The notes under the pieces: model-generated
Database searches by the model: none
Seen by the model: only the letters and a program-made list of their open reading frames with translations
Told to the model about the DNA's origin: nothing
Part shown: positions 1 through 64,000 of the stretch, in pieces
How positions within the stretch are numbered: position 1 is the first letter of the stretch
Layout of the letters: each line of letters starts with the position of its first letter
Translations under genes and position numbers: made by a program
Source of the DNA: Spiribacter salilacus
GTDB lineage: Bacteria > Pseudomonadota > Gammaproteobacteria > Nitrococcales > Nitrococcaceae
Reading direction: 5' to 3'
Length of the DNA stretch: 64,000 nt
Assembly: GCF_009649225.1 (NCBI RefSeq)
Contig: NZ_WJPP01000001.1
Location: forward strand, 310,001 to 374,000

Positions 1-1015
<1,015 letters not shown>

Positions 1016-1042
1016 CTTCAGAATCCTCTAGATTGTTAGGGT

Positions 1043-1240
1043 TTACAGATAAGGCAACATCCGACGAATGGCCGGTGTGTCTTGCTCTGATACCAGTGTG
1101 GTGGCCCGTAGCCTTGCCTTACGCTTTGAATCCTTTTTAGTCAGAATATGATTAGCAAAGGCACGCGAACGCTTAAACTTGCCACTGGCAGTTTTGCGAA
1201 AGCGCTTAGCAGCACCACGATTGGTTTTGATCTTCGGCAT
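1043..1240 (-). CDS. rpmI: 50S ribosomal protein L35
   Basis: Small basic large-subunit protein of 65 residues. It begins [17 protein letters not shown] and contains [17 protein letters not shown], both typical. The ATG at 1240 is preceded by GGAGAA at a good distance. An upstream in-frame GTG at 1255 would add five residues (MENRL), but that codon overlaps the Shine-Dalgarno element itself and the extension is not part of the family, so 1240 is chosen. It lies between infC and rplT, its normal place. Confidence 0.97.
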
Positions 1241-1262
1241 TAACCGATTCTCCACTGCCTGT

Positions 1263-1308
1263 AAAAAAAAGAGCCCCTTAAGGAACCCACTAACGACCCT
1301 TTCGGGGC
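1263..1308 (-). terminator. Possible intrinsic terminator overlapping the infC stop codon
   Basis: Minus-strand GCCCC (1308-1304) pairs with GGGGC (1277-1273), with an inner 4-bp pairing of AAGG (1301-1298) and CCTT (1283-1280) across a 2x2 internal loop. The structure runs straight into eight T residues (1270-1263). It overlaps the 3' end of infC and precedes rpmI. The stem is interrupted and moderate, so it may act as a partial terminator that sets the ratio of infC to ribosomal protein expression. Confidence 0.45.
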
Positions 1309-1850
1309 GACATCATCATGACCATCATCCGACCCTCTACTTTCGGCCGTTGATCAACCGCAGCATGGTCTTCAAGGTCTTTCTCTATGCGCTCGAGTAA
1401 CTCGAGCCCCAATTCCTGATGGGCCATTTCTCGCCCCCGGAATCGCATGGTGACTTTAATTTTGTCACCTTCCTCCAAAAACCGTTTCAGGCTGCGAAGT
1501 TTAACTTCGTAATCGCCTGAATCCGTTCCTGGTCGAAACTTCACTTCTTTGACTTGGATTTGTTTTTGCTTCTTCTTAGCAGCTTGCTGCTTTTTAGACT
1601 GCTCAAACTTCCACTTGCCAAAATCCATGATCCGACAAACCGGCGGATCTGCATTGGGATCAAGCTCAACTAAATCTAGCTGTGCGGTTACCGCACGCTC
1701 GATGGCGTTGTCGGTGGGTACAATCCCCACCTGCTCTCCGTTTTCGTCGATTAGACGTACCTGCGGTACCCCGATATCTTCGTTGATTCGCCGGTTTTCA
1801 CCAGCCCCGGGTTGCTGACGCCGCGCTCCCGGCTTTCTGCGTATAGCGAT
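1290..1850 (-). CDS. infC: Translation initiation factor IF-3, probable AUC start
   Basis: Binds the 30S subunit, prevents premature 50S joining and checks the start codon and initiator tRNA. The N-domain ([26 protein letters not shown]), the lysine-rich linker ([24 protein letters not shown]) and the C-domain ([24 protein letters not shown]) are all present, and the product is 186 residues. No ATG lies near the 5' end. The usual computational start is TTG at 1865, but GGAGG at 1863-1859 covers that codon. The ATC at 1850-1848 sits 8 bases after GGAGG and gives the N-terminus (M)AIRRKPG. E. coli infC uses the rare AUU start for autoregulation, so AUC here is the better inference. It follows thrS closely. 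Confidence 0.95.
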
Positions 1851-1888
1851 GCTATGATCCTCCAACCGAATTCACGTAATCCACAATC

Positions 1889-3805
1889 TTAATGCTGACG
1901 CCCCAGTAGCGCAATATCCGCCTTCAGTTTATCGACTAATTTCTCTAGGCTCATTGCCCCTAAGTCTTCTCCCGTACGGGTACGAACGGCAACTGTTTGG
2001 GCCTCACGCTCCTGATCACCCACAACCACCAGGTACGGAATACGCTTCATGGTGTGCTCGCGAATCTTAAACCCAACCTTCTCATTTCTCAGGTCAACCT
2101 GTGCGCGCAGGCCCTGCGCGACCAGCTTAGCCTGTATTTCTTGGGCGTAGTCGGCTTGGCGATCTGTAATATTGAGCACCTCCACTTGCGTGGGCGCCAA
2201 CCAAACTGGCCAATTACCGCCGTAATGCTCGGTGAGTACGCCAATAAACCGCTCAAAAGAGCCAAAAATAGCCCGATGCAGCATGACTGGCACCGCTCTA
2301 TCGCCAGTCTCAGTAACATATTCCGCCCCCAACCGACCCGGCATCGAGAAATCGACTTGCATCGTGCCGCACTGCCACACCCGATTTAAACAATCCCGCA
2401 TCGATAACTCAATTTTCGGCCCATAAAATGCGCCCTCACCGGGGTTGACCGTCCACTCCATGCCTTTACCATCAAGCGCCTGCTCTAAGGCCGCCTCGGC
2501 TTTATCCCATAAACTATCTTCACCCACCCGCTCTTTGGGTCGGGTGCTCAGCGCCACTGCCACATTATCGAAACCAAAATCGGAGTAGACACTAAAGGCC
2601 AAATCCAAAAAGTCTGACACCTCGGCTTGCAGCGCCTCTTCGCTACAGAAAATATGCGCATCGTCTTGCACAAAATTACGCACGCGCATCAACCCATGCA
2701 GCGTGCCCGATGGCTCATTACGATGGCAGTTACCAAACTCTGAGAAGCGGATCGGCAGGTCGCGATAGCTCTTTAGCCCTTGGTTATAAACTTGCACATG
2801 ACAGGGGCAATTCATCGGCTTAACCGCATAATCCCGATTCTCGGACTGCGTGGTAAACATATCCTCTCGGAATTTCTCCCAATGGCCTGACCGCTCCCAC
2901 AAGCTTCGGTCTACCAGCTCTGGGGTACGAATCTCCTGATACCCGTGCTCCTCTAATCGGCCACGCAAATAATCCTGCAAAACGGTATAAATTCGCCAAC
3001 CGTTGGGATGCCAGAACACCATACCGGGTGCTTCATCCTGCAAATGGAATAAATCTTGATTGCGTGCGATGCGACGGTGATCGCGTTTTTGCGCCTCTTC
3101 AATCAGCGCTAAATAGGCCTTAAGCCCCTTACGATCCGCAAAAGCGGTACCGTAAATCCGCTGGAGCATTTCATTATTGGGGTCTCCCCGCCAATAGGCT
3201 CCCGCCAGCTTTGTGAGTTTGACCGCCTTTAAAAACCGGGTATTTGGCACATGCGGCCCAATACACATATCGATATATTCTTGGTGGTAGTAAAGCGCCA
3301 TCGCCTCTACCTCGGGCATATCTTCAACCAGCTGAACCTTATAATCCTCACCACGCTCACGAAATAGCTGCAGCACCTCGTACCGCGGGGTGATGCGCTT
3401 GACGACGTCGTAGTCTTGGTCGATTAGCTCAAGCATGCGCTGCTCGATGCGTTCAAGATCTTCTGGGTGAAACCCGGCATCGTAGCGAATATCGTAGTAA
3501 AAGCCGTCTTCAATAACCGGCCCAATCGCCATCTGCGCCTCGGGATACAGCTGTTTAACGGCATGCCCTAACAAATGCGCGCAGGAGTGCCGAATGATAT
3601 CGACACCATCTGCGTCTTTCGGCGTAATGATTTGCAGCTCAGCATCGTCAGTAATCAGATCACAGGCATCAACCAACTTGCCGTTAACCCGACCGGCCAC
3701 TGTGGCTTTAGCAAGCCCGGGCCCAATATCGCGCGCTACATCAAGCACAGAAACGGATTCGGCGTAGCCTCTTTGACTGCCGTCTGGAAGAGTAATTTGG
3801 GGCAT
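1889..3805 (-). CDS. thrS: Threonyl-tRNA synthetase
   Basis: Charges tRNA-Thr and edits mischarged Ser-tRNA. At 638 residues it has full length (E. coli 642). Domains in order are a TGS domain (1-62, [11 protein letters not shown]), the editing domain ([16 protein letters not shown] near residue 73), a class II catalytic core ([10 protein letters not shown] supplies a zinc ligand, then [14 protein letters not shown] as motif 2 region) and an anticodon-binding domain ([12 protein letters not shown] to the end). The ATG at 3805 is preceded by GTGGAG. It lies directly downstream of tRNA-Val with no terminator visible between them. E. coli thrS has a tRNA-like operator in its leader; the 58-base gap here is too short for the same arrangement. 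Confidence 0.98.
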
Positions 3806-3863
3806 TAAGCGACTCCACAGTGGTGACCCATACCAAAGGCCACATGCATTTTGAGGTATACGA

Positions 3864-3940
3864 TGGTAGGCGCGAGTGGACTCGAACCACCGACCCCCAC
3901 CATGTCAAGGTGGTGCTCTAACCAGCTGAGCTACGCGCCT
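3864..3940 (-). tRNA. tRNA-Val (anticodon GAC), CCA encoded
   Basis: The minus strand folds as a cloverleaf: acceptor AGGCGCG pairs with CGCGCCT, discriminator A, encoded CCA (3866-3864), D-arm GCTC...GAGC, anticodon stem CCACC/GGTGG around TTGACAT with GAC at positions 34-36, and T-arm GGTGG TTCGAGT CCACT with one G-U pair. The length is 77 bases with CCA. GAC reads GUC and GUU valine codons. A strong promoter lies just upstream, and thrS begins 58 bases after the 3' end. Confidence 0.95.
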
Positions 3941-3955
3941 GTCGTCAAGAGCGGG

Positions 3956-3984
3956 AGTATAGCGGGATTGGACGGCGTTGCCAA
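3956..3984 (-). promoter_or_regulatory. Sigma-70 promoter of tRNA-Val
   Basis: Minus strand TTGGCA (3984-3979), a 17-base spacer and TATACT (3961-3956). Start of transcription would be about 8-10 bases before the tRNA 5' end. The -35 box abuts the toxin gene stop codon at 3987-3985. Confidence 0.75.
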
Positions 3985-4287
3985 TTAGCTACCACCAAGC
4001 ATGTAGGCACGAAGCTGCCGCTCCTCCCGCATGACATAAAGAACGAGAACCCGCCTTTCATCGACACGATAAAAAATACGACACGGTGGGAACACGATCT
4101 CCCTGTATACCGACTCAGGGAGTTCTGGAGGGATTCGTCCAGATTGGGGAAAATCTTCCAACCGCTCGATCGTATTGAAAACTTCTTGCACCAGATGACT
4201 GGCAGCAGCGGGATTATCTAGCGCAATGTACTCAGCAATGGCGTCAAGTTCCTGGAGAGCAGGTTCCGTCCAGACTACTTGAGCCAT
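3985..4287 (-). CDS. ParE/RelE-family toxin of a type II toxin-antitoxin pair
   Basis: 100-residue basic protein of the ParE/RelE superfamily. The pattern is typical: ALQELDAIAEYIALDNPAAA helices, LEDFPQSGR, YREIVFPPCRIFYRVD and VLYVMREERQL beta strands. RelE members cut mRNA on the ribosome, ParE members inhibit gyrase; the sequence alone does not settle which, although the LEDFP-GR and YREI motifs are nearer ParE. It overlaps the antitoxin gene by 13 bases and is probably translationally coupled to it. The pair lies next to tRNA-Val, a common place for acquired DNA. Confidence 0.85.
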   Translation of the reverse strand: MAQVVWTEPALQELDAIAEYIALDNPAAASHLVQEVFNTIERLEDFPQSGRIPPELPESVYREIVFPPCRIFYRVDERRVLVLYVMREERQLRAYMLGGS

Positions 4288-4532
4288 TTAGCCAATTTTT
4301 CCTTGGCCTCACGTTGGCTGCAGGTTCTTCCCTCAAGTACAGCTCGCTCTCCCCTTGAGAGCCCCTCAAGCAGCTCAAGCCGGCGCTGCATGAACTGGTA
4401 ATCCTGCACATCGACAAGGTAGGCCGATGGCTGGCCATGCTCTGTGATCAAAACCGGCTCTTTAGATCGGTGCAAATCAGCCAGAATCTTTGTCGCTTGG
4501 CGCTTAAGGTTCGTAACCAGTTCAACTTTCAC
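4275..4532 (-). CDS. Phd/YefM-family antitoxin
   Basis: 85 residues. The N-terminal half (VTNLKRQATKILADLHRSKEPVLITEHGQPSAYLVDV) is the Phd/YefM DNA-binding fold, with the family hallmark EPVLITEHGQPSAYLV. The charged C-terminal tail (EGRTCSQREAKEKLAKWLK) would wrap the toxin. The first gene of the pair binds its own promoter in this family, and a perfect 12-base palindrome overlaps the -10 box upstream. A Phd-type antitoxin with a ParE-type toxin is a common mixed pairing. Confidence 0.88.
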   Translation of the reverse strand: MKVELVTNLKRQATKILADLHRSKEPVLITEHGQPSAYLVDVQDYQFMQRRLELLEGLSRGERAVLEGRTCSQREAKEKLAKWLK

Positions 4533-4559
4533 GCGTTGCCCCTCAAAAAACTGACAGTG

Positions 4560-4590
4560 ATACTATAGTATTACTTTCCAGTCCTGGCAA
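4560..4590 (-). promoter_or_regulatory. Promoter and palindromic operator of the toxin-antitoxin pair
   Basis: Minus strand TTGCCA (4590-4585), a 17-base spacer and TATAGT (4567-4562) form a good sigma-70 promoter. The -10 box lies inside the perfect palindrome ATACTATAGTAT (4560-4571), the expected kind of operator for autorepression by the antitoxin or the complex. Confidence 0.7.
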
Positions 4591-4639
4591 CTGAGCCGAC
4601 CGGCCTTTTGCTGAATGCAGGCGCTTGAGGAGATAGGTT

Positions 4640-4795
4640 ATGCAAACCCTTAGAATCGATTTGGTATCTGATATCGCCTGCCCAGCCGACCACCAGCCTT
4701 GCCGATGCCATCCGACGTTGCCAGATCGTGGTACGCTGATGAGGAAACAACAGGGGCGCCCGTTATGCGGGCTGAGAGGTACCCTTGGAACCTGA
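4640..4795 (+). pseudogene. Probable remnant of a DsbA/FrnE-family gene, 5' end only
   Basis: An ATG at 4640 has a strong Shine-Dalgarno element (GAGGAG, 4627-4632). It begins MQTLRIDLVSDIACP, which closely resembles the N-terminus of FrnE/2-hydroxychromene-2-carboxylate isomerase-type DsbA proteins, where the next residues are normally WC. Here the sequence departs immediately into ADHQPCRCHPTLP and stops at TGA 4793-4795 inside the TPP riboswitch, after 51 codons. The simplest reading is a deletion scar that kept only the translation start and 15 codons. It could instead be a short leader ORF. The call rests on 15 residues. Confidence 0.5.
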
Positions 4796-4823
4796 ACCGG
4801 GTTATACCGGCGTAGGAAGTTGT
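4747..4823 (+). promoter_or_regulatory. TPP riboswitch (THI element)
   Basis: The conserved THI core is plain: AGGGGCGCC, GGGCTGAGAGGTACCCTT, GGAACCTGAACCGGG and ACCGGCGTAGG, closed by a short P1 helix ACAAC/GTTGT (4747-4751 with 4819-4823). It binds thiamine pyrophosphate. It lies 83 bases before the only downstream gene on this strand, a short-chain dehydrogenase. The 367-base stretch 4533-4899 holds the toxin-antitoxin promoter, the gene remnant, this element and the hairpin described next; I see nothing else in it. Confidence 0.93.
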
Positions 4824-4861
4824 GGGCGCGTAGGCCGTAAACATTCTTTTCAGCGTTGCAA

Positions 4862-4897
4862 GCTCTCTTATCCCCTGCCTAAAAACGATAAGGGAGC
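4862..4897 (+). promoter_or_regulatory. Shine-Dalgarno-sequestering hairpin, riboswitch expression platform
   Basis: GCTCTCTTAT (4862-4871) pairs with ATAAGGGAGC (4888-4897) over 10 bp with one G-U pair and a 16-base loop. The 3' arm contains the only Shine-Dalgarno sequence (AAGGGAG) of the following gene. This is the expected OFF state for translational control by the TPP riboswitch in Gram-negative bacteria. There is no T-run, so transcription termination is unlikely. Confidence 0.7.
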
Positions 4898-4905
4898 AAA
4901 TGCCG

Positions 4906-5670
4906 ATGAATTTACCGATTAGCGATCAAACCGTGGTCATTAGCGGGGCTGCACGCGGCCTCGGGGCCGCCATCGCCAGAGCCTTTGCGCGTGAGGGAGC
5001 GCGCGTGGCGATTAACTACCATCGCAGTGAACAAGCCGCGAATGCGCTTGCCAAAGAAATCGGCCCAGCCGCCGCTGCCTTTCCAGCGGATATTAGCAAC
5101 GCCGATGCGGTAATGGAGATGTTCGATCGTATCGAGGCAACGCTAGGCAGCCCCAGCACCTTTATACACAACGCACTGGCCGATTTTGTGTTTAACGGCG
5201 ATCAGCGCAAACAACTCGCTGATTTGAGCTGGAGTGATCTTAACGCCCAAACGGCGGTTGCGGTTGGCGGCGCACTAAACGGCATACAAGCCATGCAACC
5301 CCACTTTGCTAAACATAATGGCGGTCGGGTGATTACGATTGGTACCAATCTTTTTCAAAACCCCGTGGTGCCCTATCACGATTATACGGCTGCAAAAGCT
5401 GCGCTTATGGCGCTAACCCGCACAGCCGCCAAAGAGCTTGGCCCAGCGGGCGTTACGGTCAACATGGTGGCCGGCGGATTGCTGCGGACAACTGATGCCA
5501 GCGCAGCAACGCCTGAGTTTGTGTTTGATCTGATTGCCGAGCAAACCCCACTTGGCCATGTCACAACGCCCGCCGAACTTGCCGATGCGGTCTTGTTCTT
5601 CGCTTCGCCATGGGCACGTGCGGTAACCGGACAGACGTTAGTGGTGGATGGCGGGCTGGTCTGCGACTAG
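4906..5670 (+). CDS. Short-chain dehydrogenase/reductase under a TPP riboswitch
   Basis: NAD(P)-dependent oxidoreductase of the FabG-like SDR family, 254 residues. The cofactor motif is VVISGAARGLGAAIA (TGxxxGxG type with Ser in first place) and the active-site YxxxK is YTAAK (after VPYHD). The usual catalytic Ser position reads VITIGTN, so Ser appears replaced by Gly or Thr, and NNAG is altered to HNALAD. GLVCD ends the C-terminus after VVDGG. ATG 4906 is 9 bases from AAGGGAG and is preferred to ATG 4900, only 3 bases away. Rodionov and co-workers described a THI-element-linked oxoacyl-ACP-reductase-like gene (oarX), which this may match; its reaction is not established. It overlaps the convergent antiporter gene by 4 bases. 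Confidence 0.88.
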   Translation: MNLPISDQTVVISGAARGLGAAIARAFAREGARVAINYHRSEQAANALAKEIGPAAAAFPADISNADAVMEMFDRIEATLGSPSTFIHNALADFVFNGDQRKQLADLSWSDLNAQTAVAVGGALNGIQAMQPHFAKHNGGRVITIGTNLFQNPVVPYHDYTAAKAALMALTRTAAKELGPAGVTVNMVAGGLLRTTDASAATPEFVFDLIAEQTPLGHVTTPAELADAVLFFASPWARAVTGQTLVVDGGLVCD

Positions 5671-7382
5671 TCGAACGACAGCCCCACTTCGGTTACCTGA
5701 TCACGGGAATCGACTGCTCTGACGATGAGCTCCACTGAGCCAAGCCGCAGTCGATCGCCCGGCTCTGGGCGTTGAAGCCTGTCTTTGAGGTAGCCACCCA
5801 CCGTTGAGGTATCTGTCCGATTATCGTGCTGATCGAGTGTTGCTCCATACACATCCACTAAGGCCCGAATGGGCGCATCAGGCGCAATCGCAAAGTCACC
5901 AAAAAAGGCACGCCGCTCCGCCTCTTGAACCGAGTCTCCGGCAAACAAATGATCCAGTGCAGAGGCATATTGCGGGGCCATAAAGATGTAAAGATAATCA
6001 TCGGGCTGCAAGTGCCCTGCTTTACGAAAATGCATTGAGCGACCGTCGCGCAGCACCAGCGCAGGCCTTGCCCAACGGGGCAGTCGAGCGCCCCCAACAA
6101 TCGGGCTACCGGGCATCACGTGGTACACCACCAGCTCATGATGGGCCGTACCCGGCAGCTCCAACTCAATTTTTTCAACTGGCCCTAGGCGTTCAGGAAC
6201 AATCAACCCAAGGCGTTGCGCAACGGGCTTGATGGTCCAGCCTTGCACTAACAGTGAGGTCAACACCATGATAAAGGCCACGTTAAAAAACGCCTGAGCG
6301 GAGTCAAGACCACCTAAAAACGGCAAAATCGCCAGCAAAATCGATACCGCACCGCGTAAACCAACCCACCCAATAAACGTGACCTCTTTAGCAGAAAAGC
6401 CAAATGGCAACAGGCAAACCCCCACCGCCAGCGGGCGAGCAAAAAACATCAAAAATAAGGCTAAGCCGATCGCCGGTAGAAGCACGGCAGGAAATTCAGA
6501 CGGTGTGGCCAGCAGCCCCAGCACCAAAAACATCAAAATTTGCGCAAGCCACGTCATTCCATCTTGAAGACGTCGCAGAGCGGTAACATGCGGAACAGGC
6601 CGGTTGCCGGCGATTAGACCTGCTACGTACACGGCAATAAACCCGCTACCACCAAATTGACTGGTTACCGCGAACAACAGCAACGCAGCGGCAATCACCA
6701 AAATGGGATAAAGCGCCGCCTCTAGCTCAATGGCATTGAGCAAGCGCACCAGCAAAAATCCACCCGCAACACCGAGCGCTATGCCCAGCCCCATTTGCAA
6801 AGCAAAGCCGAGCAGTAGCTCCTGAGTAAATCCTGCAAAACCCGCCTGTAAGCTGATGAGCTCAACTAATGCGGTCACCAAAAATATGGCGATTGGGTCG
6901 TTGGAACCTGACTCTACGCCTAGCGTTGCGCGAACACGCTCTCTGAGGGTAATGCCTCCCACTCGCAGCAGGTAGAAGACCGCAGCGGCATCCGTCGAAC
7001 TGATAATCGCACCTAAAAGAAAGGCATAGGGCCAAGACAGATCAAATAACCAATAGGCGGCTGCGCCCACTAAGGCGGTTGTTAGCACCACCCCAAGCGT
7101 TGCCAAGGTAATGGCCGGGGCCGCTGCTTTTTTAAAATAACGCGTCTTCGTGCCAAAGCCGGCATCAAATAGAATTATCGCAAGGGCAATACTGCCGATC
7201 AGATAGGCCCCACTCCAGTCGTTATAAATAACGCCCAGCCCATCTTCACCTGCCACTAAGCCAATCGCCAGAAAGAACAGCAGCAATGGCGCCCCGATGC
7301 GAAATGCCAACAGACTGGTGAGCACCGAGACGACCACCAAAGCGGCACCAATCAGGACTAATGGCGGAAGCCAATCAAGCAT
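5667..7382 (-). CDS. cvrA: Potassium/proton antiporter, CvrA/NhaP2 type
   Basis: Inner-membrane CPA1 antiporter, 571 residues (E. coli CvrA about 578). The N-terminal two thirds holds about 12 transmembrane helices with family motifs GAPLLLFFLAIGLVAGEDGLG, IILFDAGFGT, GAIISSTDAAAVF and VESGSNDPIAIFLV; the Asp pair in SNDP is the ion site. After about residue 400 come a cytoplasmic RCK-C-type domain (IELELPGTAHHELVVYHV, VLRDGRSMHF) and a CorC/HlyC-like domain. A longer reading frame extends upstream to 7628, but its 82 extra residues are hydrophilic, not conserved and would overlap the divergent gene, so ATG 7382 is used. The likely role is K+ efflux in osmotic or pH adaptation. Confidence 0.9.
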   Translation of the reverse strand: MLDWLPPLVLIGAALVVVSVLTSLLAFRIGAPLLLFFLAIGLVAGEDGLGVIYNDWSGAYLIGSIALAIILFDAGFGTKTRYFKKAAAPAITLATLGVVLTTALVGAAAYWLFDLSWPYAFLLGAIISSTDAAAVFYLLRVGGITLRERVRATLGVESGSNDPIAIFLVTALVELISLQAGFAGFTQELLLGFALQMGLGIALGVAGGFLLVRLLNAIELEAALYPILVIAAALLLFAVTSQFGGSGFIAVYVAGLIAGNRPVPHVTALRRLQDGMTWLAQILMFLVLGLLATPSEFPAVLLPAIGLALFLMFFARPLAVGVCLLPFGFSAKEVTFIGWVGLRGAVSILLAILPFLGGLDSAQAFFNVAFIMVLTSLLVQGWTIKPVAQRLGLIVPERLGPVEKIELELPGTAHHELVVYHVMPGSPIVGGARLPRWARPALVLRDGRSMHFRKAGHLQPDDYLYIFMAPQYASALDHLFAGDSVQEAERRAFFGDFAIAPDAPIRALVDVYGATLDQHDNRTDTSTVGGYLKDRLQRPEPGDRLRLGSVELIVRAVDSRDQVTEVGLSFD

Positions 7383-7407
7383 AAATGCTATTTCTCGCTT
7401 TTCATTG

Positions 7408-7435
7408 TTGACTGCGGGGCATACGCTTTGAGAAT
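7408..7435 (+). promoter_or_regulatory. Candidate promoter for the LhpI-like reductase gene
   Basis: TTGACT (7408-7413), a 16-base spacer and GAGAAT (7430-7435) lie in the 80-base divergent region between cvrA and the reductase gene. The -10 box matches 4 of 6 consensus positions, so this is tentative. Confidence 0.4.
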
Positions 7436-7462
7436 AACCTGAGCCAGAGAACAAACAAACCG

Positions 7463-8395
7463 ATGCGTCAACTCGATACCCACCAAACCATCGAGCTGCT
7501 CGACTATCAGGCCATTGCCGATGCCTGTGCAGAGCTGCTGATACTGGCCCGCCAAGGCCAAACGCTTTGCCCACCGCGTAGCGCCATGCCAATCGCCAAT
7601 GACGGTACCTTGCTATTGATGCCCGCAACTGATCACACGATTGCCATCACTAAACTGGTGACGGTGCACCCCTTTAACGGAGATGCCGCACTGCCGACCA
7701 TTCAAGGCGAAATGGTGATTGTTGATGCTGCCAATGGCCGACGGTTGTTGCTCGTGGACGGGGCTGCCGTCTCTGCCCGGCGCACCGCCGCTGTCTCGTT
7801 ACTTGCCGCGCAACGGCTTGGAGCCCAACGTAACACGCCGGTTTTGGTTTATGGGGCCGGCACTCAAGCCCAGGTCCATTTAGAGGCCTTTCAAGCAGGC
7901 TTGGGCACCACGCATGCCTACCTATACTCACGTAGCCGCCCACGTGCAGACGCCTTGGCCAAGAAAATGCAACAACAGGGGTTAAATGTACAAGTCATTG
8001 ACGATCCCAACACCGTTTTAGATGAAACCAAAGTCATCGTTACTGCCACCACATCACAAACCCCGGTTTTACCAGAGCGTTTAGCCAGCGATACCTTCGT
8101 TGCAGCAGTGGGCGCATTTCGCCCGCAAATGGCCGAAATACCGCCAGCCTTGGCAAAAAGCAGTCAAGTTTTTATTGACACCGAAGAAGGCGCTAAAGAT
8201 GAGGCGGGAGACTTAATTCAAGCGGCAGAGCAAGGCCAGTTCAACTGGTCTGATGCGATAACGCTAGAGCAAGTGATCTGCGAGCAAGTTCAACCTCAAG
8301 GTCACGGGCCGGTAATATTTAAAAGTGTTGGACAGTCTCTTTGGGATTTAGCCGCAGCACGCGTATTAATTAATGCTACGGGCCGAGCTCCTTAA
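7463..8395 (+). CDS. Ornithine cyclodeaminase/mu-crystallin family imino-acid reductase (LhpI-like)
   Basis: 310 residues. The family includes NAD(P)H-dependent delta1-pyrroline-2-carboxylate/delta1-piperideine-2-carboxylate reductases such as LhpI, used in trans-hydroxyproline, D-proline or D-lysine catabolism. Visible motifs are LLLMPATD, AITKLVTVHP, LPTIQGEMV, the substrate-binding ARRTAAVSLLAA, and the Rossmann VLVYGAGTQAQVHLEAF. The MPATD and TIQGE motifs are nearer LhpI than true ornithine cyclodeaminase. The 3' end overlaps the convergent Lrp gene by 20 bases. An adjacent Lrp-family regulator fits an amino acid catabolic role, but that link is inference. Confidence 0.82.
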   Translation: MRQLDTHQTIELLDYQAIADACAELLILARQGQTLCPPRSAMPIANDGTLLLMPATDHTIAITKLVTVHPFNGDAALPTIQGEMVIVDAANGRRLLLVDGAAVSARRTAAVSLLAAQRLGAQRNTPVLVYGAGTQAQVHLEAFQAGLGTTHAYLYSRSRPRADALAKKMQQQGLNVQVIDDPNTVLDETKVIVTATTSQTPVLPERLASDTFVAAVGAFRPQMAEIPPALAKSSQVFIDTEEGAKDEAGDLIQAAEQGQFNWSDAITLEQVICEQVQPQGHGPVIFKSVGQSLWDLAAARVLINATGRAP

Positions 8396-8849
8396 CGGCT
8401 TCCATCGCCACAAACGTGCTCGTTGAGGCCACATGCGGCAAGCTGGAGATGTCTTCAGCCAAAACCCGACGATACGCATCGATGCTTGCGGTTCGCACTT
8501 TAAGCAAATAATCAAAGCCACCTGCGATCAGGTGGCATTCTTCAATTTCAGGAATTTGCGTGGCGGCATCGTTAAAATCCTGCAGCGCCGCTTCACGTGT
8601 ATCCAACAGCTTAACTTGAACAAAGGCAACGTGCGCCACCCCTAACGCAATTGGGTCTAGCGTTGCTCGATAGCCCCGAATAACGCCTTGGCTTTCCAGC
8701 CGCCGTAAGCGCGCTTGGGTGGGAGACTTAGAACGCCCAACCCGGCGCGCAAGCTCTGCCACACTGATTCGGCCTTCAATCGCTAGAACACGCAAAATGG
8801 CATGATCTAGCCGATCTAGCTTGCCGCCTTTGGGTTGGTCATCCGTCAT
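8376..8849 (-). CDS. Lrp/AsnC-family transcriptional regulator
   Basis: 157 residues. The N-terminal winged HTH (LDRLDHAILRVLAIEGRIS, VAELARRVGRSKSPTQARLRRLE) is followed by the RAM ligand-binding domain (FVQVKLLD, IPEIEECHLIAGGFDYLLKVRT, LPHVASTSTFVAMEAVKE). Family members sense amino acids and form dimers or octamers. The start overlaps the stop of the upstream secreted-protein gene as TAATG, so it is the third gene of a coupled operon with a sigma-54 promoter. Its targets are unknown; the overlapping LhpI-like gene and its own operon are candidates. Confidence 0.9.
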   Translation of the reverse strand: MTDDQPKGGKLDRLDHAILRVLAIEGRISVAELARRVGRSKSPTQARLRRLESQGVIRGYRATLDPIALGVAHVAFVQVKLLDTREAALQDFNDAATQIPEIEECHLIAGGFDYLLKVRTASIDAYRRVLAEDISSLPHVASTSTFVAMEAVKELGP

Positions 8850-9154
8850 TACTCAATCACATACTCAATCATTAATGCGTTAGGGACTTCTGCGTTCAAA
8901 CTCAACTCAAACTCATAACCCATAATATAAGTGAAATCTTCAGCAATCACTTCCTGAGTTTCATCGTTATAGACCGTTAAGTCTAAGCGCCCTTCTCTGC
9001 ATGTTGTAGTGCCTTCAATAAGCAGTCGGCCCATTTCCTCGCCGAAGCTCCACTCTTCTATTTCACACCCTTCAACACCGGGGGCAACGGTTTGCGCCGC
9101 TGCACCGCCGGCAATGACAACCGCACTGATAAAAGTAACGATAGTCTTACGCAT
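8849..9154 (-). CDS. Small predicted secreted protein of unknown function
   Basis: 101 residues. A Sec signal peptide is clear (MRKTIVTFISAVVIAGGAAAQ, cleavage likely after AAA). The mature part is acidic and beta-rich with two cysteines (GCEIEEW and TTCREGRL) that could form a disulfide in the periplasm. I do not recognise a family. Its ATG overlaps the DUF4168 gene stop (TAATG) and its own stop overlaps the Lrp start the same way, so all three are made from one message. Confidence 0.75.
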   Translation of the reverse strand: MRKTIVTFISAVVIAGGAAAQTVAPGVEGCEIEEWSFGEEMGRLLIEGTTTCREGRLDLTVYNDETQEVIAEDFTYIMGYEFELSLNAEVPNALMIEYVIE

Positions 9155-9486
9155 TAGTTCATTAACTCTCGAATACGCTCAGCCAAATCCATATCTTCTG
9201 CAGCGGCTTCAGCAATTGCACTATATTCAGCAACGCTGATTCCTGTTTCTTCTACAGCACTAACCATTAGCTCGCTGGCCTCCTGCTCAAGCGCCATCGC
9301 TTCGTCGCGATCTTCGGCTTGTTCGAGCAGCTCGATGTACTCATCGCGAATCTCCATTACCTCGGCCTGCGCTTCAACAAACAACTCAATCTCGCTATCA
9401 GAAAAGCTTTGCGCCAGTGTAGGCTGAGAAAACGCCAGCAGTACCAACGCAGCAGAGAGAATCATTGCTTTAAAACGTAACATCAT
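9154..9486 (-). CDS. DUF4168-type exported protein
   Basis: 110 residues with a signal peptide (FKAMILSAALVLLAFSQPTLAQ) and a highly acidic helical mature domain (SFSDSEIELFVEAQAEVMEIRDEY, then AVEETGISVAEYSAIAEAAAEDMDLAERIREL). The FSDSEIE...A...V..I pattern and the tail ISVAEYSAIAEAA match DUF4168 proteins, periplasmic proteins of unknown function. ATG 9486 lies 9 bases after AAGGA; a second ATG follows at 9483. It is the first gene after a near-consensus sigma-54 promoter. Confidence 0.8.
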   Translation of the reverse strand: MMLRFKAMILSAALVLLAFSQPTLAQSFSDSEIELFVEAQAEVMEIRDEYIELLEQAEDRDEAMALEQEASELMVSAVEETGISVAEYSAIAEAAAEDMDLAERIRELMN

Positions 9487-9526
9487 TGGTCTTCATCCTT
9501 ATTTCTAAAAGTGTCGGCCCACTACT

Positions 9527-9542
9527 TGCAAGAGTCCTGCCA
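9527..9542 (-). promoter_or_regulatory. Sigma-54 promoter of the DUF4168-secreted protein-lrp operon
   Basis: Minus strand TGGCAGGACTCTTGCA (9542-9527) matches the sigma-54 consensus TGGCACG-N4-TTGCW at all but one position, with GG (9541-9540) and GC (9529-9528) exactly 10 bases apart. Transcription would begin near 9516, leaving a 30-base leader. The divergent gene pair 9597-12406 encodes a sensor kinase and a sigma-54 activator, the obvious candidate controller. Confidence 0.75.
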
Positions 9543-9596
9543 ACAAAGACAAACCGGAACAACACGCCCGATGTGCAGTCCCAGTGAATACCAACG

Positions 9597-11033
9597 ATGT
9601 GCCAAAATGACTCAGCGAGTGTCAGTATGACCCATTTTATTCAACACAATCCACCACGGCTGCTCACCATGCTCATTGCCTCGGTGGTTATCCCCGTTAC
9701 CCTGAGTTTAGGCCTCATCGGGTACTTGGGGATCGACTGGCTAGAAAACCAAACCGAGCAGCGTATGCGCGAAGATATTGAACTGATATCTCGCTCTTTA
9801 AAAGAGCCGCTCAACCAAGCCATCAGAACGAATCAACCGGAGTTGATTCAACAATCTCTAAACTCTGCGTTTGCCTTTGGGCGCATCTATGGGGCTCATA
9901 TCTATGGCCGTAATGGTCAGCTACTGGCGGGGTCTGGCGCCGGCGTGCAACGATTTAGCGAACAAAGGGGCGAGGCGCTTGCCACCCTCGATGCAACAGG
10001 CGATGGGTATGCGGCATTAGGCAGCGATCCGATTCACGTCTACTTTATGCCGTTAACAACCGCGGGCGGACGCTTTGCGGGCCTTCTCCAACTCACCCGT
10101 CACCCCGATGAATTTCGCGATACGCTCAGCACCATCAGAACAACCGGCGCCGCAATGCTCGGCGGCATCGCGCTATTACTCGCCTTAATTGTCATGCTCG
10201 GACATCGCTTTGCCATTGGAGCGCCGCTGCGCCGACTAGAACGCAGCATGCAATCAGCGGGAGACCATGAGCTGGGATACCGCGTTACCGGTAGCGGACC
10301 CCGAGAGATTGTTAATTTATCGAAAGGGATCAACACCATGCTGATGCAGATCGAATCGTCGCGAAAACTCGCGGCGGTAGGTGAGCTATCGGCCGGCATC
10401 GCCCATCAACTTGGCACGCCGCTCAGTGTGCTGGATGGCCGAGCACAGCAATTACTCAGAAGAACGGATCTTGATGACCATCAACGCAGCAGCCTTGAAG
10501 CAATGCGCGCAGAGACTCGCCGCATAGCCGATATTGTTCAACGCCTGATGGCGTTTGCTCGAAGCATGCCTCTGCAGCCAACATTAATGCGCCTATCGAC
10601 AGCGGCAGACCACGCTATTGAGCGAATGTCACATGCGCCTGAGGCAAAAAACGTTACCCTGCATAAGCATCTTATTGAGGGTGATCCACCGATTAAGATT
10701 GATGGCGAGCGCCTAGAGGAGGCTATCTGCAACCTACTATTAAATGCATTCCAAGCCGCACCCAACGGCAATGTTTACATCGCCACTGCAAAGAAAGCAG
10801 AGGGAGTCACTCTTCGTATCGAGGACGATGGCCCCGGTATTTCTAAAGAGGATCAAGAGAAAATCTTCTCGCCCTTTTTTACCAGAAAACCCGTTGGGAT
10901 TGGCACAGGCTTAGGGCTTGCGGTGGCTTATGGCACCCTGCGCGCCCACGGCGGCCGAATACGCCTCATTCAAGGCTCGCTGCCTGGAGCCTGCTTTGAG
11001 CTATGGCTTCCCACCAACCCAGCTAGGAAATAA
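9597..11033 (+). CDS. Sensor histidine kinase, partner of the sigma-54 response regulator
   Basis: 478-residue inner-membrane kinase. TM1 (about 25-45) and TM2 (about 183-202) flank a 135-residue periplasmic sensor domain. HAMP (203-255) is followed by the H-box GELSAGIAHQLGTPLSVLDG with phospho-acceptor His270, and a HATPase domain with N-box NLLLNAFQAAP, G1 EDDGPGIS and G2 GTGLGLAVAYG. Two starts are possible (9597, or ATG 9627 giving MTHFIQ); neither has a strong ribosome-binding site. The response regulator gene begins 2 bases after the stop, so the two are cotranscribed. The signal is unknown. Confidence 0.92.
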   Translation: MCQNDSASVSMTHFIQHNPPRLLTMLIASVVIPVTLSLGLIGYLGIDWLENQTEQRMREDIELISRSLKEPLNQAIRTNQPELIQQSLNSAFAFGRIYGAHIYGRNGQLLAGSGAGVQRFSEQRGEALATLDATGDGYAALGSDPIHVYFMPLTTAGGRFAGLLQLTRHPDEFRDTLSTIRTTGAAMLGGIALLLALIVMLGHRFAIGAPLRRLERSMQSAGDHELGYRVTGSGPREIVNLSKGINTMLMQIESSRKLAAVGELSAGIAHQLGTPLSVLDGRAQQLLRRTDLDDHQRSSLEAMRAETRRIADIVQRLMAFARSMPLQPTLMRLSTAADHAIERMSHAPEAKNVTLHKHLIEGDPPIKIDGERLEEAICNLLLNAFQAAPNGNVYIATAKKAEGVTLRIEDDGPGISKEDQEKIFSPFFTRKPVGIGTGLGLAVAYGTLRAHGGRIRLIQGSLPGACFELWLPTNPARK

Positions 11034-11035
11034 AG

Positions 11036-14577
<3,542 letters not shown>

Positions 14578-14657
14578 TCACTCCACTTTTGAACTAAACT
14601 GAGCTGAGCATACCTGCTCAAATAGATAATTTAAATTTGTATTTTTTAATTGTACTG

Positions 14658-14672
14658 ATAACTTTACCCTAT
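14658..14672 (+). promoter_or_regulatory. Candidate OxyR half-site in the katG-oxyR intergenic region
   Basis: ATAA-N7-CTAT (14658-14672) resembles one half of the OxyR tetramer site ATAG-N7-CTAT. The second half is not evident in either direction. It overlaps the oxyR start codon, which would suit negative autoregulation. The 96 bases between katG and oxyR hold nothing else I can name apart from AT-rich promoter-like sequence. Confidence 0.25.
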
Positions 14673-15621
14673 GAATGATATTAGCTTACGTCAGCTTCGT
14701 TACTTCGATGCGCTGGCAAGACATCGCCATTTTGGCAAGGCCGCGCGTGACTGTTCGGTATCTCAACCCGCACTGTCGGTTCAAATTCGTGAACTTGAAA
14801 CGAGTTTGGGCGCCACCCTTGTTGAACGAGGCGCCCGGCAGATCACCCTTTCCAGCCTTGGTGAGGCGTTAGCCGAGCGGGCCCATCGCATTTTACAAGA
14901 AGTTGATGAGCTTACCGACCTGGCCCGTGCATCGGGTAATCCACTGGCAGGCCCACTGCGCTTTGGCGTCATTCCAACCATTGCGCCCTACCTACTGCCC
15001 GCATTTATTCAGCAGTTAAAACAACATTATCCTGCCTTGCAACTGCAACCACGCGAGTCGATTACCGAAACGCTGTTGCGCGATATTGCAGAGAATCGTC
15101 TGGATGTGGCGATGGTTGCCCTACCCGTTGCTGACAGCAGCCTGCACGAGGCGCCACTACTAACAGAGCGGTTTGTGCTTGTTCGCCCTGCAGCCGACGC
15201 GGACCAACCGGTGCCTGACCTGAATACGCTACGAACAATGCGGCTTTTACTATTGGAGGAAGGGCATTGTTTTCGCGAGCAGACGATTAGTTATTGCAAC
15301 TTACGCCCACGGGGTGGGCAGACGATTATGGAGGCCAGCACCCTATCGACATTGGTTCAGCTTGTTGGCTCTGGCATTGGCATTACCTTGTTACCAGAAA
15401 TGGCCATTCCTATTGAAACAGCGGCTGCCTCGGTATCAGTAACAACACTTCCTGACCCACAGCCCACCCGACGCGTTGGATTGGTCTGGCGGAAAAATCA
15501 TCCGCTCAGTGATTCCTTTACCGCGCTGGTTCACCTAGGGCGTATTGCTGCAGGCGGCGAATTTCATCCCGACACTCACCAGCCTGCTCAAATTCAAGAT
15601 TGCGCGCATGTTGATGCATGA
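14671..15621 (+). CDS. oxyR: Hydrogen peroxide sensor and LysR-type regulator OxyR
   Basis: Activates peroxide defence genes after forming a disulfide. 316 residues: a LysR HTH (1-60, [34 protein letters not shown]) and a regulatory domain. The redox cysteines are Cys200 and Cys209 in [15 protein letters not shown], equal to E. coli Cys199 and Cys208, and [14 protein letters not shown] matches OxyR. No Shine-Dalgarno sequence precedes ATG 14671, and a GATAAC -10-like box lies only 9-14 bases upstream, so the message could be nearly leaderless. The last 104 bases run antisense into the uvrB 3' end, giving a C-terminal tail about 11 residues longer than E. coli OxyR. Confidence 0.95.
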
Positions 15622-17542
15622 GTTTCTCTTGCGCTTTTATTTGCTCCATAGCCTGTGCCGGGGTTAGTCCAGCGTAATGCTCGGTTGCCTGTGCTTTCTC
15701 GGCAAATTCCTCGGCGGTATCAGGTGCGCCCGCTGAGCCACGCTCCATAATATCTTTAATGGCTTTTTGGATGCCACGCGGAGTAATCCCGTGCTCGGTG
15801 TTAAAGCGCACCTGCTTTTCTCGACGTCGATCCGTTTCCTCAATTGCGCGAGCCATCGAGTCAGTTATCCGATCTGCATAAAGAATGGCACGACCACTCA
15901 CATTACGGGCCGCGCGCCCGATGGTCTGAATTAAAGAGCGCTCAGAACGCAAAAAGCCTTCTTTATCCGCGTCCAAAATGCCAACTAAAGAAACCTCTGG
16001 AATATCAAGGCCTTCTCTAAGTAAATTGATCCCGACTAGCACATCAAACTTACCCAGCCGCAGGTCACGGATAATTTCCGTCCGCTCCACGGTATCGACA
16101 TCGGAATGCAGATACCGCACCCGCACCCCGTTTTCATTGAGATACTCGGTCAAATCTTCGGCCATGCGCTTGGTGAGCGTGGTCACCAAGACACGCTCTG
16201 CGAGCTCCACTCGCTCGCGAATCTCTCCAAGAAGATCATCTACCTGCGTACCGGCAGGTCGTATTTCAACGGCAGGATCGATTAACCCGGTTGGCCGCAC
16301 CACCTGCTCAGCCACTACGGCAGAGTGTGTCTGTTCGTAGGGCCCAGGCGTTGCTGAAACATAAATGCGCGGTGGCGCGATAGCCTCAAACTCTTCAAAC
16401 TTTAGCGGCCGATTATCTAAGGCAGAAGGCAGCCTAAAACCATATTCAACGAGTGTTTCCTTACGGGCGCGATCACCTCGATACATGCCGCCAATTTGGC
16501 TGACCGTTACGTGAGATTCGTCAATAAATAGCATGGCATCGTCAGGAACATAATCGAATAAACACGGCGGCGGCTCCCCCGGTCCACGGCCAGACAGGTA
16601 GCGGGAGTAATTCTCAATGCCATTGCAGTAGCCAAGCTCCTGCATCATTTCCAGATCGTACCGCGTGCGCTGCTCTAAACGCTGAGCCTCCAGTAGTTTG
16701 CCGGCTTGCTGTAATTGCTCCAGCCGATCTTTGAGCTCCTCTTTGATTAATTCAATGGCGCGTAAAACGGTGTCTCGGGGAGTAACGTAATGCGACTTTG
16801 GATAGATGGTGATCTCGTCCACACGCTCAAGCACTTCGCCTGTCAGCGGATCAAACCAAGAGATTTGCTCAATTTCATCATCGAACAACTCCACGCGAAC
16901 GGCCTGCTCTTCGGATTCGGCTGGAAAAATGTCGATCACATCACCGCGCGCACGGTAGTTGCCGCGCGAGAAATCATGATCATTGCGAGAATACTGAAGC
17001 TGAGCTAAGCGCCTGAGCACCAAGCGCTGATCGATCTGCTCCCCGCAGCTCAACGTGAGCACCATCTTTAGATAGGCACTTGGATCACCCAAACCATAAA
17101 TTGATGAGACCGACGCAACAATAATTGTATCGCGCCGCTCCACAATTGACCGAGTAGCGGACAAACGCATTTGTTCAATATGCTCGTTAATCGCCGAGTC
17201 TTTTTCTATATAGGTATCAGAGGACGGCACATACGCTTCTGGCTGGTAGTAGTCATAGTAAGAAACAAAATACTCCACTGCGTTATCAGGAAAGTATTCC
17301 TTCATCTCCCCATACAGCTGTGCTGCCAGCGTTTTGTTGGGGGCCATAACAACGGCCGGCCGTTGCTCACCGGCAATCAGGCTTGCCATAGTGAATGTTT
17401 TACCTGACCCGGTAACTCCAAGCAGGGTTTGGTGTTCATGGCCGGCACGCAGGCTTTGTGACAGAGTTGCAATGGCCGTTGGCTGATCACCCGCCGGTGC
17501 GTAGTCACTTTGAAGACGGAACTGGGTCAGTTTTTCACTCAT
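15518..17542 (-). CDS. uvrB: Excinuclease ABC subunit B
   Basis: Damage-verifying helicase-like subunit of nucleotide excision repair, 674 residues (E. coli 673). Walker A is [10 protein letters not shown]; the beta-hairpin region [18 protein letters not shown] inserts between DNA strands; FIDESHVT is the DEAD-like motif; GRAARN and the C-terminal UVR domain ([22 protein letters not shown]) that binds UvrA and UvrC are present. The UVR domain is encoded in the segment that overlaps oxyR, which argues that both reading frames are real. It is divergent from an aminotransferase gene with only 45 bases between starts. Confidence 0.98.
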
Positions 17543-17587
17543 TTCGCGTATGATTTACCGTTAAGAACATTATTGATGGAGATGACC

Positions 17588-18775
17588 TTGAGTATTCAAC
17601 TTGCAACGCGTGTAGGACGGGTTAAGCCCTCACCCACCATGGCCGTTACCGCAAGAGCAGCTGAAATGCGAGCTGCCGGCCACGACATTATTGGCCTTGG
17701 CGCTGGCGAACCTGATTTCGATACGCCTGAGCATATCAGTGCAGCCGGTATCGAGGCGATTAGAAACGGACAAACGCGCTATACCGCCGTTGATGGAACG
17801 CCTGCGCTTAAAGAGGCAATCCAAAACAAATTTCGCCGCGATAGCCAGCTTGAATACGCGGCCAATCAAATTCTCGTTTCTTCGGGTGCAAAGCAAAGCC
17901 TATATAACTTGATGGTTGCTTTGCTTAACGAAGGCGATGAAGTGGTCATTCCCGCACCCTATTGGGTCTCTTACCCCGATATGGCTTTGTTAGCCGATGC
18001 CACGCCGGTCATTATAGAGGCTGGCCCCGAGCAACGCTTTAAAATTACCCCAGAGCAGCTGGCTGGCGCGATCACCGCGCGCACTCGGCTTGTCGTGTTA
18101 AACAGCCCATCCAACCCCACCGGCACGGCGTATTCAAAAGCTGAGCTGCAGGCGCTGGGCGAGGTTTTGCGTCAATATCCTGGCGTACTGATCACCAGCG
18201 ATGACATCTATGAGCATATCTTATGGACGGATGCGCCGTTTTGTAACATCGCCATGGCCTGCCCAGATTTGGTTGACCGCACAGTGGTTGTTAATGGGGT
18301 ATCAAAAGCCTACGCAATGACTGGATGGCGCATCGGGTATGCGGCTGGCCCCGCTGCTGTGATTGGCGCCATGAAGAAAATTCAGTCGCAGAGCACATCC
18401 AACCCTAGCTCTATCTCACAGGCTGCCTCTGTGGCCGCATTAAACGGAGACCAGGGCATTATCGCGCCGATGGTAAAGGCCTTTCGGGCTAGACACGATT
18501 ATGTCGTAGACCGGCTCAACGCAATGAATGGCGTAAGCTGCATCTCGGGGGATGGCACCTTTTACGCCTTCCCTGACGTCAGTGGTGCCATAGAGGCTAT
18601 TGCTGAGGTCAATACAGACACCGAGCTGGCTGAGTACCTGATTGGTGAGGCAAATGTGGCACTGGTTCCTGGCACCGCCTTCGGCCTGCCCGGCCATGCG
18701 CGTATTTCTTTTGCCACCAGCATGGAGAATTTAGAAAAGGCCATGGATCGGTTAGAGAAAGTTTTTAACCGTTGA
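17588..18775 (+). CDS. Class I aspartate aminotransferase family enzyme, TTG start
   Basis: PLP enzyme transferring amino groups between aspartate (or related amino acids) and 2-oxoglutarate. 395 residues with IIGLGAGEPDFDTPEHI, NSPSNPTGTAYS, SDDIYEHI and the Schiff-base Lys in VVNGVSKAYAMTGWRIGYAAG, placing it in the AAT subgroup I-gamma type found in many proteobacteria. Family members begin MSIxLxxRVxxxKPSPT, which here starts at TTG 17588; GGAG lies 6 bases before it. Upstream ATG codons at 17576 and 17582 overlap that element and are less likely. tRNA-Asn follows. Confidence 0.9.
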   Translation: MSIQLATRVGRVKPSPTMAVTARAAEMRAAGHDIIGLGAGEPDFDTPEHISAAGIEAIRNGQTRYTAVDGTPALKEAIQNKFRRDSQLEYAANQILVSSGAKQSLYNLMVALLNEGDEVVIPAPYWVSYPDMALLADATPVIIEAGPEQRFKITPEQLAGAITARTRLVVLNSPSNPTGTAYSKAELQALGEVLRQYPGVLITSDDIYEHILWTDAPFCNIAMACPDLVDRTVVVNGVSKAYAMTGWRIGYAAGPAAVIGAMKKIQSQSTSNPSSISQAASVAALNGDQGIIAPMVKAFRARHDYVVDRLNAMNGVSCISGDGTFYAFPDVSGAIEAIAEVNTDTELAEYLIGEANVALVPGTAFGLPGHARISFATSMENLEKAMDRLEKVFNR

Positions 18776-18777
18776 GG

Positions 18778-18805
18778 TTGACGAGATCAGCCGAGGCGCT
18801 ACACT
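18778..18805 (+). promoter_or_regulatory. Sigma-70 promoter of tRNA-Asn
   Basis: TTGACG (18778-18783), 16-base spacer, TACACT (18800-18805), about 23 bases before the tRNA 5' end. The promoter lies inside an inverted repeat (see the entry at 18786). Confidence 0.65.
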
Positions 18806-18821
18806 ACGCGTCTTGGCTGAT
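18786..18821 (+). repeat. Inverted repeat downstream of the aminotransferase gene, enclosing a -10 box
   Basis: ATCAGCCGAG (18786-18795) pairs with CTTGGCTGAT (18812-18821): 10 bp with one G-U, 16-base loop. It follows the aminotransferase stop (18775) closely. It lacks a T-run, so it is not a standard intrinsic terminator, but could stabilise or end that transcript. The tRNA-Asn -10 box lies in its loop. Confidence 0.5.
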
Positions 18822-18827
18822 AGCAAT

Positions 18828-18903
18828 TCCCCGGTAGCTCAGTTGGTAGAGCGAGTGACTGTTAATCACTGGGTCGGCGGTTCGAGCCCGTCCCGGGGAG
18901 CCA
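18828..18903 (+). tRNA. tRNA-Asn (anticodon GTT), CCA encoded
   Basis: 76-base cloverleaf: acceptor TCCCCGG with CCGGGGA, D-arm GCTC/GAGC, anticodon stem loop GTGACTGTTAATCAC with anticodon GTT, T-arm GGCGG TTCGAGC CCGTC, discriminator G and encoded CCA (18901-18903). It lies 52 bases after the aminotransferase stop and has its own promoter. Confidence 0.96.
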
Positions 18904-18924
18904 TTTAAATCAAGAGTCCCTTCT

Positions 18925-19104
18925 TCATTTAAAATAAACGAGTAGGGCCAGCAAGAGCCCAACCGCCGCTAGGCTAATTCTTAGGGCTATTTCTTTTTGC
19001 CCAGCCTTGGGTGAACCCTTCGGTTTCGGAAGAATCACATGCTTGAGGATTTTTTTCCAACTCCAACTATCCGTCGTTACTTCCATCTGTCCGTTATCGC
19101 TCAT
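18925..19104 (-). CDS. Small single-pass membrane protein, 59 residues
   Basis: A short gene easily missed by length filters. ATG 19104 has a good Shine-Dalgarno element (AAAGGGAA, 7 bases away) and starts 18 bases after the flavoprotein gene stop. The product has a polar, basic N-terminal half (MSDNGQMEVTTDSWSWKKIL, then PKPKGSPKAGQKE) and one C-terminal transmembrane helix (IALRISLAAVGLLLALLVYF) ending in Lys. The orientation would leave the N-terminus in the cytoplasm by the positive-inside rule. No family is recognised. It appears to be the last gene of the arsR-potABCD-flavoprotein operon. Confidence 0.6.
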   Translation of the reverse strand: MSDNGQMEVTTDSWSWKKILKHVILPKPKGSPKAGQKEIALRISLAAVGLLLALLVYFK

Positions 19105-19122
19105 TTCTAGTTCCCTTTCGTT

Positions 19123-19683
19123 TTACGGCACTACCCATTGCCCTACCCATCCATCATTACGGGCAAACCGTGCACGGCGATGTTTGCGCCCCAAGTGCAG
19201 CGCCTCCATTTCACGAATTTGCAGTTTTAGTACGGCAAATGCGTCTGGGTCTGGCCATTTCTCATAGGCAACCCCATCAGGCACAGCCGTTCCAGAGAAA
19301 GGCTGAAAGCCATAGCAGGCCCGCGCGTGGGCTGAGAGCTGGTCCCAAATGCCCCGCACCGCCTGACCTGTCTGCACCGTTACTTCGCACAACAGACGCA
19401 GCTGCAAATGGGCCACGTTATCCCAAATATGGATAGCGGCATGCGGCCTAGCTAGCACCTGATCAACTTTGTCTGCATTACGATCTGAATAGACTTTAAG
19501 CGTGGCAGATTCTTTATCCGCGGCGCGCAGCACAACTGTGCGTGCCTGCGGCATGCCTGCCGCATCCACGGTTGCCAAAGTAGGATGGCGCCCCGGGGCA
19601 TGACGATCAGCCACCCCCCGTTCTAGGCGCTTCCATGCCTGCGCATACAACGTGTCAAGCGCCTCGGCCCAATCGGCATCCAT
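19123..19683 (-). CDS. Pyridoxamine 5'-phosphate oxidase-like FMN-binding protein
   Basis: 186 residues. The split-barrel FMN-binding fold of the PNPOx-like superfamily is suggested by RHPTLATVDAAGMPQARTVVLR, ADKESATLKVYSDRNADKVDQV, AHLQLRLLCEVTVQTG and the C-terminal WVVP. It is shorter than true PdxH (about 218) and is nearer the PNPOx-like family with the AAIHIWDN pattern, so vitamin B6 oxidase activity should not be assumed. Its ATG overlaps the stop of the substrate-binding protein gene (TGATG), so it is coupled to the polyamine transporter operon. Confidence 0.8.
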   Translation of the reverse strand: MDADWAEALDTLYAQAWKRLERGVADRHAPGRHPTLATVDAAGMPQARTVVLRAADKESATLKVYSDRNADKVDQVLARPHAAIHIWDNVAHLQLRLLCEVTVQTGQAVRGIWDQLSAHARACYGFQPFSGTAVPDGVAYEKWPDPDAFAVLKLQIREMEALHLGRKHRRARFARNDGWVGQWVVP

Positions 19684-20756
19684 CAACGTGCTTCAATCTC
19701 ACGCCATAGCTGTTGCAGAAATTGCAACTCCTCGCCTTTTAAGCTTGGCGTAAAAGCAAGCACTTCCATTTCATCGGGCGTTGGAGTAATGGGTACCTCT
19801 TGAAGGATGGGGTCTAACATGGGCTGTGCTGCAGCATTTGGACTGGCATAGTACGTCCAGTTAGAAAGCTGGGCGGCCACCTCTGCACGCAGCAAATAAT
19901 CAATAAAGGCATGCGCTAAATCGGCATTTGGGGCGTTAGCGGGAATCATCAGGTTATCCACCCATACCTCGGCGCCTTCTTCAGGAATCATAAACTCGAT
20001 ATCTGCGTAAGCCTCGGGGTCTTCATCTTTGTAGAAGATAAAATCACCATTAAACGTGATGCCCGCGTGCACACTGCCGCGCGCAATCTGCTGAAGTACG
20101 GGTGTGCCCTGCACAAAACCCACAAAGTTGCCCCGCTGTTTAGTATCAAGCATTACCTCAGCGGCCTGCATCAGCTCATCTCTGGCATCACAGTCATAGC
20201 CATAACCCAACCAGGCACAAACCGAACCAAGCACCACTTGGGCATCCTCAGGCACGGCAAAGGGCTGATCTGGATTGACTTTGGGGTCAAACAACACACT
20301 CCAGCTCTTTTCAACATCACCGAGCACCGCACGGTTATAGACAACACCGGTAGTGCCCCACTGATAGGCCACCGAGTATCGATTACCAGGGTCAAAGTTT
20401 GGATTAACGAAGGTTGAGAGCAAATTATTCAAATGAGGCAGCTGTTCATGATCAAGTGGCTGGACCAGTCCGGTCTCGATCAGTCGCGGCACGTAGTAGT
20501 TTGACGGCACGATAATGTCATACTGACTATCGCCGCCCGCCCGTAGTTTGGCAAACATCTCACCATTGGAATTGAAGTAATTTTCAACCACCGTAACGTC
20601 GTACTCGGCCTCAAATGCTTCAATAATTTCTGGATCCATATATTGCGACCAGTTGAACACGTTCAGGGTGCGCTCTTGCGCTGAAAGTGTTGCTGTTACC
20701 AGCAAACTCATCACTAATAATGAACCTAGCAACGTGCCTCGGACTATTCCGGCCAT
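19683..20756 (-). CDS. potD: Polyamine ABC transporter periplasmic substrate-binding protein (PotD/PotF type)
   Basis: 357 residues with a signal peptide (GTLLGSLLVMSLLVTATLSAQ). The mature part begins LNVFNWSQYMDPEIIEAFE and contains YDIIVPSNYYVPRLIETGLV, SVAYQWGTTGVVYN and WVDNLMIPANAPN, all typical of spermidine/putrescine binding proteins; the Trp and Asp residues in these motifs line the polyamine site. Whether it prefers putrescine or spermidine cannot be judged. It is the fourth transporter gene in the order ATPase, permease, permease, binding protein. Confidence 0.9.
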   Translation of the reverse strand: MAGIVRGTLLGSLLVMSLLVTATLSAQERTLNVFNWSQYMDPEIIEAFEAEYDVTVVENYFNSNGEMFAKLRAGGDSQYDIIVPSNYYVPRLIETGLVQPLDHEQLPHLNNLLSTFVNPNFDPGNRYSVAYQWGTTGVVYNRAVLGDVEKSWSVLFDPKVNPDQPFAVPEDAQVVLGSVCAWLGYGYDCDARDELMQAAEVMLDTKQRGNFVGFVQGTPVLQQIARGSVHAGITFNGDFIFYKDEDPEAYADIEFMIPEEGAEVWVDNLMIPANAPNADLAHAFIDYLLRAEVAAQLSNWTYYASPNAAAQPMLDPILQEVPITPTPDEMEVLAFTPSLKGEELQFLQQLWREIEAR

Positions 20757-20770
20757 GATTTTCCCCTTAC

Positions 20771-21562
20771 TTATGTTTTTACTGAGTGGCTGAAGCGAAA
20801 TTTAACGTGATGATAGACCAGCGCTGCCAAACCTGCGATGCCCACGGCAGCAATAATGAGCGCAGCAACCGCATTAACCTCAGGCGTAATGCCTTTACGA
20901 ACCGCGCTCCAAATATAAATAGGTAGTGTTGTGCTACTTGGCCCGGCGGTAAAGAAGCTGATCACAAAATCATCGATTGAAAGCGTAAACGCTAACAAAA
21001 AAGACGCAAGCAGCGCCGGCCAAAGCACGGGTATTAAGAAATAACGCAGGCGTTTGAGTGGTGAGGCATATAAGTCAGCACAGGCCTCAAAAAGTAACGG
21101 ATCGAGCACTAAAAGCCGCGAGTGCACAAGCAGCGCAACAAACGGAATCTGAAATGAGACATGAGCCAATATCATGGTACTTAGACCCGGCTCAAAAATG
21201 CCAAAATTTCGGTGCATGGCCACAAAAAACGTCATTTCAGAAATGCCGTAAACCACATCCGGCATAACAATAGGCAGATAAATTAGCCACACCAACCAAT
21301 GCAAATGCCAGTGCCGAAAACGGTACATTCCATAGCCGAGCATCGCGCCAAACACCACGGCAATCAGCGAAGAGCTCACACCGAGTATTAAACTGTTCTT
21401 AAAGGCTAGCAAAAGGGCATCGTTGGTCATTAGCCGGTCATACCACCGCAGAGAGAACCCGGCAAATCGCGCGGGCGAATTTGCCGCGTTAAAAGAGAAC
21501 AGAACCACTACCGCCAGTGGGGCATATAAAAACAGCATGGTGGCGTACCAAAACAGTCTCAT
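20771..21562 (-). CDS. potC: Polyamine ABC transporter permease (PotC/PotI type)
   Basis: 263-residue inner-membrane permease with about six helices. The cytoplasmic EAA loop that docks the ATPase reads EACADLYASPLKRLRYFLIPVLWPALLASF. FSLRWYDRLM, MPDVVYGISE and LSIDDFVISFFTAGPSSTTLPIYIWSAVRKGITPEVNA are standard for PotC/PotI. The ATG overlaps the stop of the other permease gene (ATGA). Confidence 0.92.
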   Translation of the reverse strand: MRLFWYATMLFLYAPLAVVVLFSFNAANSPARFAGFSLRWYDRLMTNDALLLAFKNSLILGVSSSLIAVVFGAMLGYGMYRFRHWHLHWLVWLIYLPIVMPDVVYGISEMTFFVAMHRNFGIFEPGLSTMILAHVSFQIPFVALLVHSRLLVLDPLLFEACADLYASPLKRLRYFLIPVLWPALLASFLLAFTLSIDDFVISFFTAGPSSTTLPIYIWSAVRKGITPEVNAVAALIIAAVGIAGLAALVYHHVKFRFSHSVKT

Positions 21563-22449
21563 AGCAGCATCTCGCGTTCACTACTCAACCGCCGCGCGGC
21601 GCGCCGAAGGATGTAAAGCCCAAGGAGCGTTGCCAAAATCATTAATAATGCGCCTGCCGCACCAAGCGGCCAATTGGCACCGTCTGCAAACTGCCGTGCC
21701 ACAAGGTTTCCGATCATACTGGAGCGCCCTCCCCCCAAAAGTTCAGGCACAACAAACATGCCAAACGCGGGAACTGCCACTAACACCGTGCCGGCAAGCA
21801 ACCCGGGTAAGGTCTGCGGCAAGACGGCATGAACAAATGCCCGCATCGGTGTTGCAAACAGATCACGTGCCGCCTCAACTTGCGCATGGTCTAGGCGCTC
21901 GAATGCCGCATACAGCGGCAGCACCATAAAGGGCAGAAAGTTATAGACCATGCCCACGACCACCGCAAACTGCGAGGGAAATAACCCCATTTGCGGCTCC
22001 GTAAAACCCAGCATTGCCGACAAGTTAGCTAATGGGGTGCCTGGGGAGAATAGGTTCATCCAGCCAACCGCCCGAATGACCTGATTGGTCCACGACGGCA
22101 CCACAATTAACACGAGCATTAACGGACGCAAGTGCACAGGGCGCGTGGCAATGTAATACGCAATAGGATAGGAAATCAGTATGACCAAAATCGTGGCAAA
22201 GGTGGCTTGCCACAGTGAACGTCCTAAGGTGTATAAGTTGCCAGGACTCCAACCTAATAAACCAAACCCGGCAAGCTCACGAAACGCATGTAAACTCAGC
22301 GGAAGTTGCGGTAACCCGTAGGGATCATTACTTAAAAAAGCAATACTAATCAGGTAGAGACTCGGCAAAACAAGAAAAACGATGATCCAAAGAACACCTG
22401 GCCCGATGATGGCCACCAGCTGCCCGGTTTGTTTTGCAATCTGCTGCAT
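21559..22449 (-). CDS. potB: Polyamine ABC transporter permease (PotB/PotH type)
   Basis: 296 residues, about six transmembrane helices. Family motifs are LYLISIAFLSNDPYG, VVPSWTNQVIRAVGWM, FLPFMVLPLYAAFERLD and the EAA loop EAARDLFATPMRAFVHAVLPQTLPGL. A reading frame open to 22497 would overlap the ATPase gene; ATG 22449 (MQQIAKQ), with GGGGG just upstream and 7 bases after the ATPase stop, fits better. Confidence 0.92.
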   Translation of the reverse strand: MQQIAKQTGQLVAIIGPGVLWIIVFLVLPSLYLISIAFLSNDPYGLPQLPLSLHAFRELAGFGLLGWSPGNLYTLGRSLWQATFATILVILISYPIAYYIATRPVHLRPLMLVLIVVPSWTNQVIRAVGWMNLFSPGTPLANLSAMLGFTEPQMGLFPSQFAVVVGMVYNFLPFMVLPLYAAFERLDHAQVEAARDLFATPMRAFVHAVLPQTLPGLLAGTVLVAVPAFGMFVVPELLGGGRSSMIGNLVARQFADGANWPLGAAGALLMILATLLGLYILRRAARRLSSEREMLL

Positions 22450-22456
22450 CAACCCC

Positions 22457-23530
22457 CTACCCGGGCAATATGGCAACCGCCTCGGGCGCCACGTCAATGG
22501 TTACATCCTGACCTGAAGCAAACAGTGCTTGACCGAGGTTGTGCGACCGAACTGTTAAACGGGCGTTGCCACAGAGCACTCGATACTCCGTGCTCCCGCC
22601 ACGATACAAGCACTCTTCAACCCTTGCAGTCAGTCGGTTATGCCCCTCAACAACGCCTGCCTTTAAAGACAAGGCCTCTTCACGCAAAAGAATATGCGAC
22701 CCAGCCGCGAACCGCCCTTTTAAGACCCCAAAATCGGCAACGATTTCGTCCTCGTTTCGCTGCTGGATCGCAAAAATATTTTGGTGCCCCATAAAACGCG
22801 CCACAAAAAGCGTTTTGGGCTGTTCATAGATAACCTGCGGCGTACCCACTTGCTGAACCTGCCCCTCATGCAGCACGGCCATCCGGTGGCTCATCACCAT
22901 CGCCTCTTGCTGATCATGGGTAACAAACACAAAAGTCATGCCTAGGCGCCGCTGTAAGCGTTGTAACTCAACCTGCAACTGGCCACGTAGCCCGGCATCA
23001 AGCGCCGAGAGGGGCTCGTCTAACAAAAGGACATCGGGCTCGTTAATTAATGCGCGCGCTAAAGCCACGCGCTGCTTCTGCCCCCCTGACAGCTGCTCAG
23101 GATTACGGTCTAACAGGTCATCTACTTTAGTAATCTCAGCCATTGCTTGAACGCGCTGCTGAATAATCTGACGTTTAACGCGCTGCATCTGCAAACCAAA
23201 GCCGATGTTGTCGCGAACGTTTCGGTTAGGAAAAAGCGCATAAGACTGAAAAACGGTATTCACGCTTCGCTGGTGCGGCGGGACACCGTCTAACAGGCGC
23301 CCGCCAATAGATATGGAACCTCGATCTGGCTGTTCTAACCCGGCAATGATCCGCAGCAAGGTGGTCTTGCCGCAACCCGAAGGGCCAAGTAGTGTGAAAA
23401 ACTCCCCAGGCTGCACATCAAGATCCACCCCATCAAGCGCAGTCATTTTGCTTGAAAAAGCTTTATGGAGGCTGCGGATGGATATGGAGGACGCCTGTCG
23501 AGCGCCATTGGCAGTAGGCTGCGGCATCAT
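22457..23530 (-). CDS. potA: Polyamine ABC transporter ATP-binding protein (PotA/PotG type)
   Basis: 357 residues. ATPase motifs are Walker A GPSGCGKTT, Q-loop VFQSYALFP, signature LSGGQKQRVALARAL, Walker B VLLLDEPLSALD and switch His in FVTHDQQEAM. The C-terminal TOBE-type beta domain follows (residues 240-350, RFMGHQNIFA...). The gene begins 23 bases after an ArsR-family regulator on the same strand and is followed by both permeases and the binding protein. Confidence 0.93.
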   Translation of the reverse strand: MMPQPTANGARQASSISIRSLHKAFSSKMTALDGVDLDVQPGEFFTLLGPSGCGKTTLLRIIAGLEQPDRGSISIGGRLLDGVPPHQRSVNTVFQSYALFPNRNVRDNIGFGLQMQRVKRQIIQQRVQAMAEITKVDDLLDRNPEQLSGGQKQRVALARALINEPDVLLLDEPLSALDAGLRGQLQVELQRLQRRLGMTFVFVTHDQQEAMVMSHRMAVLHEGQVQQVGTPQVIYEQPKTLFVARFMGHQNIFAIQQRNEDEIVADFGVLKGRFAAGSHILLREEALSLKAGVVEGHNRLTARVEECLYRGGSTEYRVLCGNARLTVRSHNLGQALFASGQDVTIDVAPEAVAILPG

Positions 23531-23553
23531 GCCCTTCAGTATACGGTAATTAA

Positions 23554-23889
23554 TCAGTAATCTGGCAACAACGCCTGTTCTCGAGCCAAACGGGAGCGCG
23601 TTCCATCACAGACAATATTACAAAGATCGAAGATAAACGGCGCTGTAATGCCAAAATAGGCGCGATTACCCGCTTGGCGTCGCCCAACTAATCCCGCGGT
23701 ACGCAACAAACTTAGGTGCTTGGACACGTTGGACTGACTGGCGCTGGTCAGCTCTGCGATTTCTCCAACCGTTCGCTCACCCGTCTGTAGGCAATGCAAA
23801 ATCCGTAAGCGCTGGGCATCGCCAAGCACACGAAACTGATGCGCAATCAGCTCTAGCGATTCATCAGCATTGTTAAATGGGTGATTCAT
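23554..23889 (-). CDS. ArsR-family transcriptional repressor
   Basis: 111 residues. The winged HTH is intact (FRVLGDAQRLRILHCL, ERTVGEIAELTSASQSNVSKHLSLLRTAGLVGRRQAGNRAYF). Cys33 in the first helix region and Cys90/Cys94 in the C-terminal helix (FDLCNIVC) could bind metal or form a thiol switch as in BigR/SqrR-type persulfide sensors, but the spacing is not identical to those. It is divergent from the MMPL pump gene with a perfect palindrome between them, and it also reads into the polyamine operon 23 bases downstream, so it may control both directions. Confidence 0.88.
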   Translation of the reverse strand: MNHPFNNADESLELIAHQFRVLGDAQRLRILHCLQTGERTVGEIAELTSASQSNVSKHLSLLRTAGLVGRRQAGNRAYFGITAPFIFDLCNIVCDGTRSRLAREQALLPDY

Positions 23890-23929
23890 GCTGAGTAGGA
23901 TAAACGATCTTTTCGTATTTTACTATTTA

Positions 23930-23947
23930 ACTATATTGGAATATAGT
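23930..23947. promoter_or_regulatory. Perfect palindrome, probable ArsR operator
   Basis: ACTATATT-GG-AATATAGT is a perfect 8-2-8 inverted repeat. On the plus strand TTTACT, 17 bases and TATAGT (23942-23947) make a plausible promoter for the MMPL gene whose -10 box is the right arm of the palindrome, so a bound repressor would block it. ArsR proteins typically use such AT-rich repeats. Confidence 0.7.
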
Positions 23948-23974
23948 AAGACGACTTAATGGTTAGGAGTTGAC

Positions 23975-26569
23975 ATGGGTCGTCGTATTGCCGAATTCGC
24001 TATGGATCATCCGCGGGCTGTTTTTATTGCCACGCTGCTCATCACTCTACTGGGCACCGCGTTAATCCCCCTGATTCAGATCGATACCGATCCGGAAAAC
24101 ATGCTCCCGAGCGAGCAGGAAGACCGCGTTCGGCATAACCTCATCAAAGAACAATTTAACCTACACGATATGATCGTCGTGGGTGTGGTTAATGAACAAA
24201 ATTCCAACGGCGTCTTCAACCCGCAGTCACTCACTGCGCTACATGCTTTATCAGAAGGCATTGCCGGTATTGATGGCGTTATTCGGCGCGACCTACTCTC
24301 TTTAGCCACCGTCGATAATATCGAGCAAGGCGGCGTTGGGACCATCCGGTTTGAACAAATGATGGGGACGCCCCCGCAAACCACAGAGCAAGCACTCGCC
24401 ATACGAGAAGCCACGCTCTCCCTACCCCTGTTTGCCGATACGCTTATTTCGAGTGATGGTGGAGCGACTGCGATTTACGTACCGATCGAGGCCAAAGATC
24501 AGAGTTACCGCATTGCAAACGAAATTCGAGACCTCATTAGCGAGCTCGATACCCAAGATGACTTTCACATCACCGGATTGCCCGTGGCGGAAGATACCTT
24601 CGGCGTGGAAATGTTTATTCAAATGGCCATCTCCGCACCGCTTGCGGCCTTAGTCATTTTCGCGCTGCTTTGGTGGTTCTTTCGATCCGTTACACTCATC
24701 ATCGCGCCCATGTTAATGGCCTTTGCCGTAGTGCTCACCACAATGGGCGCTTTAATCGGCATGGGTTATACCGTGCACATCATGAGCTCCATGATCCCCA
24801 TCTTTTTAATGCCCATTGCTGTGGTTGACTCGGTGCATATTCTCTCGGAATTTGCAGATCGATACCGACCAGAAAAAGGCGCTCGCAAGACCATGTCTGA
24901 GGTAATGGGGCATTTATTTACACCGATGCTGTATACCTCAATTACCTCTGGCATTGGATTTGCTTCATTAGCCTTCACGCCGATACCGCCCGTGCAAGTG
25001 TTTGGGCTTTTTGTGGGCGCCGGCATTATTCTCGCCTTTGTACTGACCATTATTTTCATTCCGGCCTATGCCGTTGCCATTAACCCAGAGCGGCTCAGCA
25101 AACTGCGTGCAGGCAGCCAGGAGAGCAGCGCTGATGAAACGGGACTGGCCCGCAGTTTGATCCGCCTAGGCACATTTGCCACGGCGCGGGCGCGTTTTGT
25201 GGTGATTGTGTTTGCCGGTAGCCTGCTGGTGGCCGGTTACGGAATCAGCCAAATCGTTGTTAATGATAACCCGGTACGCTGGTTCCAATCCCAACACCCC
25301 ATCCGCGTTGCAGATGAGGTACTTAACCGTCATTTTGCCGGCACCTATAGCGCCTACTTTCGGCTGGAATCGAATGTCGCTGAACAGGCGCCGGCCCGAT
25401 TTAAAACCCGTGTTGATGAGATTTTGAATAACGCCGAAGCACAAGGCATCACACTCAGTGAAACTTGGGCCGAGATTAGTGATCCCATCGCCGCTGATAC
25501 AACAGAATTTGAAGCGTACCTAGAACAAGTCAGCGTGGAAGTAGAAGATGCGTTATTTTTTGCTGATACCGAAAAGCTTGCCGGTTTAGAGCAACTTCTT
25601 GAAGCCACGGACGAGGCCCGCGGCGATTTGAACTTCTGGCAAAGACCCGAGAACCTTGCCTACATTGCTGAAATGCAAGAAGCACTTGCTGAGAGCCCGC
25701 AAGTGGGCAAGGTGAATACGCTCGCCGATCTCGTTCGAACGGTTTATCGCGAATTGCTCAGTGGCGACGATGCCGATTACCAGATTCCTGAAACGCGTCA
25801 AGGTGTTGCGCAAACCATCCTCAGCTTTCAGGGCTCTAATCGCCCCCATGACCTATGGCGCATGGTGACGCAAGACTATCAGGCAGCCAATCTTTGGCTT
25901 CAGCTGACCAGTGGCGATAACCAAGACATGCAACAAGTAATTGATCTGGCAGATGCCTATATTGCCGAAAACCCCTTACCTAACGGCGTAACCGCCAGCT
26001 GGGGCGGCCTCAACTACATCAATGTGGTCTGGCAGAACGCCATGGTAAAAGGCATGGCGCAGAGCCTTGCGGTTGCCTGGGTAATGGTGGCATTAATGAT
26101 GTTCCTGCTATTCCGCTCGATCATCTTTGGTCTACTTGCGATGGTTCCTCTCACCGTGAGCATTGCCCTGATCTATGGCGTTGTAGGCCTTATTGGCAAA
26201 GCTTATGACATGCCGATTGCGGTTTTATCTTCGCTTACGCTCGGCCTATCCGTTGACTTTGCAATTCACTTTATTGAGCGTAGTCGTGAGTATTATCAAG
26301 CGACGGGCCGATTTACGGAAAGCATGCGCCTGATGTTTAAGGAGCCAGCTCGAGCTATTTCACGCAACGCAATCGTCATTGCGGTGGGCTTCCTGCCGCT
26401 GCTTGCAGCGCCGCTTGTTCCCTACAACACGGTGGGTATTTTCTTAGCTAGCATAATGGCGGCTTCTGCACTCGCTTCTATCGTGCTGCTGCCGGCTATC
26501 TTAACGTTGCTCCAAAAATGGCTTATGCCAGATCGCAAGCCATCAACCACACAGGAGTCTACCTCATGA
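23975..26569 (+). CDS. MMPL/RND-superfamily exporter
   Basis: 864-residue inner-membrane pump with the RND duplication: TM1, a periplasmic domain of about 190 residues, TM2-6, TM7, a second periplasmic domain (residues 430-680) and TM8-12. Charged residues sit in TM4 (PIAVVDSVHILSEFADR) and its repeat in TM10 (LGLSVDFAIHFIERSREYY), as expected for proton-driven transport. Members of this group move lipids or other hydrophobic molecules and lack the long TolC-docking hairpins of drug pumps. ATG 23975 follows GGAG. The next gene starts at an ATGA overlap, and together with the beta-barrel gene the set could span the envelope. The substrate is unknown. Confidence 0.88.
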   Translation: MGRRIAEFAMDHPRAVFIATLLITLLGTALIPLIQIDTDPENMLPSEQEDRVRHNLIKEQFNLHDMIVVGVVNEQNSNGVFNPQSLTALHALSEGIAGIDGVIRRDLLSLATVDNIEQGGVGTIRFEQMMGTPPQTTEQALAIREATLSLPLFADTLISSDGGATAIYVPIEAKDQSYRIANEIRDLISELDTQDDFHITGLPVAEDTFGVEMFIQMAISAPLAALVIFALLWWFFRSVTLIIAPMLMAFAVVLTTMGALIGMGYTVHIMSSMIPIFLMPIAVVDSVHILSEFADRYRPEKGARKTMSEVMGHLFTPMLYTSITSGIGFASLAFTPIPPVQVFGLFVGAGIILAFVLTIIFIPAYAVAINPERLSKLRAGSQESSADETGLARSLIRLGTFATARARFVVIVFAGSLLVAGYGISQIVVNDNPVRWFQSQHPIRVADEVLNRHFAGTYSAYFRLESNVAEQAPARFKTRVDEILNNAEAQGITLSETWAEISDPIAADTTEFEAYLEQVSVEVEDALFFADTEKLAGLEQLLEATDEARGDLNFWQRPENLAYIAEMQEALAESPQVGKVNTLADLVRTVYRELLSGDDADYQIPETRQGVAQTILSFQGSNRPHDLWRMVTQDYQAANLWLQLTSGDNQDMQQVIDLADAYIAENPLPNGVTASWGGLNYINVVWQNAMVKGMAQSLAVAWVMVALMMFLLFRSIIFGLLAMVPLTVSIALIYGVVGLIGKAYDMPIAVLSSLTLGLSVDFAIHFIERSREYYQATGRFTESMRLMFKEPARAISRNAIVIAVGFLPLLAAPLVPYNTVGIFLASIMAASALASIVLLPAILTLLQKWLMPDRKPSTTQESTS

Positions 26570-27363
26570 TGTATCGCTCACTCCTTTCAATGATGATTGG
26601 GCTAGCACTGCTAACCACCACGGCGGCAAACGCCCAGCTGACCGATGCCGATGAGATTGTCGAACGCGCCAATAACGCTTCGTATTATGCAGGTGACGAT
26701 GGCCGATCAGCGGCACGGATGCTGATTGTTGACGGCGATAATCAACAACAGCGCCAATTTGTATTGCTGCGCAAGGATGTAGAGGACGGTGGAGATCAGC
26801 GGTATCTCGTTGTATTCAGCCGGCCTGCCGATATTCGTGGCACCGTGTTTCGGGTCGAGAAGAAAGTTGGCCAAGCGGATGATCGCTGGCTCTACCTACC
26901 GGCATTGGATTTAGTACGGAGAATCTCTTCTGGCGATAAGCGAACAAGCTTTGTCGGGTCTAATTTCTTTTACGAAGACATCTCCGGTCGTGACCTAGCG
27001 GAAGACCAACATGAATTGATCGAAACCGACGCGGATTACTACATTATCGAAAGTACGCCACGCGATCCGAGTAGCGTTGAATTTGCCGCATTCCAGACGT
27101 GGATAGATCGCGAGACCATGCTTCCCATGCGTACCGAATATCGGCGTGACAATGGCGAAGTCTACCGCCGCATGGAAGTCACCCAGGTAGAGGTTATTGA
27201 TGGTTATCCAACCGGTACCGAGGTGCGTATGAGCGACTTAGATTCAGGCGGTTACACCATTACGCAGTTTGCGTTCTCTGAATACGACATTGGACTTCCG
27301 GACGATATCTTCAGTGAGCGCTCACTGCGCAACCCACCACGTCAGTGGCTACGCCGGGATTGA
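26566..27363 (+). CDS. LolA-like periplasmic protein (outer membrane lipoprotein-sorting family)
   Basis: 265 residues. ATG 26566 overlaps the pump stop (ATGA) with AGGAG 8 bases upstream. A signal peptide (SLLSMMIGLALLTTTAANAQ) precedes a LolA_like domain with the hallmark DDRWLYLPALDLVRRIS, SGDKRTSFVGSNFFYEDIS and TWIDRETMLPMRTEY. LolA-fold proteins are half-barrels that shield acyl chains in the periplasm. This branch regularly sits beside MMPL pumps and probably carries the pumped lipid-like cargo. It is not LolA itself, which handles all lipoproteins. Confidence 0.85.
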   Translation: MMYRSLLSMMIGLALLTTTAANAQLTDADEIVERANNASYYAGDDGRSAARMLIVDGDNQQQRQFVLLRKDVEDGGDQRYLVVFSRPADIRGTVFRVEKKVGQADDRWLYLPALDLVRRISSGDKRTSFVGSNFFYEDISGRDLAEDQHELIETDADYYIIESTPRDPSSVEFAAFQTWIDRETMLPMRTEYRRDNGEVYRRMEVTQVEVIDGYPTGTEVRMSDLDSGGYTITQFAFSEYDIGLPDDIFSERSLRNPPRQWLRRD

Positions 27364-27373
27364 GGGTGAGACG

Positions 27374-28615
27374 ATGCGATGCTACCGATCAATGTTGCTG
27401 AGTCTGCGCGCTGCGTTTTTCGTACTGCCTTTACTGGCGGCAAGTATCAGCCTAGCCCAAGAGGCCGACTGGGGCGATGACGACTGGGGTGACGATGATT
27501 GGGGCACTGAGCCGGAGGGCTGGGCTTGGTATGGTTTTATTGAGGGCGCAGCGGCAGCGCGTACACGCTCAGAGCCTCTCCTTGAGGAAGATTCTACGCT
27601 GGCGGAAACTCGCGTACAGCTTGAAGGAAACCGCGCGATTGGACGGGGCGAAATTAGCTTTAAGGGAGACCTTTGGCTAGATGGCGTTACAGACAACGTT
27701 GAAAGCGATCTGCGCGAGGCAAACTTTTTCACCCCTATTGGTGACTCGGTTGATCTGCAAATCGGCCGTCAGATTTTAACTTGGGGCACGGGCGATCTGG
27801 TTTTTTTAAACGATTTATTTCCGAAAGACTTTATCTCCTTTTTTAGCGGGCGCGATGATGAGTACTTAAAAGCGCCTGCCAATGCGGCCAAACTGTCTTG
27901 GTATGGCCCAATAGCAGTTGATGTTGTTTGGATGCCCATGGCAGCCCCCGACCGCTTTCTGACCGGTGAGCGCCTGTCTTACTTTTCGCCGATGGCCGGA
28001 GAGCGTGTAGCCGCCCCGCCGCGGCTTGACCCAATTGATCGTGACGACTTCGCAGACGATAGTGAGTTTTCTATTCGGCTCTCTAAAACCATCAATGGCG
28101 TGGAGCTAGCTGGCTATGGGTTTACTGGGTTTAACAAACAACCAACCGGCTTTGATCAGCAAGCGCAGCGCGCTACCTTTCCTCGGCTCAATGTGATTGG
28201 TGCAAGCGCTCGTGGCAGCGCGTTCGGGGGCATTGTGAATGTTGAAACTGCCATGCATGAGACCGAGCCTGAAGATCAATTTCGCTTTTTAACCGGGTAT
28301 GAGCATTCACCTATCGGTGATTTAACCTTGGGCTGGCAGTATTACCTAGAGTCCGAAGACGATGACGATCGGCATCTATTGACCAATAGAATCACTTGGC
28401 AACTCTTACAACAAGACCTTACCGCTTCGTTATTTACATTTTACTCGGCCTCTGATGAGGGCTGGTATCTGCGGCCGGGCCTAGAGTATCGCTTTAGCGA
28501 TCAGCTAACCGGCAGCGTGGGTGGCAATCTTTTTGGTGGTGATGAGATATCCGGTTTTTATTCGCAGTTGGAGAATAACTCCAACGTCTTTTTACGTGTT
28601 CGTTATCAATTTTAG
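27374..28615 (+). CDS. Predicted outer-membrane beta-barrel partner of the MMPL pump
   Basis: 413 residues. A signal peptide ending SISLAQ is followed by an unusual acidic repeat (WGDDDWGDDDWGTEP), then many amphipathic strands and a terminal Phe (VFLRVRYQF), the usual BAM recognition signal. The region DLQIGRQILTWGTGDLVFLNDLFPKD resembles DUF1302-type barrels that accompany MMPL and LolA-like genes. ATG 27374 lies 10 bases after the LolA-like stop, with GAGGGTGAG between them; an open frame from 27269 lies inside the previous gene and lacks a signal peptide at its start. The likely role is export to, or passage through, the outer membrane. Confidence 0.75.
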   Translation: MRCYRSMLLSLRAAFFVLPLLAASISLAQEADWGDDDWGDDDWGTEPEGWAWYGFIEGAAAARTRSEPLLEEDSTLAETRVQLEGNRAIGRGEISFKGDLWLDGVTDNVESDLREANFFTPIGDSVDLQIGRQILTWGTGDLVFLNDLFPKDFISFFSGRDDEYLKAPANAAKLSWYGPIAVDVVWMPMAAPDRFLTGERLSYFSPMAGERVAAPPRLDPIDRDDFADDSEFSIRLSKTINGVELAGYGFTGFNKQPTGFDQQAQRATFPRLNVIGASARGSAFGGIVNVETAMHETEPEDQFRFLTGYEHSPIGDLTLGWQYYLESEDDDDRHLLTNRITWQLLQQDLTASLFTFYSASDEGWYLRPGLEYRFSDQLTGSVGGNLFGGDEISGFYSQLENNSNVFLRVRYQF

Positions 28616-28626
28616 GAGACTCTGTT

Positions 28627-28875
28627 ATGACAGTTAATGAAGGTCTACGCGCGATGGCAGGCTTTTTTGTGCTACTCAGCTTGGCTCTAGGCACTTGGGT
28701 GCACCCAGGCTGGTATCTTTTTACCGCATTTGTGGGTGCCAACCTGCTTCAGTCAGCCTTCACCCGCTGGTGCCCAGCCATCGCAATTCTTAAAATGCTT
28801 GGCTTCAAGCAAGAGTGCCCAATTAACGCGATTGCAGGTAATCAGCAAAAGCCGGGCCAAGCTCCGGGTGCTTAA
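28627..28875 (+). CDS. DUF2892/YgaP-like small membrane protein
   Basis: 82 residues with two transmembrane segments ([17 protein letters not shown] and [18 protein letters not shown]) and the family motif [14 protein letters not shown]. In E. coli the YgaP rhodanese carries this membrane module and is controlled by the ArsR-type YgaV, so the presence of an ArsR gene in the same locus is suggestive. A GGAG element precedes ATG 28627, 11 bases after the barrel gene. The 3' end overlaps galU by 53 bases antisense, and the last 20 residues ([13 protein letters not shown]) are probably an unstructured tail. Confidence 0.82.
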
Positions 28876-29695
28876 GCCCATATTCAACGGTCGCTTGTAG
28901 ATAACCCAGCTTGTCACCACAGTCAAAGCGCGTACCGAGAAATTCGTACGCGTAAACGGCTTCTTTATGCATGAGCGCATCGATCGCATCGGTTAGCTGA
29001 ATTTCTCCACCGGCACCTGGGGTGGTTGTTCTTAGACATGCGAAAATTTGTGGCGTAAGGATATAACGCCCCACTACGCCAAGATCAGAAGGAGCCTCTG
29101 AGGCAGGCGGCTTTTCGATAATACCGCGAAGCCGCCCAAGCCTGGGCTGCACAGGCTCAACATCTACCATTCCATAACGATCTGTATGCTCTGCCGGTAC
29201 ATGCTGAACGCCCAAAATGCTGCCCTGCAATGCTTGATACTGGGCCACCATTTGCGCAAGACAGCCATCACCTGCGTCATCGTCGATTAAATCATCGGCA
29301 AGAATCACCGCAAACGGCTCATCTCCCACCACGGACTCTGCGCATAAAACGGCATGACCAAGACCCAGCGCCTCGGCTTGCCGAATATAAATGCAGGTTA
29401 CCTCCGGCGGGATAATGTTACGGACGGCCTCTAGTCGATCTAACTTTCCAGAACTTTCCAGCTCGGTCTCAAGCTCATACGCTTTATCAAAGTGATCGGG
29501 AATACTGCGCTTATTACGGCCATTCACAAAAATAAGGGTATCGATGCCGGCGCGCACCGCTTCCTCTGCGGCATATTGCACAAGCGGCTTATCCACCACT
29601 GGCAACATTTCTTTAGGATTGGCTTTGGTGGCGGGTAGAAAACGAGTGCCTAGTCCTGCAACCGGAAACACCGCTTTGCGAATGCGTGCTGTCAT
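28823..29695 (-). CDS. galU: UTP-glucose-1-phosphate uridylyltransferase
   Basis: Makes UDP-glucose for polysaccharides and lipopolysaccharide. 290 residues with the nucleotidyltransferase signature [29 protein letters not shown], the active-site LADDLID and PFAVILADD, and [10 protein letters not shown]-like and [21 protein letters not shown] motifs. ATG 29695 is preceded by AAGGAGG. A strong hairpin lies between it and the comEA-like gene upstream. Confidence 0.97.
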
Positions 29696-29731
29696 GCGCT
29701 ACTTTCCTCCTTGTTATTAGCGCAAGCTTAC

Positions 29732-29768
29732 CGCACGGTGCTGCCTCTGTCAGGCTAAACACCGTGCG
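29732..29768 (-). repeat. Strong nested hairpin between comEA-like gene and galU
   Basis: CGCACGGTG (29768-29760 on the minus strand) pairs with CACCGTGCG (29740-29732): 9 perfect bp. The 19-base loop contains its own GCCT/AGGC stem. There is no T-run on either strand, so it may be a Rho-linked or processing signal at the end of the comEA-like transcript, or a control element in the galU leader. It is the only structure in the 91-base gap. Confidence 0.55.
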
Positions 29769-29786
29769 CCAAGGTGCACTCTGACC

Positions 29787-30050
29787 CTACTCCACCACAA
29801 TCGACTCTCGCATCTGCTCGAGCGAGACCTCACCAATACCCGAAACACGAGTCAGCCCATCCACCGAATCGAATGGCCCATTCATCTCGCGATCCTCAAT
29901 AATCGCGGCCGCCGTAGCAGGGCCAACCCCGGAGAGTAGCTGCAATGTGTCTGCATCGGCTTCGTTAATATTGATCGGCTCTACCGCGGCGGCTGCTCCC
30001 ACCACACAAAAAAGGATCAATGAAAGGGAAAGTTTACGCCAAGTTTTCAT
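29787..30050 (-). CDS. ComEA-like helix-hairpin-helix protein, exported
   Basis: 87 residues: a signal peptide (LSLSLILFCVVGAAAAVEP) and a double helix-hairpin-helix domain (ININEADADTLQLLSGVGPATAAAIIEDR, DGLTRVSGIGEVSLEQMR). Such short periplasmic HhH proteins bind DNA non-specifically and in competent bacteria help pull DNA across the periplasm. No other competence gene is nearby, so a role in uptake is inference. ATG 30050 follows AGGAG. Confidence 0.88.
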   Translation of the reverse strand: MKTWRKLSLSLILFCVVGAAAAVEPININEADADTLQLLSGVGPATAAAIIEDREMNGPFDSVDGLTRVSGIGEVSLEQMRESIVVE

Positions 30051-30125
30051 GGAGATTCTCCTGTTTAATCCGTTATAGCCACGCCATCATTAGCGCCGCT
30101 ATCCATGAAACTAACCGTCCAAAAA

Positions 30126-30839
30126 TTAGAATTCTGTGCGTTGGATCGCAGTTTGAATTGCCGTTAGTGCGGCAGCCGGATCGTCGGCACGAGTAATCGG
30201 CCGACCGATCACCAAATCGGAAGCCCCCGCTCTAACGGCCGCTTCTGGTGTCATAATCCGCTTTTGATCATCCTGCGCTGCCCCCGCGGGGCGAATCCCT
30301 GGTGTGACCAGACGAAACTGTGCACCCAAGTGATCACGCAGCCCCTCAACCTCATGCCCAGAACAGACCACGCCATCGAGCCCTGATTTTTGTGCCAAGC
30401 GGGCCAAGCGACCGGCTGCCTGCATTGGGTTACCGGCAATGCCCACTTCTTCTAACGTAGACAGTTGATGACTGGTCAAAATCGTGACCGCAATTAACAA
30501 AGGTCGATCGCCCCCTCCAGCCTCAACCGCGTCTCTTGCGGCCTCAAGCATCTCAGAGCCCCCTAGCGCATGAACATCAACCATCCACACTCCTAAATCT
30601 GTGGCGGCCTGACACGCCGCTTCCACCGTGTGCGGAATATCATGAAACTTAAGATCAAGAAAAACACGCCAGCCCGCTTTTACCCAACGTTCAACCAATG
30701 CAGGACCACCCCTGACGAAAAGCTCCTTGCCCACTTTCAGGCAACACGCTTGATTGGGTAACTGATTAACGAGTTGGATTGCCTGCTCAGGGTCAGAGTA
30801 ATCGAGTGCAACGATAATATTGGGTGGCACTTGACTCAT
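30126..30839 (-). CDS. pyrF: Orotidine 5'-phosphate decarboxylase
   Basis: Last step of UMP synthesis. 237 residues, TIM barrel. The catalytic Lys-Asp array is in [13 protein letters not shown]; substrate-binding [24 protein letters not shown] and LVTPGIRP are present, and the C-terminal phosphate loop ends [14 protein letters not shown]. It starts 5 bases after the lapB stop, the pyrF-lapB-lapA arrangement of many gammaproteobacteria. Confidence 0.97.
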
Positions 30840-30844
30840 CTCTT

Positions 30845-31966
30845 TTATTCTCCTTGAACGCCGCGTAGCGGTTTAATGGTTGCCCAGCTCCGGCAGCTTG
30901 GGCAGAGCCAGTGGAGCTGCCTTGCTTCAAAACCGCATTCTCTACAGCGATAACAGACCCGGTCATCCTCTAAGGTGACCGATTTATCACTAGTGAGGCT
31001 CAAAAGCCGGTTTAACGCCCGCACTGAGGGACGATGCCCAACCTGCTTTGCCAAAAATGCCGCAGCAGTCTCCTTGCCTTCATCGGCTGCAATCAGGTCA
31101 GTTACCTTTAAAATAACGCTAACCCCGGTATAGCGATTAAGCAGCTTGTAGAGCTCTTGTTTGTACTGCTCGGTCTGCCCCAGCGCTTGATAGCAAGTTT
31201 CTAAACGACCGAGCACCTCTGGCACAAAATCAACATCTTGAGACTCGACGCGCTGATACGCCTTAATAGCCGCCCGCCAGCGCCCTTCTTGCTGCTCAAT
31301 ATCACCGAGCAGCAATGATGCCCTAACCGACTGACTGTCAAAGCCGAATGCCCGCTTAATGAGCTGCCTGACCTCCCCCATTTCTCCATTCGCCGCCATC
31401 TTTAACTCCGCCAGCTCGCAAGCAAACTGAGCCACCAATGGCCCCAGCCGCTCGCCACCTAGGCCTTGCAGTCGCCTTGCAGTCGTAATGGCTGATTCCC
31501 ACTCCTTTTCCTGCTGATAGACATCGAGCAAGTGGCGCAGCGCATCAGCTCGAAAGGCAGGGGCTCCCATCGCCTGTTTAAACAGACTCTCCGCCCGATC
31601 AAACAGCCCGGCTGCCAAGTAATCACGGCCCAGTTCAAGAATAGCGTTTGAGCGCTGATCACCGTCTAAGGAGGGCCGTGCAATAAGGTTCTGATGGATT
31701 CGTATGGCACGGTCTACTTCACCGCGACGACGAAAGAGGTAGCCGAGCGCGAGATGGGTTTCAATGGTATCTTCATCGAGCTCTACTAAGCGGATAAAAA
31801 CATCGATCGCCCGGTCGGGTTGCTCATTGAGCAAAAAATTCAGACCTTGGAAATAACCGCGAGATAAGGCCTTATTGCTGGAACTCGTGCCTAAAGCCTG
31901 TTTTTTACCAATCCACCAGCCCGACAACGCCGCCACAGGGAGTAGCAGCCAGAGCACATACCACAT
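30845..31966 (-). CDS. lapB: Lipopolysaccharide assembly protein LapB (YciM)
   Basis: Regulates LpxC turnover by FtsH and so LPS synthesis. 373 residues: a single N-terminal transmembrane helix ([19 protein letters not shown]), about nine TPR repeats ([20 protein letters not shown] and so on) and a C-terminal rubredoxin-like metal site with two CxxC pairs (CYRCRECG and CPSCRSW). It lies 2 bases after lapA, as in E. coli. Confidence 0.95.
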
Positions 31967-31968
31967 CG

Positions 31969-32262
31969 CTAATTAGCGTGCCTAATTGGCAGTTTTCTCA
32001 ACTCTGATAGTTCCGACTGCACCGTGCTTAATTGTCGATTAAGCCGACGTAGCTGCCAGCGTTGACGAAAAACGATGCCAACAACCACCAAAACGCCCAC
32101 AAAAGCCCCAATGGCAAGCGCCATGACGAGCGCCAAAGACAAAGGCAACGTAGATTGACCAAAATAAAAGTCTAGCGCAACGGGCTGCGGATTGAGCATC
32201 GCAAAGCTCAAACCAAGCGCAATGAGTATGATCGCAAAAATCAGACCCACAACACGACGCAT
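31969..32262 (-). CDS. lapA: Lipopolysaccharide assembly protein LapA (DUF1049)
   Basis: 97 residues with two membrane helices (VVGLIFAIILIALGLSFAML and LPLSLALVMALAIGAFVGVL) and a short cytoplasmic coiled coil (RRLNRQLSTVQSELSELRK), the usual LapA layout. It works with LapB at the inner membrane. It starts 5 bases after ihfB. Confidence 0.92.
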   Translation of the reverse strand: MRRVVGLIFAIILIALGLSFAMLNPQPVALDFYFGQSTLPLSLALVMALAIGAFVGVLVVVGIVFRQRWQLRRLNRQLSTVQSELSELRKLPIRHAN

Positions 32263-32267
32263 GTTAA

Positions 32268-32573
32268 TCAGCGCCCCTTATCGCTTTGGGCTTGACTGTC
32301 ATTAACGCGCTCACGCATCTCTTTGCCCGGCTTAAAGTGCGGCACATGCTTTCCGGGCAGCGCCACCGGCTCGCCGGTCTTGGGGTTCCGCCCAATTCTT
32401 GGAGGGCGGTGATGCAAAGAAAAGCTACCAAAGCCTCTGATCTCAATGCGCTCTCCGGTGGAGAGCGCCTCACTCATCTGCTCAACCAAAGCCTTCACGG
32501 CAAGCTCAACATCTCTTTGGGCTAGATGGTCTTGCTTTCCCGCGATTAACTCAATCAATTCTGATTTGGTCAT
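32268..32573 (-). CDS. ihfB: Integration host factor subunit beta
   Basis: DNA-bending nucleoid protein, 101 residues (E. coli 94). HU/IHF motifs are [40 protein letters not shown] and [14 protein letters not shown]; the [10 protein letters not shown] arm inserts its Pro into the minor groove. It follows rpsA by 33 bases in the conserved rpsA-ihfB-lapA-lapB order. IHF also assists sigma-54 promoters, of which the window holds two. Confidence 0.97.
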
Positions 32574-32606
32574 TCCCGATTATCCGTTTGGCTTGGCAAA
32601 GCAGGA

Positions 32607-34289
32607 TCAGTCCTGCTGATCCCGATCGGCCATCTGTTCCTTAAGGAGGTCTCCGAGGGCCGTTGTACCTGCTGACCCTGTATTGCCGTAATCTTCCATG
32701 ACTTCGCGCTCATCCTGCTGGTCTTTCGCCCGAACCGACAAGCTAATCATACGATTACGCCGATCAACTGCCACAAACTTGGCCTCAATGGTATCGCCCT
32801 CTTTAACCACAGTGCGAGCATCTTCAACCCGATCTCGAGCAAGATCAGCCGCACGAATGTAGCCCTGCACTTCTTCAGCAAGCTCAACCACAACACCCTT
32901 CGCATCTACTTCTTGTGCTGTACAAGTAACAATAGTGCCTTTCGGGTTTTCCGCAACCCAGTTAGAAACAGGATCTTGCGCCAACTGCTTCACACCTAGG
33001 CTAATGCGTTCACGCTCGGGATCAACCGAGAGCACCACGGCTTCAACCTCTTCGCCTTTCTGGAATTCGCGGATAGACTCTTCACCGCCGTCACTCCAAG
33101 ACAGATCGGAAAGGTGAACCAAGCCGTCAATTCCGCCCTCAAGCCCAACAAAGATACCGAAGTCGGTGATGGATTTAATCGCACCAACCACCCGGTCGCC
33201 TTTATTGTACTGCGCAGCAAACTCATCCCATGGATTGGGCTGGCACTGCTTCATGCCCAGTGAGATCCGACGCCGCTCTTCGTCGATGTCAAGAATCATG
33301 ACTTCAACTTCATCACCAATGGATACAACCTTGGCGGGGTTCACGTTTTTATTGGTCCAGTCCATTTCAGATACATGGACAAGGCCCTCTACGCCCTCTT
33401 CAATTTCCACGAAGGAGCCATAGTCAGTGATATTCGTGACCCGACCCACCGTACGTGCACCCTCTGGGTAACGCCGTGCGATTGCTTCCCATGGATCCTC
33501 GCCTAACTGCTTGAGGCCCAATGACACGCGGTTACGCTCGCGGTCAAACTTAAGAACCTTAACCTCGACTTCCTCACCCACATTAACGACTTCAGACGGA
33601 TGCTTAACGCGCCGCCATGCCATATCGGTGATGTGGAGAAGCCCGTCGATACCGCCAAGATCCACAAACGCGCCATAGTCAGTCAGGTTCTTAACGATGC
33701 CCGTGAGCATCTGGCCTTCCTGCAACTTCTCTAGCAACGCTTCGCGTTCTGCGGAGTACTCTTCCTCAACGACTGCCCGACGCGAGACAACGACGTTGTT
33801 TCGGCGTGCATCCAGTTTGATTACCTTGAACTCTAAATCTTTACCCTCAAGGTAGGTTGTATCGCGAACCGGTCGAATATCAACCAATGAACCCGGCAGG
33901 AAGGCTCTGATATGCCCCAGATCCACCGTAAACCCGCCTTTCACCTTGCCGCTAATTTGACCATTAACAGTTTCAGCACCTTCGTAGGCGGCCTCTAAGA
34001 CGCGCCATGCGCTGGCGCGCTTGGCTTTTTCGCGTGATAGACGAGTTTCACCCGAGCCATCTTCCACGGCATCAAGGGCAACTTCTATTTCATCGCCAAC
34101 ATTCGCCTCTACATTGCCCTGCTCGTCCATAAATTGCTCAAGCGGAATAACCGCTTCAGATTTAAGACCCGCATTAACAAGGACATTGTCGCCGTCGATG
34201 GCAACAATTTGGGCGGTAACGATTGAGCCGGGGCGCATATCGGTTTGCGCAAGGCTCTGTTCAAAGAGTTCTGCAAAGCTTTCGCTCAT
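32607..34289 (-). CDS. rpsA: 30S ribosomal protein S1
   Basis: Recruits mRNA to the 30S subunit. 560 residues (E. coli 557) with six S1 OB-fold repeats, e.g. [89 protein letters not shown] and [24 protein letters not shown]. The first two repeats bind the ribosome. rpsA translation is normally autoregulated through its leader; the leader here is the 52 bases between cmk and rpsA. Confidence 0.98.
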
Positions 34290-34341
34290 GAGGTAATAAA
34301 ATCCCGGACCGCAGGGCGATCGGTTGGTTGAGTAAATTTCA

Positions 34342-35025
34342 TCAAACGCAGCCTGTTGCTGCCTTTAACACCTTTTCTATAACCGCGTCGGCCGATAAAT
34401 CGGTGGTATCGACGATGGTTGCATCTTCAGCGGGCACTAATGGCGCCACTGTTCGTTTTGAATCGCGCGCATCACGCGCTTTCAATTCCTCTAAAAGGTC
34501 GGCGAGATTAGCACTGATCCCTTTTTGCATCAACTGCTTATGCCGCCGACGGGCTCGCTCTTCCACGCTGGCAGTCAGGAAAAACTTCAATGGGGCATCT
34601 GCGAACACAACGGTGCCCATATCTCGCCCATCGGCCACCAGCCCTGGTGGCTGGCGAAACTGGCGCTGCCGCTCTAATAAGGCATGACGAATCAAGCCTT
34701 GAGTAGCGAGCTCTGAGGCAAATTGGCCACAATCCTCGCTACGGATTGCCTCGGAGACATCTTCACCATCCAAAAGTACCTGTCCTGCCTGCGCTCCAGT
34801 GGCAGGAAATTCGATTTTCATGGCCTGCGCCACAGACACGAGCGACTCCACTTGGCCTGCATCAAGCCCTGCGCGCTGCGCGCTTAATGCTAATAATCGA
34901 TAAATCGCACCACTATCTAAAAAATGCCAACCCAGGCGCGCCGCCACAGCTTGCGCGACTGTGCCTTTACCTGCCCCGCCGGGCCCATCAATCGTCACAA
35001 CCGGGGCTGCCGTTGCCGTTGTCAT
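34342..35025 (-). CDS. cmk: Cytidylate kinase
   Basis: Phosphorylates CMP and dCMP. 227 residues with P-loop [28 protein letters not shown], the CMP-binding [12 protein letters not shown] and [29 protein letters not shown]. It overlaps aroA by 4 bases (ATGA), the conserved aroA-cmk-rpsA order. Confidence 0.97.
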
Positions 35026-36350
35026 GATTGCTCCTCAATCACTTCAATTTCCAACCCGGCTCCACGCGCTAACTCAACAAACCCAGGGAAGGACGTATCA
35101 ACCTCTGCGCAGCCATCAATATCGACCGGCCCTGAGGCCACTAAGCCTGCCATTGCAAAGGACATGGCGATACGATGATCGCCTCTAGCGTGAACCCGCC
35201 CCCCACTAAAACGACCGCCTGTGATGCGAATACCATCTGCTTGCGGTTCGACATCAATGCCCAAAGCGCTTAGCCCGTTTGCCATAACGGCAATTCGGTC
35301 GCTCTCTTTTACGCGGAGCTCCTCAGCCCCACGCAACACCGTTTCGCCCTCGGCACACGCAGCAGCAACAAAAAGCGCCGGGAATTCATCGATTGCCAAA
35401 GGCACCAGCTCTACCGGAATTTCGATTCCCCGCAACGGCGCATGTCGCACAGTCAACTGCCCCGTTGGCTCTCCCTCACCCACCGGATCGGGGTCAATAA
35501 CGATATCTGCGCCCATGCGCTGAAGAATCTCAATGACACCGATTCTTGAAGGGTTTAATCCAACTCCCTCAAGCACCACTGTTGAGTTTGGTGCAATACT
35601 GGCGCCAACCAAAAAAAAGGCTGCCGACGAAATGTCAGCCGGTACCTGTATACGCGTGCTTGTCAGCGTTACCGGTCCTTTCACCTCAATCCATCCGCCT
35701 TGCTGGCTCACCGGACACCCCAACGCGCTGAGCATCTGCTCTGTATGATCCCGAGTAATCGCCGGCTCATGAATACGGGTTATTCCCTCGGCATATAAGC
35801 CTGCAAGCAACAAGGCAGACTTCACCTGAGCACTGGCCACGGGCATCTCGTAGTCAATACCTTTTAAACCTTTAACCGGCGAAATGCGCAGCGGAGCGGT
35901 TCCCTCATTAGTCGTCGCAATACTGGCACCCATCAGCCCCAAGGGGTCGGTAACCCGCCGCATCGGCCGACGCATTAACGAGCCATCCCCAATCAACTCG
36001 CTGGCAAAAGACTGCCCGGCCAATAAACCCGCAAATAAACGCATCGAGGTACCAGAGTTACCCAGATCCAGCGGACCCGGTGGCGCCTGCAGCCCCTTCA
36101 AGCCAACGCCATCAATCCGCAAAGCCCCCTCACTTGGGCGCTCGATAGGCACACCAAGCTGACGCATTGCTGCCAAGGTGGCCAGTGCATCGTCGCCCTC
36201 TAAAAAGCCTTCAACCTCAGTAACGCCTTGGGCGATGGCACCCAACAGCACGGCACGGTGGGAAATTGACTTGTCACCGGGCACCCGCAGGTGGCCTGTG
36301 AGTTGACCACCAGGTTGAATACAAAACCGCCGTTCTATTGATCCAGACAT
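35022..36350 (-). CDS. aroA: 5-enolpyruvylshikimate-3-phosphate synthase
   Basis: Sixth step of the shikimate pathway and glyphosate target. 442 residues. Motifs: LRVPGDKSISHRAVLLGAI, LDLGNSGTSMRLFAGLLAG, MRRPMRRV, and ELRVKESDRIAVMANGL. The NSGTSMRL form resembles the class II-like enzymes of Pseudomonas and Gram-positives rather than the E. coli type. In Pseudomonas aeruginosa tyrA and aroA are fused into one polypeptide; here they are separate genes 20 bases apart. Confidence 0.96.
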   Translation of the reverse strand: MSGSIERRFCIQPGGQLTGHLRVPGDKSISHRAVLLGAIAQGVTEVEGFLEGDDALATLAAMRQLGVPIERPSEGALRIDGVGLKGLQAPPGPLDLGNSGTSMRLFAGLLAGQSFASELIGDGSLMRRPMRRVTDPLGLMGASIATTNEGTAPLRISPVKGLKGIDYEMPVASAQVKSALLLAGLYAEGITRIHEPAITRDHTEQMLSALGCPVSQQGGWIEVKGPVTLTSTRIQVPADISSAAFFLVGASIAPNSTVVLEGVGLNPSRIGVIEILQRMGADIVIDPDPVGEGEPTGQLTVRHAPLRGIEIPVELVPLAIDEFPALFVAAACAEGETVLRGAEELRVKESDRIAVMANGLSALGIDVEPQADGIRITGGRFSGGRVHARGDHRIAMSFAMAGLVASGPVDIDGCAEVDTSFPGFVELARGAGLEIEVIEEQS

Positions 36351-36370
36351 GCTATTTAAAGGCCCCTGTG

Positions 36371-37249
36371 CTAGCGCTCAAACCAATGCAAATGTGCATC
36401 TCGCGTTCGCTTGGCGCTTTTAAAAACGGCCTCAATGCCGCTGCCGTCTCCGGCGGCCACCAGCGCCGTGAGCTTTTCGAGATCATCCCGATAAGCAGCA
36501 AGCGCCTCCACCACGGCTTCACGATTACCAAGGCAAATATCTCGCCACATCACGGGGTCGCTCGAGGCAATGCGAGTAAAATCACGAAAACCTCCAGCCG
36601 CATACCGCAGCGTCTCGTCATGGTCAGCCGCTCCCGCCAACATATCAACCAAACCAAACGCTAGCAGATGAGGCAGATGCGAAGTCATTGCCAACATTCG
36701 GTCGTGCTTATGCACGGGCATACAAACCACCTCGGCGCCGGCGGCCTCCCACAACGCCGTCACTAAATCAACGGCATTTGAATCTGATTCTGAGGTCGGC
36801 GTTAATATGACGCGACGTCCCACAAATAGCTCGGGGAATGCCGCATCAATGCCACTGTGTTCTGTACCTGCAATCGGATGCGCAGGCACAAACCCTTTGG
36901 GTAATTGGCCGAAAACCGCCTGAACATCATTGACAACGCATTGCTTGGCACTGCCGACGTCACTCAACACCACATCGCGCTTTAATGCGGGGCCAATCTG
37001 CTCTAGCACCGGCTTAACCACACCCAGAGGCACACCGAGCACCACAATATCAACCTCGCTTAATGCCTCATGCGCATCTAGGGAATACCGATCAATCGCT
37101 CCCCGTGCCACGGCGCGACTAAGGGGCTCAGCAGACCGCCCAAAACCCACCACTTCGCTCACCGCGGCGTGTTGACGCAACACTAACCCAAGGGAGCCGG
37201 CAATTAACCCTACGCCAACCAGGCCAACCCGACATTCTGCTAAGTTCAT
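36371..37249 (-). CDS. tyrA: Prephenate/arogenate dehydrogenase
   Basis: NAD(P)-dependent step of tyrosine synthesis, 292 residues. Rossmann motif VGLVGVGLIAGSLGLVL, then VVLGVPLGVV, FVPAHPIAGTEHSGIDAA (substrate His region) and MTSHLPHLLAFGLVD. ATG 37249 overlaps the hisC stop (ATGA) with GGAG 8 bases away; an in-frame GTG at 37255 is less likely. It is separate from aroA, unlike the fused Pseudomonas protein. Confidence 0.95.
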   Translation of the reverse strand: MNLAECRVGLVGVGLIAGSLGLVLRQHAAVSEVVGFGRSAEPLSRAVARGAIDRYSLDAHEALSEVDIVVLGVPLGVVKPVLEQIGPALKRDVVLSDVGSAKQCVVNDVQAVFGQLPKGFVPAHPIAGTEHSGIDAAFPELFVGRRVILTPTSESDSNAVDLVTALWEAAGAEVVCMPVHKHDRMLAMTSHLPHLLAFGLVDMLAGAADHDETLRYAAGGFRDFTRIASSDPVMWRDICLGNREAVVEALAAYRDDLEKLTALVAAGDGSGIEAVFKSAKRTRDAHLHWFER

Positions 37250-38328
37250 TGCCACCGCTCCAGGGCAACCAGCAATGCCTCATTTTCTTCGGGCGTACCA
37301 ATGGTAATGCGCAGCCACTCTGGCAACCCATAATTGGCGATTGGACGCACAGCAATTCTGTGACTTAACAACCATTCATTAGCTGCAGTTGCATCACCCA
37401 TATGCACACAGAGAAAGTTAGCCGCTGAGGGCATCGTCACCGAGCCAAGCGCGGCAAACCGCGTTGCAAGCCGTTCACGCTGATCCGCATTCTCAGCAAC
37501 ACAGGCCTTAAGGTAAGCATCATCCTGCAAACTCGCCACCGCGGCGGCCTGGGCAATGGCATTGACATTAAACGGGTGGCGCACCCGATTCATTAAGTTG
37601 GCCACCTCAGGGTGGGAAACCGCGTAACCTAAACGCAAAGCTGCCAGCCCATGAAATTTTGAAAAGCTCCGCGTAATGACCAAGTTAGGATACCGCGCTA
37701 ATAACGGCATTGCGCTGGCATAGTCCGCTTGGCTTTCGGCGTATTCAAAGTACGCCTCATCAATCACAACGATCACCCGCGATGGCACCGCGTCTAGGAA
37801 GTTTTCTATCGCTTCTTGGCTAAGCCAATGCCCGGTCGGGTTATTCGGATTTGCCACAAACACGACATTAACCGCGCGATCTTCGGTTGCCGCTGCCATT
37901 GCGGGTAGATCGTGGCCATAATCCTTTGCCGCTACCACTTTGGCAGTACCACCCGCTGATTGAGTTGCGATGGGATACACCGCAAAGGCGTGCTCTGAGA
38001 AAACAGCCGTGCGACCCGGCCCCAAAAACACGCGCGCAATGAGATCGAGGATATCGTTTGATCCATTACCAAACGTTAACTGATCTTCGGCAACCTCTAG
38101 TTGCCCCGCTAATAGAGCGCGTAGGTGCGATGCACTGCCATCTGGATAGCGATGCAACGTGGTTGCGGCTTGTTTTGCCGCTTCAAGGGCAGCCGGACTA
38201 GGGCCTCTTGGGTTCTCATTGGACGCCAGCATAATCATGCCCGACTCGCTGAGCCGGCCGGGCTGATAGGGGCTTAAGCGCGCCACGCTCGGCATCGCCA
38301 ACGACTCTGCATTCCAAGTCTTTGCCAT
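37246..38328 (-). CDS. hisC: Histidinol-phosphate aminotransferase (HisC2 type)
   Basis: PLP aminotransferase of 360 residues. LASNENPRGPSPAAL, VVFVANPNNPTGHWLS, VIDEAYFEY and the cofactor Lys in TRSFSKFHGLAALRLGYAV are typical. Its location between pheA and tyrA suggests that it also transaminates aromatic keto acids, as hisC2 in the same place in Pseudomonas is presumed to do; the sequence does not prove this. Confidence 0.93.
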   Translation of the reverse strand: MAKTWNAESLAMPSVARLSPYQPGRLSESGMIMLASNENPRGPSPAALEAAKQAATTLHRYPDGSASHLRALLAGQLEVAEDQLTFGNGSNDILDLIARVFLGPGRTAVFSEHAFAVYPIATQSAGGTAKVVAAKDYGHDLPAMAAATEDRAVNVVFVANPNNPTGHWLSQEAIENFLDAVPSRVIVVIDEAYFEYAESQADYASAMPLLARYPNLVITRSFSKFHGLAALRLGYAVSHPEVANLMNRVRHPFNVNAIAQAAAVASLQDDAYLKACVAENADQRERLATRFAALGSVTMPSAANFLCVHMGDATAANEWLLSHRIAVRPIANYGLPEWLRITIGTPEENEALLVALERWQ

Positions 38329-38335
38329 CGTGGTG

Positions 38336-39418
38336 TTAGCTCACTGACCGAGGATAAGAGCCCAGTACCTTTAAAAGACTGGCTAACTGCTGCATCTCAG
38401 TCAAAGCACGTTTGATGGCAATATCTTCGGCGTGCCCCTCAAGATCGATAAAAAACACATACTCCCACATGCCTTCCGGCGAGGGACGCGATTCCAGCCG
38501 CGTCATGTTCAATCCATAGCGTGCCAACGGAGCCAGCAACCCGGCTAAACCACCCGGTTGATTGTCTCGCGCAATCACCAGCGAGGTTTTATCTTCTCCG
38601 GTGGACTGTGGTGATTCGCGCCCCAGCACCAAGAATCGCGTGCTGTTGGCTGCGCCATCCTGCACCGAGGCATGCAATATTGGCAGCGCATATCGATCGG
38701 CTGCCGAGGTCGAAGCAATCGCTCCTGCCGATTTGTCCTCTCCCGCCATGCGGGCTGCTTCAGCGGTACTGGCTACGGCAATACGCTCGGCATTTGGCAG
38801 ATGCGTCTCAAGCCACAACCGGCACTGGGCTAATCCTTGTTGATGGGAGTACACACGCTCAATATCAGCCAAGCGCTCGGCTTTTGTAACTAAGTTTTGA
38901 ACGATGGGTAATTCCACTTCGCCCACAATTTGTAATGGGGAGGAAAGCAGTCGATCAAGCGTATGAGTGACCATACCCTCGGTTGAATTTTCAACAGGCA
39001 CTACGCCATATTCGGCACTATTGGATTCCACTTCACGAAAGACCGCATCAATGCCATCTAACGGCTGACTGCGAATGGAATGCCCAAAATGCTTTAAGGC
39101 TGCTTCTTGGGTAAACGTGCCTTCAGGGCCTAAAAATGCCACGCGCAAAGGCCGTTGCAGCGCCAAACAGGCCGACATCACCTCACGGAAAAGGCGAATG
39201 ACCTCGTCGGTGCCCAGCGGGCCGGTGTTGGCATCACGCAGACGCCGCAGAATTTCCGCCTCTCTGGCTGGTCGATAAAAATCGCCGGGCTCCCCACTTT
39301 CGCGCTTTATCCTTGCCACTTCCATAGCGGCTTGTGCGCGCTCATTGACTAGCCCAAGTAATTGATCATCAATTTCATCAATCCGCGCCCGGATAGCACT
39401 AAGAGACTCTTCGCTCAA
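38336..39418 (-). CDS. pheA: Chorismate mutase/prephenate dehydratase (P-protein), TTG start
   Basis: Bifunctional enzyme to phenylpyruvate, 360 residues: AroQ chorismate mutase (1-90, LSAIRARIDEIDDQLLGLVNERAQ), prephenate dehydratase (95-275, FLGPEGTFTQEAAL, GVVPVENSTEGMV and the catalytic TRF in STRFLVLGRE) and a C-terminal ACT domain with the Phe-binding ESRP motif (MTRLESRPSPEGMWEY). The start is TTG 39418, with GGAGG 9 bases upstream; the first in-frame ATG lies inside the mutase domain and would destroy it. The mutase N-terminal helix therefore fixes the start. Confidence 0.95.
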   Translation of the reverse strand: MSEESLSAIRARIDEIDDQLLGLVNERAQAAMEVARIKRESGEPGDFYRPAREAEILRRLRDANTGPLGTDEVIRLFREVMSACLALQRPLRVAFLGPEGTFTQEAALKHFGHSIRSQPLDGIDAVFREVESNSAEYGVVPVENSTEGMVTHTLDRLLSSPLQIVGEVELPIVQNLVTKAERLADIERVYSHQQGLAQCRLWLETHLPNAERIAVASTAEAARMAGEDKSAGAIASTSAADRYALPILHASVQDGAANSTRFLVLGRESPQSTGEDKTSLVIARDNQPGGLAGLLAPLARYGLNMTRLESRPSPEGMWEYVFFIDLEGHAEDIAIKRALTEMQQLASLLKVLGSYPRSVS

Positions 39419-39436
39419 CGGCCCTGCCCTCCGCGT

Positions 39437-40606
39437 TTATTCGATCACCCGGACGGCCAAGACACCCTCCGTGGATTTTAATTTAGCCACGATATCCGAT
39501 GGTACATGACCATCGACGTCAACCACACTATAGGCTAAATCACCCAGCGATTTATTAAACATATCCGCAATGTTTAAGTTTGCCTCCGCTAACGAGGTGG
39601 AAATCTGGCCCAGCATATTTGGCACGTTGGCATTCGCAACTGTTAATCGGTCGCCACTGCCATTACGCGGCAAAATGAGTTCGGGGAAGTTTACCGCGTT
39701 AATTATATTGCCGGTTTCAAGGTAATCTTTGACCTGCTCAGCCGCCATAATGGCGCAATTTTCTTGTGCCTCGTTTGTGGAGGCGCCAATATGCGGCAAA
39801 CAAATGACTTTGGAATTATTTTTAAATATTTCTGCAGGAAAATCACAGATATACCGAGCCAACCGCCCATTTTCCAAAGACTGAACAACGGCAGCCTGAT
39901 CAACAATGCCGGCCCGCGCAAAGTTCAACAGCACAAGCCCCTCTTTGGCAGCCGCTAAGCGCCCCGCATTCACCAGCCCACGAGTATCGTCAGTCTCAGG
40001 GATATGCAGAGTTAGCACATCCGCTGCGGCAAAAACCTCGTCTACACTATGTGCCCGGCGAACGCCTGCCTCGAGCTGCCATGCACTGCGCACAGTAATT
40101 TTTGGATCGTAGCCAATAACCCGCATACCCAAAGCACACGCCGCATTAGCAACATTCACGCCAATTGCGCCCAAGCCAATAATGCCCAAGGTACGCCCGG
40201 GCAGCTCAAACCCCGTGAAGCGCTTTTTCTCAGCCTCTGCCTGTTGATTCAAGCTGGCATCATCGCCTGTGAGCGCCTCTGAAAACGCCCATGCTTCGCA
40301 AATGTTTCTTGCCGCCAAAAAAATACCGGCAATAACCAGTTCTTTAACGGCATTAGCGTTTGCGCCAGGCGCGTTAAATACCGGAATACCGCGTGCGCTC
40401 ATGGCATCTACAGGCACATTATTGACGCCCGCACCGGCCCGACCCACTGCTTTAAGGGAGTCAGGAATCGGCCATTCATGCAACTTTTCTGAGCGCAGTA
40501 ATACCGCATCAGGTGCGGCAATTTCCGAAGAAACCTCAAAGCGATCTCGGGGTAGGCGATCTAGCCCCTTAGCGGAGATATTATTGAAAGTCCGAATTTT
40601 ATACAT
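39437..40606 (-). CDS. serA: D-3-phosphoglycerate dehydrogenase, short type
   Basis: First step of serine synthesis, 389 residues. NAD-binding GRTLGIIGLGAIGVNVANA, catalytic Arg in LNFARAGIVD, Glu in CDFPAEIF and His in CLPHIGASTNEAQENCA, then a C-terminal ACT domain (NVPNMLGQISTSLAEANLNI). It is of the short type beginning MYKIRTFNNISAKGL with GRAGAGVNNVPVDAM and NAPGANANAVKELV, best known from Firmicutes, spirochaetes and archaea; E. coli SerA (410) differs. It lies between pheA and serC, an insertion relative to Pseudomonas order, and pairs naturally with serC. Confidence 0.94.
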   Translation of the reverse strand: MYKIRTFNNISAKGLDRLPRDRFEVSSEIAAPDAVLLRSEKLHEWPIPDSLKAVGRAGAGVNNVPVDAMSARGIPVFNAPGANANAVKELVIAGIFLAARNICEAWAFSEALTGDDASLNQQAEAEKKRFTGFELPGRTLGIIGLGAIGVNVANAACALGMRVIGYDPKITVRSAWQLEAGVRRAHSVDEVFAAADVLTLHIPETDDTRGLVNAGRLAAAKEGLVLLNFARAGIVDQAAVVQSLENGRLARYICDFPAEIFKNNSKVICLPHIGASTNEAQENCAIMAAEQVKDYLETGNIINAVNFPELILPRNGSGDRLTVANANVPNMLGQISTSLAEANLNIADMFNKSLGDLAYSVVDVDGHVPSDIVAKLKSTEGVLAVRVIE

Positions 40607-40614
40607 CGTTATCC

Positions 40615-41697
40615 TTAGCCGTGCTGCTTTTCAAATGTCTGCATGAAATCAACTAACGCTTCAACACCCGCCTCAGGCATTGCGTTGTAGATACTTGCGC
40701 GCATTCCACCTACCGAGCGATGCCCTTTTAGGGTATGCAAACCAGCGGCAGCCGCTTCATCAAGAAATGTTTTATCCAAATCTGAGTTGGCCAAAACAAA
40801 TGGCACATTCATCCAAGATCTAGCGCTTGGTTCTACTGGGTTATGATAGAACGACGAGCTATCAATCGCGTTGTAAAGCCGCTTCGCTTTTCGCTCATTA
40901 CGCTCGCCAACAGCTGCTAACCCGCCTTGGGCCTTGAGCCACTGAAAAACCAACCCGGCGATATACCAGCTATAGGTTGCTGGCGTATTTAACATCGAAT
41001 CGGCCTCTGCCTGCGCTTTGTAATGCCACACCGAAGGGGTGTCTGGTTGGGCGCGATCCAGCAGATCTTCTCGAACAATCACCACCACCAAACCGGCAGG
41101 GCCAAAGTTCTTTTGAGCACCTGCATAAATTAGCCCAAAGCGCGACACATCGATGGGACGTGACAAAAAGGTGGACGACATATCACAGACCAATGGCGCG
41201 TGCTCCACCGACGGTATGGTTGGAAACTCCACACCGGTAATGGTTTCATTTGCGCAGTAGTGAAAATAGGCCGCTTCAGGATCACACTGCCAGATGGACT
41301 CAGCCGGAATACCCAGCAAGTCTTTGTTATCGCTTTGCGCGACCACGTTCACACCAATCGTTTGCTTAGCCTCAGCAATCGCCTTTTTCGACCAACTGCC
41401 CGTATTGATGTAATCCGCGCTACGCTTATCACCTATCAGGTTTTTAGGAATAGCCGAAAACTGTCCTGTGGCACCGCCCTGCAGGAATAACACCTTGTAT
41501 CCAGCAGGTACTTGCAACAGATCCCGTAGGTCCTGCTCTGCCCTGGCTGCAATCTCAACAAAAGCTTTACCCCGGTGACTCATCTCCATCACCGACATGC
41601 CAGTGCCCTGCCAGTCGAGCATTTCTTCTGCCGCTTGAGATAACACCGACTCCGGCAACATCGCTGGGCCGGCACTAAAATTAAAAATACGCGCCAT
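40615..41697 (-). CDS. serC: Phosphoserine aminotransferase
   Basis: PLP enzyme for serine and pyridoxine synthesis, 360 residues. FNFSAGPAMLPESVL, MEMSHRGKAF, LFLQGGATGQFSAIP and the Schiff-base Lys in IYAGAQKNFGPAGLVV are diagnostic. The order gyrA-serC is conserved in gammaproteobacteria. A hairpin overlapping the gyrA stop separates the two genes. Confidence 0.98.
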   Translation of the reverse strand: MARIFNFSAGPAMLPESVLSQAAEEMLDWQGTGMSVMEMSHRGKAFVEIAARAEQDLRDLLQVPAGYKVLFLQGGATGQFSAIPKNLIGDKRSADYINTGSWSKKAIAEAKQTIGVNVVAQSDNKDLLGIPAESIWQCDPEAAYFHYCANETITGVEFPTIPSVEHAPLVCDMSSTFLSRPIDVSRFGLIYAGAQKNFGPAGLVVVIVREDLLDRAQPDTPSVWHYKAQAEADSMLNTPATYSWYIAGLVFQWLKAQGGLAAVGERNERKAKRLYNAIDSSSFYHNPVEPSARSWMNVPFVLANSDLDKTFLDEAAAAGLHTLKGHRSVGGMRASIYNAMPEAGVEALVDFMQTFEKQHG

Positions 41698-41738
41698 TGC
41701 GATCTCCGCTTAACAACTTTTTACGAAATCCGAAAGGA

Positions 41739-41763
41739 AAGACGAGGGATTATTCCTCGTCTT
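41739..41763 (-). terminator. Hairpin at the end of gyrA, probable terminator
   Basis: Minus strand AAGACGAGG (41763-41755) pairs perfectly with CCTCGTCTT (41747-41739) around a 7-base loop that contains the gyrA stop codon. It continues TCCTTTCG, a broken T-run. It would reduce readthrough from gyrA into serC. Confidence 0.65.
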
Positions 41764-44305
41764 CGAGGTCTTCTGCGCCCTCTTCCAGCGCTTCTATACG
41801 CGCCAAACCGACTAATTTTTCACCTTTGCCGAGGCTGATCAGCTTGACGCCTTGTGTATTGCGCCCCAGCACCGAAATTTCTGCCGCCCTCGTGCGCACG
41901 AGCGTGCCGCCATTGGTGATCAGCATAATTTCGTCATCTTCTGCCACTTGGACAGCGCCTACCACAGGTCCGTTGCGGTCTGAGGTTTGTATGCCGATAA
42001 CGCCCATTCCGCCACGGCCACGCAGTGGATAGTCTGACACGGCTGTACATTTACCAAACCCGTTTTCGGTAACGGTAAGCACATGGCCTTCGGTCAAAAT
42101 CAGGCATTGTATGACTGCTTGGTCTGCCGTTAGACGCACACCGCGCACGCCTGCTGCCGTACGGCCCATCGGGCGAACGGCCGATTCGTTGAATCGCAAC
42201 GCCTTACCGGCATTGGTCAGCATCATGATCTCGGATTGCCCGTTGGTAATGCCAACATTCACAAGCCCATCTTCATCGCCTAGGTTAACGGCGATAATGC
42301 CCGTCGACCGAGGCCGTGAGAAATGAGACAAAGGCGTCTTTTTAACTGTGCCGCGCCGGGTTGCCATAAAGACGTAGTGATCTCCCGAAAACTCGCTGAC
42401 GGGCAGCACCGCGTTAATGCGCTCGTTTTCTTCAAGAGGCAGCAGATTAACAATCGGCTTACCTTGTGCACCACGACTGCCCTGCGGCAATTCATAAACT
42501 TTCAGCCAATAGACTTTGCCGCGGCTAGAGAAGCACAACAGCGTGTCATGCGTATTGGCTACCCACAGCTTATCGATAAAGTCTTCGTTACGTATCCGCG
42601 TGGCAGATTTGCCTTTGCCGCCGCGCCGCTGAGCTTGGTAATCATCGAGCGGCTGAATTTTTGCATAGCCGTTATGTGAGAGCGTTACCACCACATCTTG
42701 CGGTTTAATGAGATCTTCGATGGTGAGATCAAGCCGATGCTCGAGAATTTCTGAACGCCGATCATCTCCATAGCGATCCCGCACATCAATAAGCTCTTCA
42801 CGAATGACTTCCATCAACCGCTCACTACTACCCAAAATGGCCAGCAGCTCCTGAATGGCATCGAGAATCTCTCGATACTCTTCAACAATACGATCTTGCT
42901 CTAAACCGGTCAGACGGTGCAGGCGTAGGTCTAAAATAGCCTGCGCCTGCGTTTCGGTTAATCGGTACCCGCCATCAACCAATCCCATTTGCGCATCGAT
43001 ATGCTCTGGACGTGATGCCTCAGCACCCGCTCGGGAGAGCATGTCGCTTACCACACCGGGTGCCCAAACTTTCTCGACTAACGCGGCTTTGGCATCTGCA
43101 GCAGTGGGGGAAGACTTAATCAGCGCAATGACTTCATCAATATTCGCTAAAGCGACCGCAAGGCCCTCAAGCACGTGTGCCCGATCGCGCGCACGGCGTA
43201 ACTCATAAACCGTACGCCGCGTGACCACTTCACGCCGGTGGCCGATAAACGCTTCAAGAATATCTTTTAAGTTGTGCTGCTTAGGTTGCCCTTCATGCAG
43301 CGCCACCATGTTGATTCCAAATACGGTCTCAAGCTGGGTGTGCTGATAAAGGTTATTGAGAATCACTTCTGGCACGTCACCGTGCCGCAGCTCAATCACA
43401 ACGCGTATGCCGTCTTTATCCGACTCATCGCGCAGCTCAGTGATGCCCTCAAGGCGCTTTTCTTTGACCAAATCGGCAATTTTTTCAAGCAAACGAGCCT
43501 TGTTGACCTGATAAGGCAGCTCATCTACCACAATACTGGCCCGGCCCGTACGCTCATTTTCTTCAAAATGGCATCGCGCGCGCATGACCATGCGGCCGCG
43601 GCCGGTTCGATAAGCCTCTCGTATGCCTTCAACCCCATTGATAATGCCGCGCGTGGGCAAATCAGGGCCTGGGATAAACTGCATTAACGCTTCGATATCC
43701 AGAGAATCATCATCAATTAGCGCAACACACGCATTTACCACTTCGCGCAAGTTATGCGGCGGCACATTGGTGGCCATGCCCACGGCAATGCCCGCGCCAC
43801 CATTCACCAAAAAGTTGGGTACCCGTGCCGGTAGCACCTGTGGTTCTGTTTCTGAACCATCATAGTTATCGGCAAAATCGACCGTTTCTTTATCGATATC
43901 TGCCAGCAGCTCATGGGCGATACGTGACATACGGACTTCGGTATAGCGCATTGCCGCTGCGTTATCGCCATCAATCGATCCAAAGTTGCCTTGGCCGTCT
44001 ACCAACGGATAACGCATCGAAAAATCCTGCGCCATGCGCACAATGGTGTCGTAAACGGCAGAATCACCATGCGGATGGTACTTACCGATAACATCACCCA
44101 CCACACGAGCGGATTTTTTATAGGGCTTATTCCAATCGTTGCCAAGCTCACGCATGGCATGCAACACACGTCGATGCACCGGCTTTAAGCCGTCTCGAAC
44201 ATCTGGTAAAGCACGGCCAACAATGACGCTCATTGCGTAGTCCAAATAGGACTGACGCATTTCGTCCTCTAGGTTAACCGGGAGGATTTCCTTAGCAACA
44301 CTCAT
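41750..44305 (-). CDS. gyrA: DNA gyrase subunit A
   Basis: Breaks and rejoins DNA during negative supercoiling. 851 residues. The catalytic Tyr is Tyr121 ([13 protein letters not shown]). The quinolone-resistance region [17 protein letters not shown] keeps Ser82 and Asp86, equal to the wild-type E. coli Ser83 and Asp87. The C-terminal beta-pinwheel has the GyrA box QRRGGKGK, and the acidic tail [11 protein letters not shown] is present. The peptidyl-prolyl isomerase gene begins upstream and ends 7 bases before it. Confidence 0.99.
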
Positions 44306-44312
44306 TTTGCGA

Positions 44313-44879
44313 TTATAGCACGACGCGTTGTGCGCGCGTGACTACCACCGGCTCAACCGGCACATCGGCCATACCGCCTCGGCGCGCCGTTTCGCCAGCC
44401 GCAATTTCATCAATTACTTCCATGCCTTCAACAACTCGGCCGAACACCGCGTAACCAAAATCACGCTCTCCGTGATCCAAGAAAGCATTTGCAGCTAGGT
44501 TTACAAAAAATTGGGTGGTTGCACTATCACGCACCTGCGTTCTTGCCATAGACAGCGTGCCCCGCTCATTTTTTAAACCATTATCTGCCTCATTCACAAT
44601 CGGCGGATTAGTAGGCTTTTGAACCATGTCAGGAGTAAATCCACCACCCTGAATCACAAACCCAGGAATCACGCGGTGGAAAATCGTACCGTCATAAAAT
44701 CCGGCATCCACATATTCCAAAAAGTTTTCAACCGTGATGGGTGCCGCCTCGGCAAACAGCTCGATATGCACATCACCGGCGCTCGTTTCAAACACGACCT
44801 GCGGATTGCCCGACTCCGCACCAGCCACCCCAGCACTCAGGCTGGCGGCCAACGCAAGACCAATGGAAACATGCTTCAT
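44313..44879 (-). CDS. ppiA: Periplasmic cyclophilin-type peptidyl-prolyl isomerase
   Basis: 188 residues with a signal peptide ([20 protein letters not shown]) and a cyclophilin domain: [59 protein letters not shown] and [15 protein letters not shown]. It speeds proline isomerisation during folding in the periplasm. ATG 44879 is 6 bases after GGAG and is preferred to the GTG one codon upstream. Confidence 0.94.
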
Positions 44880-44935
44880 CACTTTCTCCTGATACTGAGC
44901 TTTGGATTAAACGCGAATTGTCGCACACTACGGGA

Positions 44936-46252
44936 ATGGATGAAGTGGATCTCATTATTCACCCCGAGTGGATTATCCCTGTCGAGCCAGCTCAAACGGT
45001 GCTCGAGGACCACTCACTGGCAATCCATCAGGGCCAAATTCTAGCCATCGCGCCCCCATCTGAGATGGCTCAAACCTATACAGCAAAGGCTGAACACCAC
45101 CTACCCGGACAGGTGGTATTGCCCGGATTAATCAACGCACATACACATGCGGCGATGACGCTTTTACGAGGGTTTGCAGACGACCTCCCGTTAATGACAT
45201 GGCTCACCGAGCATATTTGGCCTGCCGAGCAGGCCCATGTGGGCGAAGCGTTTGTGCACGCTGGCAGTGAGTTGGCTATCTTAGAAATGCTGCGCGGCGG
45301 AATCACCTGCTTCAACGATATGTATTTCTTTCCCGAAGCAACGGCCAATGCGGCTGCCAAGGCGGGGGTTCGCGCTAGCGTGGGTATGATTTTAATTGAT
45401 TTCCCAACGGCTTATGCCAATGGACCCGAAGAGTATTTGGCAAAGGGTCAGGCCTTGCATAGCCAATGGGCCGGGCACCCATTAATTGACACCACCATGG
45501 CGCCCCATGCGCCTTATACGGTGAGCGAAAAAAATCTAGTGCGCGCCGCAGAAATTGCGGAGGCACTGAATCGGCGGTTTCACATCCATGTTCATGAAAC
45601 GGCAGCGGAAGTAGAACGGCACCTAACCACGCAGGGCGATCGGCCATTAATGCGATTAGATGCGCTTGGCCTTATCAACTCTAACCTGCTAGCTGTGCAC
45701 ATGACTCAACTCTCAGAGCGAGAACGCGATCGACTTGCCGCAACCGGAGCCCATGTCATCCATTGTCCTGAAGCCAATATGAAACTCGCTAGCGGCTTTT
45801 GCCCCGTTGCCGATTTAGCGGATCGAGGTGTACACCTGGCGCTCGGTACAGACGGCGCAGCCAGCAATAATGACCTTGATCTTCTGAGTGAGATGCGCAC
45901 CGCCGCGCTCATTGCAAAGGGGGTTAGCGGCAATGCTGCCGCATTACCAGCGTGGCAGGCCATTGAAATAGCAACCCTAGGCGGTGCCAAGGCACTGGGT
46001 CGCGATCATGAGATCGGTAGTTTAAAAGTTGGCAAAGCAGCCGATCTGATTAGCCTAGACCTAACCCAACCCGAATCCACACCACTACACCAAGTGCCCT
46101 CTCAGGTTGTGTATGCAGCAAGCCGCCAGCAAATAAAGCATGTATGGATTAACGGCGCACATGTCCTCAATGAGCGTGCGGCGACGACCTTAGATCAGAC
46201 AGCAATTTTGGCGCGAGCAACTGAGTGGCGTGATAAACTTCAAAAACGATGA
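44936..46252 (+). CDS. mtaD: 5-methylthioadenosine/S-adenosylhomocysteine deaminase
   Basis: Amidohydrolase family, 438 residues. Metal ligands are in INAHTHAAMTLLRG (HxH), HVHETAAEV and LALGTDGAASNNDLD. The N-terminal beta-sandwich (LIIHPEWIIPVEP) and C-terminal IGSLKVGKAADLISLDL are standard. Deaminates MTA and SAH in purine and methionine salvage. The frame stays open upstream to 44741, antisense to ppiA, but the family starts near MDEVDLIIHPEWI, so ATG 44936 is used; its ribosome-binding site is poor and TTG 44918 is an alternative. ubiG follows with an ATGA overlap. Confidence 0.93.
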   Translation: MDEVDLIIHPEWIIPVEPAQTVLEDHSLAIHQGQILAIAPPSEMAQTYTAKAEHHLPGQVVLPGLINAHTHAAMTLLRGFADDLPLMTWLTEHIWPAEQAHVGEAFVHAGSELAILEMLRGGITCFNDMYFFPEATANAAAKAGVRASVGMILIDFPTAYANGPEEYLAKGQALHSQWAGHPLIDTTMAPHAPYTVSEKNLVRAAEIAEALNRRFHIHVHETAAEVERHLTTQGDRPLMRLDALGLINSNLLAVHMTQLSERERDRLAATGAHVIHCPEANMKLASGFCPVADLADRGVHLALGTDGAASNNDLDLLSEMRTAALIAKGVSGNAAALPAWQAIEIATLGGAKALGRDHEIGSLKVGKAADLISLDLTQPESTPLHQVPSQVVYAASRQQIKHVWINGAHVLNERAATTLDQTAILARATEWRDKLQKR

Positions 46253-46959
46253 AACGGCCTAACGTAGACTCCGCTGAAATCGCCCAATTTGATGCCCATG
46301 CAGACGCTTGGTGGGACCCTGAAGGTCCGTTTGCACCATTACACGCCATTAATCCACTCAGACTGGAATATATCAAACAGCACTGCGGCACCTTGCAAGG
46401 CAAAGCAGTGCTTGACGTAGGGTGTGGTGGTGGTCTTTTAGCCGAGGCCATGGCCGAAGAAGGGGCTAAGGTTACCGGCATTGACCTGGCCGAAGATAGC
46501 CTTGCGGCGGCTCAACAACATGCCAGCGAGCACAACCATCAGATTAACTATCAATGCATTGCAGCAGAGGCTTTAGCTGAAGAGGCACCCGCTCAGTGGG
46601 ATATCGTGACCTGCCTCGAAATGCTCGAGCACGTGCCCAATCCCGCCGCAATTGTTCAAGCCTGCGGACAGCTCGTCAAACCGGGCGGCAAGCTCTTCTT
46701 TTCTACCCTAAACCGCACACCTAAGGCCTGGATGCATGCAATCGTTGGGGCAGAATATTTATTGAAACTATTGCCACGGGGTACGCACGATCACTCCGCA
46801 TTTATCACCCCGGCAGAACTCGATCGATGGGCACGAACCGCAGAACTACAACTGCTCGATATAACTGGGTTGCATTACCACCCACTGACGCGTCAATACA
46901 CGTTGGGCGACGGCGTCGAGGTCAACTATCTGTGCGTTTACAAAAAGGCGGGTGCCTAA
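46249..46959 (+). CDS. ubiG: Ubiquinone O-methyltransferase
   Basis: SAM-dependent methyltransferase for both O-methylations of ubiquinone, 236 residues. N-terminal AQFDAHADAWWDPEGPFAPLHAINPLRL, SAM motif VLDVGCGGGLLAEAMA, ITCLEMLEHVPNP-like VTCLEMLEHVPNP and STLNRTPKAW are diagnostic. It starts with a 4-base overlap with mtaD and its stop overlaps the mupP start (TAATG). Confidence 0.97.
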   Translation: MKRPNVDSAEIAQFDAHADAWWDPEGPFAPLHAINPLRLEYIKQHCGTLQGKAVLDVGCGGGLLAEAMAEEGAKVTGIDLAEDSLAAAQQHASEHNHQINYQCIAAEALAEEAPAQWDIVTCLEMLEHVPNPAAIVQACGQLVKPGGKLFFSTLNRTPKAWMHAIVGAEYLLKLLPRGTHDHSAFITPAELDRWARTAELQLLDITGLHYHPLTRQYTLGDGVEVNYLCVYKKAGA

Positions 46960-47630
46960 TGCCAGTACGCCCCCTTGCCCGCGCAGTACTGCTTGACCTT
47001 GATGGCACGCTTTTTGATACCGGCCCCGACCTGGTTGATGCGCTAAATGCCCTACGCCATGAACAAGATCTGTTGCCGCTTCCCGCAAGCGAATTTGCCA
47101 ACGCCGTTGGCCACGGCAGCGTTCCGATGATTGCGCGTGGTTTTAACCTACGACCCAACCATCCAAAATTTGAACCCCTTCGAGAACGATTTTTAGCGCT
47201 TTATCATGAACGCGTCAGTGAACGAACACGCCCTTATGAAGGCATGGAAACGCTGCTCGAAGCCCTAGAGAACAATGGTGTGCTGTGGGGTATTGTGACT
47301 AACAAACCCGGCTGGCTAACCCGCCCATTAATTGCTGCGCTGGGCTACGATGAACGCCCGGCCTGCGTCATTACCGGTGAAGATACGGCACTTCGCAAAC
47401 CCCACCCATTTCAGGTGCTTGAAGGTTGTAGAAGACTAAAAATGCAACCCAAAGACTGTGTGATCGTTGGCGATGCGGAACGAGACATTCAGGCCGGTCG
47501 TCGCGCGGGCACCCTGACACTGGCAGCGCTGTATGGCTATGTCTGTGGCGATGATCATCCTGAAAATTGGGGCGCGGATGGCCTGATTTATCATCCAACT
47601 GAGACGCTGCGCTGGCTACATGGATCCTGA
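46959..47630 (+). CDS. mupP: HAD phosphatase, probably MurNAc-6-phosphate phosphatase MupP
   Basis: 223 residues. HAD motif I VLLDLDGTLFDTGPD, motif II IVTNK, motif III RKPHP and motif IV VGDAERDIQAG. Sequence alone would read phosphoglycolate phosphatase (Gph), but the position between ubiG and a YciK-type dehydrogenase is exactly that of mupP in Pseudomonas, where the enzyme acts in the MurNAc recycling route that bypasses de novo UDP-MurNAc synthesis. The TAATG overlap with ubiG fixes the start. Confidence 0.82.
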   Translation: MPVRPLARAVLLDLDGTLFDTGPDLVDALNALRHEQDLLPLPASEFANAVGHGSVPMIARGFNLRPNHPKFEPLRERFLALYHERVSERTRPYEGMETLLEALENNGVLWGIVTNKPGWLTRPLIAALGYDERPACVITGEDTALRKPHPFQVLEGCRRLKMQPKDCVIVGDAERDIQAGRRAGTLTLAALYGYVCGDDHPENWGADGLIYHPTETLRWLHGS

Positions 47631-48489
47631 AACTTACTGTCGTAATAAGGCAGCGCCCGAGGGCTCTAGCCTGCACTATGCACTGCTCTTCGCCCCCCAA
47701 GATCAGCGTCAGGGCCTTGCCGCCTTAGCGGCATTAAGGGCAGAAATCTTAGAAGTGCCCCGTGAAGTCAGTGATGCCGGCATTGGTGCAGTCAAACTGA
47801 CCTGGTGGCAAGAAGAACTACAGCGGTTAGCAGAAGGCAACCCACGGCATCCGGTTACCCAGGCATTGGCGCCCTCCATTGATCAGCATGCATTGCCGCT
47901 TGACGGGCTTAACGAGCTGATCGAGGCGGCACGGATGGATCTAGAATATGGCAGTTACCCCACGCTTCGGGAGCTCACCTTATACTGTCATCGAGCCGGT
48001 GGAAGCATTGCTGAACTGACATGGCGAATGGGCGGTTCAACAGGCACTGAGGCGGCGGCTTTCGCGCACGATCTTTCGATCGGACTTGAGTTAACCCGCA
48101 TGCTACGCCACCTACGCCGCGACCTGATTGCTGGCCGGTGCTACATCCCGGCCGATGAACTATCAATTCGAGGCGTTACGACTGAGCAAATACTCAGCGA
48201 GCCAGAAGCGGAAGTCACCCAATCTGTTCTCGCTCAGCAAGCGCGTCGGGCGCGTCAGTTTTTAGATAGCGCCATCACTCAGCTACAACCACAAGAGCGC
48301 CAACCGCTGCGCTATGGGCTCATTCTAGCCGTGCTCTATCGTGAGCTTTTGCTGCGTATTGAACAAGACGGCATCCCCGTGTTGTCGCGTCAGCATCACC
48401 TAACCCCTTTACGTAAATTATGGATGGCATGGAAAACGGCCAATTGGCCGCACCGTGTTGCCGCTTCACCGTCAGGACCAGCATCATGA
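47620..48489 (+). CDS. Squalene/phytoene synthase-like protein lacking the aspartate-rich motifs
   Basis: 289 residues of the isoprenoid synthase (squalene/phytoene synthase) fold: LTWWQEELQRL, YCHRAGGSIAELTWRMGG and IGLELTRMLRHLRRDLIAGRCYIPADEL align with the family. The first Asp-rich motif is replaced by AEILEVPREVSD and the second (DxxED) by HLRRDL, so it should not bind Mg-diphosphate normally. This pattern resembles the NDUFAF6-type non-enzymatic branch known for complex I assembly in mitochondria. Its role in bacteria is not established. It lies between mupP and yciK, overlapping both (11 bases and ATGA). Confidence 0.78.
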   Translation: MDPETYCRNKAAPEGSSLHYALLFAPQDQRQGLAALAALRAEILEVPREVSDAGIGAVKLTWWQEELQRLAEGNPRHPVTQALAPSIDQHALPLDGLNELIEAARMDLEYGSYPTLRELTLYCHRAGGSIAELTWRMGGSTGTEAAAFAHDLSIGLELTRMLRHLRRDLIAGRCYIPADELSIRGVTTEQILSEPEAEVTQSVLAQQARRARQFLDSAITQLQPQERQPLRYGLILAVLYRELLLRIEQDGIPVLSRQHHLTPLRKLWMAWKTANWPHRVAASPSGPAS

Positions 48490-49244
48490 TTGAAGATATT
48501 CCCAAACAGCCAGACGACGCCCCCATCGAAAGCAGGCTTAACGGGCAGCGCATTCTAATCACGGGCGCGGCTGCTGGATTGGGCCTTACGCTGGCTCAAC
48601 GTGCCGCTGCGGAGGGCGCTACCGTCATCCTGCTCGATAAGAATCTACCCGGCCTAGAAAAAGCTTTTGACCAAATTAAAGAAGCGGGCGGCGTCGAGCC
48701 AGCCCTCTACCCCCTAGATCTTCTCGGTGCTCAACCCGATGATTATTGGGAGCTAGCAGAGCGAGTTGAAACGCAAATGGGTGGGCTTGATTGGCTCATC
48801 AACAATGCCGCAGAGCTTGGGCAAACGGCACCGATTGCATTACAAGACCCGCAACAATGGCTGCACACCCTACAAACCAACCTGAACGGGCCCTTTTTAT
48901 TAACCCAGTGCTGCCTTCGGTTACTCCAGCAAAGTCAGGGCAAAATCGCGTTTATTTCGGATGCGTCGGGCCGTGAAGGCAAGGCAGCCATGGGCGCCTA
49001 CGGGGTCAGCAAGTTTGCGGTTGAGGGCCTCATGGCCACATTAGCGGCAGAAGCATCGACCGCGAATCCGATCACCAGCTGCAGCATTGACCCCGGCCCA
49101 ATGCGGACAGCGTTACGCCGACAGGCGTATGCTGGCGAGATGGCAAGTGAGGTACCAGCAACGGATGGCGTTGCCGCTGCGATTATCAAGTTGCTTGACC
49201 CAAGCCACTCCGTGGTTAATGGTACCCAATACCGAATAATTTGA
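48486..49244 (+). CDS. yciK: YciK-family short-chain dehydrogenase
   Basis: 252 residues. Cofactor motif LITGAAAGLGLTLAQ, NNAAELG, catalytic Ser in IAFISDASG and YGVSK, then SIDPGPMRT. YciK-type dehydrogenases of unknown substrate follow mupP in Pseudomonas. ATG 48486 overlaps the previous stop (ATGA) with CAGGA upstream; a frame from 48420 lies inside the previous gene. Confidence 0.88.
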   Translation: MIEDIPKQPDDAPIESRLNGQRILITGAAAGLGLTLAQRAAAEGATVILLDKNLPGLEKAFDQIKEAGGVEPALYPLDLLGAQPDDYWELAERVETQMGGLDWLINNAAELGQTAPIALQDPQQWLHTLQTNLNGPFLLTQCCLRLLQQSQGKIAFISDASGREGKAAMGAYGVSKFAVEGLMATLAAEASTANPITSCSIDPGPMRTALRRQAYAGEMASEVPATDGVAAAIIKLLDPSHSVVNGTQYRII

Positions 49245-49266
49245 ATTCAGGAGCAAAAAGAAGAGT

Positions 49267-49740
49267 ATGGGATTCGCGCTATCAAACCTTCAGGTAAAAA
49301 GCAGCGCTTTTGAACCGCACCAAACTATCCCCACCCGCTTTACCGGTGATGGGGATGATATCGCTCCACCGCTTCAATGGGAGTCTGTGCCGGACGGCAC
49401 CCAAGGGTTTGCTGTTTTTTGCCACGATCCGGATGCACCACTGGTTAGCCCCGGTAGCTACGGGTTTGTTCACTGGGTTTATTACAATATTCCCGGTCAT
49501 ATCCGTGGACTGGATGAGGCTGACACAGCTTGGACCAGCGGCATTAGTGATTTTGGCCGGCAGGCGTATGGAGGGCCGATGCCCCCTGAAGGCCATGGTC
49601 TGCACCACTACTACTTCTGGGTGCTTGCCCTAGATCAGGCCTTAACCTTAGAGCCAGGGTTATCGCTGTGGCAATTTCTTGATCAGGTTGAGCCGCATGT
49701 CATTGGCATGAATCGGTTAATCGGCACTTATGAGCGCTGA
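49267..49740 (+). CDS. YbhB/YbcL family PEBP-like protein
   Basis: 157 residues of the phosphatidylethanolamine-binding protein fold: ALSNLQVKSSAFE, IPTRFTGDGDDIAPPLQWESVP, FCHDPDAP, FVHWVYYNIP and GPMPPEGHGLHHYYFWVLALD. The anion-binding His and Asp of the pocket (HDPDAP, HGLHHY) are present. There is no signal peptide, so it is cytoplasmic. The physiological ligand is unknown. It overlaps the convergent rluB by 13 bases. Confidence 0.9.
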   Translation: MGFALSNLQVKSSAFEPHQTIPTRFTGDGDDIAPPLQWESVPDGTQGFAVFCHDPDAPLVSPGSYGFVHWVYYNIPGHIRGLDEADTAWTSGISDFGRQAYGGPMPPEGHGLHHYYFWVLALDQALTLEPGLSLWQFLDQVEPHVIGMNRLIGTYER

Positions 49741-50507
49741 TGAGAGCGTGGGCGGGGTGGCGCTTCCATCCCTACCAAATTCAGCAAATGCCGAATTTCA
49801 CCGCCCGTTAAGCGATGCACTTGCCCCTCACGCAACCCGGGGGGCATGGGCACCGGGCCATACTGAACCCGCATCAACCGACTGACCTGTACACCTTGAG
49901 ATTCCCAGAGTCTGCGCACGAGCCGATTTCGGCCTTCACGCAGGCGAACGCGGTACCAACCATTAGCGGCTCGCCCTTCATCCAGCGGCAAAATTGACTC
50001 GAACGCCGCGCGCCCATCCTCCAAATCCACACCGGTCTGCAGCCGTTGGATCATTTCAGGCCCAACGGGCCCATAGATCCTTACCGCATAATCACGAATT
50101 AAGTGATACCGGGGATGCATCAGCCGATTGGCGAGCTCTCCATCTGTTGTTAGCAACAGCAAGCCGGAGGTATTGATATCCAATCTTCCCACCGCAATCC
50201 AGCGGCCATTTTCAAGCTTCGGCAACCGTGTAAAGACCGTTTTCCGCTGCTCCGGGTCATGCCGAGTCACAAGCTCACCAACCGGTTTATGATAGGCCAC
50301 AACCTGCCGATGCACCGGCTCTAAAGCCTGTTTAGCCAACATTTTTCCATCAACACTCAAACGTGCCGTATTGCTGACCCGATCGCCAAGCGTGGCGACA
50401 ACGCCATCAACCTTGACACGCCCTGCCTCGATATAACGCTCCATCTCACGGCGTGACCCTAATCCTGCTCGCGCCAGCACTTTTTGAATTTTTTCACCGT
50501 CCATCAT
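49728..50507 (-). CDS. rluB: 23S rRNA pseudouridine synthase B
   Basis: Makes pseudouridine 2605 in 23S rRNA (E. coli numbering). 259 residues with an N-terminal S4 domain (EKIQKVLARAGLGSRREMERYIEAGRV), the catalytic Asp in VGRLDINTSGLLLLT and GELANRLMHPRY, and the RluB/E/F-type tail motif REGRNRLVRRLW. It is the third gene of scpA-scpB-rluB and starts 14 bases inside scpB. Confidence 0.95.
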   Translation of the reverse strand: MMDGEKIQKVLARAGLGSRREMERYIEAGRVKVDGVVATLGDRVSNTARLSVDGKMLAKQALEPVHRQVVAYHKPVGELVTRHDPEQRKTVFTRLPKLENGRWIAVGRLDINTSGLLLLTTDGELANRLMHPRYHLIRDYAVRIYGPVGPEMIQRLQTGVDLEDGRAAFESILPLDEGRAANGWYRVRLREGRNRLVRRLWESQGVQVSRLMRVQYGPVPMPPGLREGQVHRLTGGEIRHLLNLVGMEAPPRPRSHQRS

Positions 50508-51075
50508 TCGCCTCCGGTGGTTCTAGGTCCAGCTCTGGATGTTCAGGACCCGGCTCACCAAGCTCGATAAGACTCGGCAAATCAGCAAGACTGGCAAGAT
50601 TAAAGTAATCAAGAAAAGCTCTGGTTGTGGCGTAAACGCCTGGGCGCCCCGGTGCATCACGATGCCCTGCCACCCGAATCCAACCTCGCTCTTGCAAGGT
50701 ACGCATGATTCCAGTGCTCAACGCCACACCGCGAATTTCTTCTATCTCACCCCGTGTGACTGGCTGGCGATACGCAATAATGGCCAGTGTCTCTAATATC
50801 GCTCGCGAGTAGCGGCTAGGCTTTTCCTCCCACAACCGAGAGACCCACGGAGATAAAGACTCGGGCACTTGTAACCGATAACCACTCGCCACCCGCTGAA
50901 GTGATACACCCCGATCTGAGAGCTGAGATTCTAATGCCGCTAAAGCCCGCTCAAGCTCAGCGATACTCGGGCGTTCGTCATCGCTAAAGACCGCCTGCAG
51001 CTGCTCCATAGAAAGGGCTTCACCGGCAGCAAGCAGCACAGCTTCTAAAATGTTCTCAAGACTCGGTTGGCTCAA
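50494..51075 (-). CDS. scpB: Segregation and condensation protein B
   Basis: 193 residues, two winged-helix domains: LENILEAVLLAAGEALSMEQLQAVF and SRYSRAILETLAIIAYRQPVTRGEIEEIRGV, RTLQERGWIRVAGHRDAPGRPGVYATT. ScpB dimers bind the ScpA kleisin bridging the Smc heads. The Smc gene is also in this window, about 7 kb away. It overlaps scpA by 4 bases (ATGA) and rluB by 14. Confidence 0.95.
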   Translation of the reverse strand: MSQPSLENILEAVLLAAGEALSMEQLQAVFSDDERPSIAELERALAALESQLSDRGVSLQRVASGYRLQVPESLSPWVSRLWEEKPSRYSRAILETLAIIAYRQPVTRGEIEEIRGVALSTGIMRTLQERGWIRVAGHRDAPGRPGVYATTRAFLDYFNLASLADLPSLIELGEPGPEHPELDLEPPEANDGR

Positions 51076-51851
51076 TGCTCTGCTCTCACATGCAAGGGGG
51101 CAAAAGGTTCAGTTTGGACTAACTCAATTAACGAGGCCTTTAACAACTCGAGGATAGCAAGAAAGGTAACGACTACGCCGGCTCGGCCTTCCTCGGGTCT
51201 TAACAATGCTGATAACGGTAAGAACTGCTGACTATGCAGTCGCTCTAGCGTCTCGCTCATGCGCTCACGAACTGACAGGGCTTCGCGTTGTATTTGGTGA
51301 TGACTGAACATCTGTACCCGATCTAGGCTCTCTGCAAGCGCCGCCAACAGCTCATCAAGCAAAACATCCGGCTCACGACGCTGAACATCGAGCGGCGGCA
51401 GTTGAGCCGAAGCCACAAAAAGATCTCGAGCGAGCCTAGGCAGTTGATCAAGCTGATCACCCGCCGCTTTAAATTGCTCGTACTCCTGTAATCGGCGCAC
51501 TAACTCTGCGCGCGGATCTCGCTCTTCATCATCTAAATCTGCGGGTGGTCGCGGCAGCAACATGCGCGACTTAATTTCGGCTAGCATCGCGGCCATCACC
51601 AGATACTCCGCCGCCAACTCTAAGCGTAGATCTTTCATTAATTCGACATAGCCCATGTACTGGCGTGTGATTTCAGCAATCGGGATGTCTAAAATATCGA
51701 GGTTCTGCCGACGAATCAGGTACAACAACAGATCTAGCGGCCCTTCAAACGCCTCAAGAAAAACCTCTAAGGCATCGGGCGGGATATATAAATCACGCGG
51801 TAGTTTGGCAAAGGGCTCTCCCTGAACCCGTGCGATAACATCAATATCCAT
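51072..51851 (-). CDS. scpA: Segregation and condensation protein A (kleisin)
   Basis: 259 residues. N-terminal FEGPLDLLLYLIRRQNLDILDIPIAEITRQYM, EYLVMAAMLAEIKSRMLLPR, and a C-terminal winged helix (VVTFLAILELLKASLIELVQ) are kleisin features. It starts 3 bases after the trpS stop. Together with ScpB and Smc it forms the bacterial condensin. Confidence 0.95.
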   Translation of the reverse strand: MDIDVIARVQGEPFAKLPRDLYIPPDALEVFLEAFEGPLDLLLYLIRRQNLDILDIPIAEITRQYMGYVELMKDLRLELAAEYLVMAAMLAEIKSRMLLPRPPADLDDEERDPRAELVRRLQEYEQFKAAGDQLDQLPRLARDLFVASAQLPPLDVQRREPDVLLDELLAALAESLDRVQMFSHHQIQREALSVRERMSETLERLHSQQFLPLSALLRPEEGRAGVVVTFLAILELLKASLIELVQTEPFAPLHVRAEH

Positions 51852-51854
51852 TAG

Positions 51855-53072
51855 TTAGCGATAACTCAGGCCAATTGCCGAGCGAACTTCCTGCATAGTT
51901 GAACGGGCAACCTCTTGTGCATGCTCACAGCCACTCGAAATAATCTGCCGCACCTGCTCAGGGTCTGCCTCAAGGGCCTCAGCACGCTCACGAATCGGCG
52001 CCACCTCAGCTTGAACGGCCTCAATGAGTGGACGCTTACAGTCAATGCACCCAATGCCCGCCGACCGGCAGCCTTGTTGAACCCAATCTTGAGTGTCCTC
52101 ACTCGAATAAACACGATGCAGATCGAAGACCGGGCATTTTTCAGGCTCGCCAGGATCACTCCGCCTGACCCTTGCAGGATCTGTCGGCATCGTGCGAATC
52201 TTCTGCTCAATCGCCTCATCACTTTCACGCAATGAAATGGCATTGCCGTAGGATTTGGACATTTTTCGTCCATCGAGGCCAGGCATTCGCGCAGCAGGCG
52301 TCAACAACGCTTCAGGCTCGGTCAGCACGGTGCGGCCACCGCCTTCTAAGTACCCTTGCAGACGCTCGGCATCTGCCATCGTCAAATTGTGTTGATCTTC
52401 AATTAATGCTTGACCCTCCGCCAAGGCCTCCAAATCACCTGCTTCTTGATAACGCCGCCGCAGCTCACGATAGAGTCGAGCCGCCTTTTTGCCCATCTTA
52501 TCGATCGCGGTTTCGGCCCGCGCCTCGAAATCGGGCTCCCGCCCAAATAAATAGTTAAACCGCCGGGCCAGCTCGCGCGTTAACTCCACATGAGAGACCT
52601 GATCTTCGCCAACCGGCACGCCACTTGCGCCGTAGACCAAGATATCGGCACTTTGCAGCACGGGGTAGCCTAAAAACCCATAAGTAGCGAGATCCCGCTC
52701 ACGCAACTGCTGAATTTGATCCTTATACGTAGGCACGCGCTCTAGCCAACCCAGCGGCGTAATCATCGATAAGAGCAAATGCAGCTCAGCATGCTCCATG
52801 ACTCGTGACTGTATGAATAAGGTCGATAAGTTGGGGTTCACCCCGCAGGCCAGCCAGTCCACAACCATATCCCACACATTGCGCGAAATGATCTCACGCT
52901 CCTCATAGACGGTGGTGAGCGCATGCCAATCAGCAACAAAGAAAAAACAATCATGCGTTTCCTGAAGCTTCACCCAGTTGCGAAGAACGCCATGATAGTG
53001 CCCCAAGTGCAAACGCCCAGTGGGCCGCATACCAGAGAGCACTCGGTCCATACGATTTATCGGCTTGTTCAA
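51855..53072 (-). CDS. trpS: Tryptophanyl-tRNA synthetase, TTG start
   Basis: Class I synthetase of 405 residues, the longer type seen in Pseudomonas (E. coli 334). HIGH motif is GRLHLGHYHG, KMSKS motif GRKMSKSYGNAISL. A Cys-rich insertion near residue 330 (CIDCKRPL) marks this longer group. TTG 53072 has GGAGG 5 bases upstream and is well supported; ATG 53051 (MDRVLSGMRPTG) has no such element. scpA follows. Confidence 0.95.
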   Translation of the reverse strand: MNKPINRMDRVLSGMRPTGRLHLGHYHGVLRNWVKLQETHDCFFFVADWHALTTVYEEREIISRNVWDMVVDWLACGVNPNLSTLFIQSRVMEHAELHLLLSMITPLGWLERVPTYKDQIQQLRERDLATYGFLGYPVLQSADILVYGASGVPVGEDQVSHVELTRELARRFNYLFGREPDFEARAETAIDKMGKKAARLYRELRRRYQEAGDLEALAEGQALIEDQHNLTMADAERLQGYLEGGGRTVLTEPEALLTPAARMPGLDGRKMSKSYGNAISLRESDEAIEQKIRTMPTDPARVRRSDPGEPEKCPVFDLHRVYSSEDTQDWVQQGCRSAGIGCIDCKRPLIEAVQAEVAPIRERAEALEADPEQVRQIISSGCEHAQEVARSTMQEVRSAIGLSYR

Positions 53073-53092
53073 TACATCCTCCGCATCAGAAT

Positions 53093-53716
53093 TCAGGACT
53101 CAAAAAACTGCGCATCACCAGCCCCGTGACGCAACACGACCGGCGCACCTTCCGAGAAATCAACGACGGTACTGGGCTCGTGGCCACCGGCCACGCCCGC
53201 TAGCACAGCATCAACTCGCCCGCCAAGGGCGTCCATCATATCGGATGGTTCGGTTAAAGGCAGCGTTTCATCAGGTAATAACAGCGTACTGGTCATCATG
53301 GGCTCACCCCACTCTTCCAATAGCATCATTGCAATTGGATTTTCCGGCACCTGAATAGCAATCGTCTTTTTGCGAGGATGCTGAAGCCGACGCGGCACCT
53401 CAGCCGTGGCTCGAAGCACGAAGGTAAAGGGGCCCGGCGTATGGGCCTTTAGCAGGCGAAAAGCTGAATTATCAACCCGGGCGTAGGTTCCAATTTCTGA
53501 AAGGTCACGGCAAGCTAGCGTAAAGTTATGACGATTTCCTAACTGGCGAATCGCTCGTATTCGGTCGATGGCGTCTTTATCTCCCATGGCACACCCGAGT
53601 GCGTAGGTTGAACATCCGGGGTAGACGATGACGCCCCCATCACGGAGAATCTCGACCGCACGTCTAACCAAACGACGTTGAGGGTTTTCAGGATGGACTT
53701 CAAGAAATTGGGTCAT
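53093..53716 (-). CDS. yciO: YciO-family Sua5/YrdC-like protein
   Basis: 207 residues with the YrdC fold: AVEILRDGGVIVYPGCSTYALGCAMGD, RHNFTLACRDLSEI, LLKAHTPGPFTFVLRAT, RRLQHPRKKTIAIQVP and PSTVVDFSEGAPVVLRHGAG. YciO is a paralogue of TsaC, which makes threonylcarbamoyl-adenylate for tRNA t6A; whether YciO does the same efficiently is uncertain. ATG 53716 follows GGAGG, so the frame open to 53764 is not used. It precedes trpS, as in many gammaproteobacteria. Confidence 0.88.
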   Translation of the reverse strand: MTQFLEVHPENPQRRLVRRAVEILRDGGVIVYPGCSTYALGCAMGDKDAIDRIRAIRQLGNRHNFTLACRDLSEIGTYARVDNSAFRLLKAHTPGPFTFVLRATAEVPRRLQHPRKKTIAIQVPENPIAMMLLEEWGEPMMTSTLLLPDETLPLTEPSDMMDALGGRVDAVLAGVAGGHEPSTVVDFSEGAPVVLRHGAGDAQFFES

Positions 53717-53778
53717 ATCACCTCCAGCGTGCAATTTTAAAGACATGGTAGCGTTTAATGGCAACCTGAGGTAAATCG

Positions 53779-54078
53779 ATGTATTACGCCATCATTGGTA
53801 CAGACAACCCTGACAGCTTACCGCTGCGGCAAAAAACTCGGCCAGACCACCTGACTCGGGTAGAAGCTCTGAAAGCAGAGGGCCGTCTGTTAGTCGCCGG
53901 GCCATTCCCCGCAATTGAAAACGAGGACCCTGGCCCCGCCGGTTTTACGGGCAGCTTAATTGTGGCTGAGTTTGACTCGCTTCAGGCTGCAAAAGATTGG
54001 GCGGACGATGACCCGTACACAAAGGCGGGGGTTTATGCGTCGGTTACCGTTAAACCATTCCGCAAAGTCATGCCATGA
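53779..54078 (+). CDS. yciI: YciI-family protein
   Basis: 99-residue ferredoxin-like alpha-beta barrel protein of the YciI family: MYYAIIGTDNPDSLPLRQKTRPDHLTR with the active-site His-Asp pair (RPDHL), GRLLVAGPFPA, ADDDPYTKAGVYASVTVKPFRKV. Some members have weak perhydrolase-type activities; the role is unknown. The bolA gene follows with an ATGA overlap. Confidence 0.9.
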   Translation: MYYAIIGTDNPDSLPLRQKTRPDHLTRVEALKAEGRLLVAGPFPAIENEDPGPAGFTGSLIVAEFDSLQAAKDWADDDPYTKAGVYASVTVKPFRKVMP

Positions 54079-54344
54079 ACCGATCGGAAATGATCCGCTC
54101 TCGTATCGAGGCCGCTATTAACATTACCGACCTGCTGGTGCGTGACGACAGTCACTTACATGCCGGGCATGCGGGGGCCCAAGCCGGCGGTGGTCATTTT
54201 TATGTGCGTGTGGTGAGCCCCGACTTTACCGATCTCACACCAATCGCTCGTCATCGGCTGATCTATCAAGCAATGGGCGATGCCATGCGCAATGATTGCA
54301 TTCATGCACTGAGTATCGATGCCCTGACTCCAGAAGAAACTTAA
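54075..54344 (+). CDS. bolA: BolA-family protein
   Basis: 89 residues, class II KH-like fold: [62 protein letters not shown]. The His residues in HLHAGHAG and the conserved RH motif bind an iron-sulfur cluster together with monothiol glutaredoxins in this family. It is coupled to yciI. Confidence 0.93.
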
Positions 54345-54354
54345 AGAGGTTTTC

Positions 54355-57159
<2,805 letters not shown>

Positions 57160-57936
57160 TCAAGAGCTCCGTCGGTCTGCCAACTGACTCCTCCGCCGGT
57201 ACTCAAGTAACTCTTCACGCATGTGCTCGATGGATTGCGCGTTAAGATCACACCGCCGTCCATCCAATAACTGCCCACCTAATCGCTCCACAATTGTTCG
57301 CGCGGTTGCAAGCATCTGCTCAAACGTTGATGGGCCGTCAAACGGCCCCGGTAGCTGCATAATCATCACAACCCCGGGCGTCATTTGCTCAGCAAGTCGT
57401 GCTTGCTCGAATGTTCCCGGCTCTAAGATATTGGCAATCGTGTAGGCAGCAACCGTTCCTGCATCGGTATCGATCCCCCGCCTAAATACACCCTGCTCCG
57501 TTAACCTCAACCCACAGTCTTCAGCCACCTCGGCTAAAGCATCGCCCGCATATTGAACGCCCTTAGGCGCCATCACGGTCAGAACGATCACTTTCTCCTC
57601 ACCTTCAAAGACCGGATCAGCGGCCGGCGCAGGCTCGAGGTCGGGCTGAGGCTCATCGTCTAGGCCTAAGTCCAATTCCCAATCGGGTTCCGGTTCGGGT
57701 TCAGGTTCGGGGGCGGGTTCAAATTCGGTATCATCGAGTCGGGTAACCCGAACTTCTCCGACAATACCGTCATCACCATACAGCGCGTCCGGTTCTATCC
57801 TATCGCTGTCTTCCGCGCTCTTACGCCGCCACTGAGGCCAGCCTTTTTCGCGAATAGTCTGCCAACTTCCGTGGACATAGACGCCGATAATGATGAGCGC
57901 ACCCAGCCCCAGCAAAATCCATCGTAATTGGTCCAT
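57160..57936 (-). CDS. zipA: Cell division protein ZipA
   Basis: 258 residues. N-terminal membrane anchor (QLRWILLGLGALIIIGVYVHG), an acidic proline-rich linker with the repeat PEPEPEPEPD, and the FtsZ-binding domain (KVIVLTVMAPKGVQYAGDALAEVAEDCGL, GTVAAYTIANILEPGTF, PGVVMIMQLPGPFDG). It tethers FtsZ to the membrane. ATG 57936 has GGGG 6 bases upstream; an in-frame TTG at 57942 is an alternative. Confidence 0.94.
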   Translation of the reverse strand: MDQLRWILLGLGALIIIGVYVHGSWQTIREKGWPQWRRKSAEDSDRIEPDALYGDDGIVGEVRVTRLDDTEFEPAPEPEPEPEPDWELDLGLDDEPQPDLEPAPAADPVFEGEEKVIVLTVMAPKGVQYAGDALAEVAEDCGLRLTEQGVFRRGIDTDAGTVAAYTIANILEPGTFEQARLAEQMTPGVVMIMQLPGPFDGPSTFEQMLATARTIVERLGGQLLDGRRCDLNAQSIEHMREELLEYRRRSQLADRRSS

Positions 57937-57985
57937 GCTCAACCCCGCCGTTTACTTCCGGCAAATTGTACCGGTAAATGATCCA

Positions 57986-60900
57986 TTAGGTCTCCGCTTC
58001 TGCTTCCGCCAGCGTCAAGGCCTCTGCAACATCAACAGCAACAAGCCGTGAGACGCCAGGTTCAGCCATCGTAACGCCCGCCAAATGCGTTGCCGCTTCC
58101 ATGGTGGTCTTATTATGCGTGATGACAATAAATTGCACACGGGATGACATTTCGCGAAGCAAGTCACAAAAACGACCCACATTAGCCTCATCAAGCGGTG
58201 CATCCACCTCATCTAACATACAAAACGGCGCTGGATTTAGTTCAAAAATCGCAAAAACCAGAGAGACAGCCGTGAGTGCTTTTTCACCGCCTGATAATAA
58301 ATGAATATTGGTGATTCGCTTACCCGGCGGTCGCGCCATAATGGTGATACCGGTTTCTAGCAGGTCATCTTCGGTCATCTCTAAATAGGCCTGCCCACCG
58401 CCGAATAACCGCGGGAATAATCGTTGCAGGCCCACATTAACCTTTTCAAACGTTTCTTTAAATCGAGTTCGGGTTTCACGATCAATTTTTTGAATCGCAT
58501 CCTGCAGCGTGTCGAGTGCCTCGGTTAAGTCGGCATACTGCTCATCAAGATAGGTTTTACGCTCTGCCAGCGCTTGATGCTCGTCAATGGCCGCCAGATT
58601 AATTGGCCCAAGCCGACGAATCCGGTTATCCAAGCGTTCTAATTCCGTTTGCCAACCTGCTTCCGTCGCCGTTTCTGGCAACGTATCGATCACCTGCTCA
58701 ACAGCAACATCAAATCCGCCCAACTGCTCCTGTAACGCATTTCGACGTGCTTCAATTTCATAATCACGAAAACGGGCTGTCTCCGCGGATTCCCGCAACG
58801 CGCTTACCCCTTGCTCAGCTTCCGCGCGCTTTTGATCCAGCGACCTGATACCGGCATCTGCCTCACCTAAGCGCTGACGCGCTGCGGTGAGCTCCGCTTC
58901 TACCTCAACGCGTTTTGCCAGTAAGGTTTGGCGCTCATGTTCTAAATCATCATCAGAGCCAGACACCGTCTCAAGCGCTTGTCCAAGCTCGGCATTACGG
59001 GCCTCAAACTGATCCTGACTACGTTGTAAACGAGCAATTGCTTGCTCAATGGATGCAGCAGCGGTCTGTGCGCCCTCTAACCGTAGACTGGCCTCTTGCT
59101 GCCGCTGCCTCAGCTGATCAAGCGCTTGCCGATCAGCGTCCAGCAGGGCTTCTGCTTCATCCCGCTGAGTCACGGCTGTCTCAGCGGCCGCCTCGGCGGC
59201 GTCGCGATCCTGCATCGCCTGATCCAGTGCTGAGCGCGATTCCGTTACCGCACGCTGGCCGCCCTCGATGGCTTCTAACAGATCCGCACGCTCTTCGGTC
59301 AAAGACTCACGCTGCCGCTCAACCTCTGTAATGCGATCAGCCACGGCTTGTTGTTTGGCAGCGCAGGTTGCCAACTCCTCGCCAACCTTTGCCAGAACCG
59401 TCTGTGCCTCAGCCCGCTCAGCCTCACACTGTGTGATAGCGCGCTGGGCCGCCTCTAATCTTTCTTTGGCCGCAGCAATTGCCTGCTCATGGGTTTGGAG
59501 CTGCGCGGTTAAGGCTTTGATTTCACGACGACGCTCAAGCACACCCGCCTCAACCCCATCATCCGCCGCAAATACTCTCGCCCAATGATGCCCAAACCAG
59601 CGCCCCTCAGGCGTAATCACAGAATGTCCACTCGGCAAGCTGGTTAAGAGTGTCTGCGCCTCAGCATCTGTTTCAGCCACGTGGACAGAAGCTAAGAGTG
59701 ATGTCAGGGGCAGTTTCGTTTTGATTTTAGCCAATAACGCCGTGGGTTCTGGCGCTGTTGGTTGCGTTACAGCTTCGATGAACATGGCGCGCCCGCGTGG
59801 CAAGGCTACGCCTTTTTCCAGTAAACCCGCGTTACTGTCAGTCACAACAGCTTGTAGCGCGTCCGCCAGCGCGATTTCTACCGCACGCTCCCAGCCTGGC
59901 TCTACGCTCAGGTGTTCAACCACTTTTTCTGGCTGCTTCACACCGAGCGAGCGCACCCATTCAGTTACCTGCTCATCAGCACCTAGCGCTGATTCCTGCA
60001 AAGTTTCTAGCGAGGTTAAACGCGCCGCGGTGGCCGCGCGCTCCGCTTTTGCTTGATCAAGTTGTTCATTGGCGGCCTGCGCCTCCCGCTTGGCGTCTTC
60101 AAGCTTGCCATTGATGCGCTCCAGCGATTCACTTTGGGCGCTACGCTGCGCCTCTAGCGCTTCGGCTTCTGCACGATAAACGGCTTGCTCCTCTTCAGCC
60201 TCACTTTGCGCCAACTGAGCCAGTGTTTCTGCAAGCCGCTCTCGGCGGCGATTTTGCTCGTACAGGCGATCTTCTAATTGTTCGATTCGTGCGCCTTCAA
60301 CTTGTGCGCTACGCTCAGCGTTTGCTCGCTGCTGGGCGTAGTTAGCACATTCTGCACGCAAACGTTCCACCTCTTTTTGGCGCGCTTTCAGTTGCTCTTC
60401 AGCGGTTGTGATGTCTGCTTCAAGCGTTAATTTCTCTGGCTCAATCGCCGCAACGCGCGATAAGAAAAGATCTTTCTTTTCAATATCCTCTCGCATTTCC
60501 TTAGCAATTCTTTCGAGCTCGATCTGATTACGTTCCAGTTCCTTTTGGCTGGTTTCACGCAGCTCGCGGCGATGCGCAATCGCTTGTTCAGCGCGCGCGA
60601 TATCCGCACCAATTTGATAGTACTGCCCTTGAATCGTATTGACCTGCTCGCTGTCTTCAACATGCCGTGCCCGCATCACTTCTAAGTCGCGCTCAACACG
60701 CCGCTGATCTGCCAAGCGCGCCTCTAAAGCGGTATTACGCTCGGCCAGCTCGGCGGCTAGTGCGGTGCGCTCGGCATCAATAGCCTGTATGCGCAACACC
60801 AAAAGCTCTGCTTGGCGCTGGCGCTCCTCCGCTTTTAACGTTCGGTATTTTTCGGCGGTTTCGGCCTGGCGAGAAAGTTTTTCGAGTTGGCTTGCAACTT

Positions 60901-61498
60901 CGCCACGCACATCCTCTAAGCGTTCTAGGTTTTCTCGTGTATCGCGCATGCGGCGCTCAGTTTCACGCCGACGCTCTTTATACAGGCTGATGCCGGCCGC
61001 CTCTTCGAGATACCCTCTTAACTCCTCAGGACGGGCTTCAATGAGTCGTGAAATCGTGCCCTGCTCGATAATCGAATAGCTCCGAGGGCCCAGTCCAGTA
61101 CCCAAAAAGACCTCAGTCACATCCCGTCGCCGACAACGTGTTCCATTAAGGTAATAAACCGACTGTCCGTCTCGATTCACCTGACGCCGGACGGAAATTT
61201 CGCTATAGGCCGCATACTGGCCCCCAAGCGTGCCATCTGTGTTGTCAAAAAGCAGCTCAATACTCGCCTGCCCAACTGGCTTACGCGTACCAGAGCCACT
61301 GAAGATCACATCGGCCATCGATCCGCCGCGCAAATGCTTAGCGGAGCTTTCTCCCATGACCCATCGAACCGCATCAATGATATTGGATTTGCCGCAGCCG
61401 TTCGGGCCCACAATGGCCGTGATTGACGCCGGGAAAGGCACCGGTGTTGCGTCGACAAACGACTTGAATCCACTTAACCGAATTTTTGATAGCCGCAT
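57986..61498 (-). CDS. smc: Chromosome segregation protein SMC
   Basis: 1170 residues. N-terminal ATPase half with Walker A VGPNGCGKSNIIDAVRW, two long coiled coils (about 165-490 and 650-1000), a hinge near residues 500-640 (VTEWVRSLGVKQPEKVVEHL, AVVTDSNAGLLEKGV) and the C-terminal half with signature LLSGGEKALTAVSLVFAIF and Walker B PFCMLDEVDAPLDEANVGRF. It forms condensin with ScpA and ScpB, also encoded here. The organism therefore uses Smc-ScpAB; no mukBEF gene is seen. Confidence 0.98.
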   Translation of the reverse strand: MRLSKIRLSGFKSFVDATPVPFPASITAIVGPNGCGKSNIIDAVRWVMGESSAKHLRGGSMADVIFSGSGTRKPVGQASIELLFDNTDGTLGGQYAAYSEISVRRQVNRDGQSVYYLNGTRCRRRDVTEVFLGTGLGPRSYSIIEQGTISRLIEARPEELRGYLEEAAGISLYKERRRETERRMRDTRENLERLEDVRGEVASQLEKLSRQAETAEKYRTLKAEERQRQAELLVLRIQAIDAERTALAAELAERNTALEARLADQRRVERDLEVMRARHVEDSEQVNTIQGQYYQIGADIARAEQAIAHRRELRETSQKELERNQIELERIAKEMREDIEKKDLFLSRVAAIEPEKLTLEADITTAEEQLKARQKEVERLRAECANYAQQRANAERSAQVEGARIEQLEDRLYEQNRRRERLAETLAQLAQSEAEEEQAVYRAEAEALEAQRSAQSESLERINGKLEDAKREAQAANEQLDQAKAERAATAARLTSLETLQESALGADEQVTEWVRSLGVKQPEKVVEHLSVEPGWERAVEIALADALQAVVTDSNAGLLEKGVALPRGRAMFIEAVTQPTAPEPTALLAKIKTKLPLTSLLASVHVAETDAEAQTLLTSLPSGHSVITPEGRWFGHHWARVFAADDGVEAGVLERRREIKALTAQLQTHEQAIAAAKERLEAAQRAITQCEAERAEAQTVLAKVGEELATCAAKQQAVADRITEVERQRESLTEERADLLEAIEGGQRAVTESRSALDQAMQDRDAAEAAAETAVTQRDEAEALLDADRQALDQLRQRQQEASLRLEGAQTAAASIEQAIARLQRSQDQFEARNAELGQALETVSGSDDDLEHERQTLLAKRVEVEAELTAARQRLGEADAGIRSLDQKRAEAEQGVSALRESAETARFRDYEIEARRNALQEQLGGFDVAVEQVIDTLPETATEAGWQTELERLDNRIRRLGPINLAAIDEHQALAERKTYLDEQYADLTEALDTLQDAIQKIDRETRTRFKETFEKVNVGLQRLFPRLFGGGQAYLEMTEDDLLETGITIMARPPGKRITNIHLLSGGEKALTAVSLVFAIFELNPAPFCMLDEVDAPLDEANVGRFCDLLREMSSRVQFIVITHNKTTMEAATHLAGVTMAEPGVSRLVAVDVAEALTLAEAEAET

Positions 61499-61532
61499 GA
61501 CAACGGGAGATCCGACTGTTTAAAACAAGCCG

Positions 61533-63374
61533 CTAACTTACCGGTTTTTCGCGCATCTTTAAATCAGCAGATTGCAACCGTCTATACAGCGTACTTCGAC
61601 TGACGCCCAGTTCTCTGGCAGCGGCACTAAAGTTGCCGCCATGTCGGGCAATGGCATCTGCCATCAATTCAGACTCTCGACTTTTTAACGTGGGTTGGCG
61701 GTTAGCTGGCATGGGCAAATCAGCCACATCGAGTTGGTTTGCGCTTGACCTCAATGCCATTGCCGTTCGCAGGACATTATCGAGCTCTCGTAGGTTTCCG
61801 GGCCAGTGATGAGCAAGGAGCTGCCCCATCGCTGCCTTGCTCACTAAAACCCCAGGGTCGATTTCAGCAACCATTCGTTGAATCAATGCCCTCAGATCAC
61901 CTCGTTGCCGCAGCGGTGGAAGACTGATATTTAAACCACAAAGGCGATAGAACAAATCACTCCTAAACCGCCCCTCCTCAACTAAGCTCGCCAAATGTTG
62001 ATGAGTGGCGCTTAGAAGCAAAAAATTCACAGGTCGCGGCGTCGTACCACCTACCGGAACGACCTCACGCTCCTGCAGTACCCTAAGCAAGCGGGTTTGA
62101 AGCTCAAGCGGCATATCTCCCACTTCATCCAAAAACAAAATCCCGCCATCCGCTTCAACCAACCGACCGGGCGCACCGTCTCGATTCGCACCGGTAAAAG
62201 CCCCGGGGGTATATCCAAAAAGCTCTGCCTCAGCGAGTGTTTCAGGAATTGCAGCGCAATTCACCGTAATCAAGGGTTTGTCAGAGCGCGAACTACGCTT
62301 ATGAACCGCGCGTACCAACCATTCTTTACCGGTGCCCGTTTCTCCTTCAATTAAGACGGGGATGTTTTGCTCTACCACTCGCAGGGCGCGCCGTCCCGCC
62401 TCGGCAATGCGAAAGTCGCCCACCTGCAATTCAGCGAATGATTCGTCAATTTGCTTTAGCGGCGGCTTAATTTCGGGAACGATAAATGGTGTCAGCGGCT
62501 TATCTTTGCCCGCCACAAGTGCGTGAACCAAAAGCCCATAGGTTGTTTTAATCGGCACTAAGTGCCCAAACAAGCTCGCCAACAAATCGCCCGATAGCTC
62601 AAAATAATCAGTAATCGGTGTCCCTGCACGTGCTGTTTTAAAGTGCGCGTGCGCAACGGCATTCATTGCCAAAAGATGACCTGAGGCAGAAATTACGGCA
62701 ATCCCTTCACCCAGCGTACCGACTAATTCAGGCCGGGCATGGAATCGCAAATAAAAAGCGTCGGGAAACTCAGCCATAAGCATCCGGTTTTCGATCATAC
62801 GGGCGCCCATACGCACTAATCCAAGCGCATGTAATTGCCTGGCCGGCTGGTCACCAGAGACATCTAAGAGCCCAACAATCGTCCCCGCAGCGTTCCGAAT
62901 CGGCGTTGCAGCACAGGTTAAAAAGGTATTGCAGGCAAGAAAATGCTCCGCCCCATGAACGGAGGCGCATCGCCCTTCTGTCAAGGCGAGCCCAATTGCA
63001 TTGGTACCACGATCCGCCTCACCCCAACAGGCCCCAGGACGCAGGGCAACCGACTGGCTTCGCTCCCGAAACGCAGGGTCTCCTTGACGCTCGAGAATAA
63101 CACCATTCGCGTCCGCTAAAAGTACCGCACTGTTGGTTCCGGCAATTTGACAGTAAAGGTTTTCAAGCTCAGGTAATGCGACCGTAATGAGTTGCTCATT
63201 CGCCTCGCGAAGCAGGCGCAATGCGGTTGCATCAAGCATTGCATCTGACATTGTTACATGGGGCTGCAAACCGGCCTCACGGCTCCGCGACCAAGACGCA
63301 GCAAGACCAGCCGTTGCGCCGGCTACCTCATCCGAGGCATCCAGCAGCGAATGCCTTACCGTTTTATTCTCCAT
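61533..63374 (-). CDS. acoR: AcoR-type sigma-54-dependent activator
   Basis: 613 residues. N-terminal sensor half: ASWSRSREAGL, then a GAF domain (QLITVALPELENLYCQIAGTNSAVLLADANGVILERQGD, GACWGEADRGTNAIGLALTEG) and a PAS-like segment. The AAA+ domain has Walker A GETGTGKEWLV, the sigma-54 loop GAFTGANRDG and Walker B GGILFLDEVGDMP; the Fis-type HTH is HGGNFSAAARELGVSRSTLYRRL. ATG 63374 follows GGAGGAGG; a frame open to 63443 would cross the inverted repeat and is rejected. AcoR-type regulators respond to acetoin, alcohols or aldehydes; the divergent aldehyde dehydrogenase is the likely target. Confidence 0.92.
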   Translation of the reverse strand: MENKTVRHSLLDASDEVAGATAGLAASWSRSREAGLQPHVTMSDAMLDATALRLLREANEQLITVALPELENLYCQIAGTNSAVLLADANGVILERQGDPAFRERSQSVALRPGACWGEADRGTNAIGLALTEGRCASVHGAEHFLACNTFLTCAATPIRNAAGTIVGLLDVSGDQPARQLHALGLVRMGARMIENRMLMAEFPDAFYLRFHARPELVGTLGEGIAVISASGHLLAMNAVAHAHFKTARAGTPITDYFELSGDLLASLFGHLVPIKTTYGLLVHALVAGKDKPLTPFIVPEIKPPLKQIDESFAELQVGDFRIAEAGRRALRVVEQNIPVLIEGETGTGKEWLVRAVHKRSSRSDKPLITVNCAAIPETLAEAELFGYTPGAFTGANRDGAPGRLVEADGGILFLDEVGDMPLELQTRLLRVLQEREVVPVGGTTPRPVNFLLLSATHQHLASLVEEGRFRSDLFYRLCGLNISLPPLRQRGDLRALIQRMVAEIDPGVLVSKAAMGQLLAHHWPGNLRELDNVLRTAMALRSSANQLDVADLPMPANRQPTLKSRESELMADAIARHGGNFSAAARELGVSRSTLYRRLQSADLKMREKPVS

Positions 63375-63390
63375 CTCTGCCTCCTCCGAA

Positions 63391-63409
63391 GTGTTGCAAT
63401 CTGCAACAC
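63391..63409. promoter_or_regulatory. Perfect inverted repeat, probable upstream activator site
   Basis: GTGTTGCA-ATC-TGCAACAC is a perfect 8-3-8 repeat. Its centre is about 145 bases before the expected start of the divergent aldehyde dehydrogenase transcript, the usual place for a sigma-54 enhancer, and 17 bases before the AcoR-type start codon, so the activator could also repress its own gene. Confidence 0.7.
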
Positions 63410-63518
63410 CCCCTGTATCGGCATAGGACAACGCAACAGCCATGTCGCGAAGTCCTTTAACGTCAGCATCTCTCCAAATGCGCCGGCACGCAAGCCTGGC
63501 AGCTGTTTTCAGGAATCT

Positions 63519-63534
63519 TGGCGCAAAACTTGCT
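63519..63534 (+). promoter_or_regulatory. Sigma-54 promoter of the aldehyde dehydrogenase gene
   Basis: TGGCGCAAAACTTGCT has GG (63520-63521) and GC (63532-63533) 10 bases apart and fits TGGCACG-N4-TTGCW with the variations CG for AC. Transcription would start near 63545, 45 bases before the ATG. The 215-base region 63375-63589 holds this promoter, the inverted repeat and nothing else I can identify. Confidence 0.75.
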
Positions 63535-63589
63535 GTCTATCAGGTGCTGGAAAAGCATTACAACAAACTTGAGTGAGGAGAAGACTCAA

Positions 63590-64000
63590 ATGATCTATGC
63601 AAACCCCAACAGCAGCGATGCTGTCATTTCCTTTAAAAACCGCTACGAGAATTTTATTGGTGGAGAATGGACACCGCCGGTAGACGGGCAATACTTTGAA
63701 AACCCCACACCCATTACCGGGCAAACCTTTTGCAGCGTGCCGCGCTCTAAGGCAGCAGACATAGAACTTGCCCTTGACGCGGCTCATGCAGCAAAAGATG
63801 CCTGGGGCAAGACCTCGGTGACTGAGCGCTCTATCATTCTTAACCGCATTGCGGATCGAATGGAAGAAAACCTTGAAAAGCTAGCGGTGGCGGAGACATG
63901 GGAAAACGGCAAACCCATTCGCGAAACGATGGTTGCCGATATTCCATTGGCCATTGATCATTTCCGCTACTTTGCTGGCGTCATTCGAGCTCAAGAAGGC
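63590..64000 (+). CDS. NAD-dependent aldehyde dehydrogenase, 5' part (cut by window end)
   Basis: 137 codons of a larger gene. [101 protein letters not shown] and [22 protein letters not shown] closely follow the ExaC/AcoD/AldB group that oxidises acetaldehyde from ethanol or acetoin. The catalytic Cys and Glu are outside the window. GAGGAG precedes the ATG. It is the likely target of the divergent AcoR-type activator. Confidence 0.95.

Follow-up and report, generated by a model that had tools for sequence, protein, structure and literature searches.

A conserved kinase-regulator neighborhood of DUF4168 genes, probably a ZraPSR-like envelope-response module under sigma-54 control

INTRODUCTION

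The closest described counterpart of the locus considered here is ZraPSR of E. coli and Salmonella. As set out in the available part of PMC4987338, ZraR acts from divergent sigma-54 promoters at zraP/zraSR, and ZraP works in the periplasm as a chaperone that depends on zinc; the available text of PMC10848872 adds that ZraP represses ZraSR, and describes how CpxP, a small protein of the periplasm, negatively regulates its own two-component pair. In GlrK-QseG-GlrR, the genes for a kinase, a sigma-54 type regulator, and an envelope protein also lie together; the GlrR site is printed as TGTC-N10-GACA (PMC4987338, in the part available). The bacterial exterior has been proposed to be under the control of sigma-54 (PMC3162934, available portion). 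A literature search for papers naming DUF4168 or PF13767 found none.

Here we describe a DUF4168 locus within a window of 64,000 nucleotides, the whole stretch of DNA that was analyzed. As at ZraPSR, the gene for a small periplasmic protein is divergent from a kinase-regulator pair and is preceded by a sigma-54 promoter, recognized here from sequence and conservation; the regulator is of the NtrC type, and tandem palindromes occupy the intergenic region. The E. coli palindromes GAGTAAAAATGACTC and GAGTCATTTTTACTC, which we take to be bound by ZraR, share a GAGTCA half-site with the window copy. An earlier, sequence-only reading of this DNA had stated that it knew of no described system with these parts; that is too strong, since zraP/zraSR has the layout together with divergent sigma-54 promoters. 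We propose that the locus is probably an envelope-response module on the ZraPSR pattern, with DUF4168 standing in for ZraP.

RESULTS

Layout of the locus and properties of the DUF4168 protein

The features of the locus are collected in Table 1. On recheck, the gene coordinates, the -24/-12 site, and the two TAATG overlaps that join the three minus-strand genes (AACTAATGC and GAGTAATGA) proved to be exactly as the sequence-only reading had given them, and the Pfam domains agree with the divergent sensor kinase and NtrC-type activator that it had named. The distance from TGGCAGGACTCTTGCA to the DUF4168 ATG is 40 nt, and rpoN was found in the host genome. Taken alone, TGGCAGGACTCTTGCA is unconvincing, since matches to the sigma-54 consensus occur in the window at about the chance level: TGGCA-N6-TTGCW has two exact matches against 0.64 expected (P of two or more, 0.13), the second at 24949 within a transporter-like gene, and 18 sites with one mismatch against 15.7 expected. 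Other sigma-54-like sites in the window, with scores of at least 14.5, lie at 28844-28859 (minus strand) and 63519-63534 (plus strand).

Table 1. Features of the DUF4168 locus, in positions of the window
Feature	Position	Strand	Basis or remarks
Lrp/AsnC regulator gene	8376-8849	minus	Pfam match; co-transcribed by position only, conserved membership not seen
Small exported protein gene, 101 aa	8849-9154	minus	acidic; no Pfam match
DUF4168 gene, 110 aa	9154-9486	minus	PF13767, 46.1 bits
-24/-12 (sigma-54) site TGGCAGGACTCTTGCA	9542-9527	minus	consensus score and conservation
Enhancer-like palindrome 1 TGAGTCATTTTGGCACA	9598-9614	minus	center 64 bp upstream of the -24 T
Enhancer-like palindrome 2 TGGGTCATACTGACACT, two mismatches	9618-9634	minus	center 84 bp upstream of the -24 T
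Sensor histidine kinase gene	9597-11033, start perhaps 9627	plus	TM, extracytoplasmic domain of ~120 aa, TM, HAMP, HisKA, HATPase
NtrC-type response regulator gene	11036-12406	plus	receiver, AAA+ (GESGTGKE, GAFSGA), Fis-type HTH
Possible second sigma-54 site CGGCCCACTACTTGCA, facing the kinase gene	9515-9530	plus	post hoc, tentative

The match of the DUF4168 protein to PF13767 is well above the cutoff of 25.8 bits (E = 1e-11). The protein has a probable signal peptide, and in the AF2 model the mature part forms four helices, with pLDDT at or above roughly 90 starting at residue 31; comparison with solved structures gave no clear fold match. Both exported proteins are small and acidic, as the sequence-only reading had it, each with a pI of 4.05 once the signal peptide is cut by hand. 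KatG of the same host has a pI of 4.82, so the acidity of the exported proteins is no special evidence either way. An apparent tandem pair of DUF4168 domains in a single open frame of 252 aa was seen at one further locus (L152, G186:C3:123100-123666).

The kinase-regulator pair recurs beside DUF4168

DUF4168 homologues were first drawn from 40 genomes, the host's own included. A survey of the order covered 39 genomes, 28 of them DUF4168-positive, and a survey of the class covered 276 genomes drawn out of a larger group, 27 of them positive; both positive counts include the host. The surroundings of the DUF4168 genes were scanned by profile, giving 85 distinct genes, one of which is on a Halomonas plasmid (L119); L059 and L140, where DUF4168 was absent in the scan, were dropped, and L050, which is the same as L164, was counted once. 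A gene was assigned to a module if a kinase scoring above 150 bits and a regulator scoring above 300 bits against the window proteins lay within 5 kb of it.

Module genes in this sense number 29, in 28 loci. Of the 28 genomes of the order that have DUF4168, the host among them, 20 have the pair beside it, as do 8 of the 26 further ones in the class; in G029, a member of the order, DUF4168 and the kinase each lie at a contig end. Confinement of the neighborhood to the host genome, which the sequence-only reading had named as telling against its proposal, did not prove true, since the pair recurs in other genomes of the order and the class. The loci are related by descent, so that these counts are not independent. 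The kinase is divergent from DUF4168 in 24 of the 29 module entries; in the other five, all outside the order, kinase and regulator lie upstream of DUF4168 on the same strand.

A sigma-54 site is conserved before module genes

Sites of the TGGCAGGACTCTTGCA type become strong evidence because they recur upstream of DUF4168 across genomes. On a simple score against the sigma-54 consensus, 28 of the 29 module genes reached at least 13, compared with 15 of the 56 other DUF4168 genes (Fisher P = 2e-10); of 3480 windows placed at random in these loci, 5.7% did so. Since the loci are related, this P value is too good, and the contrast with DUF4168 genes lacking the pair is the useful part. The sole miss is L129, where the pair is present and neither a sigma-54 site nor a palindrome was found.

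The palindromic -12 of the DUF4168 promoter also serves the possible site that faces the kinase. In a pattern noticed post hoc, GG stands at the mirrored place in 8 of 27 sites, against 11% in the control (binomial P = 0.008); the frequency is 8 of 22 where the kinase is divergent and 0 of 5 where it shares the strand. A single genus contributes three of the eight.

An enhancer-like palindrome accompanies the promoter

The upstream regions of module genes have in common a palindrome, TGTGTCA-N3-TGRCACA, which the sequence-only reading missed. The two copies in the window are 20 bp apart, and L033, L035, and L036 carry pairs centered at 61 and 81 bp from the -24 T. A palindrome score of at least 11 was found for 26 of the 29 module genes, compared with 8 of the 56 other DUF4168 genes and 2.9% of random windows. 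The misses are L043, L129, and the second gene of L134; L043, when properly anchored, has a 13-point copy on a score that also admits C at position 5. Because the palindrome, a 17-mer, had been drawn from some of the loci that were later scored, we made a motif-free count of 7-mers as well, using 22 of the 23 divergent loci (all but L129), with 200 random sets as a control. The commonest upstream 7-mer, TGACACA/TGTGTCA, occurred in 14 of the 22 regions, against a mean of 0.39 in the random sets; the highest-ranking 7-mer within a random set reached 9.5 on average and in no set more than 13.

Palindrome 1 is the only exact match to TGWGTCANNNTGRCACA in the 2.2-Mb host genome, and around the four one-mismatch palindromes elsewhere in that genome, a search of 250 bp found no good sigma-54 site (the best scored 12). 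Across 40 genomes, a related pattern with one mismatch gave 46 sites against 12 for the reversed control (hand-summed counts); at this stricter setting, the palindrome was absent from the module genomes G001, G002, G005, and G018. Nineteen palindrome loci were read, five of which are modules. Among the 14 others, three have a sigma-54 site 70 to 74 bp farther on, and 11 have no good site.

The two signals were also sought at DUF4168 genes outside the modules. Both precede 4 of the 16 second DUF4168 genes in module genomes, compared with 1 of 40 DUF4168 genes in module-free genomes (P = 0.02), and the remaining 12 second genes lack one or both. In L064, which is among the four, the sigma-54 site is distant; the single gene from the module-free genomes, L126, adjoins a module-type regulator. 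In the three palindrome loci with a sigma-54 site 70 to 74 bp farther on (L184, L187, and L189, all of the order), the two signals stand before a gene for a tiny acidic lipoprotein, so named by eye; these genes are possible module targets.

The module has the ZraPSR layout but differs from it in its proteins

The window regulator fits the NtrC type, with a receiver, an AAA+ domain with a GAF[TS]GA loop, and a Fis-type HTH. The loop reads GAFSGA in the window; in the 28 other loci, L126 included, it is GAFTGA in 26 and GAFSGA in 2. A maximum likelihood tree of 36 regulators comprised the 28 module loci and L126, ZraR, AtoC, GlrR, and NtrC from E. coli, and three host paralogues (a fourth, L177, is absent from the tree). 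The regulators of the module loci, 29 when that of L126 is counted, group in a single clade (97/99), with the four E. coli proteins and the three paralogues outside; GlrR and two paralogues are on long branches, so their own positions are unsure. The window regulator is 40.6% identical to ZraR and 39.5% identical to AtoC, and ZraR, in a separate clade, is not orthologous to the module regulators on this tree.

The kinases differ as well. A HAMP domain was found in the window kinase and none in ZraS; the catalytic halves of the two align, and no alignment was found between their sensor halves. The modeled sensor of the window kinase has a Cache-like order of elements at low confidence (pLDDT, 56). 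Weak sCache_3 matches were obtained for 7 of 16 and 4 of 16 module kinases with two models, the window kinase not among them, and the single-Cache match of E. coli ZraS is weak and below the cutoff.

E. coli ZraP belongs to PF13801 (Metal_resist), whereas the window protein matches PF13767 and not PF13801, and no sequence link between DUF4168 and ZraP was found (hhalign, 0.9%). Mature window DUF4168 contains neither Cys nor His, so an obvious zinc site is absent, unlike in the zinc-dependent ZraP. The genus of the window adds a second exported gene, a further difference from ZraPSR. Since DUF4168 is no homologue of ZraP by sequence, orthology of the regulators is not borne out by the tree, and the kinases align only in their catalytic halves, we regard the locus as ZraPSR-like and not as a member of ZraPSR; given the lack of a sequence link and of a clear match to a solved fold, a ZraP-like action of DUF4168 would be an analogy.

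CpxP, as DUF4168 is proposed to do, damps its own two-component pair, but CpxR is not known to be of the sigma-54 activator type, to which the module regulator belongs. In GlrK-QseG-GlrR, unlike in the module, QseG lies between kinase and regulator on the same strand, the spacing of the site differs, and GlrR falls outside the clade of module regulators, on its long branch.

DISCUSSION

Proposed mechanism

The kinase-regulator pair very probably switches on DUF4168, to judge from the conserved arrangement and signals. The membrane kinase would use its Cache-like domain to sense a condition at the inner membrane or beyond it and then phosphorylate the NtrC-type regulator, which would bind the tandem palindromes between the divergent genes and loop to RpoN-RNA polymerase at the -24/-12 site. 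DUF4168 and, in the genus of the window, the second small exported protein would thereby be turned on. DUF4168, as an acidic, helical periplasmic protein, may act in the envelope, either chaperone-like or by binding, and by analogy with ZraP it probably damps the kinase. We infer the RpoN dependence, the binding, the signal, the action of DUF4168, and the feedback. The sequence-only reading had proposed a dedicated envelope-response module, and this is partly supported by the conserved neighborhood of pair and DUF4168, the sigma-54 site, and the probable enhancer; the inclusion of Lrp and the claim of novelty are not.

The regulator and sigma-54 might instead control DUF4168 as part of a halophile switch that responds to osmotic, ionic, or nutrient conditions; DUF4168 would then be a common periplasmic protein with a structural or binding role, and would exert no feedback on the kinase. 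The genus of the window is Spiribacter-like; the kinase sensor is weakly Cache-like, and sensors of that type often bind small ligands; and the obvious zinc site of ZraP is missing from mature DUF4168. On the other hand, the three further candidate targets are tiny lipoproteins and not transporters or enzymes, which fits an envelope response, while the acidity of the exported proteins, seen in KatG as well, is neutral. We consider a halophile switch possible but unlikely, and prefer the envelope-response module.

The secreted protein is a genus-level addition and Lrp rides along

Homologues of the 101-aa secreted protein were confined to the genus, where 7 of the 40 genomes, counting the host, have one, and the gene adjoins DUF4168 in six loci, the window and L032 to L036. 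Two Cys residues are invariant among six homologues, three of which, the window protein not among them, give a weak match to the Ig-like Gmad2. We read the small secreted protein as something that this genus has added to the module.

The sequence-only reading had also counted Lrp as a member, and DUF4168, the secreted protein, and Lrp could together form one functional response, in which Lrp would feed the stress signal into metabolism. The two TAATG junctions in the window are in keeping with this, and Lrp stays beside both genes in L032; yet it adjoins just 2 of the 85 distinct DUF4168 genes, those of the window and L032, and its orthologues (76 to 81% identity, one partial) lie apart from DUF4168 in eight further congeners. 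The window Lrp adjoins a pyrroline-2-carboxylate reductase gene, which makes proline metabolism its likelier role. Lrp is no part of the conserved module and rides along in the window lineage only, and a joint response that includes it is very improbable. In both loci of congeners scanned, L095 and L097, the orthologue of the window Lrp adjoins proline dehydrogenase (putA-like); in L095 it is also near a LysE-type exporter, and a proline regulator is likely.

Loss of the pair in the closest relative

The closest relative, L032, is a metagenome contig whose DUF4168 is 84% identical to that of the window. Between DUF4168 and katG (5059-5150 of L032), the kinase and promoter are gone and a regulator remnant of about 19 residues is left, while the three target genes (DUF4168, secreted protein, and Lrp) remain; with genome completeness at 74%, the pair could have a copy at another place. 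Comparison of the target genes with those of the window gave dN/dS of 0.06 to 0.08, with dS above 1. The target genes of L032 are thus under purifying selection without regulator or promoter and can serve without such control. The promoter was lost along with the regulator, and the target proteins seem to be still of use.

That the -24/-12 match is fortuitous, with DUF4168 expressed from another promoter, is hardly credible: 0.64 exact matches are indeed expected per window, and gene order alone is no proof of control, but the site lies 31 to 69 nt before the expected start in 26 of the 29 module genes and at 49 nt in L043 after re-anchoring at its likely start (it is 148 nt away in L123), and a search for a sigma-70-type promoter in 8200-9800 of the window found none.

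Wider implications

From the conserved neighborhood, candidates emerge for the regulator, the promoter, the enhancer sequence, and the compartment of the DUF4168 family. If the envelope-response reading is true, the plan of an NtrC-type pair with a sigma-54-driven small periplasmic protein has been built more than once, from unrelated proteins, which bears on the proposal, in the available portion of PMC3162934, that sigma-54 controls the bacterial exterior. A bolder version, which we think rather doubtful, is that the module represents a second, independently assembled ZraPSR-type response, widespread in Gammaproteobacteria, in which DUF4168 would be both periplasmic output and feedback brake, the regulon would consist of tiny acidic exported proteins, and some sigma-54 promoters would stand face to face on a shared -12. 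Sharing a palindromic -12 between facing promoters would, on this version, make the production of target and regulator exclude each other.

Elsewhere in the window, at 3985-4532, two small overlapping genes look by eye like a ParE/RelE-type toxin and its antitoxin.
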